From: Zygnema cylindricum
Lineage: Eukaryota; Streptophyta; Zygnematophyceae; Zygnematales; Zygnemataceae
Direction of reading: 5' to 3'
DNA: 49,851 nt
Assembly: GCA_037447655.1 (NCBI GenBank)
Contig: JBBHKE010001884.1
Coordinates: forward strand, 161,495-211,345
Shown piece after piece: positions 1 through 49,851 of this stretch. Made by a program: the position numbers and the translations under genes. Position 1 is the stretch's first letter; each line of letters begins with the position of its first letter. The notes beneath the pieces are model-generated. The model did no database searches and was not told where the DNA came from. It saw only the letters and a program-made list of their open reading frames with translations.

Positions 1-449
1 TTTAAAAAACCTTTATTTTCTCACCCCCCCCCCCCCTCACTCAAAATATGAAGTCTTGACCAACAAAACATTCGTAACACTACACTTGGTGACCAAGGCG
101 TGAGCGTATATTTCTGCGAAATAGATTTCATATTGACATTGAAATTGAAAACAGAGTGGTTCTTTTGTCATACACAAGACTAGTTTTGCGATTCTTGCGG
201 AAGTCAACAAACGAGTGGTAGTGGGTTGTAGTCTATCTGCAGTAAGACCTATTTTCTTGGCAAAATCTGATCCGAGGATAATTAGTTTTGCCCTGTGTCA
301 TTGAGAGGTAAAGCTGGGGCTACCCCATTAACTGTGAATACACGTTGCTTGTTATCCATTAAACAAAGGTGTGGAGTAAGACTAGACCGCTCTTCAAGAG
401 TAGTTGCTTGAAGAGAGAGGGTACCACGATAGTTATGAAGTGCTTGCAA
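1..449 (-). pseudogene. Gyp-1 Ty3/gypsy aspartic protease fragment
   Basis: Reading the minus strand gives a retropepsin-like stretch. A segment ending VNGVAPALPLNDTGQ carries the D-T-G active-site triplet (codons at 291-299). After a frameshift just past the DTG, the reading continues as LIILGSDFAKKIGL and ends near window base 1 in ALVTKCSVTNVLL, the usual layout of plant gypsy proteases. The enzyme would cut the Gag-Pol polyprotein. The frame is broken, so this is a relic. It sits downstream (in minus sense) of the gag at 13884-16608, with the CopA-2 nest between them, so both parts probably belong to one element, and the rest of its pol should lie left of the window. A C run of about 14 at 23-36 is low complexity. 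Family-level assignment is from motifs only. Confidence 0.7.
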
Positions 450-1375
450 TGTAGAAATTAATGGTCTATTTTAAGTATTTTCTAGGTCTAAATAGAAATA
501 TAGAAAGAAGACGAGGCAGTCTACCTCTAACTTCTTTCTTCAACTCTCAAACTTGTCGCAGTCAGTGAGTAATTGGAGAGGGAGCTAGAGCCATGGCTAC
601 CTAGGCTATCCAGAGGTTTACAAGAAATTTGTATTAGTTAGGGGTTTATTTACTGAAAGGTATGTGCCGGCCACAGGATTTGATCCTGGTACCTTCCGGC
701 CGGCAGACAGCAGTTAGCCGGTAGCCTTAGCCGTAAAGTGTAGAACTAATGTTACGTAGTATATGGTTTAATATTCATTTAAACATAAATACATAGGATA
801 AATCATTTAACTATAATTGTTTACGGGATACATAGATCCGGTTATGTATAAGTACGGATTACGGTACAGACAAGAAATCAATACCGCGCATTTATTTCTT
901 TAGTGAAACGAATACCGCACATGTATTTATTACGGCTACGATTAAAATCGAATTTAATCGGACAGCCGGAATTAGTGTCGAGATCGCGGAAGAAGATTTT
1001 GGCGGTTTGTGGCCATTGCCACATCTGATGACACGTGGCCAAATTACATCGGATCGTGGTATCTCCAGAGATTATGGCACCAAATCCGGAATGACATATG
1101 TCGACATTCAGGCCATGTCGTATAATGTCCGTACATAAAGTACACCGGCAGCTTTACTTTTGCGTACGGAATTGCAATCTGATTTGTTCCGTACATCAGT
1201 AGATAGAGTTTGTGAGAGAGATAAGACTTAGAAAAATTAGGAGATAGGACCCTCTCTCCCAGAGAGCTTTTGTACAAGAGGTCAACTTTGACCCTCCATA
1301 ACTTACTGCTCAGGGGAGCAAATTCAGAGAATCTTTTTGCTATCGACTCAAGGTAGTCTTGCCTTCACAGAGGTG
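450..1375 (+). repeat. CopA-2 5' LTR, left part
   Basis: It starts with the family end TGTAGAAATTAATGG and runs in the forward direction through most of the LTR, then stops where CopA-1 begins. Together with 8783-8911 it makes 1,055 bp, the same length as the intact LTRs of CopA-3 (1,056 bp each). Confidence 0.85.
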
Positions 1376-2352
1376 TGGAACTTTGAAACCTCCATAGGAC
1401 CTCGGAGTAGGCAACTCACACGAAGCCTCTAGGATAACCCTGACCCCTTTGTGTTTCAGCAAGAATAACTGCCACCCTGGCAGACAAAAAGTCTGACCAC
1501 CTCCACCCCTATAAAGGCAAGACTCCCTTGAGTGTATAGCAAAAAGAATCTCTGAATTTGCTCCCTTGAGCAGTAAGTTATGAAGGGTCAAAGTTGACCT
1601 TTTGTACAGAAGCTCTTTGGGAGAGAGGGTCCAATCTATCAAATTTTTCTAAGTCCTATCTCTCTCTAAAACTCTATCTAGTGAAGTACGGCACCAATCA
1701 TAATAGTGTATCGTACATAAAGGTACAGGTGTCGATGTTTTTTTTGTACGGCAATTGTACGACATGGCCAACTAGTCGACACATGTCATTTTAGGATTCG
1801 TTCCTGGAATCCCCAAAGATGTCCTAACCACATGGCAATTAATGTGACGTCAACCGCAAACAGTTCTGTGATCTTGACATGCTTCATGGCCGTCCGATTA
1901 AGCCGGATTACAATCGTGGCCGTCATAAATACTTGCGCAATATGCGCGGTATCCGTTTCGGATGTTCCGTACGTCGTACATTACAAATTGTATTTATATC
2001 TAAATATCTCGTTAAATGAAACAGCCTACGTGTAAACACATAAATAACTTATATCTTCAACCTTTATATTATACTAATTGGCTAAGGCTACCGGCTACCC
2101 TAACGGACGGCAGGTACCAGGTTTAAATCTTGGGTCTGTCAATGTCTAATTTTGGTAAATCTACCAAAATCTACAACCCGTAACTCTATCTCTAATTAGC
2201 ATAGGCAGCCATGGCTCTAGCTCCCTCTTCAACCTTCAGTGACTACGACAAGTGTGGGAGCTGAAGAGAGAAGTTAGAGGCAGACTGCCTCGGCTTCTTT
2301 TCTGCATTTTGCAAAACCTAGAAAATACTAAAATAACCTTTTTATTTCTACA
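1376..2352 (-). repeat. CopA-1 3' LTR
   Basis: Reverse-orientation LTR of 977 bp. In plus coordinates it begins TGGAACTTTGAAACC, a transition-decayed form of the family end TGAAACTCTGAGACC, and ends TTTCTACA, the reverse complement of TGTAGAAA. It is immediately followed by the reverse complement of the polypurine tract. It is shorter than its partner at 7754-8782 (1,029 bp). Confidence 0.85.
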
Positions 2353-2369
2353 CTCCCCTTATTTTCTAG
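2353..2369 (-). promoter_or_regulatory. CopA-1 polypurine tract
   Basis: In minus sense this reads CTAGAAAATAAGGGGAG directly in front of the LTR start. The same purine tract precedes the 3' LTRs of CopA-3, CopA-4, CopA-5 and CopA-6, which fits its role as the plus-strand DNA primer during reverse transcription. Confidence 0.8.
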
Positions 2370-5300
2370 TCACTTTTATTTTAAGACCACAATTCTCCCG
2401 GCAGAAAATTAGTTTAGGGGAAGGAACAGGTTTGGTCATCATATCAGCTACCATTTCACTATCTGGTTTAAACTCCAAACTGATTATCTTGTTTTCTACT
2501 TTCTCCCTAACAAAGCTAAGCCTAATGTCCATGTGTTTGGCTTTAAAGTGATGTTAAGGATTGGCACAAATGGCAATGGCAGCCTGATTATCACAAAACA
2601 CTTTTTGGACACCACTCTTAAGTTGACCAAGCTCACCAAGTAAAGATTTCACGCACATTAATTCTTTTACAGCAGAGCAAGAAGCCATGTACTCAGCCTC
2701 CATGGTGGACTGAGCAATGACCTTTTGCTGCTTGCTGCTCCAGCAGTAAGCCCCATCACCCACATACAGTATATATCCAGATGTGAATCTCCTCATAGGA
2801 GCATCCCCATAGCTGGCATCACTTCAAGTGGTGATGTCAGTATTTTTCCCACGTAAATGCAACCATAAATCCCTAGTTCCTATGAGATATCTAAGGACTC
2901 TCTTAGCTGCCTCCTGATCTTTCTTAGTGGGAGCATTTAGACTCCTACTTAGTACTCCTACATCTGCGGCTATGTCCGGACGGGTACAATTGATAAAATA
3001 TATTAGGTTGCCCACTACTTGTCTATAAGGGATGGTCTGCATAAATCTTTTCTCTTCCCAGCCTACCTCATCATCTAAGATTATAACTCCCTCTTCCTCA
3101 CTCCCCTCACTTCCCTTCTTTAAATCCATAGGAGTGGTACAACTATTAGCCTTGTCCATTTGGAATTTTTCTAACATGTTTCCAATGGCCTATTTTTGAG
3201 TTAATCTGATTATCTTTCTCTATCTGTCCCTTTCTACCTGAATTCCCAAAATATACCTTGCTTCTCCCATATCCTTCATCTCAAATCTTCCTTTTAAATC
3301 ATTTTTCAACTTATTTATTTTATCCATAGATTTACTTAAAACAAGCAAATCATCGACATAAATTGCAATAAAAATAATTCCTTCCTCATCTTCAAAGAAA
3401 TATATAGAGTGATCTGAGCTGATCCGAATATATCCCAAACCTGTAAGAAACTCACCGAGCTTCTTGTTCCATTGCCTGGGCGCCTGTTTCAGCCCATACA
3501 AAGATTTGATCAATCGGCATACCTTGCTTTCCTCCCCTTGCTCCACAAATCCTTCGGGCAGTCGCATAAAAATTTCCTCTTCCAACTCTCCATGTAGGAA
3601 GGCCGTCTTGATGTCCATCTGATGCACTTCCATGTTTTGTGCTGCCGCCATACTGAGAAGTATATGAACCGAAGGAAACCTAACGACCGGAGCAAAAGTC
3701 TCCTAGTAGTCAATTCCCTCTTTCTGGGTAAATCCCTTCGCCACTAACCTAGCTTTGTAGCGCTCAATGGTGTTATTCGGGTTGGGTTTCAGCTTAAATA
3801 CCCACTTACACCAAATTGGCTTTTTGACAGGAGGACAATCCACCAATTCCCATGTATCGGCCGTCATAATTGAGGCCATCTCCTCATTTATGGCTGTTTT
3901 CCACCGGTTTCTTTCAGAACAAGTCATTGCCTCATTAAAAGTTTGAGGTTCATCGGGGTGAGACAGTTTGGTTACTTTATTGTTAACTTGTCTCTCTTAC
4001 AGTCTTTTGCTGCTTCTTCTTCCTCCCTCAAACTCGGTTGCCGGAATAGATGGTTCTCTTGGATTTTTCCGAACAGTTTCTACTTCTCCCCTATCCCTTG
4101 ATTCCGGGTCGATTTCCACCACGTCTTCCGCTTCGGTTGGAGTTAATACAAGGGGTTCCACATTTGGGTCCTTCTCGATCTGATCCGTACCTGCAAGATC
4201 ATCATCTTCTTGAAATCTTGGATAGTTAGGAAGCTCAAAGTCATCAGAATTTTCTGACTTAAATCTGATCTTGACTGTCCTTGTATGCTTAAAGGGATCA
4301 ATAGATTTTCCTTCTTCCATAACCACTAGATGCTTCACTAAAATAATATCCTCTCTTTTGAGATCATAGACTCTATATCCTTTTACATCTTCATCATATC
4401 CTAGTAGATATCCTGGTTTTCCTTTTGGGTCTAACTTCCATTTTGACCGATCTGTGTCTAAACTGAACACTTGACTACCGAAATCCTTTAAGTGTGAAAC
4501 ATCTGGTTTTCGGCCTGTCCATCTCTCATAAGGTGTTTGACCTTTTACTGCAGAAGTAAGAACTCTATTTTTGAGATAATTTGCACAGTTCATTGCTTCG
4601 GCCCAAAAATTCTTTCCTATCTTCTTATCGGACAGCATACTCCTAGCACTATCACTCAGTGTTCTATTTAATCTTTCAGCTACACCATTCTGCTCAAGAT
4701 TTTCAGGAACTGTCTTTTGGTGTTGCACTCCATCTTCTCTCAAAAACTCCTCAAATTGGTGAGAAGTATACTCTCCACCATTGTCACTCCTTACTCTCTT
4801 AATGAGGTTTCATGGAGTTTTTCACTCCATGCTTTATATTGTTTAAAACATTTCGAGCCTCTGACTTATTTTTCAAAAAATACACTCTGGAATACCGAGA
4901 CCAATCATCGGTGATAGTCATCATAAATCTCTTCCCCCCGGGTGATTGCACTCTGGCTGGCCCCTAAATATCTGTGTGTAATAAATCTAGAATCTTTTCT
5001 CCCTTATAGGTGACAGTTTTTGGGAAGGGCAACCTGTGTGCTTTACCTTGAGCACATCCACTACAATCACTTAGATTCTCACTTTTACCGAACTAAATCC
5101 CTTCCACTACTCCCATCTTTTTCATCTCTCTTAACTTATCTAGATTCACATGCCCAAGCCTTTTATGCCACAACATTATATCATGAACACCAGCATAATA
5201 AAGTTTCTTCTTTTCATTGCTTAAAATCAGCCTAAACATCCATTGGCTACCTTTTTTAGCAGTGAAATAAACTTCCTCCTCAAAGCTAGCAGTAAAGACT

Positions 5301-5434
5301 CCTTTCCTAGTGCTAGTATCAAAACCCTTATCATCTAAAACAGACGTAGAGATGAGGTTTTTGTTCAGCTCCGGAATAAACAACACATCGGAGAATGTAA
5401 CTATAGATATCTTTCCTTCTACTAACACTTTTAG
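2370..5434 (-). pseudogene. CopA-1 pol: integrase, reverse transcriptase, RNase H (decayed)
   Basis: Minus-strand blocks in order: the GAG-pre-integrase region with HKRLGHVN (5428-5093); the integrase with NGVAERLN around its catalytic Glu (within 4743-3997); the reverse transcriptase N-terminal part (3927-3703); the RT palm with intact YVDDLLVLSKS (3651-3220); and the RT thumb and RNase H (3177-2554) with KQQKVIAQSTMEAEYMAS. Several stops and frameshifts separate the blocks, for example TGA for Trp at 2821-2823. The RT active site is one of only two intact YVDD copies among the CopA elements here. The protein would copy the element RNA and insert the cDNA, but this copy cannot make a full polyprotein. 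Confidence 0.85.
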
Positions 5435-6482
5435 TGTAGAAATTAATGGTTTTACGTATTTTCTAGGTCTGAATAGAAAGAAAGAAGCCGAGGCAGTCTA
5501 CCTCTAACTTTTCTCTCCAACTCTCAAACTTGTCGCAGTCACTGAGAAATTGGAGAGGAAGCTAGAGCCATGGCTACCTAGGCTATCCTGAGGTTTACGG
5601 GAAATTTATATTAGTTCGGGTTTATTTATTTAAAATGTATGTGCCGGCGTCAGGAATTGATCCTTGTACCTACCGGCCGGCAGACAGGAAATAGCCGGTA
5701 GCCTTAGCCGTTAAGTCTAGGAGTCATGATACGTAGTATATAGTTTGATAGTTATTTAAATAAGTATACAAACGATTATTTATTTAACTATAATAGATTA
5801 CGGGATACATAGATCCGGTAATATATAAAGTACGGATTATGGTACGGACTATAAATCAATACTGCGCATTTGTTTCGTAAATGAAACAAATACCGCACAT
5901 GTATTTATTACGGCTACGATTAAATTAGATTCTAATCGGACAGCCGCAATTAGCGCCGAGATCGCGGAGGAAGTTTTCGGCGGTTTGTGGCCATCGCCAC
6001 ATCGGATGACGCGTGGCGAAATTTCGTTGGATCGTGGAATCCCCGGAGATTATGGCATCGAATCCGGTTATGACATGTGTCGACATTTAGGCCTTGTCGT
6101 ACAATGTCCGTACCTAAAGTACACCGACAGCTGTACTTTTGCGTACAGAACTCAATTCTTATTGGTTCCGTACATCAGTAGATAGAGTCTGTGAGAGAGA
6201 TAGGACTTAGAAAAATTAGGAGATAGGACCCTCTCTCCCAAAGAGCTTCTGTACAAAAGGTCAACTTTGACCCTCCATAACTTACTGCTCAGGAGAGCAA
6301 ATTCAGAGATTCTTTTTGCTATCAACTCAGGGGAGTCTTCTCTTCACAAGGGTGAAGGTCGTCAGAGTTTTTGTCTGCCAGGGTGGCAGTTATTTTTGCT
6401 TAAACACAAAGGGGTCAGGATTATCCTACAGGCTTCTTGGAAGCTGTCCACTCTGAGGACTTATGGAGGTCTCTCAGTTTCA
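5435..6482 (+). repeat. CopA solo LTR inside CopA-1 pol
   Basis: Full forward LTR of 1,048 bp, TGTAGAAATT...CTCAGTTTCA, flanked by perfect 5-bp direct repeats TTTAG (5430-5434 and 6483-6487). On both sides lies the minus-strand CopA-1 pol, interrupted just after the protease. This copy fixes the true LTR ends of the family. It is the product of LTR-LTR recombination that removed the internal region, and it is the youngest layer of this nest. Confidence 0.93.
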
Positions 6483-7738
6483 TTTAGATCTACCGATCCT
6501 ACAAGAGTAGTAGTGACTATCCTCCCATCCCCGTACTCTATCTCTACGGTGGGAATCTTTCGTATCTTAGTGAAAAAGTGTTTATCTTTACACATGTGCA
6601 TGGATGCTCCTTAATCTACAATCTAGCCTGCTTCACCTTTCAATCCACCGAAAGCACATTTCTGTTTTCGTGGAATTTCGACCTCGTTTTTCGTTTCCAA
6701 CTCCTCATCCAATAGAAGTTCATCGTCCTCGTCCTCGGATTCCGCCTCATGTACCTCCGTCACAAGGGCCTTTTTCTTTCCTCTCGTGGGTCCACCAGTC
6801 TGCCCCTCCTTTAACCGCAGCTCGGTTAACTTAGTGCATTCAGCCATATAGTGCCCGGGTTTCTTACAAAAATGGCACAGTCCCTTAGGAGTCTTTGGTC
6901 CAAACTCCTCGGTCTGATTTTTCTGCCCCTCCCCCTGATAATTTCCAACCTGTTTTCTGGAATCATTGTTTCGCCAATCGATCCTGGCTGCCAAAGCTTG
7001 CACACTCTTTCCTCCCCTTCGGATCTCAATTGTATTATCGCGAACGAGAATCATCCCTACCACTGTATTCCAAATCCACCTTGAGTCCGCCAAGTCCTGC
7101 ACACGGTTGACTATGTTCTCGAACTCCTCGGGTAACTTCATCAGTAAACAGTTAACCTTTTCCTTTTCACTAAATACTTTTCCTGCACTTTCTAGTTCCA
7201 TGAGAAGTGTAGCAAGCTCATTGCAAAAAACCAATTCTTCCCCCCTTTGTATACATACTCCTTAATTTTGTGATCAGCCAACTGTTGTTGCTGAATCGTA
7301 CCACTTCGGTACATCTCTATGAGAGCCATCCAAAGATCGGATGCCCTCTCTACTTGCAAATGGAGAGATGCAAGCCCTTGAGTAAGATGGCGGAGGATGA
7401 AGTGCTTAGCTGCCATATTGTTGTAGTCCCACGTATAGATATCATTCTCCTCGTTCCTCGAAATAGGTGACATCAATGCCAAACCGGCTCCTATTGGTGT
7501 GACCGTCTCCTTCCCCTAGCCTTTGTCCACCACCTCTCCTTCTTTTGTCTCCTCCGTTGAAGATGAATCTGCATCTCTTGTGAATTTTCCTCCTGTAAAC
7601 CTTGGAGGTATCCCAATACTGGATGGACGCCTCACCCGTCCACTCACTATTCTCCAAAACCGTTTCTCACATAGAGCTCCTGTCATCATACTTTCCCAGT
7701 ATATGAAGCCAGCTCCATTGAATATGGGCACCCTAGAT
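6483..7738 (-). pseudogene. CopA-1 gag and protease start (decayed)
   Basis: Minus-strand gag in broken frames. The N-terminal part includes FNGAGFIYWESMMTGALCEK (around 7720-7660). The central helical region covers about 7482-7192. The C-terminal part (7234-6623) has a CCHC zinc knuckle, CHFCKKPGHYMAEC, then an acidic stretch rich in E and D. The protease start reads V-D-stop-G-A-S near 6610, so the active-site motif has a nonsense change. Gag would form the virus-like particle shell and bind the element RNA. The solo LTR cuts the region at 6482. Confidence 0.8.
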
Positions 7739-7753
7739 GGTGGGCCTTTAACC
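7739..7753 (-). promoter_or_regulatory. CopA-1 primer binding site (decayed)
   Basis: In minus sense this reads GGTTAAAGGCCCACC, two changes from the family GGTTATGGGCCCACC. It directly follows the LTR end and is complementary to the anticodon arm of initiator tRNA-Met. Confidence 0.75.
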
Positions 7754-8782
7754 TATAACTCTGAGACCTCCATAGGACCTCAGAGTAGGCAGCTCACACG
7801 AAGCCTCTAGGATAACCCTGACCCCTTTGTGTTTCAGCAAGAATAACTGCCACCCTGGCAGACAAAAAGTCTGACACCCTTCACCCGTGTAAAGGCAAGA
7901 CTCCCTTAAGTCTATAGCAAAAAGAATCTCTGAATTTGCTCCCCTGAGCAGTAAGTTATGAAGGGTCAAAGTTGACCTTTTGTAGAGAAGCTCACTGGGA
8001 GAGAGGGTCCAATCTATCAAATTTTTCTAAGTCCTTTCTCTCTCTAAACTCTATCTACTGAAGTACGGCACCAATCATAATAGTGTATCGTACATAAGGT
8101 AAAAGTGCCGATGTACTTTATGTACGGATATTGTACGACATGGCCAACAAGTCGACACATGCCAATTTTGGATTCGTTCTTGGAATCCGAGGAGATGTCG
8201 CAATCCAATGTGATTTTGCCACCTGGCAATTGACATGACGTCAACCGCAAACCGCCGAAAACCTATTTCACGATCTCGGCATGCTTCGTGGCCGTCCGAT
8301 TAAGCCGGATTACAATCGTGACTGTCATAAATACTTCCGCAGTATTTGTTTCGCTTTTTAAACAAAATGCGCAGTATTCGTTTCGGATGTTTCATACGCC
8401 GTACTTTACAAATTTTGTCTATGTTTAAAGATCCGTTAAATGAATAGACTACGTGTTAACATTTAAATACCTATCAAACTATATATCTTCAAGCATGATG
8501 GCAGACTAAATGGCTAAGGCTACAGGCTAAGTTGACGGGCGGTAGGTACCAGGTTCAAACCCTAGGTCCCTCAATATACATTTTGGTAAATCTACCAAAA
8601 TCTACAACCCGTAACTCTATCTCTAATCAGCATAGGCAGCCATGGCTCTAGCTCCCTCTTCAACCTTCAGTTACTACGACAAGTGTGGGAGCTGAAGAGA
8701 GAAGTTAGAGGCAGACTGCCTCGGCTTCTTTTCTGCATTTTGCAAAACCTAGAAAATACTAAAATAACCTTTTATTTCTACA
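7754..8782 (-). repeat. CopA-1 5' LTR
   Basis: Reverse-orientation LTR of 1,029 bp ending TTTCTACA at 8782. It contains an antisense tRNA-like stretch on the plus strand, with an A-box-like TGGCTAAGGCTA (8511-8522) and a B-box-like GGTTCAAACCC (8552-8562). Spacing between the two is 41 bases. Confidence 0.87.
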
Positions 8783-8911
8783 GCAGGTGTTCAAAGATTT
8801 TGTCAGCCAGGGTGGCAGTTGTTTTTTCTGAAACACAAAGGGGTCAGAGCTATCCTAGAGGCTTCTTAGAAGCTGTCCACTCTCAGGACTTATTGAGGTC
8901 TCAAAGTTACA
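8783..8911 (+). repeat. CopA-2 5' LTR, right part
   Basis: The last 129 bases of a forward CopA LTR, resuming exactly where 450-1375 stops and running into the primer binding site. It confirms that CopA-1 landed inside this LTR. Confidence 0.87.
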
Positions 8912-8926
8912 GGTTATGGGCAAACC
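8912..8926 (+). promoter_or_regulatory. CopA-2 half-tRNA primer binding site
   Basis: GGTTATGGGCAAACC directly after the LTR. Thirteen of 15 bases match the complement of the initiator tRNA-Met anticodon arm. It also contains an ATG (8916) in frame with gag. Confidence 0.8.
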
Positions 8927-11900
8927 CTCTAGGGTACCAATCTTTAATGGAACTGGTTTGATATACTGGGAAAGTATGATGATAGGAGCTCTATGCGAAA
9001 AAAAGGTTTTGGGGGATAGTGAGTGGACGGTTGGGGCATCCATCAAGTCTTGGAATCCCTCCAAGGTTTGGAGGAAGCAGATTAACCAGGAAAGAGGATC
9101 CACCTTCAATGGAGGAAACAAAGGAAGGAGAAGTGGTGGACAAAGGAAAGGAGAAGGAGGCGACCACACCAATAGCAACTAGTTTGGCATTCATGTCACC
9201 TATTTCGAGGAACGAGGAGAATGATATTGAAACCTGGGACTTCAACAATATGGGGGCAAAGCACTTCTTCCTACGCAATCTCACTGAAGGACTTGCATGT
9301 CCTCATTTGCAAGTAGAAAAGGCATCCGATCTTTGGATGGCTATCATACAGATGTACCGAAGTGGTACGATTCAGCAACAATAGTAGGCTGATCATAAAT
9401 TGAAGGAGTATGTATACAAAAGGGGGAGGGATGTTCAATTTTTGCAATAAGCTTGCTACACTCTTCATGGAGCTAGAGAGTGCGGGAAAAAATTTTAGTG
9501 ACGATAAAAGGTTACCAATTTACTGATGAAGTTACCCGATGAGTTCGAAAACATAGTCAACCGTGTGCAGGACTTGCCGGACTCAAGGTGGATATGGATC
9601 TCAGTGGTAGGGATGATTCTCGTTCGGGAGAATACGATAGAGATCTGAAGGGGAGGAAAGAGTGGCCAAGCCTTGGCAACTGCGACCGATTGGAGGAACA
9701 AGGATTCACGGAAATCGGTCGGAAACTATGGGGGGAGGGAGCAGAAATATCAGACCCACGAGTTTGGACCAAAGGCTCCCAAAGGTTTATGTCATTTTTG
9801 TAAGAAACCTGGGCACTATATGCACAGTGCATTGAGCTAACCGAGCTTTGGTTAAAGGATGGGCACACTGGTGGTACCCCGAGAGGAAAGAAAAAGGCTG
9901 TTGTGACACAGGTACATGAGGCGGAATCCGAGGACGAGGACGATGAGCTTCTTTTGGATGAGGAGTTGGAGGTGAAAAACGAGGTTGAAATTCCACAAAG
10001 GCAGAAATGTGCTTACAGTGGATTGAAAGGTGAAGCAGGCAAGATAGTAGATTCAAGTGCCTCCATGCACATGTGTAAGGATAGACACCTGTTCACTAAG
10101 ATAAGAAATATTCCCACCATAGAGATAGAGAACGGGGATGGGAGGATAGTCACCACTACTCTTGTAGGATCGGTAGATTTGAAAGTGTTAGTAGAAGGAA
10201 AGACATCCATAGTAACATTCTCCGATGTATTGTTTATTCCGGAGCTGAACAAAAACCTCATCTCTACATCCGTATTAGATGATCAGAGTTTTTTTACTAG
10301 CACTAGGGAAGGAGTCTTTACTGCTAGTTTTGAGGAGGATGTCTATTTCATTGCTGAGAAAGGTAGCCATGGGATGTTTAGGATGGTTTTATGTAATGAA
10401 AACAAGAAACTTTATTATGCTGGTGTTCATGATATTATGATGTGGCATAAGAGGCTTGGGCATGTGAATATAGACAAGTTAAGATAGATGAAAAATATGG
10501 GAGTGGTGGAAGGGATTAAGTTTAATGAGATTGATAATATAAGTGATTGTAGTGGATGTGCTCAAGGTAAAACACACAGATTACCCTTTCCAAAAACAGC
10601 CACCTATAAGGGAGAAAATATTCTAGATCTAGTACACAGAGATATTTGGGGGACTGGCTAAAGTGCCCTCACCGGGGGGAAAGAGATTTATAATGACTAT
10701 CACTGATGATTGGTCTCGGTATTCCTGAGTGTATTTTTTTGAAAAACAAGTCCGAAGCTCAAGATTGTTTTAGACAATATAAAGCATGGAGCGAAAAACT
10801 TCAAGAAACTCCAATCAAGAGAATAAGGAGTGACAATGGTGGAGAGCATACTTCTAACCAGTTTGAGGATTTTCAGAGGGAAGATGGGGTCCAACACCAA
10901 AAGACAGTTCCAGAAAACCCGGAACAGAATGGGGTAGCTGAAAGGTTAAATAGGACACTAAGTGATAGTGTTAGAAGTATGTTGTTAGATAAGAAGATAG
11001 GATAAAGGTTTTGGGAAGAAGCAATGAACTGTGCTAATTACCTCAAAAATAGAGTTCTTACTTCAGCTATAAAAGATCAAACACCTTATGAGAGATGGAC
11101 AGGCTGGAAACCAGACTTATCTCACTTAAAGGTTTTCGGCAGTCAAGTATTCAGTCTAGATACAGATCGGTCTAATTGGAAGCTAGATCCTAAAGGAAAA
11201 CCGAGATACTTTTTAGGATATGATGAGGATGTTAAAGGATATAGAGTTTATGATCTAAAAAGAGAAGATATAATCTTAGTAAAGCATCTAGTAGTTATGG
11301 ATGAAGGAAAGTCTGTGGATCCCTCCAAGTATACAAAGTCAGTAAAAATCAGATTTGAGTCAGAAAATTCCGATGACTTTGAACTTCCTAACTATCCAGG
11401 TTTTAGAGAACATGACATTCTTGCAGGTTCAAATACCGAAAAGGACTCGGCTGTGGAAACTCCAGTGACAACTCAACCGGAAGCGCAAGACGTGGTGGAA
11501 ATTGATTCAGAATCAAGGGATAGGGGAGAAGTCGAGTTTGTTCGAAAGAATCCACGAGAACCATCTATTCTGGCCTCAGATTTTGAGGGGGGAAGGAGAA
11601 GTAGCAAAAGACTGCAAGAAAAACAGGTTAATAACAAGGTAACTAAACTATCTCATCAATATGAACCTCAAACTTATGGAGAGGCGTGACTTGTCCAGAA
11701 AGAAATCGGTGGAAGACAGCCATCAATGAGGAGATGGCCTCAATTATGGCAGCCGATACTTGGGAGCTGGTGGATTGTCCACCTTACCAAAAACCAATCG
11801 GTTGTAAGTGGGTTTTCAAATTAAAACTGAACCCGGATAACATAATCGCGCGCTACAAGGCCCGATTAGTGGCAAAGGGATTTACACAAAAAGAGGGAAT

Positions 11901-13233
11901 TGACTACGACGAAACCTTTGCCCCAATGGTCAAATTTCCCTCCGTCCGCATACTTCCCAGCTTGGCAGCAGTGGAAGACATGGAAGTGCACTAGATAGAC
12001 ATCAAGACAACCTTTTTGCATGGAGAATTAGAAGAGGAGATCTTCATGCGACAACCCGAAGGGTTTGTGGAGGAAGGAGAGGAGAGTAAGGTATACCGGC
12101 TGATTTAATCTCTTTATGGTTTGAAACAGGCGCCTCGACAGTGGAATAAGAAGCTTAATGAGTTTCTAATCAGTCTGGGATATATCCGGATCAGCCCAGA
12201 TCACTCAATCTATGTTTTTGAAGATGAGGAAGGTTTTATATTTATTGCAATATAAGTTGATGATTTGCTTGTTTTAAGTAAATTAATGGAAAAAATTAAT
12301 AAACTGAAAACCAATCTTAAGGGGAGATTTGAAATGAACGATATAGGGGAAGCAAAAAATATATTGGGAATTCAAGTAGAGGGAGACGGAAAAAGAAAAA
12401 TTATAAGATTGACTCAAAAGGAAGCAATAGGGAACATGCTTGAAAAATTTCAAATGGATAAAGCTAATAGTTGTACAACTCCAATGGAGTTGAAGAAGGG
12501 AACTGAGGGGAGTGAGGAAGGAGGAGTCATAGTCTTAGACGAGGAATTATCCACTGAAGAACAGAAGTTCATGCAAACTAATCCATACAGGCAAGTAGTA
12601 GGAAGTCTAATCTATTTTATGAATTCCACCCTGCCGGATTTAGCTGCAGCTGTAGGAGTGCTGAGTAGAAGTCTAAATGCTCCCACTAAGAGGGATAGGG
12701 AGGCAGCTAAGAGAGTCCTTTGATATTTGATAGGAACTAGGGATCTATGGTTGCATTTGGGTGGGGAGAATACTGACATCACTACTTGGAGTGATGCCAG
12801 TTATGGTGATGCTCCGATGAGGAGATGCACTTCTGGATATATTATATGTGGGTGATAGGGCTTGCTGTTGGAGTAACAAACAGCAAAAAGTTATTGCTCA
12901 GTCAACTTTGGAGGCTGAGTATATGGCCTCTTGCTCTGTTGTAAAAGAATTGATGTGGGTCAAGTCTTTGCTTGGTGAGCTTGGTCACCTTAAAAGTGGT
13001 GTGTAGAAGATTTTTTGTGATAATCAGGCAGCAATCGCTATTTCTGCCAATCCTAAACATCATTTTAAAGCCAAACACATGGACATTAGACTTAGCTTTG
13101 TTAGAGAGAAAGTAGAAAACAAAATAATCAGTTTAGAGTACAAACCAGACAGTGAGATGGTAGCAGATATGATGACCAAACCTGTGCCTTCCCCTAAGCT
13201 AATTTTCTACAGGGAGAAGTGTGGTCTGAAATG
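8916..13233 (+). pseudogene. CopA-2 gag-pol (decayed)
   Basis: Forward gag-pol relic. Gag starts MGKPSRVPIFNGTGLIYW, with early frameshifts and stops (for example a TAG near 9382). The protease motif reads DSSAS in place of DSGAS (about 10,047-10,062). The GAG-pre-integrase block has HKRLGHVN (ends 10,487 at a TAG), and the integrase has SDNGGEH and NGVAERLN. A long block at 11,024-11,689 covers the integrase C-terminal linker. In the RT palm the tyrosine before VDD is a stop codon (TAA near 12,253). RNase H follows to about 13,233. At least ten stops or frame changes are visible, so no polyprotein can be made. Confidence 0.85.
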
Positions 13234-13259
13234 AAAGATTGACTAGAAAATAATGAGAG

Positions 13260-13883
13260 TGTAGAAATTAATGGTCCATTTTAAGTATTTTCTAGGTCTA
13301 AATAGAAATATATAAAAAAGCCGAGGCAGTCTACATCTAACTTATTTCTTCAACTCTCAAACTTGTCGCAATCATAAAGAAATTGGAGAGGGAGCTAGAA
13401 CCATGGCTACCTAGGCTATCCAGAGGTTTACGAGAAATTTATATTAGTTAGGGAATTATTTACTAAAAGGTATGTGCCCGCCACAGGATTTGATCCTGGT
13501 ACCTACCGGTCGGCAGACAGCATTTAGCCGGTAGCCTTAGCCGTTAAGTGTAGAACTAATGTTACATAGTATATGGTTTGATATTTATTTAAACATAAAT
13601 ACATAAGATAAATCATTTAAATATAATTGTTCACAGGATACATAGATCCGGTAATGTATAAGTACGGATTACGGTACGGACAACAAATCAATACCGAGCA
13701 TTTATTTCTTTGGTGAAACGAATACCGCGCATGTATTTATTACGGCTACGATTAAAATCGAATTTAATCGGACGGCTGGAATTAGTGCCGAGATCGCGGA
13801 AGAAGATTTCGGCGGTTTGTGGCCATCGCCACATCGGATGACACGTGGCGAAATTATATCGGATCGTGGTATCTCCGGAGATT
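13260..13883 (+). repeat. CopA-2 3' LTR, truncated
   Basis: Starts TGTAGAAATTAATGG after a mutated purine tract (AATAATGAGAG) and follows the family consensus to ATCTCCGGAGATT, then changes abruptly to Gyp-1 gag sequence. About 430 bp of the LTR are missing, so a deletion removed its end together with any target duplication. Confidence 0.85.
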
Positions 13884-15300
13884 CTACTCATGATTATGAT
13901 CAAGAGTCCCTTTGAAAAGAGTTGCCCGCTGTTGGACGGTTGACTCTCGGAGAGATCGTCCAGCAATGGAGGGCATATGGACTACGGTTCGGGCGATTCC
14001 AGTTAATAACGGTTTGACTTGCGCCATAAGCGCGGCAAACTGCTCCTTCACTGATCTTTCATCATGGCCGCCACGGTAGCCTGCATCTCTGCTCTATCTG
14101 GGTCCCTCCGGTTGATTTTGGGGGGAGTGTCTTTCTCTTCCCCTTTAAGTAGAGTGGCCAATTTTGCCGAGCGAGCAGGTATACCGCTGTTTTTTATTTG
14201 ATTTTGATAACTGAAATCAGGATTCTTAATGTGACATCGTTGTACGGAAATACTTGTTAGATTACAATGAGTACACGTGGCTGCCTTGTCTGGACAGCTG
14301 CGTGCGTTGTGACCACTGTGACAGCATCGGAAACATATACGCACCCCAAGAGTTGTAGGTAAAGATCCCATGGCGGGGGCTTTGAAGGTCTTGGGTTGGG
14401 CTATGGGTTGCGCGGGTTAGGATTCAGGTTTGGATTTGGATTAGGGTAATCTTTATGTGAAGGTTTTGGCCACTCGTGAGCTTCCCACTAGCTGGTCAGT
14501 ATTTCATACTTTACAGCATACTGTGTAGCCTGCTCTAAAGTGAATTTAATGCCATATGCTTCGGTAAAAAAATTCTGAACGAACCGCCGAGATTCTGTGG
14601 AAAATTGACCCACAAATTTTTGTATCGCCTCAGCCTCTGACATTAGATCCGATAGGGCTTGACACAAAGTTCCCATACGTGACCACAACGCCGGGGCTGT
14701 TTCACCAGGTTTGCGTTCGAAATTCATTAATTCTTTGACTTGGTCATGATTCTGCATTCGATACTCGTCTTGTAATAAATCAAAAATTAACGAGACTAAA
14801 TCTCTTAGAGGGACCAGCATTTCAGGTCTAGTCGAAATTGCAGCCCTAGTTACCACTGCAAATTGATGAGGAACCTCAGGTATTGCAGGTTAAATTTCAT
14901 TACCCGCAGAGTCATAAACTACAAGGACAGCGGGTTGGAAAAGAACTTTTTGGCTGCCAGTTATGGCTAGAGCCCCGTCATAGGTTGGTGCTATTTTAGT
15001 CATAGCACAAATTTCTTCATATTTCCGTGTATAAAGAGATAGGGCGGATCCTCTAAGGTATCTTCATGGTAAAGAAAAAGCAACACCTAGGTCATAAAAG
15101 TCTTCGTACCAAAATGCGAAGTCAAGCATTTCGGTATCAAAAAGCATGCAAAAGTGTGACAAGGATATGGTGTCCTTGAGACATGAAAAACAAAGATGAT
15201 GTTTGCCTCCTCCAGTGTCCATGGATGAAATCATGACCACGTTAGAAGGACTAGAAATAGTGTGAAAGGTATTGTTCACTGAGAAAATTGACGACGGTAA

Positions 15301-16331
15301 TGTAGAAATAAAATGGTTATTTTAGTATTTTCTAGGTTTTGCAAAATGCAGAAAAGAAGCAAAGGCAGTCTGCCTGTAACTTCTCTCTTCAGCTCCCACA
15401 CTTGTCGTAGTCACTGAATGTTGAAGAGGGAGCTAGAGTCATGGCTGCCTATGCTGATTAGAGATAGAGTTACGGGTTGTAGATTTTGGTAGATTTACCA
15501 AAATATAAAATGACGGACCCAGGATTTGAACCGGGTACCTATCGTCCACTTTTAGCCTGTAGCCTTAGCCATTTAGTCTGCCATCATGCTTGGAGGTGTA
15601 TGGTTTGATAGTTCATTAAATCTTAACACGTAGTCTATTTCATTTAACGGGATCTTTAAACATAGATAAAGTTTGTAAAGTACGGCGTACGGAACATTCG
15701 AAACGAATACTGCGCATTTTGTTTAGAAAGCGAAAGAAATACTGCGGAAGTATTTATGACGGTCACGATTGTAACCCGGCTTAATCGGACGGCCACGAAG
15801 CATGCCGAGATCGTGGAATAGGTTTTCGGCGGTTTGCGGTTGACGTCACGTCAATTGCCACGTGGCACAATCACATTGGATTACGACATCTCCTGGGATT
15901 CCAAGAACGAATCCAAAAATGACATGTGTCGACTTTTTGGCCATGTTGTACAATATCCGTACATAAAGTACAGCGTTACATGTACCTTTATGTACGATAC
16001 ACTATTATGATTGGTGCCGTACTTCAGTAGATGAGTTTTAGAGAGAGATAGGACTTAGAAAAATTTGATTGATTAGACCCTCTCTCCCAGAGAGCTCTTG
16101 TACAAAAGGTCAACTTTGACCCTTCATAACTTACTGCTCAAGGGAGCAAATTCATAGATTCTTTTTGCTATAGACTCAGGGGAGTCTTGCCTTTACAGGG
16201 GTATAGGTGGTTAGAGTTTTGGTCTGCTAGGGTGGCAGTTATTCTTGCTGAAACACAAAGGGGTCAGGGTTATCCTAGAGGCTTCGTGTGAGCTGCCTAC
16301 TCTGAGGTCCTATGGAGGTCTCACAGTTACA
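15301..16331 (+). repeat. CopA solo LTR inside Gyp-1 gag
   Basis: Full forward LTR of 1,031 bp of the TTTTGCAAAATGCAG subfamily, beginning TGTAGAAATAAAATGG and ending CTCACAGTTACA. The flanking 5-mers are GGTAA (15296-15300) and AGTAA (16332-16336), a target duplication with one mismatch. Both flanks are Gyp-1 gag. Confidence 0.88.
15511..15582 (-). other. antisense tRNA-like relic inside a CopA LTR
   Basis: Minus-strand sequence of exactly 72 nt. It starts GGCAGAC and ends GTCCGTC plus A, which pair at six of seven positions as an acceptor stem. The T-arm is CCCGG-TTCAAAT-CCTGG (four of five pairs), with B-box GGTTCAAATCC and an A-box-like TGGCTAAGGCTA about 42 bases upstream. I see no convincing D-stem or anticodon stem, so it is not a functional tRNA gene. 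Diverged versions occupy the same place in the other CopA LTRs. Confidence 0.5.
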
Positions 16332-16608
16332 AGTAACCATAGACCCTGTTTCTCAAGTGAGTCGTATCCGAATCTTCCTGCGAACTATGGGTGGAAGATG
16401 AAGAAACCGATGACAGCAACCTATGGAGAGAAGGAAAACTAGATCTAGACGGACTAGGTGATCCTAAAAATGGCGACTGGACTGCTGAGTTCGGAAAAGA
16501 TATCGGAGGGAAGCCGGCCGTAATCGACTCTCTAGGCGGCCTTTGGTAAGAACCTGAGCTTTTGGTTGTACCGGCCGGAAACTGGAAATTATTCCAATCA
16601 GTTGGCAT

Positions 16609-17614
16609 GTAACCAGAAGATTGTCATATCCGAATGCAACTCAATGCCAAACACACGCCAAAGTATATTAATAACCGCAAACCAGAAACACCAAGAAGTT
16701 CGGTCTATCGTGTATCACCGGAGTTAGTTTACTTCTATTTTGTCTTTCACAATTCCACTCAAATCAAGCCACACCAAGCAAACTCATGTCACCTATGCAA
16801 GGCCACTTGCGACCAGATGTAATAAGCAGGAAACTATTCAGGGCAAACAGGGCCAGATGTAATAAAGCGAGATACTATCCAGGGCCAACACGGCCAGATG
16901 TAATAAAGCAGGAAACTATCCCGGGCCAACACGGCCAGGTGTAAGAAAGCAGAAAACTGCTACTTAAGACCAATCAAGGTCAGATCTAGGATCATGCAAT
17001 AATGATGTCCTATGCGAAGAACAAGGGCGCAGCCTTCGGTAAGATCTCTAACCCTCTAAGAGAGTACACTCAATAGCCTAGATCGCGCCTACACCCACAA
17101 GGATCAGTTACTCACTTGAAGCTATAACATCAAGTAAAATACTGTAAACGTCTCTCAGAGTGACTTCGGTTCCACGTGATCATAATCACACCACAGCTCA
17201 ATGCCAAAGTAGTTAGTAGCCTGTTAGGGTACGCGTATCAGCTTTAAGCCACGCTCTACCCAACTATTAAAGCAGTAATAATTTTATGTGATAAGTCGTG
17301 CAACCTAATTTAAATATTTAAATATATTTATATTTCTTTTTTTCTTGGTTTTTAATATATGTATTTTTTTTTTTAAGTTTTTAGTTTCGCTCGGTTTTTT
17401 GAATGTTAATCTGGTAGGTAGACAGAAAGAGGAAACTATACCGGATTTACAAACAAAATCAGAAATATCAAACCTATAGTCCACCAAACACGAAAAACCC
17501 TAAAAAAATTGAATAAAAACAAATTAAAGCAATTCAATGAGAACAACTACTCTGGGAAAGAAAACAAAACAACCAATTAATGCTGACTGAAAAACAAAGA
17601 CAAATTACAGCACG
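16609..17614 (-). other. Gyp-1 untranslated leader between LTR and gag
   Basis: About 1 kb with no gene. It holds a short tandem array (16801-16960) and AT-rich sequence with poly-A and poly-T tracts (17290-17380). It lies between the gag start and the LTR fragment of the same element. I could not recognise a primer binding site in it. Confidence 0.5.
16801..16960. repeat. 41-bp tandem repeat, about four units
   Basis: Units contain CCAGATGTAATAAAGCAGG and GGGCCAACACGG. The CCAGATG/CCAGGTG starts fall at 16813, 16853, 16894 and 16935, giving periods of 40, 41 and 41. The outer units are diverged. Confidence 0.8.
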
Positions 17615-18331
17615 AGAATATTTGCGTCAGTGGCCAAAAGGCCCTTAAGTTTACAATATTCGCTAGAAGAATCTAACTAGCAGACCGCAGACTCTCCTTA
17701 ACTAAATGAAGCCGCCGAGAAAAGCGGCACTCCCAAAGTTAAAGGAAAAGAGAGCCAAACAACAAAAACCGCGCACAAGCAACAATAAAACTTCAAGATT
17801 CACAAGCCAGAATTCAAAGACCACAGCAAGTGAGACACGGTGTGGAGGGAAACCTTGCAGGCGCCGATAGATTAGGTAAGGACTTAGTACAGAAAAGAGA
17901 GATAAGAAAGCTCAAAGACAACAACAAGCAAAAAACTAAGGATCTAGCGAGAGAAACCCTAACTCGACAACTAACTGATACTAAATATGCTGCCGAAAAT
18001 GCCAACTGAAACAGAAAGGTTCGACAAATCCTGAGAATACAGATTTGCTAGAAAACGACAACTCTCCAATGTTGGATTCCCGTGCTGTAATTTGAAACTT
18101 ATCCTACGGAGCCACATGGCCTTTATCTTATGTTGTTGTCTATCGTATAGCTGCACTAATTCCTATATGTCTAACCAAGCAGGTTTCTATGTACAAACGC
18201 TGCCAGTTTCTAGAGGTGGCCGCTGCGTGGCCGCCTCGAATGCCTTACATCTACACCTCGAGGATGAAAACTCTCCCTACACTACAAAAATAATGCATGA
18301 ACCTCCGAGGGTTCACGACTTGGACATGTTT
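17615..18331 (-). repeat. Gyp-1 LTR fragment
   Basis: The reverse complement of this stretch matches 44065-44786 of Gyp-2 over its whole length, with scattered changes and small indels. Shared landmarks are TGTCCAAGTCGTGAACCC, CATCCTCGAGGTGTAGATGTAAGGC and GGCCACTGACGCAAATATT. It is therefore the 3' two thirds of the gypsy LTR, and its 5' part is cut off by CopB sequence at 18332. Confidence 0.75.
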
Positions 18332-18412
18332 AAAGTCATGGGCATTCTCACCTGGCTGTGATCCACTCCCACTAGGAGTCACGCTTGCACCAGCGGGAAC
18401 ATTATCCGACAT
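18332..18412 (-). pseudogene. CopB gag start, truncated
   Basis: A minus-strand ATG at 18412 opens MSDNVPAGASVTPSGSGSQP and continues only about 27 codons before the frame runs into gypsy LTR sequence. A gag start directly after an LTR-like region fits a copia element. The rest of gag is lost. Confidence 0.4.
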
Positions 18413-18963
18413 TTTAGCAGAAGCAAACCCAAAGAGAAATGCCTAGTAGACTAGATCTATAGTGTAAGATATGTAACTCCAAATGAAAGAGGTCTTTCAA
18501 CCATACAAACATGTACTACAAGCAAATCAAAGACAATAGAGCACAAAACACCTTAAACTGCACTCAGTGCTCTCATTTCTTTAACTCTTGTGTAGAATGT
18601 ACATTCTGTATCAAACTGATCATTCCTAATTGAATTAAATACTCTAACGATCTTCATAATATCTAAAACGTATGTACAAGGTTCACTAGACAATCTACTG
18701 ACAAAAAACTAAGTGTTCGGACGAGAATTGTCCACTAACAATATCTATACCCTAAAAATCCGTGTGATTCTTATCACGTCTACATTCATTGGCGGCCCTA
18801 CACACTAATTTACTTAAAGATAACTATTTTTGTAGATACTACAAAAAATCCACACTAAATTTGGTCAATATTGAACAGTTGGTATTCCAAAAGTATTTTA
18901 AGTCCTAAACTCAAATTTCTAAGACTTACTAAAGCTTACTTTTCAAAACTCCCCTTAATCTTT
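18413..18963 (-). repeat. CopB LTR-like region
   Basis: Lies between the end of CopB RNase H with its purine tract (minus-sense AAGGGGAG, near 18,955) and the CopB gag start. That is where an LTR is expected. Only one copy is in the window, so the ends cannot be fixed. AT-rich, no ORF. Confidence 0.45.
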
Positions 18964-19517
18964 AGAAGGCTTACTCACTTAGAACACATGCTTTTTACTC
19001 CAATTTAGGAGCGGGAAGGGCTTTAGTCAACATGTCCGCAACCATTTTTTCATCATGCAAATAACAAAGTTTGACCACTTTTGCAAAAACTTTCTCTTAT
19101 ACCAAATGTAGCCAAATGTCCATATGTTTACTCTTAAAATGGTGACTTGGGTTTGTAGCCATTGAAATGGTTGCCTAATTGTCGCACCACATTATTTGTG
19201 TCACGTGTTGCGTAAAACCCAATTCTTCAAGAAATGCATTAATCTATAGCAACTCTTTCAAGGCTGCGCTCGCAGCCATGTATTCGGCTTCCATAGTAAA
19301 TTGAGCCATGACCTTTTGAAGTTTACTACTCCAACTACAAGTGCCACTTCCAATCTGAATGACATACCCAATTGTAGACTTCATACTAGGCACATCACCA
19401 TAACTAGCATTACTCCAAGAATTAATGCTAACCTTGTCCCCTTCCAAAGTAAGCCAAAGATTTCTAGTCCCAACAAGATACCTTAACACCTTTTTTGCAG
19501 CCTCCCAGTCTCTCTTT
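18964..19517 (-). pseudogene. CopB pol, RNase H end
   Basis: Minus-strand RNase H of a copia family distinct from CopA: MLRYLVGTRNLWLTLEGDKV, then YGDVPSMKSTIGYVIQIGSG and KVMAQFTMEAEYMAA (19489-19244). The C-terminus, in the A-D-M-L-T-K-A region, lies near 19,030. The frame is interrupted at 19,244 and again downstream. The CopA-3 insertion at 19,518 separates it from the upstream RT part at 25,982-27,489. Confidence 0.8.
19513..19517 (+). other. CopA-3 target site duplication, left
   Basis: TCTTT, identical to 25982-25986 on the other side of CopA-3. Confidence 0.93.
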
Positions 19518-20573
19518 TGTAGAATTTAATGGTACATTTTTAGTATTTTCTAGGTCTATATAGAAATATAGAAAGAAGCCGAGGCAGTCTACCTCTAACT
19601 TCTCTCTCCAAACTCTCAAACTTGTCGCAGTCACTGAGAAATTGAAGAGGGAGCTAGAGCCATGGCTACCTATGCTATCCAGAGGTTTACGGGAAATTTA
19701 TATTAGTTAGGGTTTATTTATTTAAAAGGAATGTGCCGGCGACAGGAATTGATCCTTGTACCTACCAGCCGGCAGACAGGAAGTAGCCGGTAGCCTTAGC
19801 CGTTAACTCTAGATATAACATTACGTAGTATATAGTTTGATATTTATTTAAACATGTAAACGTAGGATAAATCATTTAACTTTAATTGTTTACAGTATAC
19901 ATAGATCCGGTAATGTATAAGTACGGAATACGGTACGAGCAAGAAATCAATACCGCACCTTTATTTCTTAAGTGAAACGAACACCGCGCATGTATTTATT
20001 ACGGCTACGATTAAATTCGATTGTAATCTAACGGCCGGAATTAGCGCCGAGATCGGGGAAGAAGATTTTGGCGGTTTGTGGCCATCGTCATATCGGATGA
20101 CGCGTGGCGTAATTACATTCGATCGTGGAATCTCCGGAGATTATGGCAACGAATCCGCATATGACATGTGTCGACATTTAGGGCATGTCGTACAATGTCC
20201 GTACATAAAGTACACCGGCAGCTGTACTTTTGCGTACGGAACTGTATTCTGATTGGTTCCGTACATCAGAAGATAGAGTCTGTGAGGGAGATAGGACTTA
20301 GAAAAATTAGAAGATAGGACCCTCTCTCCCAGAGAGCTTCTGTACAAAAGGTCAACTTTGACCCTCCATAACTTACTGCTCAGGGGAGCAAATTCAGTGA
20401 TTTTTTTTGCTATCGACTCCGGGGAGTATTCTCTTCACAAGGGTGCAGGTTGTCGGAGTGTTTGTCTGCCAGGGTAACAGTTATTCTTGCTAAAACACAA
20501 AGGGGTCAAGATTATCCTAGAGGCTTCTTGGAAGCTGTCCACTCTGAGGACTTATGGAGGTCTCGGAGTTTCA
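19518..20573 (+). repeat. CopA-3 5' LTR
   Basis: 1,056 bp, TGTAGAATTTAATGG...TCTCGGAGTTTCA. It contains the antisense tRNA-like stretch (about 19743-19806) and a hairpin, CCGTACATAAAGTACA (20199-20214) with TGTACTTTTGCGTACGG (20223-20239). Confidence 0.95.
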
Positions 20574-23500
20574 GGTTATGGGACCACCCTCAAAGGTACC
20601 AATCTTTAATGTTACTGGATTGATATACTGGGAAAGTATGATGATAGGAGCTTTATGCGAAAAAAGGTTTTGGGGGATAGTGAGTGGACGGTTGGGGCGT
20701 CCATCAAGTCTTGGAATTCCTCCAGGGTTTGGAGGAAGCACATTCATCAGGAAAGAGGATCCACCTTCAACGAAGGAAACAAAAGAAGAAGAGATGGTGG
20801 ACAAAGGAAATGAGAAAGAGACGACCACACCAATAGCAACTGGTTCGGCATTCATGTCACCTATTCCGAGGAACGAGGAGAATAATACTGAAACCTGGGA
20901 CTTCAACAATATGGCGGCAAAGCACTTCATCCTACGCCATCTCACTCAAGGACTTACATGTCCTCATTTGCAGGTAGAAAGGGCATCCGATCTTTGGATG
21001 GCTCTCATAGAGATGTACCGAAGTGGTACGATGCAGCAACAACAGTTGGCTGATCAGAAAGTTAAGGAATATGTATACAAAGGGGGAAATATGTTGGATT
21101 TTTGCAATGAGCTTGCTACACTCTTCATGGAGCTAGAGAGTGCGGGAAAAGATTTTAGTGAAAAGGAAAAGGTTAACTGTATACTGATGAAGTTACCTGA
21201 TGAGTTCGAGAACATAGTCAACCGTGTGCAGGACTTGCCGGACTCAAGGTGGATATGGAACTCAGTGGTAGGGATGATTCTCGTTTGAGAGAATACAATT
21301 GAGATCTCAAGGGGAGGAAAGAGTGGCCAAGCCTTCGTAATAGCGACTGATTGGAGGAACAAGGATTCCCGAAAACCGGTCGGAAACTATAGGGGTAGGG
21401 AGCAGAAAAAACAGGCCGACGAGAACGAACCAACGGCTCCCAAAGGTTTATGTCATCTTTGTAAGAAACCGGGGCACTATATGGCAGAGTGCACTAAGCT
21501 AACCGAGCATCGGTTAAAGGAGGGGCAGACCGGTGGTACCCCGAGAGGAAAGAAAAAGGCCCTTGTCACACAGGTACTTGAGGGGGAATCCGAGCACGAG
21601 GACGATGAGCTCCTTTTGGATGAGGAGTTGGAGGCGAAAAATGAGGTCGAAATTCCACGAATGCAGAAATGTGCTTACGGTGGATTGAAAGGTGAAGCAG
21701 GCAGGATTGTAGATTCTGGTGCCTCCATGCACATGTGTAAGGATAGGCACTTGTTCACTAAGATAAGAAAGATTCCCACCGTAGAGATAGAGTACGGGGA
21801 TGGGAGGATAGTCACCACTACTATTATAGGATCGGTAGATCTGAAAGTGTTAGTAGAAGGAAAGACATCCATATTAACATTCTCCGATGTATTGTTTATT
21901 CCGGAGCTGAACAAAAACCTTATCTCTACATCTATATTAGATAATAAGGGTTTTTTATCCAGCACTTGGGAAAGAGTCTTTACTGCTAGTTCTGAGGAGG
22001 ATGTCTATTTCATTGCTGAGAAAGGTAGCCATGGGATGTTTAGGCTGGTTTTAAGTAATGAAACGAAGAAACTTTATTATGCTGGTGTTCATGATATTAT
22101 GATGTGGCATAAGAGGCTTGGGCATGTGAATCTAGATAAGTTAAGAGAGATGAAAAAGATGGGAGTGGTGGAAGGGATTTAGTTCAGTGAGAGTGATGAT
22201 ATAAGTGATTGTAGTGGATGTGCTCAAGGTAAAGCACACAGATTACCCTTTCCTAAATCAGCCACCTATAAGGGAGAAAAAATTCTAAATCTAGTACACA
22301 CAGATATTTGGGGACCAGCTAAAGTGCCCTCACCGGGGGGGAAGAGATTTATGATGACTATAACTAATGATTGGTCTCGATATTCCCGGCTGTATTTTTT
22401 GAAAAACAAGTCAGAAGCTCAGGATTGTTTTAGACAATATAAAGCATGGAGCGAAAAACTCAATGAAACTCCAATCAAGAGAGTAAGTAGTGACAATGGT
22501 GGAGAGTATACTTCTAACGAGTTTGAGGATTTTCTGAGGGAAGATGGGGTCCAACACCAAAAGACAGTTCCAGAAAACCCGGAACAAAATGGGGTAGCTG
22601 AAAGGTTAAATATAACACTAAGTGATAGTGGTAGAAGTATGTTGTCAGATAAGAAAATAGGAAAAAGGTTTTGGGCAGAAGTAATGAACTTTTCTAATTA
22701 CCTCAAAAATAGAGTTCTTACTTCAGCTATAAAAGATCAAACACCTTATGAGAGATGGACAGGCCGAAAACTAGACATATCTCACTTAAAGGTTTTCGGC
22801 AGTCAAGTATTTAGTCTAGATACAGATCGGTCTAATTAGAAGCTAAATCTTTAAGGAAAACCGGGATATTTATTAGGATATGATGAGGATGTTAAAGGAT
22901 ATAGAGTTTATGATCTAAAAAGGGAAGATATAATCTTAGTAAAGCATCTAGTAGTTATGGATGAAGGAAAGTCTGTGGATCCCTTCAAATATACAAAGTC
23001 AGTAAAAATCAGATTTGAGTCAGAAAATTCCGATGACTTTGAGCTTCCTAACTATCCATGTTTTAGAGAAGATGACATTCTTCCAGGTACAAATCAGACC
23101 GAAAATGACTCGGCTCTGGAAACTCCAGTGATAACTCTACCCGAAGCGGAAGACGTGGTGGAAATTGATTCGAAATCAAGGGATAGGGGAGAAGCCAAGT
23201 TTGTTCAAAGAATCCACGAGAACCATCTATTCCGGCCTCGGATTTTGAAGGGGGGTGGAGAAGTAGCAAAAGAATGCAAGAAAAACAGGTTAATAACAAG
23301 GTAACTAAACTATCTCATCAAGATGAACATCAAACTTATGGAGAGGCGATGACTTGTCCAAAAAGAAACCGGTGGAAGACAGCCATCAATGAGGAGATGG
23401 CCTCAATTATGGCAACCGATACTTCGGAGTTGGTGGATTGTCCACCTAATCGAAAACTAATCGGTTGTATGTGGGTTTTCAAATTAAAACTGAACCCAGA

Positions 23501-24912
23501 TAATACAATCGAGCGCTACAAGGCCAGATTAGTGGCAAAGGGATTTACACAAAAGGAGAGAATTGACTACGAGGAAACCTTTGCCTCGGTGGTCAGATTT
23601 CCCTCCGTCCGCATACTTCTCTGTTAAGGAGCAGCGGAAGACATGGAAGTGCACCAGATGGACATCAAGACAGCCTTTTTGCATGGAGAATTGGAATAGG
23701 AGATCTTCATGCGACAACCCGAAGGTTTTGTGGAGGAAGGAGAGGAGAGTAAGGTATGCCGGCTAATTAAATCTCTTTATGGTTTGAAACAGGCGCCTCG
23801 ACAGTGGAATAAGAATCTAGATGAGTTTCTTACCGGTTAAGGATATATTTGGATCAGCTTAGATCACTCAATCTATGTTTTCGAAGATGAGGAAGGTTTT
23901 ATATTTATTGCAATTTATGTTGATTATTTGCTTGTTTTAAGTAAATCTATGGAAAAAATTAATAAACTGAAAACCGATCTTAAGGGGAGATTTGAAATGA
24001 AGGATATGGGAGAAGCAAAATATATTTTGGGAATTCAAATAGAGAGAGACCGAAAAAGGAAAATTATAAGACTGACTCAAAATGAAGCAATAGGGAACAT
24101 GCTTGAAAAATTTCAAATGGATAAAGCTAATAGTTGTACAACTCCAATGGAGTTATAGAAGGGAAGTGAGGGGAGTGAGGAAGAAGAAGTCATAGTCTTA
24201 GACGAGGAATTATCTCCTGAAGAACAGAAGTTCATGCAGACTATTCCTTACAGGCAAGTAGTGGGAAGTCTAATCTATTTTATGAATTGTACCCGGCCGG
24301 ATTTAGGTGCAGCTGTAGGAGTGCTGCGTAGAAGTCTAAATGCTCCCACTAAGAAGGATTGGGAGGCAGCTAAGAGAGTCTTTAGATATTTGATAGGAAC
24401 TAGGGATCTATGGTTGCATTTGGGTGGGGAGATTACTGATATTACTACTTGGAGTGATGTCAGTTATGGTGATGCTCCAATGAGGCGAAGCACTTCTGGA
24501 TATGTATTATATGTGGGTGATGGGGCTTGTTGTTGGAGTAGCAAACAGCAAAAAGGTTATTGCTCAGTCCACCATGGAGGCTGAGTATATGGCCTCTTGC
24601 TCTGCTGTAAAAGAATTTATGTGGGTCAAGTCTTTGCTTGGTGAGCTTGGTCACCTTAAGAGTGGTGTGCTGAATTTTTTTTGTGATAATCACGCAGCAA
24701 TCGCTATTTTTGCCAATTTTAAACATCATTTTAAAGCCAAACACATGGACATCAGACTCAGCTTTGTTAGAGAGAAAGTAGAAAACAAAATAATCAGTTT
24801 AGAGTACAGACCAGATAGTGAGATGGTTGCAGATATGATGACCAAACCAGTGCCTTCCCCTAAGCTAATTTTCTGCAGGGAGAAGTGCGGTCTGAAATTA
24901 AAGATTGACTAG
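20554..24912 (+). pseudogene. CopA-3 gag-pol (decayed)
   Basis: The ATG at 20554 lies in the LTR end and is in frame with an ATG inside the primer binding site. Gag is open to 21288 (TGA) and ends with the zinc knuckle CHLCKKPGHYMAEC. The next block (21481-22182) has the intact protease motif IVDSGASMHM and the GAG-pre-integrase motif HKRLGHVN. The integrase (22324-22839) shows its D-D-E residues in HTDIWGP, SDNGGEY and NGVAERLN. TAG at 22837-22839 and TAA at 22852-22854 follow, then a frameshift near 23,205. The RT palm has YVDY (23916-23927) where YVDD is required. RNase H has a further frameshift near 24,560. The polyprotein would run particle assembly, cDNA synthesis and integration, but this copy cannot encode it. 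Confidence 0.9.
20574..20588 (+). promoter_or_regulatory. CopA-3 half-tRNA primer binding site
   Basis: GGTTATGGGACCACC starts on the base after the LTR. It matches the complement of the initiator tRNA-Met anticodon arm at 14 of 15 bases. It includes an ATG (20578) in frame with gag, in strong context (G at -3, G at +4). Confidence 0.85.
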
Positions 24913-24925
24913 AAAATAAGGGGAG
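24909..24925 (+). promoter_or_regulatory. CopA-3 polypurine tract
   Basis: CTAGAAAATAAGGGGAG, overlapping the pol stop codon and abutting the 3' LTR. Conserved in the other CopA copies. Confidence 0.85.
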
Positions 24926-25981
24926 TGTAGAAATTAATGGTACATTTTTAGTATTTTCTAGGTCTAAATAGAAATATAGAAAGAAGCCGAGGCAGTCTAC
25001 CTCTAACTTCTCTCTCCAAACTCTCAAACTTGTCGCAGTCACTGAGAAATTGGAGAGGGAGCTAGAGCCATGGCTACCTAGGCTATCCAAAGGTTTACGA
25101 GAAATTTATATTAGTTAGGGTTTATTTTTTTAAAAGGAATGTGCCGGCGACAGGAATTGATCCTCCTACCTACCAGCCGGCAGACAGGAAGTAGCCGGTA
25201 GCCTTTGCCGTTAACTCTAGATATAACATTACGTAGTATATAGTTTGATATTTATTTAAACATGTAAACGTAGGATAAATCATTTAACTGTAATTGTTTA
25301 CAGTATACATAGATCCGGTAATGTATAAGTACGGAATACGGTACGAGCAAGAAATCAATACCGCACATTTATTTCTTAAGTGAAATGAATACCGCGCATG
25401 TATTTATTACGGCTACGATAAAATTCGATTCTAATCGAACGGCCGGAATTAGCGTCGAGATCGCGGAAGAAGATTTCGGCGGTTTGTGGCCATCGTCACA
25501 TCGGATGACGCGTGGCGTAGTTACATTGGATCGTGGAATCTCCGGAGATCATGGCACCGAATCCGCATATGACATGTGTCGACATTTAGGGCATGTCGTA
25601 GAATGTCCGTACATAAAGTACACCGGCAGCTGTACTTTTGCGTACGGATTTGTATTCTGATTCGTTCCGTACATCATAAGATAGAGTCTGTGAGGGAGAT
25701 AGGATTTAGAAAAATTAGAAGATAGGACCCTCTCTCCCAGAGAGCTTCTGTACAAAAGGTCAACTTTGACCCTCCATAACTTACTGCTCAGGGGAGCAAA
25801 TTCAGTGATTTTTTTTGCTATCGACTCCGGGGAGTATTCTCTTCACAAGGGTGCAGGTTGTCGGAGTGTTTGTCTGCCAGGGTAACAGTTATTCTTGCTA
25901 AAACACAAAGGGGTCAAGATTATCCTAGAGGCTTCTTGGAAGCTGTCCACTCTGAGGACTTATGGAGGTCTCAGAGTTTCA
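24926..25981 (+). repeat. CopA-3 3' LTR
   Basis: 1,056 bp, TGTAGAAATTAATGG...TCTCAGAGTTTCA, same length as the 5' LTR. The last 250 bases or so are almost identical between the two copies. Confidence 0.95.
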
Positions 25982-27489
25982 TCTTTCGTGGATTTTGAAG
26001 ACTTCTGCTCAATACACCAACAGCTGCAGCTATATCGGGCTTAGTGCAATTCATGAAGTAAATTAGACTTCCTACAACTTGTGTGTAGGGTACTAGGGAC
26101 ATAATTTTTTGCTCTTTTGCACTGAGTTCCTCATCTATTATGACTCCAAACTCATGCTCCATTCCTTCAAGTTTTTGCTTATACTCCATAGGAGTTGCAC
26201 AACCTTTGGCATCAACCAAGCCAAATTTTTCCAACAGGTTTTCTTTCGCTTCTCTTTGTGTTAGCCTAATAATTTTCTTTTCTCTATCTCTTTCAACTTG
26301 TATTCCAATGATATATTTTGCCTCACCCAAATCCTTCATTTCAAATTGTGAATTAAGAGCGTGTTTTACTCTAGCAATTCTTTCTTTGTTCTTACTAATT
26401 AGCAGCAAATCATCAACATACACAGGAATGAATATCACCTCATTAGGATTATCACCACACATCACATATAGTGAATGATCTGAGCTTATTTTAGTAAATC
26501 CTAATCCTGTGAAGAACTCATCTAACTTTCGGGTCCATTGCCTATGGGCCTGTTTTAGGCCATACAAAGATTTTAAAAGTCTGCACACAGGATTTTCTTT
26601 TCCTGCTTCCTCATAACCCTCAGGCTGCTTCATATAAATGACCTCATCTAAATCACCATGCAAAAGGGTGTTTTTACATCCATTTTATGGATGTCAAAAT
26701 TCTCTATGGCAGCTAATGTAAGTAGGATGCAGACAGATGGAATCCTTACAACTGGTGAAAAAGTATCTTCATAATCTATCCCATCTTTTTGATTATATCC
26801 CTTAGTAACCAAACAAGGCTTATGCTTGTCTATGGTTTTATCTGGGTTCAATTTTAATTTAAACACCCATTTACTTCCAATAGCCTTTCTTCATGGAGGA
26901 AGTTCCACCAGATCCCAAGTTCGGGCCTCCATGATGGACTTCATTTCCTCATTGACGGCTTCCACCCAATGTTCCCTTTCATTAGTCGAAAAAGCTTCTT
27001 TCAACGTTAAAGGCTCTTCTATGTGTGCTGAATGAGCAAAGGCTGCATTTTCTCCCATGAGTCGTGCACTTCGCCTAACTCCACCAAGAAATTTTGTCGC
27101 TAGTATAGATGGTTAGGTCCTCCTCCTCGATACATGTGATTCTTCTTCTGATTCAGTTTTAGCTTGAGGTAGAGGAGAGTCTACAACTCTTTCACTTGCT
27201 GTAACTGGTGGAGAAGATGATTGCAAGTCACTTTGAGCTAATGTAGATGCATTTTCTATATTTTTCTTGAAAAATATAGGATTTTCCTCTAAAAGGATAT
27301 AATCAACACTTATATCTTTCTTTTAATGTGTACGCTGACTAAATACATCTACTCCTTTTCCCTCATCCTTCACTATGATGTTTTTGGCTACCACAACTGT
27401 GTTTCTCTTAATGTCATATACTTTATAACCCTTGGCATGATCCTCATACCCTAGAAATATCCCTGGTATGCCTTTTGGCTCTAATTTCT
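25982..27489 (-). pseudogene. CopB pol: integrase end, reverse transcriptase, RNase H start
   Basis: The first five bases (25982-25986, TCTTT) are the right target duplication of CopA-3. Reading minus from 27489: the post-integrase region (LEPKGIPGIFLGYEDHAKGY), a linker, then RT (NEEMKSIMEARTWDLVELPP; NPDKTIDKHKPCLVTKGYNQ). The main RT block (26663-25971) has the intact motif VYVDDLLLISK and SLYGLKQAHRQW. It continues into RNase H at 19517 once CopA-3 is removed. Stops occur at several points upstream of 26663. It is cut at 27489 by unrelated AT-rich sequence. CopB RT is clearly different from CopA. Confidence 0.85.
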
Positions 27490-27702
27490 AGTGTTGGGTA
27501 TCGGGTAGTTTCATATCGCGATAATTCGCTATTCTATATATCGAATATCGATCGAGCAGATTCCTCGATATATCGTATCGGAACCAACATAAATTATCGC
27601 GATATATATCGCAAAAATTGCATATCCGTACAGCAGAGTACGGAAAATCGTACGAAAAAGCGTACGAAGAATCGTACGAAAAATCGTACGGATATTTGGC
27701 CC
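27490..27702. repeat. possible hAT-type transposon end with CGATA and CGTACGAAA repeats
   Basis: CopB pol stops abruptly and AGTGTTGGGTATCGGGTAG begins, resembling hAT termini. It is followed by dense palindromic motifs (TATCGCGATA, ATATCGATCG, CGATATATCG) and about five short repeats of AATCGTACGAAA (27645-27702). The other end is lost at the assembly gap, so neither inverted ends nor target duplication can be tested. Confidence 0.35.
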
Positions 27703-27757
27703 CCCGCCCCCCCCCCCCCCCCCCCAGCGGGGGGGGGGGGGGGGGGGGGGGGGGGGG
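27700..27757. repeat. C-run then G-run beside an assembly gap
   Basis: Six C, one G, nineteen C (27700-27725), then AGC, then 29 G (27729-27757), directly against the N run. A C-to-G switch like this at a contig edge looks like a sequencing or joining artefact. Confidence 0.85.
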
Positions 27758-27767
27758 NNNNNNNNNN
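27758..27767. other. assembly gap (10 N)
   Basis: Ten N bases, a nominal gap of unknown true size. Confidence 0.98.
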
Positions 27768-28004
27768 GTCGGAGGTACCACCTGACTCGTTATTGAAAAA
27801 CAACAAACGATGAGCTTGTCGTTCGGGGTAGTGGGTGTAAATTAAGTATAGGTCTTCACGTAGAGGAGTAGTCTCGTAGTGGTATTGACCGTAGTGAGGT
27901 TCATCACTACAATCATAAGAGGGGTGGGTTTACGTTGGTATCTAGGGATCAAGGATAGTTTATAGATTCCTGAGAGAATCGACGGAGGGTTAGGGAGAAT
28001 CACC
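27768..28004. other. CopA pol sequence written in reverse without complementing
   Basis: Read backwards base by base (not complemented), these 237 bases give normal CopA RNase H sequence: CCACTAAGAGGGATTGGGAG at 28004 going down, then the usual TTGATAGGAACTAGGGATC region, ending ACCATGGAGGCTG at 27768. Bases 27768-27840 are an exact mirror of 28005-28077, including the private variant CTGTTCGAG. The sequence is meaningless in either normal strand. It is almost certainly an assembly error. Any ORF called across it is false. Confidence 0.95.
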
Positions 28005-28405
28005 AATGTGGGTGATGGGGCTTGCTGTTCGAGTAGCAAACAACAAAAAGTTATTGCTCAGTCCACCATGGAGGCTGAGTATATGGCCTCTTGCTCTGCT
28101 GTAAAAGAATTGATGTGGGTCAAGTCTTTGCTTGGTGAGCTTGGTCACCTTAAGAGTGGTGTGCATAAATATTTTTGTGATCATCAGGCAGCCATCGCTA
28201 TTTCTCCCAATCCTAAACATCATTTTAAAGCTAAACACATGGACATTAGACTCAGCTTTGTTAGAGAGAAAGTAGAAAACAAAATAATCAGTTTAGAGTA
28301 CCGACCAGATAGTGAGATGGTAGCAGATATAATGACCAAACCTATGCCTTCCCCTAAGCTAATTTTCTGCAGGGAAAAGTGTGCTTGAAATTGAAGATTG
28401 ACTAG
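28005..28405 (+). pseudogene. CopA-4 RNase H end
   Basis: Forward RNase H C-terminal part: KQQKVIAQSTMEAEYMASCS, YFCDHQAAIAI, HMDIRLSFVREKVENKI and ADIMTKPMPSPKLIF. A 1-bp loss near 28,385 shifts the frame just before the usual end. It is followed by the purine tract (AAATAAGGGGAG) and an LTR. The upstream part of this copy is the reversed block and the gap. Confidence 0.85.
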
Positions 28406-28418
28406 AAAATAAGGGGAG

Positions 28419-28849
28419 TGTAGAAATTAATGGTCTTTTAAAGTATTTTCTAGGTCTACATAGAAATAAGAAAGAAGCCGAGGTAGTCTACCTCTAACTT
28501 CTCTCTCCAACTCTCAAACTTGTCGCAGTCACTGAGAAATTGGAGAGGGAGCTAGAGCCATGGCTACCTAAGCTATCTAGAGGTTTACGCGAATATATAT
28601 TTTAGTTAGGGGTTTAATTTACTAAAAGATATGTGCCGGCGAAAGGATTTGATCCTGGTACCTACCGGCCGGCAGACAGTCTATAGCCGTTATCCTTATC
28701 CGTTAATTCTAGAAGTAGTGTTACGTACTATAGGGTTTGATATTTATTTAAACATTTATAGGTAATATAGTTCATTTAATTGTTTACGTGAGACATATAT
28801 CCAGTAAATGTAAAAGTACTGATTCCGGTATGGATAAGAAACCAATATT
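28419..28849 (+). repeat. CopA-4 3' LTR, truncated
   Basis: Starts TGTAGAAATTAATGG after an intact polypurine tract and follows the LTR for about 431 bp to AGAAACCAATA, then joins opposite-strand pol of CopA-5 at TTCAAATCTCCCC. The join is between two CopA copies in opposite orientation. Confidence 0.85.
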
Positions 28850-31800
28850 ATTCTTTCAAATCTCCCCTTAAGATCGGTTTCAGTTTATTAATTTTTTCCA
28901 TCGATTTAACTAAAACAAGCAAATCATCAACATATATTGCAATAAATATAAAACCTTCCTCATCTTCGAAAACATAGATTGAGTGATCTGAGCTGATCTT
29001 GATATATCCTAGACCGGTAAGAAACTCATCAAGCTTCTTATTCCACTGTCAAGGCGCCTGTTACAAGCTATAAAGAGATTTAATCAGCCGGCAAACCTTA
29101 CTCTCCTCTCCTTCCTCCACAAACCCTTCAGGTTGTCGCATAAAGATCTCCTTTTCCAATTCTCCATGCAAAAAGGTTGTCTTGATGTCCATCTGGTGCA
29201 CTTCCATGTCTTCCGCTGCTGCTAGACTAAGAACTATGCGGACAGAGGGAAATCTGATGACTGAGGTAAAGGTTTCCTCGTAGTCAATTCCCTCTTTTTG
29301 TGTAAATCCCTTTGCCACTAATATAGCATTGTATCGCTCGATTGTGTTATCTGGGTTCAGTTTTCATTTGAAAACCCACTTACAACCGATTGGTTTTCGG
29401 TTACGTTGACAATCCGCCAGCTCACAAGTATCGGCTGCCATAATTGAGGCCATCTCCTCATTGATGGCTGTCTTCCACCGGTTTCTTTCTGGACAAGTCA
29501 TTGCCTCTCCATAAGTCTGAGGTTCATCTTGATGAGATAGTTTTGTTACCTTGTTATTAACCTGTTTTTCTTGCAATCTTTTGCTACTTCTCCTCCCCCC
29601 TTCAAAATCTGAGGCTGGAATAGATTGTTCTTGTGGATTCTTTCGAACAATCTCGGCTTCTCCTGATCCCGTGATTTTGAATCAATTTCCACCACGTCTT
29701 CCGCTTTGGGTAGAGTTGTCATTGGAGTTTCCACAGCCGAGTCCTTTTCGGTCTGATTTGTACGTGCAAGAATATCATCTTCTCTAAAACCTAAATAGTT
29801 AGGAAGCTCAAAGTCATCGGAATTTTCGGACTTAAATCTGATTTTTACTGACTTTGTATATTTGAAGGGATCCACAGACTTTGTTTCATCCATAACTACT
29901 AGATGCTTTACTAAGATTATATCTTCCCTTTTTAGATCATAAACTCTATATCCTTTAACATCCTCATCATATCCTAATAAAAATCCCGGTTTTCCTTTAG
30001 GATCTAGCCTCCAATTCGACCGATTAGTATCTAGACTAAATACTTGACTGCCGAAAACCTTTAAGTGAGATATGTCTGGTTTTCGGCCTGTCCATCTTCT
30101 CATAAGGTGTTTGATCTTTTATAGCTGAAGTAGGAACTCTATTTTTTTGGTAATTAGCACAGTTCATTGCTTCTGCCCAAAACCTTTTTCCTTTCTTCTT
30201 ATCTGACAACATACTTCTAGCACTATCACTTAGTGTTCTATTTAACCTTTCAGCTACCCCATTTTGTTCCGGGTTTTTTGGAACTGTCTTTTGGTGTTGG
30301 ACCCCATCTTCCCTCAGAAAAACCTCAAACTGGTTAGAAGTATACTCTCCACCATTGTCACTCCTTATTCTCTTGATTGGAGTTTCATGGAGTTTTTCGC
30401 TCCATGCTTTATATTGTCTAAAACAATCCTAAGATTCGGACTTGTTTTTCAAAAAATACACCCGGGAATACCGAGACCAATCATTAGTGATAGTCATCAT
30501 AAATCTCTTCCCCCTCGGTGAGGGCACTTTAGCCGGTCCCCAAATATTTTAATGTACTAGATCTATAATTTTTTTTCCCTTGTAGGTGGTTGTTTTAGGA
30601 AAGGGTAATCTGTGTGCTTTACCTTAAGCACATCCACTACAATCACTTATATTATCACTCTCACTGCACTTAATCCCTTCCACCACTCCCATCTTTTTCA
30701 TCTCTGTTAACTTATCTAGATTCACATGCCCAAGCCTCTTCTGCCACATCATAATATCATGAACACCAGCAAAATAAAGTTTCTTCATTTCATTACATAA
30801 AATCAGCCTAAACATTCCATGGCTACCTTTCTCAGCAATGAAATAGACATCCTCCTCAAAACTAGCAGTAAAGACTCCTTCCTTAGTGCTAGTAAAAAAA
30901 ACCTTATCATCTAATACAGATGTAGAGATGAGGTTTTTGTTCAGTTCCAGAATAAAGAATACATCAGAGAATGTTACTATGGATGTCTATCCTTCTACTA
31001 ACACTTTCAAATCTACCGATCCTACAAGAGTAGTAGTGACTATCCTCCCATCCTCGTACTCTATCTCTACGGTGGGAATCTTTCTTATCTTAGTGAACAG
31101 GTGCCGATCCTTCAACATGTGCAAGGAGGCACCTGAATTTACAATCCTGCCAACTTCAAATTTTAATCCACTATAAGTATATTTCTGCCTTCGTGGAATT
31201 TCCACCTCGTTTTTCGCCTCGAACTCCTCATCCAAAGAAGCTCATCGTCCTCATCCTCAAAATCCGCCTCATGTACCTGTGTCATAAGGGCCTTTTTCTT
31301 TCCTCTCGAGGTACCACCGGTCTGCCCCTCTTTTAACCGAAGCTCGGTTAGCTTAGTGCAACTCTCCCATATAGTGCCCCGGTTTCTTACAAAAATGACA
31401 TAAACCATTGGGAGCCCTTGGTCCAAACTCGTTCGTCTGATTTTTCTGCTCCCTCCCCCCATAGATTCCGACCGGTTTCCGGGAATCCTTGTTCCCCTAA
31501 TCGGTCCCAGTTGCCAAGGCTTGGCCACTCTTTCCTCCCCTTCGAATCTCAATCGTATTCTCCTGAACGAGAATCATCCCTACCACTGAGTTCCATATCC
31601 ACCTTGAGTCTGGCAAGTCCTGCACACGGTTGACTATGTTCTCCAACTCATCGGGTAACTTCATCAGTTAACAGTTAACCTTTTCTTTTTTACTAAAATC
31701 TTTTCCCGCACTCTCTAGCTCCATGAAGAGTGTAGCAAGCTCATTGCAAAAATCCGACATCTAACCCACTTTGTATAAATACTCCTTAACTTTCTGATCA

Positions 31801-32297
31801 GCCAACTGTTATTGCTGAATCGTACCAGTTCGGTACATCTCTATGAGAGCCATCCAAAGATCGGATGCCCTTTCTACCTGCAAATGAGGACATGCAAGTC
31901 CTTGAGTGAGATGGCGTAGGATGAACTGCTTTGCCGCAATATTGTTGTAGTCTCAGGTTTCAGTATCATTCTCCTCGTTCCTCGAAATAGGTGACATGAA
32001 TGCCGAACCAGTTGCTATTGGTGTGGTCGTCTCCTTCTCATTTCCTTTGTCCACCACCTCTCCTTCTTTTGTTTCCTCCGTTGAAGGTGGATCCTCTTTT
32101 CTGGTGAATCTGCTTCCTCCAAACCTTGGAGGAATTCGAAGACTAGATAGACGCCCCAACCGTCCACTCACTATCCCCCAAAACCTTTTTTCGCATAAAG
32201 CTCCTATCATCATACTTTCCCAATATATTAAGCCAGTTCCATTAAATATTGGTACCTTAGAGGGTGGGCCCATAACCTGAAACTCTGAGACCTCCAT
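28850..32297 (-). pseudogene. CopA-5 gag-pol (decayed, 3' truncated)
   Basis: Minus-strand gag from the ATG at 32297 (MEVSEFQVMGPPSKVPIFNG) through the zinc-knuckle region, protease, integrase and RT, cut within RT at 28850. Lesions: a 1-bp loss at 31226-31243 shifts the gag end to ELLWMRSSRRKTRWKF; the protease motif reads NSGAS (Asn codon 31137-31139) in place of DSGAS; TAG lies at 30987-30989; TGA lies at 29364-29366. The RT active site YVDD (28923-28934) is intact. All four lesions recur in CopA-6. The block 30103-29546 is open and covers the region after integrase. Confidence 0.87.
32263..32277 (-). promoter_or_regulatory. CopA-5 half-tRNA primer binding site, perfect match
   Basis: In minus sense GGTTATGGGCCCACC, directly after the LTR. 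All 15 bases are complementary to the anticodon arm of plant initiator tRNA-Met as I know that sequence (GGTGGGCCCATAACC in the tRNA). It holds an ATG in the gag frame. Confidence 0.85.
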
Positions 32298-33347
32298 AAG
32301 TCCTCAGAGTGGACAGCTTCCAAGAAGCCTCTAGGATAACCTTGACCCGTTTGTGTTTCAGAAAAAATAACGGCCACGCTGGCTTAAAATAACACTGACC
32401 AACTTCATCCCTGTGAAGGCAAGACTCCCTTCAGTCGATAGCAAAAAGAATCTCTGAATTTGCTCCCCTGAGCAATAAGTTATGGAGGGTCAAAGTTGAC
32501 CTTTTGTACAGAAGCTCTCTGGGAGTGAGGGTCCTATCTTCTAATATTTCTAAGTCCTATCTCCCTCACAGACTCTACCTACTGATGTACGGAGCCAATC
32601 AGATTTTAGTTCCGTATACAAAAGTACAGCTGCCGTTGTACTTTCTGTACGGACAGTGTACGACATGGCCTAAATGTCGACACGTGGTATTTTCGGATTC
32701 GCTCCCTTTATCCTCAGAGATGCCGCGATCCAATGTCATTCGGCCACGTGTCATCCGATGTGGTGATGACCAAAAACTGTCGAAATCCTTTTTTGCGATC
32801 TCGGCGTTTAATTCTAGTCGTCCGATTAAATTCACATTTAATCGTAGCCATAATAAATACATGCGCGGTATTCGTTTCGCTAAAGAAAGAAATGTGGGGT
32901 ATTCGTTTCTTATCCGTACCGTAATCCATACTTTTACATTACAGGATCTATGTCTCCCGTAAAATAGTTTCAGTTAAATGATATATCCTACGTATTAATG
33001 TTTAATTAATTATCAAACCCTATAATACGTAACACTATGTCTTGCCTTAACAGTTAAGGCTACCGGCTACCGGCTGTTTACCGTCCGGCAGGTACTAGGA
33101 TCAAATCCTGGGGTAATCACATACCATTTAGTAAATAAACCCCTAACGGCAAATAAACTAATATATATATTTTCCGTAAACCTCTGGATAACCTAGGTAG
33201 CCATAGCTCTAGCTTCTTCTCCAACTTCTTAGTGACTGCGACAAGTTTGAGAGTTGGAGAGAGAAGTTAGAGGTAGACTGCCTCGGCTTCTTTCTATATT
33301 TCTATTTAGATCTAGAAAATATTTTAAATAGACCATTAATTTCTACA
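32278..33347 (-). repeat. CopA-5 LTR
   Basis: Reverse LTR of 1,070 bp, TGAAACTCTGAG...TTTCTACA in plus coordinates. It belongs to the subfamily with GTGATTACCCCAGGATTTGATC (antisense tRNA-like part at about 33040-33120), like the 3' LTR of CopA-6. It has pol sequence on its 5' side and gag on its 3' side, so it is shared by two internal regions. Confidence 0.87.
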
Positions 33348-33862
33348 CTCCCCTTATTTTCTAGTCAATCTTTAATTTCATACCACACTTCTCCTTGCAA
33401 AAAATTAGCTTAGGGGAAGGCACAGGTTTGGTCATCATATCTGCTACCATCTCACTATCTGGTCGGTACTCTAAACTGATTATTTTGTTTTCTACTTTCT
33501 CTTTAACAACGCTGAGTCTAATGTCCATGTGTTTGGCTCTAAAATGATGTTAAAGATTGGCAAAAATAGCGATTGCTGCCTGATTATCACAAAAAATTTT
33601 ATGCAAACCACTCTTAAGGTGACCAAGCTCACTAAGCAAAGACTTGACCCACATCAATTCTTTTACAGCAGAGCAAGAGGTCATATACTCAGCCTCCATG
33701 GTGGACTGAGCAATAACTTTTTGTTGTTTGCTACTCCAACAGCAAGCCCCATCACCCACATATAATACATATCCAGAAGTGCATCTCCTCATCGAAGCAT
33801 CACCATAATTGGCATCACTCGAAGTAGTGATGTCACCATTCTCCCCACCCAAATGCAACCAC
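33348..33862 (-). pseudogene. CopA RNase H end upstream of the CopA-5 LTR
   Basis: Minus-strand RNase H (HLGGENGDITTSSDANYGDA, KQQKVIAQSTMEAEYMTS, IFCDNQAAIAIFANL; 33864-33550), C-terminus and purine tract (minus-sense AAATAAGGGGAG) running into the LTR at 33347. It is cut at 33862 by the 5' LTR of CopA-6. With 28850-33347 it gives the order pol-LTR-gag on the minus strand. Confidence 0.85.
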
Positions 33863-34917
33863 ATTAGAAATTAATGGTCTTTTAAAGTATTTTCTGGGTC
33901 TTAATAGAAATAAGAAAGAAGCCGAGGCAGTCTACCTCTAACTTCTCTCTTCCACTCTCAAACTTGTCGCAGTCACTAAGAAATTGGAGAGGGAGCTAGA
34001 GCCATGGCTACCTAGCCTATCCAAAGGTTGACGGGAAAATATATATTAGTTAGGGGTTTATTTACTAAAAGATATGTGCCGGCCACGGGATTTGTTCTTG
34101 GTACCTAGTGGCCGGCAGACAGTCGGTAGCCGTTAGCTTTAGCAGTTAAGTCTAGAAGTAGTGTTACGTACTATATGGTTTGATAAATATTTAAACATTT
34201 ATACGTAGGATAGTTCATTTAACTGTAACTATTTACGGGAGACATATATCCAGTAAATGTAAAAGTACGGATTTCGGTATGGATAAGAAACCAATACCGC
34301 GCATTTATTTCTTTAGTGAAACGAATACCGCGCATGTATTTATTACGGCTACGATTAAATGTGAATTTAATCGGACGGCTGGAATTAACGTCAAAATCAC
34401 ATAAGAGGATTTCAGCGGTTTTTGGTCATCACCACATCGAATGACACGTGGCAGAATGACATTGGATCGCGGCATCTCTGAGGATAAAGGGAGTGAATCT
34501 GCACATACCACGTGTCGACATTTAGGCCATGTCGTACAGTGTCCGTACCGAAAGTACACCGGCAGTTGTACTTTTGTGTATGAAACTGAAATCTGATTGG
34601 CTCGGTACATCAGTAGATGAAGTCTGTGAGGGAGATAGGACTTAGAAAAATTAGAAAATAGGACCCTCTCTCCCAGAGAGCTTCTGTACAAAAGGTCAAC
34701 TTCGACCCTCCATAACTTACTGCTCAGGGGAGCAAATTCAGAGATTCTTTTTGCTATCGACTGAATGGAGTCTTGCCTTCACAGGGGTGGAGTTGGTCAG
34801 TGTTATTTTAAGCCAGCGTGGCCGTTATTTTTGCTGAAACACAAAAGGGTCATGGTTATCCTAGAGGCTTCTTGGAAGCTGTCCACTCTGAGGACTTATG
34901 AAGGTCTCAGAGTTTCA
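33863..34917 (+). repeat. CopA-6 5' LTR
   Basis: 1,055 bp. The first two bases are AT instead of TG (ATTAGAAATTAATGG). Subfamily with GTGCCGGCCACGGGATTTG. Contains the 31-bp spaced direct repeat AATACCGCGCATTTATTT (34293-34310) and AATACCGCGCATGTATTT (34324-34341). Confidence 0.88.
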
Positions 34918-37900
34918 GGTTATGGGCACACCCTCTAATGTACCAATATTTAATGGAACTGGCTTAATATATTGGGAAAGTATGATGATAGGAGCTCTAT
35001 GCGAAAAAAGGTTTTGGGGGATAGTGAGTGGACGGTTCGGGCGTCTATCTAGTCTTCGAATTCCTCCTAGGTTTGGAGGAAGCAGATTCACCAGAAAAGA
35101 GGATCCACCTTCAACGGAGGAAACAAAAGAAGGAGAGGTGGTGGACAAAGGAAATGAGAAGGAGGCGACCACACCAATAGCAACTAGTTCGGCATTCATG
35201 TCACCTATTTCGAGGAACGAGGAGAATGATACTTAAACCTGAGACTACAACAATATTGTGGCAAAGCAGTTAATCCTACGCCATCTCACTCAAGGACTTG
35301 CATGTCCTCATTTGCAGGTAGAAAGGGCATCCGATCTTTGGATGGCTCTCATAGAGATGTACTGAACTGGTACGATTCAGCAACAACAGTTGGCTGATCA
35401 GAAAGTTAAGGAGTATGTATACAAAGTGGGTTAGATGTCGGATTTTTGCAATGAGCTTGCTACACTCTTCATGGAGCTAGAGATTGCGGGAAAAGATTTT
35501 AGTGAAAAAGAAAAGGTTAATTGTTTACTGATGAAGTTACCCGATGAGTTGGAGAACATAGTCAACCGTGTGCAGGACTTGCCGGACTCAAGGTGGATAT
35601 GGAACTCAGTGGTAGGGTTGATTCTCGTTCAGGAGAATACGATTGAGATTCGAACGGGAGGAAAGAGTGGCCAAGCCTTGGCAACTGGGACTGACTAGAG
35701 GAACAAGGATTCCCGGAAACCGGTCGAAAACTATGGGGGGAGGGAGCAGAAAAATCAGACCGACGAGTTTGGACAGAGGGCTCCCAAAGGTTGATGTCAT
35801 TTTTGTAAGAAACCGGGGCACTATATGGGAGAGTGCACTAAGCTAACCGAGCTTTGGTTAAAAGAGGGGCAGACCGGTGGTACCCCGAGAGGAAAGAAAA
35901 AGGCCCTTATGACAGAGGTACATGAGGCGGATTCTGAGGATGAGGACGATGAGCTTCTTTGGATGAGGAGTTCGAGGCGAAAAACAAGGTGGAAATTCCA
36001 CGAAGGCAGAAATGATCTTACAGTGGATTAAAAGGTGAAGCAGGCAGGATTGTAAATTCAGGTGCCTCCTTGCACATGTGGAAGGATCGGCACTTATTCA
36101 CTTAGATAAGAAAGATTCCCACCGTAGAGATAGAGTACGAGGATGGGAGGATAGTCACCACTACTCTTCTAGGATCGGTAGATTTGAAAGTGTTAGTAGA
36201 AGGATAGACATCCATAGTAACATTCTCTGATATATTGTTTATTATGGAACTGAACAAAAACCTCATCTCTACATCTGTATAAGATGATAAGGTTTTTTTA
36301 ACTAGCACTAAGGAAGGAGTCTTTACTGCTAGTTTTGAGGAGGATGTCTATTTCATTGCTGAGAAAGGTAGCCATGGGATGTTTAGGCTGATTTTATATA
36401 ATGAAATGAAGAAACTTTATTTTGCTGGTGTTCATGATATTATGATGTGGCATAAGAGGCTTGGGCATGTGAATCTAGATAAGTTAACAGAGATGAAAAA
36501 GATGGGAGTGGTGGAAGGGATTAAGTGCAGTGAGAGTGATAATATAAGTGATTGTAGTGGGTGTGCTCAAGGTAAAGCACACAGATTACCCTTTCCTAAA
36601 ACAGCCACCTACAAGGGAGGAAAAATTCTGAATCTACTACACACGGATATTTAGGGACCGGCTAAAGTGCCCTCACCGGGGGGGAAGAGATTTATGATGA
36701 CTATCACTAATGATTGGTCTCGGTATTCCCGGGTGTATTTTTTGAAAAACAAGTCCGAATCTTAGGATTGTTTTAGACAATATAAAGCATGGAGCGAAAA
36801 ACTCCATGAAACTCCAATCATGAGAATAAGGAGTGACAAGGTGGAGAGTATATTTCTAACCAATTTGAGGATTTTTTGAGGAAAGATGGGGTCCAACACC
36901 AAAAGACAGTTCCAAAAAACCCGGAACAGAATGGGGTAGGTGAAAGGTTAAATAAAATACTAAGTGATAGTGCTAGAAGTATGTTGTCCGATAACAAGAT
37001 AGGAAAAAGGTTTTAGGCAAAAACAATGAACTGTGCTAATTATCTCAAAAATAGAGTTCTTACTTCAGCTATAAAAGATCAAACACCTTATGAGAGATGG
37101 ACAGGCCGGAAACCAGACATATCTCACTTAAAGGTTTTCAGCAGTCAAGTATTCAGTCTAGATACAGATCGGTCTAATTAGAAGCTAAATCTTTAAGGAA
37201 AACCGGGATACTTATTAGGATATGATGAGGATGTTAAAGGATATAGAGTTTATGATCTAAAAAGGGAAGATATAATCTTAGTAAACCATCTAGTAGTTAT
37301 GGATGAAACAAAGTCTGTGGATCCCTTCAAATATACAAAGTCAGTAAAAATCAGATTTGAGTCTGAAAATTCTGATGACTTTGAGCTTCCTAACTATCCA
37401 GGTTTTAGAGAAGATGACATTCTTGCAGGTACAAATCAGACCGAAAAGGACTCGGCTGTGGAAACTCCAGTGACAACTCTACCCGAAGCGGAAAACATGG
37501 TGGAAAATGATTCAGAATCAAGAGATAGGGGAGAAGCCAAGTTTGTTCAAAAGAATCCACGAGAACCATCTATTCCAGCCTCAGATTTTGAAAGGGGGAG
37601 GAGAAGTAGCAAAAGATTGCAAGAAAAACAGGTTAATAACAAGGTAACAAAACTATCTCATCAAGATGAACCTCAGACTTATGGAGAGGCAATGACTTGT
37701 CCAGAAAGAAACCGGTGGAAGACAGCCATCAATGAGGAGATGGCCTCAATTATGGCAGCCGATACTTGTGAGCTGGTGGATTGTCCACGTAACCGAAAAC
37801 CAATCGGTTGTAAGTGGGTTTTCAAATGAAAACTGAACCCAGATAACACAATCGAGCGATACAATGCTATATTAGTGGCAAATGGATTTACACAAAAAGA

Positions 37901-39254
37901 GGGAATTGACTAGGAGGAAACCTTTGCCCCGGTCGTCAGATTTCTCTCCGTCCGCATATTTCTCACTCAAGCAGTAGCGGAAGACATAGAAGTGCATCTG
38001 ATGGACATCAAGACAGCCTTTTTGCATGGATAATTGGAAGAGAAGATCTTCATGCGACAACCCGAAGGGTTTGTAGAGGAAGGAGAGGAGAGTAATGTAT
38101 GTTGGCTGATTAAATCTCTTTATGGTTTGAAACAAGCGCCTCGACAGTAGAATAAGAAGCTTGATGAGTTTCTTACCTGTCTGGGATATATCCGGATCAG
38201 CTTAGATAATCCAATCTATGTTTTCGAAGATGAGGAAGGTTTTATATTTATTGCAATTTATGTTGATGAATTGCTTGTTTAAAGTAAATCAATGGAAAAA
38301 ATTAATAAACTGAAAACCGATCTTAAGGGGAGATTTGAAATGAAGGATATGGGGGAAGCAAAATATATTTTGGGAATTCAAGTAGAAAGAGACGGAAAAA
38401 GAAAGATTATAAGATTGACTCAAAAGGAAGCAATATGGAACATGCTTGAAAAATTTTAGATGGATAAAGCTAATAGTTCTACAACTCCAATGGAGTTGAA
38501 GAAGGGAAGTGAAGGAAGTGAGGAAGAAGGAGTCATAGTCTTAGACGAGGAATTATCTCCTGAAGAACAGAAGTTCATGCAGACTATTCCTTACAGGCAA
38601 GTAGTGGGAAGTATAATCTATTTTATAAATTGTACCCGGCCGGATTTAGCTGCAGCTGTAGGAGTGCTGAGTAGAAGTCTAAATGCTCCCACTAAGAGGG
38701 ATTGGGAGGCAGCTAAGAGAGTCCTTAGATATTTGATAGGAAAAAGGGATCTATGGTTGCATTTGGGTGGGGAGAATACTAACATCACTACTTGGAGTGA
38801 TGCCAGTTATGGTGATGCTCCGATGAGGAGATGCACTTATAGATATGTATTATATGTGGGTGATATGGCTTGCTGTTGGAGTAGCAAACAACAAAAAGTT
38901 ATTACTCAGTCCACCATGGAGGCTGAGTATATGGCCTCTTGCTCTGTTGTAAAAGAATTGATGTGGGTCAAGTCTTTGCTTGGTGAGCTTGGTCACCTTA
39001 AGAGTGGTGAGAATAAATTTTTTTGTGATAATGAGGCAGCAATCGCTATTTTTGCCAATCCTAAACATCATTTTAAAGCCAAACACATGGACATTAGACT
39101 TAGCTTTGTTAGAGAGAAAGTAGAAAACAAAATAATCAGTTTAGAGTACCGACCGGATAGTGAGATGGTAGCAAATAGGATGACCAAACCTGTGCCTTCC
39201 CCTAAGCTAATTTTTTGCACGGAGAAGTGTGGTATGAAATTAAAGATTGACTAG
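34898..39254 (+). pseudogene. CopA-6 gag-pol (decayed)
   Basis: Gag begins MKVSEFQVMGTPSNVPIFNG and is broken by stops near 35,236 and 35,434. Lesions shared with CopA-5: the 1-bp loss at 35951-35962, NSGAS for DSGAS (codon 36055-36057), TAG at 36205-36207 and TGA at 37827-37829. Lesions shared with CopA-3: TAG at 37179-37181 and TAA at 37194-37196 after integrase. The RT palm reads YVDE (38259-38270). The last block (38460-39254) is open through RT thumb and RNase H to the normal end KLKID. The protein is not makeable, and the lesion pattern points to a mosaic origin. Confidence 0.88.
34918..34932 (+). promoter_or_regulatory. CopA-6 half-tRNA primer binding site
   Basis: GGTTATGGGCACACC, 14 of 15 bases complementary to the initiator tRNA-Met anticodon arm, directly after the LTR. 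Confidence 0.83.
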
Positions 39255-39267
39255 AAAATAAGGGGAG

Positions 39268-40336
39268 TGTAGAAGTTAATGGTCTGTTTAAAGTATTTCC
39301 TAGATCTTAATAGAAATATAGAAAGAAGCCGAGGTAGTCTACCTTTAACTTCTCTCTCCAACTCTCAAACTTGTCGCAGTCACTGAAAAGTTGGAGAGGA
39401 AGCTAGAGCCAAAGCTACCTTGGCTATCCAGAGGTTTACGAAAAATATATATATTAATTTATTTACCGTTAGGGGTTTATTTACTAAAAGGTATGTGATT
39501 ACCCCAGGATTTGATCTTGGTACCTGCGGGACGGTAAACAGCTAATAGCCGGTAGCCTTAACTGTTAAGTCTTGACATAGAGTTACGTGTTATAGGGTTT
39601 GATTATTAATTAAACATTAATACGTACGATAATTCATTTTACTAAAACAGTTTAACGGGAGACATAGATCTGGTAATGTAAAAGTACGGATTACAGTACG
39701 GATAAAAAACGAATACCCCGCATTTATTTATTTAGCGAAACAAATACCGCGCATGTATTTATTACGGCTACCATTAAATGTGAATTTAATCGGACGGCTG
39801 GAATTACACGCCAAGATCGTGAAAAGGATTTCGGCGGTTTTTGGTCATCGCCACTTCGGATGACACATGGCCGAATGACATTAGATCGCGGCATCTCCGA
39901 GGATTAAGGGAGCGAATCCGGATATACCACGTGCCGACATTTAGGCCATGTCCTACAATGTCCGTAAAAAAAGGACACCGACAGATGTACTTTTGTGTAC
40001 GGAAGTGGAATATGATTGGCTCTGTACATCAGTAGATAGAGTCTGTGAGAGAGATAGGACTTAGAAAAATTAGGAGATAAGACCCTCTCTCCCAAAGAGC
40101 TTCTATACAAAAGGTCAACATTGACCCTCCATAACTTACTGCTCAGGGGAGCAAATTCAGAGATTCTTTTTGCTATCGACTGAAGGGAGTCTTGCCTTCA
40201 CATGGGTGAAGTTGGTCAGAGTTTTTGTCTGCCTGGGTGGCATTTGTTCTTACTGAAACACAAAGGGGTCAGGGTTATCCTAGAGGCTTCTTGGAAGCTG
40301 TCCACTCTGAGGACTTATGGAGGTCTTAGAGTTTTA
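39268..40336 (+). repeat. CopA-6 3' LTR
   Basis: 1,069 bp, TGTAGAAGTTAATGG...AGAGTTTTA, preceded by CTAGAAAATAAGGGGAG. It carries GTGATTACCCCAGGATTTGATC and so groups with the CopA-5 LTR, not with its own 5' partner. Confidence 0.88.
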
Positions 40337-43330
40337 ACACTATTTACGATTTCTTGGAACCTAGTCACATGAGTTGGTCCATCCTAGCATACACATCGAC
40401 TAGGTCTCAGATGCCTGTACGCGCAGCACTATATTGCATAGTTGCATTTCCATCTAGAAGTTGGCATCATGCTGTAAATTGTTTCCATTAGCTTCTGACT
40501 GAGTATGAATTGCGACAATCCTTAATAGCGGATGAACAACTAGCGTTTGCACAGGCCATGGAAGCCATTACCATCGACGTACCTGAAAAACCAATGTGGA
40601 AATTTGGGAGGGGACTAACGAAACCGGAACACGAACTGTTATACACAGTCATAAACCAACACAAAGACGCGTTCGCTTACTCAATGAAAGATTTGGATCG
40701 ACACACCACTTACACATTGTCCATTGACCTAGAAGATGATAGACCCATATTCCAACCCAAACATCGTCTATTAGAAATTGAATGGGAAGCAGTGGACAAA
40801 CAATGCACAAAGTTAGAAGAGGCAGGACTAATTATAGGTTCGACTCCACCTTTGCAGCGCCCACCATCATGCCTCGTAAAAAAGACGCATAGGGGAATTT
40901 CACAGAACGTCGCATGTGCGGGGACTATCGAGAAATGAATTCCCGTACAATCTAGGACCGACATCCAATGCCTTTGGCGGAGGACATTTTTGATCACGTC
41001 AGAGGGGCTATATATTTCAGCATTGTGGATGTGCGACATGGGTTTAACCAAATTGAAATAGAGGAAAAAGAATGACATAAGACAACATTTTGGGGAAGTG
41101 ACGGGCGTTGGGAATGGTTAGTTATGCCCTTTGGCTTGAAAAATGCATTGGTATTTTTCTACTGGGTTATCGACTCAGTCTTAGGGGGTGTAAGTTTGCC
41201 CGTTGCTATATTGACGATTTAATCATTGCATCAGCCTCTATAGAGGAACACGCAGTACATATATAGTGGGTATTAAAGGAGTTGAAAAAGGTGGGTGTTA
41301 AATGCCATCCTGCCAAATGCATCTTCGAGGCTGAAAGGGTACCATGTCTTACGCAATTTATCTCATCCGAGGGAATTACTCCACTAGAAGCCAAGGTAAA
41401 AAGGATCAGTAAACTACAGGCCCCAACAGGTTTAAGTAGCTTGTGTGCATTCTTTGGTTTGGCTAATTATTATTAGAGGTTTGTTCCTAGTTTTAGCACA
41501 CTCGCATCCCCACTAAATGAACTTTTGAAAAAATCAGTGTCGTTTACTTGGGGACCCTCGCAAATTGAGGCATTCCAGGGATTAAAGAAAGCATTGTCCA
41601 CCGCTCCCATTCTTCGTCCACCAAATCATAAGTTACCATTTTGTCTGCAAACAGATTTTGGTAAGCTCGGTATCGCAGCCATCCTAACCAAGCGTGAGCT
41701 CACTAGCGAGGAATATGTGGTGGCTTATGCCAGTCGAAGCAACAATCAAGCGGAGTCGAACAACAGTAGTTATGAAAGGGAGTGCCTTGCTAGAGTTTGG
41801 AGAATTGTGCATTTTCGCCATTATCTTTATGCCAAGCCTTTTACTCTTCTTACTGACCATCAACCATTGCATTGGCTCATGACCAATGACAAACTATTTG
41901 GCAAATTAGCCCTCTCGGCCCTTATTTTGCAAGAATACGATATAGAGATCATCCATTGACCGGGGCTCTTCAATTTGAAAGCCCGCGGTCTTTCTCGAAA
42001 CTCGTTACCCAATTCGGCCAATAATGGAGTGCGACAGGATTTTGATGACGAACTAGTTGCATCGTTTTCTGCCGGAGCACATCTGGTTTACAATTTTTCA
42101 GGCCCCACAGGTCTAAAAATAGAACACGATCCATGGCGCGATAGCGCTCTGGTTCTCTTTTTATCCACTCTGTTCTTTCGAGTTTGCACCTTAGCAGAAG
42201 AGGAGGAGCGTGTTCGTAAAAGCGCTCAAAATTACTTATGGATGGGAGGTTCCCTTATTCGTCTCCTCGCAGATGGAAGTCATCGGCATGTTCCTCGGCC
42301 GACAGAACGCGTATCAGTTATTGATCAGATTCATACTGATCTGGGACATCATGGTACCGAACGGACTTTGAGTTTAGTATAGACACGTTGTTGGTGGTCA
42401 GGTATGCAAGCTGACGTGGCGTTCGTGTTATAAGGATGTAGCACGTGTGACTGGTTGCGGACCTCATTCTTTAACTGCCAAACTTCACTTCAACCTTTGC
42501 ATATCCGAGGTCTTTTCTACAAGTGGTCGTGTGATTTGGCCGGTCCTTTCCCTGTCTCACGAAGGGGCAAGCAATACATCATGATCATGATCGAGAATTT
42601 TAGCAAATGGGTGGAAGTTGTGGCCCTCGCGCACAAAACTGCCAAACTCACCACCACCGCTTTCAAGGAGCATGTGCCCCTCCGATATGGAGCTCCGGCA
42701 GAAGTCCTTACAGACCAGGGGACCGAGTTTCGTGGCGAATTTCAAGAGATGTTGGACGAGGCGTTGATCGATCACCGTTGAACAAGTCGAGATCATCCCC
42801 AGGCAGACGGTTTGGCCAAGAGGGCGGTGCAAACATTTAAGCGGGCTTTGCGTAAACATTGCTTGGAGAAACATATCACTGTGCGGGATGAATCATTGGC
42901 TTATATTGTCATGGGTTATCGCATGTCTGTACAGGCCAGCTTAGCAAATTTCAGTCCGTATTATGTGTTATTTGGTCGACAGCCACTGCTAGGTAGAAAT
43001 ATACAGAAAGCCACAAGTTTTCTTTTGCGGCTTATGTTTGATTCTCTTTTTTTGGAAAAACTAACCAATCGGGCTTTGCTATTTGCTAGGGAAATTCCAA
43101 TGGCCTTTGAAAACTTGCAGATTGCTCAACATCGCGACTCCTTACGGTTTGCAACAACTCGTAGTGGCATTTAACGACCGCAACAAAAACCCTATCGGGT
43201 GGGGGAATATGTATATTTGCGTCGGCAAACATTCGACACACTCGACACGGATGTATCAGCTCACATATTGAGGATCACAAAAAAATACTCCAATGGATTA
43301 TTAAGCCTATAAGGGGCCGAGACACGAACT
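40337..43330 (+). pseudogene. Gyp-2 Ty3/gypsy pol: RT, RNase H, integrase
   Basis: Forward gypsy pol, 5' truncated at the CopA-6 edge. RT: YEMRQ-like N-terminal block (40510-40938), CGDYREMNSRTI after a frameshift, VMPFGLKNA, and the active site CYIDDLIIAS (about 41,206-41,235). Connection and RNase H (41282-41959) show FCLQTDFGKLG, SSYERECLA and LTDHQPL. Integrase: zinc-binding HHCC part (41975-42470) and the core, with CDLAGPF and LTDQGTEF. The third catalytic residue is Lys (AAG, 42819-42821) in GLAKRAVQ, where Glu is required. Stops and frameshifts separate the blocks. The element would have replicated through an RNA intermediate, but this copy is dead. Confidence 0.85.
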
Positions 43331-43603
43331 TTGCGAGAACATTCGAAAAATTGTGCCCCCTGCTATCTACCTCATCGTTCCCACCGTATGGATCCGTGGC
43401 GGATACCAATTACCGAGGCCACCATGTGTCAGTTGTGTCGGCGGTCTGACGGAGAAACGACGATGCTTCTCTGCGACTATTGCAATCTAGGATTTCATTT
43501 GGAGTGCTTGGTTCCCCCTTTGCACGCTATTCCAGCTGGACAGTGGTTTTGCCACGGATGTCGCGACCTACCGGCTGTCCTTCCTAGCTCCCCTGTAGGC
43601 TAA
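43331..43603 (+). CDS. PHD-finger segment at the end of Gyp-2 pol
   Basis: An open stretch of 90 codons at the C-terminal end of the gypsy polyprotein, downstream of integrase. From 43424 it carries a full PHD zinc finger: CQLC, CDYC, H in GFHLEC, and CHGC, spaced as Cys4-His-Cys3, with the usual Trp before the last Cys pair. PHD fingers read histone H3 tails. On an integrase this suggests chromatin-guided insertion, as chromodomains do in other gypsy elements (inference). The segment is probably the 3' part of a longer polyprotein, and the start shown is only the first Met of the open frame. It is followed at once by the polypurine tract and the LTR. Confidence 0.75.
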   Translation: MREHSKNCAPCYLPHRSHRMDPWRIPITEATMCQLCRRSDGETTMLLCDYCNLGFHLECLVPPLHAIPAGQWFCHGCRDLPAVLPSSPVG

Positions 43604-43620
43604 GGAGCTGGGGGGGGGGG
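43604..43620 (+). promoter_or_regulatory. Gyp-2 polypurine tract
   Basis: AGGAGCTG followed by a run of about 11 G, directly before the LTR sequence ATTCCATCC. Confidence 0.6.
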
Positions 43621-44792
43621 ATTCCATCCTTTTTCATCTTTACCTACTGGACTTGTTGTTGTACTTTTATTTGTTTGCTTGTTTTCTTGGGCTGATCCAT
43701 TGATATTTATGTTGGTATATATTCTTTGTCCTCTAGTTGTATCAAACATATGTGAGGTCCATACATTTTGGCGTTCACTCTCAACGCTAACTGGGTATGA
43801 TGCATGTCATTTAACAATCGTATACCCATGCACGACAACTGTCATGCCGCAAGATGTCGGCGGGTGTTATTGTTGATTCCTATACTAATTAGGGTATAAA
43901 GGAATATTACAGGTCGGTAACGAATTGTGCAATTAAAGGCACGGACGGAATAGAGGCCGTACCATGTTACCAGCATGGAACCAGATTGCGGTACAACATC
44001 GTATGACGCAAATTCGAACGACTCCAAACTTGAGATATTGTGGACTCAAACGGCTACAAACATGACACATGTCCAAGTCGTGAACCCTTGGAGGTTCATG
44101 CATTATTTTTGTAGCGTAGGGAGGGTTTTCATCCTCGAGGTGTAGATGTAAGGCATCCCGAGGTGGCCACGCAACGGCCACCTCTAGAAACCGGCAGCGT
44201 TTGTACATAGAAACTTGCTTAGTCAAAGACATGTAGGAATTAGTGTAGCTGTACGATAGACAACTACATAGGATAAAGGCCATGTGGCCGCGTAGGATTA
44301 GTTGCAAATTACATCACGGAAATCCAACATTGGAGAGTTGTCGTTTTCTGGCAAATCTATATTCTCGCGATTTGTCAAACCTTTTTGTTTCAGTTGGCAT
44401 TTTTGGCAGCATATTTAGTATCATTTAGTTGTCGAGTTAGGGTTTCTCCCACTGGATCCTTAGTTTGTTGCTTGCTATTGTCTTTGAGCTTTCTTATCTC
44501 TCTTTTCCGTACTAAGTCCTTACCTAATCTACCGGCGCAAGCAGCTTGCATGGTTTCCCTCCAGACTGTGTCTCACTTGCCGTGGTCTATGAATTCTAGC
44601 GTGTGAATCTTGAAGTTTTATTGTTCCTTGTGCGCGGTTTTCGTCGTTTGGCTCTCTTTTCCTTTAACTTCGGGAGTGCCGGTTTTCTCGGCGGCTTCAT
44701 TCAGTTAAGGAGGGTCTCCGGTCTGCTAGTTGGACTCTTATAGGGAATATTGTAGACTTCAGGGCATAGTGGCCACTGACGCAAATATTGGA
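43621..44792 (+). repeat. Gyp-2 3' LTR (about 1.17 kb)
   Basis: It runs from the polypurine tract to CACTGACGCAAATATTGGA. Its right two thirds (44065-44786) match the Gyp-1 LTR fragment at 17615-18331 in inverse orientation. Its first 220 bases recur directly after it. Ends are not fixed to the base, and no TG...CA pair is clear. No coding function is supported, although short open frames exist. Confidence 0.65.
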
Positions 44793-45010
44793 ATTCCATC
44801 CTTTTTGATCCTTACCTACTGGACTTGTCGTTATACTTTAATTTTTTTGCTTGTTTTCTTGGGCTGATCCATTGATATTTCTGCTGGTATATATTATTTG
44901 TCCTCTAGTTGTATCAGACATATGTGAGGTCTATACATTTTGGAGTTCACTGTCAACGCTAACTGGGTATGATGCATGTCATTTAACAATTGTATGCCCA
45001 TGCACGACAT
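44793..45010 (+). repeat. second copy of the gypsy LTR start
   Basis: About 217 bp that repeat 43621-43840 with few changes (ATTCCATCCTTTTTGATCC through CCCATGCACGACA). It lies directly after the LTR and then ends in unrelated sequence. This fits a truncated tandem LTR. Confidence 0.75.
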
Positions 45011-45316
45011 TGGAAAAAAACCCTAAATGGCGTAAAAGAAAAAACAGAACAATTTATGCTGTTAAAGAATTTGGGGGGAAAAAAAGGTACCTTAAATAGC
45101 GTCCATTAGGCCAATAACGATTCACGGTGTACAGTACACCTTGAATCGTTATTAGCGTATAGAAATTATTAGTGTAAACAAAAAATTAGCGTCATTCATT
45201 CTAATTTAGTGCCAGTACACGTGGCAGATTATAGTCCACGTTCTTAAATAGTGTAGTTTATTATATTTAGGGTCTCAATGTCAAAATTTTGTGGTGCCGA
45301 TATAGAGCACATAAGG
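45011..45316. other. intergenic, with a foldback repeat
   Basis: AT-rich sequence without a supported gene. It contains the inverted repeat at 45113-45153 and ends with the left 8-bp target duplication of the hAT-like element (ACATAAGG, 45309-45316). Confidence 0.6.
45113..45153. repeat. 20-bp inverted repeat (foldback)
   Basis: The left arm AATAACGATTCACGGTGTAC (45113-45132) and right arm (45134-45153) pair at 19 of 20 positions around a single A. The left-arm sequence recurs exactly at 46136-46155, to the right of the hAT-like element. Confidence 0.85.
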
Positions 45317-46125
45317 CAGAGGTCGCAAACGGTTAACCGAAACCGTGACCGACCGTTAACCGACCCCCCGCGCCGGATCCGGAACGGATTCGGTTGCCAA
45401 ATTTTGGGGGTCGGGCGGTTACGGTCGGTTGACTCACCAGGAAAAAAAAAACGGTCAGTTACGGTCGGTCAAACAAAAAACCAAAAAAAATGAAAATTTT
45501 GTACTTTTTTTTTCCAACATTATTGTTCTTTGTACTTTTGGTATCGTGGAAGTACATGGCATCATGATTAGCGTCGCAAATCTGACAAGGTACTGTAGTA
45601 AGCTATTTATTTCGCAAATCAAAGGGAACGCGACAAAGCGTCGCAAATCTGACACGGTAGTACACTATTCATTTCGAAAATCTTAGGGAAAGCGACAAAG
45701 CGTCTCATCTGACACGGTAGTACAATATTCATTTCGCAAATCTTAGGCAACGCGACAAAGCGTCGCAAATCTGACACAGTAGTACACTATTCATTTCGCA
45801 AATCTTAGGGAACGCGACAAAGCGTCGCAAATCTGACACGGTAGTAACACTATTCATTTCGCAAATCTTAGGGAACGCGACAAATCGTAATTATTGGCTT
45901 ATTCCGTCGTACATTGATTAATGTTGTACTTTTTCGGTTACGGGCGGGCACGGTTAGTCACGAAAAATCAAGATTCGGTTATTTTTTTTTTCGTAAACGA
46001 CGGTCGGTTAACGGTTAACAATTTTGGAGCGTGACAAAACTCGGTCGGGCGTCGGTTACTCAGATTTTGAAAAAAAAAAAACGGTCGGTTTCGGGTATGA
46101 TTTTTTTTGACTTTTGCGACCTCTG
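45317..46125. mobile_element. non-autonomous hAT-like DNA transposon
   Basis: An 809-bp element with terminal inverted repeats CAGAGGTCGCAAA / TTTGCGACCTCTG (13 bp perfect), flanked by perfect 8-bp direct repeats ACATAAGG (45309-45316 and 46126-46133). An 8-bp target duplication and CAGAGG-type ends are the hAT signature. Subterminal regions are full of CGGTCGGTTA-like motifs (for example 45410-45470 and 45935-46090), probable transposase sites. There is no transposase ORF, so it would move only with help. The middle holds a 62-bp tandem array. It lies about 0.5 kb upstream of the synthetase gene. Confidence 0.9.
45571..45887. repeat. 62-bp tandem repeat, about five units
   Basis: Units run GCGTCGCAAATCTGACACGG, then TAGTACACTATTCATTTCGC, then AAATCTTAGGGAACGCGACA and a few bases. 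The third unit lacks some bases, and the first unit is the most diverged. All units lie inside the hAT-like element. Confidence 0.92.
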
Positions 46126-46155
46126 ACATAAGGCTAATAACGATTCACGGTGTAC

Positions 46156-46616
46156 TGTACTGTGCAATATTTTTAGTTCGATCTGGCATCAGATTTTGAA
46201 ATCATCGAGCAGCCCGATATACATAATATCGGACGCTCTGCATCGCACGGAAAAAGACTTGCTCCTTCAATAAACGAGTTTGACAATTTGTCCGTTTTTT
46301 AGTTTCGGTAAATTAACAAAGTATGTAACACCTTGCAAATCCACGTGAAAATAGACGCTCTATCCGTACAACCTAAAGCCCTAGGCCTCTCTTTCCTTCC
46401 CTTAGGCTTCTCATTCTAGCTCCATTATTTTACAACTCTGAAAAAAGACTTTCGTCGTTCATGTCAAACATTATTCCACTAGCATCATTCTTGTGACACG
46501 TCATTATTTTATGTTTTTTCTTTCTTCTTGATCCCGTTATGCCAAATCCTCTTTCAAAAAAACTGCATTCCTCATCTTCTCATTCTTGCTGGGATTGCAG
46601 AAACCCTAAAACAATA
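46156..46616 (+). promoter_or_regulatory. promoter and 5' UTR region of the asparaginyl-tRNA synthetase gene
   Basis: The stretch upstream of the gene. It holds a G-box core CACGTG (46342-46347) and a telo-box-like AAACCCTAAA (46601-46610) just before the start codon. Telo-boxes are known in plant promoters and 5' UTRs of translation genes. I do not see an unambiguous TATA box. The transcription start is unknown. An in-frame ATG at 46539 would add 26 residues. Confidence 0.5.
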
Positions 46617-46865
46617 ATGGCAGGCGAAACTAAAACTGAAACTGAGACTGAAAGGGATGTTGCAACCATAGAAGCATCCTCTTTGCAAGCAAAATACTCA
46701 AAGAGAGTTCTCATAAAGTCGATTCTCAAAGCTCCCGGAGAAGGCCTCGCATTGGCTGGTCAAAAGTTGACTATTGGAGGATGGGTGAAAACAGGGAGAG
46801 AACAAGGGAAGGGAGAGTTTGCATTTTTGGAAATTAATGATGGCTCATGTCCCGCAAATCTTCAA
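46617..46865 (+). CDS. asparaginyl-tRNA synthetase, cytosolic: first coding exon
   Basis: Encodes MAGETKTETETERDVATIEA and continues through RVLIKSILKAPGEGLALAGQ to DGSCPANLQ, the N-terminal start of the OB-fold anticodon-binding domain of class IIb AsnRS. The enzyme charges tRNA-Asn with asparagine in the cytosol. The start at 46617 has good context (A at -3, G at +4). An upstream in-frame ATG at 46539 is possible. The exon ends in phase 0 at the donor GTAAGA (46866). The assignment rests on close resemblance to plant SYNC1-type enzymes across all visible exons. The gene runs off the right edge of the window. Confidence 0.9.
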
Positions 46866-47571
46866 GTAAGACTACCTTTGGCTTTTCTTTCTAGGGTTTT
46901 TAAGTCTCTCAGCATCACTTTGTTTAGGGTTTCTCTTTTTAGGGTTTCTAAGTCTCTCAAAAGGCTTACTTTAACTTCTAAAATATTTTTTTGAAAAACA
47001 TACTTTGGATGTTGGAAAATGTTCTTCCACACATTTTAACTCCCTCCAACATACTTTTGACTTTTGAAAATTTCTCAAAAACTTCTTATGTGAGTAAAAA
47101 CTAGGATTGATGTTGTGTTTTTGTGTGTTGGATACCATTTGATTCATGATCTGTTTGATCGTTAGCAAATATAAATCTCGTATTAGGGTTTTTCCATTTT
47201 TCCATTGTTCCATCCATTTCTTTTCCTTTCCATTTCCTTCCATTCCATTATTGTTTCCATTCCATCAGTTAGAAGTCCAGCCATGTTATTTATTTTTTAT
47301 TCCTCCACATTATTCGTTATCCATTTTTCATTCCATTCTATGATTCTCCACCTACTTGATTCTTTCCATTCCCTTCCCCTTCCTCCTTCCTCCTCCTCTC
47401 CTTCCCTCTTTCCCTCTTTCCCTCCCCCTCTTCTTCCCTCTTTCCCTCCTTCCCTCCCTTCCTTCCCCCTCTCCCTCCTTCCCCCCTCCCTCCCTCCTCC
47501 TCCTCCCCACTCCCTCGTTCCTCCCTCCCTCCTCCCTCCACCTCCTCCTCCCTCCTAATGTTGTTCCTCAG
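46866..47571 (+). other. first visible intron, CT-rich; expected exon not seen
   Basis: Begins GTAAGA and ends CCTAATGTTGTTCCTCAG. From about 47,190 it turns pyrimidine-rich, and 47,341-47,558 is almost only C and T. Plant AsnRS proteins have about 33 residues here (the rest of the OB-fold strand region), and the phases of the flanking exons (0, then needing one carried base) also require another exon. I found no matching sequence. Confidence 0.7.
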
Positions 47572-47714
47572 GCACAAAACAGAAGGTGGAGCTTCGGGCG
47601 GAAAAGGTCATTGAAGTTGGGGCTTGCGATGCGAGCGTCTACCCGATCGCCAAAACAAAACTTTCGCTCGAGTATCTCCGGACCGTTATGCATCTAAGAG
47701 CCAGAACCAACACA
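47572..47714 (+). CDS. asparaginyl-tRNA synthetase: exon for the OB-fold end and linker
   Basis: Encodes (G)TKQKVELRAEKVIEVGACD, then ASVYPIAKTKLSLEYLRTVM and HLRARTNT, the end of the anticodon-binding domain and the hinge to the catalytic domain. It needs one base carried in from the preceding exon (GGC for Gly), which does not fit direct splicing from 46865. The donor is GTAAGT at 47715. The reading frame from the Thr codon at 47574 is certain. Confidence 0.9.
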
Positions 47715-47731
47715 GTAAGTTTCTACACGCA

Positions 47732-47763
<32 letters not shown>

Positions 47764-48328
47764 CCTCTCTCTCTCTCTTCTTTAGTTTGCAACCCTTCTT
47801 TCTGTATCTCTTTCCCCTTTTCTTTCCTGCTCCATTCCTCTCTCTCTCTGCCTCTTCTCCCACCCTCTCTTCTATTAGGTTACAAATGTTCTTCTATTCT
47901 TCGTCAAACTCTGTGTACCACCAATGTTCATGATCATACATGCCCATTCATGGCAAATAAAACGTTTTTTGCTTCATACCCAACTTAATGCCGATTATTG
48001 AATACTGTTGAAACATACCAAATGCCTTCTCACGTTTTGGAATTTTTCAGTCTCTCTCCCCTCCCTTCCCCTCTGTTATCAATCTTTCCCTGCCTCGTTT
48101 CCACAATCTGGTCTAACTTACCTAAAAACTCTCTCTAACTATCATTTCAAAACTTCAACTTCTAAATCGACAGCAATGTCTTGACTTTAATATCATCATT
48201 CACATCTAGTTCACTATGTGTGTGTATGTATGTGTGAAACCTTCTTTCTATATTTATATTTCTTTCTGAAAAAGATGAAAGTGGTTTCAAACGAATGTTG
48301 AAGGTTTTTTAATACTTTTTGGGTCCAG
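47715..48328 (+). other. intron with CT microsatellite
   Basis: GTAAGT...GTCCAG, 614 bp. A CT repeat fills about 47,729-47,780. No gene or other structure is seen. Confidence 0.8.
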
Positions 48329-48463
48329 ATTTCAGCTGTGGCTCGTATACGAAATGCTTTGGCATACGCCACTCATCAATTTTTTAACAACCAAGGATTT
48401 CTTTATATTCATACTCCCATTGTGACAACAAGTGATTGTGAAGGAGCTGGAGAAATGTTTCAG
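48329..48463 (+). CDS. asparaginyl-tRNA synthetase: catalytic motif 1 exon
   Basis: Forty-five codons, [20 protein letters not shown] through [20 protein letters not shown] to FQ. This is the start of the class II catalytic domain. The motif 1 region, with its conserved Pro in HTP, forms the dimer interface. Both ends are phase 0, with acceptor GTCCAG and donor GTTTGT. Confidence 0.93.
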
Positions 48464-49371
48464 GTTTGTGGATTTATTTTTTTCCTTTCAGCCTTCCTTG
48501 TAGGTTACAACATTGTGAACGTGTGTTAATGTGGTCGAAATTTTATGTAAATAGAGGTTTTTGAAAGTCTAATGTATGTATAGTCTTTGTTAGGGATTCT
48601 TAATTTGTACCAATGTTCTTAATTATGTGATTTTTTTGTAATTTGCTTGTTTTGTGCATGGGCGATTTGCTCTTTGGTTTCCGTATGAAATATTTGTTCT
48701 TTACCATTATTTTAAAGAAGGAGAATATATAGAAGTAACTTTTCGGAAAATAGAATGGGCATGAAATATTTGATCTTTACCATTATGTAAAAGGAGTGTA
48801 TATAAAATTCACTCTTTGGAGAATAGAATGGGCATAACTTTTAGTCAGAATGAACATTCTCCAGAGTGAGTAAACACTAAAAGTTTGTTGCAAAATTTTG
48901 ATTGGCGAGGTACAATGCCTATAGCTATCCGAGATAATAACACTAATTTGGGTGTGGGGTTTCTTTTACCCAAAATCAGAAATTAGTGTTGGTAGTAACA
49001 CGAATTGATTAAGTGGCGGAAAATAATGTAATGTGGTTAATTCTATCACTGTTTTAACACTACTAATTCACTAACTTTTAATAGCTATGTAAGGTTTAGT
49101 ATCTTTTTGTGGAAAAATACAGAGAGGTAACGTTTTGCTTTGACATTGCGAGGGGCATGTCTTGACATTGTTTTTCTATTTTGACATTTTCTGACACTTC
49201 ATTGACACATTTTTCTGAACATTTTTTTTGGCATTTTTGACTTTTTCTGACATGTGTTTAACATTTTGTTCGCTCTTTTGACTTTTTCCACATGTTTTTT
49301 GACATGTTTTTGAATGCTTTTGACATATTTTGACATGTTTTTGACATAATTTTGACATTCTTTTTGGGCAG
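48464..49371 (+). other. intron with degenerate TTTTTGACAT repeats
   Basis: 908 bp, GTTTGT...TTGGGCAG. The last 230 bases (49,140-49,370) are a loose array of TTTTTGACAT-like units, which doubles as a long pyrimidine-rich tract before the acceptor. Nothing else is recognised. Confidence 0.8.
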
Positions 49372-49695
49372 GTGACTACATTATTGAGTGAAGCAGAAAG
49401 AAGGGACAAAGAATTTGCGTCTCATCCTCCTCCTTCTGAGGAAGATGTAGAGGCAGCTCGAACTGAAGTAACTAATAAAGGGGAAATAGTGAAATCTTTA
49501 AAAGAACAGAAAGCAAGTAAGAGTGAAATTAAAGCGGCAGTCGAAGTTTTGAACAAATCGAAAGAAACTTTGCAGAGAATCGAAGAAAAATCGAAGTTGA
49601 GACCAGGACTTCCAAAAACCGATTCGGGTTCAGTTGACTATTCGGTTGACTTTTTTGCAAGACAAGCGTTTTTGACTGTCTCTGGACAACTTCAG
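49372..49695 (+). CDS. asparaginyl-tRNA synthetase: WHEP-like insertion exon
   Basis: One hundred and eight codons, from VTTLLSEAERR to FLTVSGQLQ, both ends phase 0, donor GTGAGA. Between the motif 1 region and DFFARQAFLTVSGQLQ it holds a charged helical hairpin (about residues 20-65 of the exon: EEDVEAARTEVTNKGEIVKS, then LKEQKASKSEIKAAVEVLNK). This is the WHEP-like insertion characteristic of plant cytosolic AsnRS, and it supports a land-plant origin. WHEP domains generally bind RNA or partner proteins. The rest of the catalytic domain (motifs 2 and 3) lies beyond the window. Confidence 0.93.
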
Positions 49696-49851
49696 GTGAG
49701 ATATAGTAGCCCTTTTCTTTATTGGTTTTTGTGTTTTGTGTTTTTTTTTTTTTGCGTCTTAATGGGTTCTCATAAGGCACGTTTCTAGTGTTTTGTGTTT
49801 TTGGTTATTTCTTTTCCCGATGATATAGAGTGGACTTCAACAGGTCTCTGT
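49696..49851 (+). other. start of the next intron
   Basis: Begins GTGAGATATAG and runs to the window end without a visible acceptor or further exon. The gene continues to the right. Confidence 0.75.

Follow-up and report, generated by a model that had tools for sequence, protein, structure and literature searches.

Two plainly reversed blocks, one beside a gap and one at the end of a Zygnema cylindricum genomic window, most likely an assembly file error

A stretch of 49,851 nt from Zygnema cylindricum (assembly GCA_037447655.1, contig JBBHKE010001884.1, positions 161,495-211,345 of the forward strand), hereafter called the window, contains two blocks of text that are printed backwards without being complemented: one is located at the edge of an assembly gap, and the other occupies the window's right-hand end, a putative contig end. 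In both cases, the mirrored block overlaps exactly with the correct sequence that adjoins it, over 73/73 nt in the former and 64/64 nt in the latter. It is almost certain that both blocks stem from a finishing step of the assembly, in which a string produced by contig-end extension or gap filling was reversed without complementing. Most likely, the backwards stretches are a file error and not biology, and no biological mechanism is needed to account for them. The block at the gap edge had been pointed out in an initial annotation of this DNA, and the one at the window end is absent from that annotation and is newly found here.

The gap-edge block occupies 27768-28004 and consists of 237 nt of Copia-type RNase H text. 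Its plain reverse aligns to a normal copy of the RNase H segment at 38689-38925 (plus strand) with 226/237 identities, without gaps and with a score of 419. The near base-for-base match reported in the initial annotation is therefore upheld, the partner coordinates given there (38,690-38,930) being off by a few bases. Equally, the block fits neither strand as written, as had been claimed: the score is 25 for the block as it stands and 25 for its reverse complement, both below the maximum of 30 obtained from 60 shuffles of the block. A natural inversion was rejected as its origin because the reverse complement scores no higher than the shuffles. When the reversed window was compared with the window by BLAST, the match to 38689-38925 had an E-value of 3.5e-105, and the block also matched 12683-12917 (94.1%) and 24346-24583 (92.9%) and, on the minus strand, 2694-2930 (86.1%), 33690-33861 (94.2%, 172 nt) and 19287-19516 (67.5%). 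Plain reversal is confirmed as a real property of the printed sequence.

Both edges of the block are sharp. The last N of the gap is at 27767 and the block starts at 27768, directly beside the 10-N gap as described before, and at 28005 the mirrored base diverges from the three copies compared. The mirrored block gives a 78-residue stop-free stretch in the same frame as in the copy at 38689, and Copia domains are encoded close by, in line with the earlier reading of the reversed text as retrotransposon RNase H sequence. As printed, the block has at least one stop in all six frames, with just one in frame 1 of the reverse complement. CpG and GpC occur 11 times and once, respectively, in the block versus 1448 and 1827 times in the window. 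Furthermore, k-mer polarity of the block is the lowest for k = 5 and 6 and the second lowest for k = 4 among 629 windows of the polarity scan, an extreme value that is partly due to the block's own unreversed copies in the training sequence.

Six related copies of the RNase H segment lie in both orientations within 50 kb, at 2378-2930 (minus), 12683-13241, 24346-24907, 28005-28400, 33366-33861 (minus) and 38689-39249. The five others are 86.9-93.9% identical to 28005-28400 in normal orientation. A more distant RNase H-like place is found at 19287-19516 (minus). The name RNase H is our own assignment from the motif of this Copia segment, and the open reading frames at 27966-28388 and 38460-39254 gave no Pfam match at 0.01. 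Pfam domains detected in the window are Retrotran_gag_2, rve and RVT_2. The RVT_2 fragment matched 1806 proteins; the best 120 of the 1806 are at most 48% identical, and the organism names among these 120 are mostly those of land plants, many rows being nameless.

The composition of the gap-edge block suggests how it came to its place. To its right, 28005-28077 (plus strand) is an ordinary contig start that is written correctly and runs on as Copia-type RNase H. The first part of the block, 27768-27840, is an exact mirror of this contig start (73/73), so that, once the block is mirrored, its final 73 letters are identical to 28005-28077. The same 73-nt comparison was made with five other copies, the more distant 19287-19516 being left out: 68 positions are identical at 38853-38925, 65 at 12845-12917, 71 at 33690-33861 (minus), 69 with two gap positions at 24346-24583, and 64 at 2694-2930 (minus). 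Because the overlap is 73/73 at the adjoining locus and 64 to 71/73 in the five other copies, the mirrored block can be assigned to this very locus; the same comparison led us to reject a different copy of the element as its source. The second part, 27841-28004, is 164 nt of new sequence, which we take as the true left neighbour of 28005 written backwards. After mirroring, it is 96.3% identical to 38689-38852 (164 nt) and 97.5% identical to 12683-12840 (158 nt). Position 164 of the mirror corresponds to 38852, and position 165, equivalent to 28005, to 38853, so that the mirrored text is collinear with the left neighbour of the segment in other copies. The exact overlap and the collinear 164 nt together indicate that the mirrored text would naturally adjoin the contig starting at 28005 on its left side. 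Judged from these letters, the block is best read as a leftward contig extension that was pasted backwards with its overlap left on.

The second block is shorter and has a similar organization. At the window's right-hand end, two 64-nt arms flank 47 nt. The left arm, 49677-49740 (plus strand), is correct text that covers the end of an exon similar to asparaginyl-tRNA synthetase (AsnRS) and then an apparent intron start. The right arm, 49788-49851, is its exact mirror (64/64) and reaches the last base of the window. Between them, 13 T at 49741-49753 stand at the junction of correct and reversed text and are assignable to neither side, and 34 nt of new sequence at 49754-49787 are presumably the true right neighbour written backwards. 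When 49741-49851 and its mirror were compared with the window by BLAST at E-values up to 1, just matches of 12-14 nt were found beyond the arms and their surroundings. Polarity does not set this block apart (ranks 112, 84 and 46 for k = 4, 5 and 6 against 629 windows, the block being shorter than the 237-nt windows used for the ranking), and hence it is the exact 64-base mirror that argues for reversal here. The arrangement reads as a rightward extension that was written in backwards. Should the contig end at 49851, as it may, 27768-49851 would be a single contig carrying a reversed patch at both of its ends.

No third reversed block and no internal case were found when the reversed window was searched against the window by BLAST, with the dust filter on and E-values up to 1e-4. 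The comparison gave 15 rows, every one of which involves one of the two blocks; they include the matches of the gap-edge block to six RNase H-like places and to 28005-28077, as well as the window-end block. With the same filter, neither the window's left end nor the left-hand gap edge showed a plain reversal, and the C/G-rich gap edge is beyond judgement because the dust filter was on. After removal of both blocks, exact plain-reverse matches other than simple sequence reached a maximum of 17 nt, compared with 76 nt when the blocks were kept in and the N were removed. Adjacent text palindromes of at least 26 nt are limited to TC repeats and a G run throughout the window. As a general detector, k-mer polarity caught the gap-edge block and not the window-end block. 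Low polarity was also observed at 45821-46136, 39422-39816, 42108-42344 and 19751-20066; these four stretches probably reflect composition, because none of them has a plain-reverse BLAST match. Outside the window, two reversed 16S rRNA motifs gave 0 and 0 hits in a prokaryotic contig collection, a search that had no forward positive control and bounds little. A Copia motif present at five places in the window had 0 forward hits among viral contigs, and for that reason these contigs are uninformative on reversal.

A simple sequence of events would produce both blocks. Contig ends would be lengthened outwards, either from reads or by a k-mer walk overlapping the end, with an overlap of 73 nt at the gap edge and of 64 nt or slightly more at the window end. 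The extension would then be written to the file reversed, uncomplemented and with the overlap untrimmed, and the pieces would finally be joined by a 10-N gap. For one of the two directions, an extension is commonly assembled on the opposite strand and must afterwards be reverse-complemented; reversing such an opposite-strand extension without complementing it results in exactly the printed text. Because the two overlaps differ (73 and 64 nt), one fixed k-mer length fits solely if a portion of the second overlap is concealed by the T run. A reversed string from contig-end extension or gap filling had already been proposed in the initial annotation, and the proposal now gains from the copy-specific 73-base overlap and from the second block. 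The finishing step is probably the one responsible, and the gap is consistent with this: 27758-27767 is exactly 10 N, the sole N run in the window, which fits the minimum-gap setting of a finishing program. In Pilon, for example, the default minimum gap is 10 N.

A minimum-gap option of this kind exists and was set to 1 in one study (PMC7202002). According to the passages of the Pilon paper that deal with gaps, the program acts on gaps and discrepant regions, neither joins nor breaks scaffolds, and performs k-mer walks from trusted flanks with a default K of 47; where a walk does not reach closure, consensus extensions are left in place together with a smaller gap (PMC4237348). The gap-edge block resembles such a partial fill in that a walk would begin at a k-mer of the flank, extend the trusted flank and leave a shortened gap (PMC4237348). 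There are differences, however. The present extension is a plain reversal that retains its overlap. In the same paper, 13 of 14 partial fills are counted as error-free, and the passages on these fills report no reversal (PMC4237348). In addition, the second block is found at the window end instead of beside a gap, and the passages on gaps describe no extension of scaffold ends; moreover, the K of 47 differs from the overlaps of 73 and 64 nt (PMC4237348). Pilon is therefore not claimed to be the program. Among the matches listed in phrase searches of one open-access library, no printed report of a reversed but uncomplemented assembly error was found.

Among other explanations, the sequence might have been changed once assembly was complete, manually or by a file-handling script and not by the assembler. 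Since a string reversal suffices for both blocks, such an alteration would explain their appearance, but the 164 nt of new sequence at the gap edge are identical to nothing in the window (at best 96.3% over the full length and 97.5% over 158 nt). Because these 164 nt occur identically nowhere and the 34 nt at the window end have matches of no more than 12-14 nt, the author of the blocks would have needed read data. The placement beside a gap and at the window end also suggests a pipeline, and we infer that a program and not a person was responsible; later alteration is regarded as very unlikely.

Still less probable, and by a clear step, is a sequencing artefact in which a single read, its signal interpreted from 3′ to 5′, was used as a patch. 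Plain reversal at a contig end would also be expected from such a read; nevertheless, a reversed read without a normal alignment to the contig could hardly be placed by an aligner, and exact overlaps of 73/73 and 64/64 are unlike what a read of this kind would give.

The blocks could, in principle, be real genomic DNA, if a strand was copied or joined in parallel orientation so that reversed and uncomplemented sequence arose beside its own template. Plain reversal is truly present in the printed sequence, as this explanation demands, but one block lies at an assembly gap and the other at the window end, no internal case was found, and each block holds an exact mirror of the adjoining sequence. 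To our knowledge, no enzyme carries out parallel-orientation copying in DNA, and we consider this origin highly improbable. Seligmann (2012, 2013; as cited in PMC5094600) claimed the existence of RNA that is inverted 3′-to-5′ and non-complementary and attributed it to an “invertase.” As far as that citation describes it, this RNA is like the present blocks in being reversed without complementing, but the claim concerns mitochondrial RNA, whereas the present case is assembled DNA with reversal at a gap edge and at a window end and with an exact overlap with the neighbouring sequence (PMC5094600).

The chance that we are dealing with fortuitous mirror similarity or with natural mirror repeats of the H-DNA type is negligible: the window-end block formally qualifies as a mirror repeat, its 64-nt arms being separated by 47 nt, and 73 nt of the gap-edge block likewise mirror adjoining sequence, but for the gap-edge block the 226/237 identities with E = 3.5e-105 and a score of 419 against a shuffle maximum of 30 leave no room for chance, the arms are of mixed sequence and neither homopurine nor homopyrimidine, adjacent palindromes at least 26 nt long are confined to the simple runs mentioned above, and H-DNA accounts neither for the positions at the gap and the window end nor for the 164 nt that have no adjoining forward partner.

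Reversed contig-end extension thus being the preferred reading, the blocks most likely have no importance as biology, and they matter as a question of data quality. Ordinary homology searches find no match for a plainly reversed patch; consequently, this class of error is missed, and the patch mimics unique or orphan sequence. It may also bear false open reading frames. The signature that could be scanned for is cheap: a contig is compared, plainly reversed, with itself, and matches with an exact overlap are sought at gap edges and contig ends. As two cases are found in one 50-kb window, the parent assembly may contain many.

The other edge of the gap is of low complexity. A C run of 26 nt with one G, the trinucleotide AGC and 29 G make up 27700-27757, and this region pairs with itself as an inverted repeat; it looks like a short-read extension that was failing at this side of the gap. 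Next to it, short repeats around CGTACG are observed at 27630-27699, possibly the cause of the assembly break at this place.

The correct text beside the window-end block belongs to an exon-like open reading frame at 49372-49692, which has an AsnRS/WHEP match and is followed by a putative splice donor. Its translation matched 17 proteins among 31 candidates, with up to 69% identity; 8 of the 17 are named asparaginyl-tRNA synthetase, and 11 carry PF00458, which we take to be the WHEP domain. The AsnRS of plants carries a WHEP domain. PDB entries matched by the same exon include 2djv, a methionyl-tRNA synthetase domain (E = 2.2e-4), and 6pqh, an asparagine-tRNA ligase (E = 4.2e-4). Another exon-like open reading frame, at 46497-46994, had no PDB match and has a sub-threshold Pfam match to an OB-fold anticodon-binding domain (20.4 bits, cut-off 27). 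Perhaps, 46497-46994 and 49372-49692 are parts of one asparaginyl-tRNA synthetase gene that is truncated by the end of the window.
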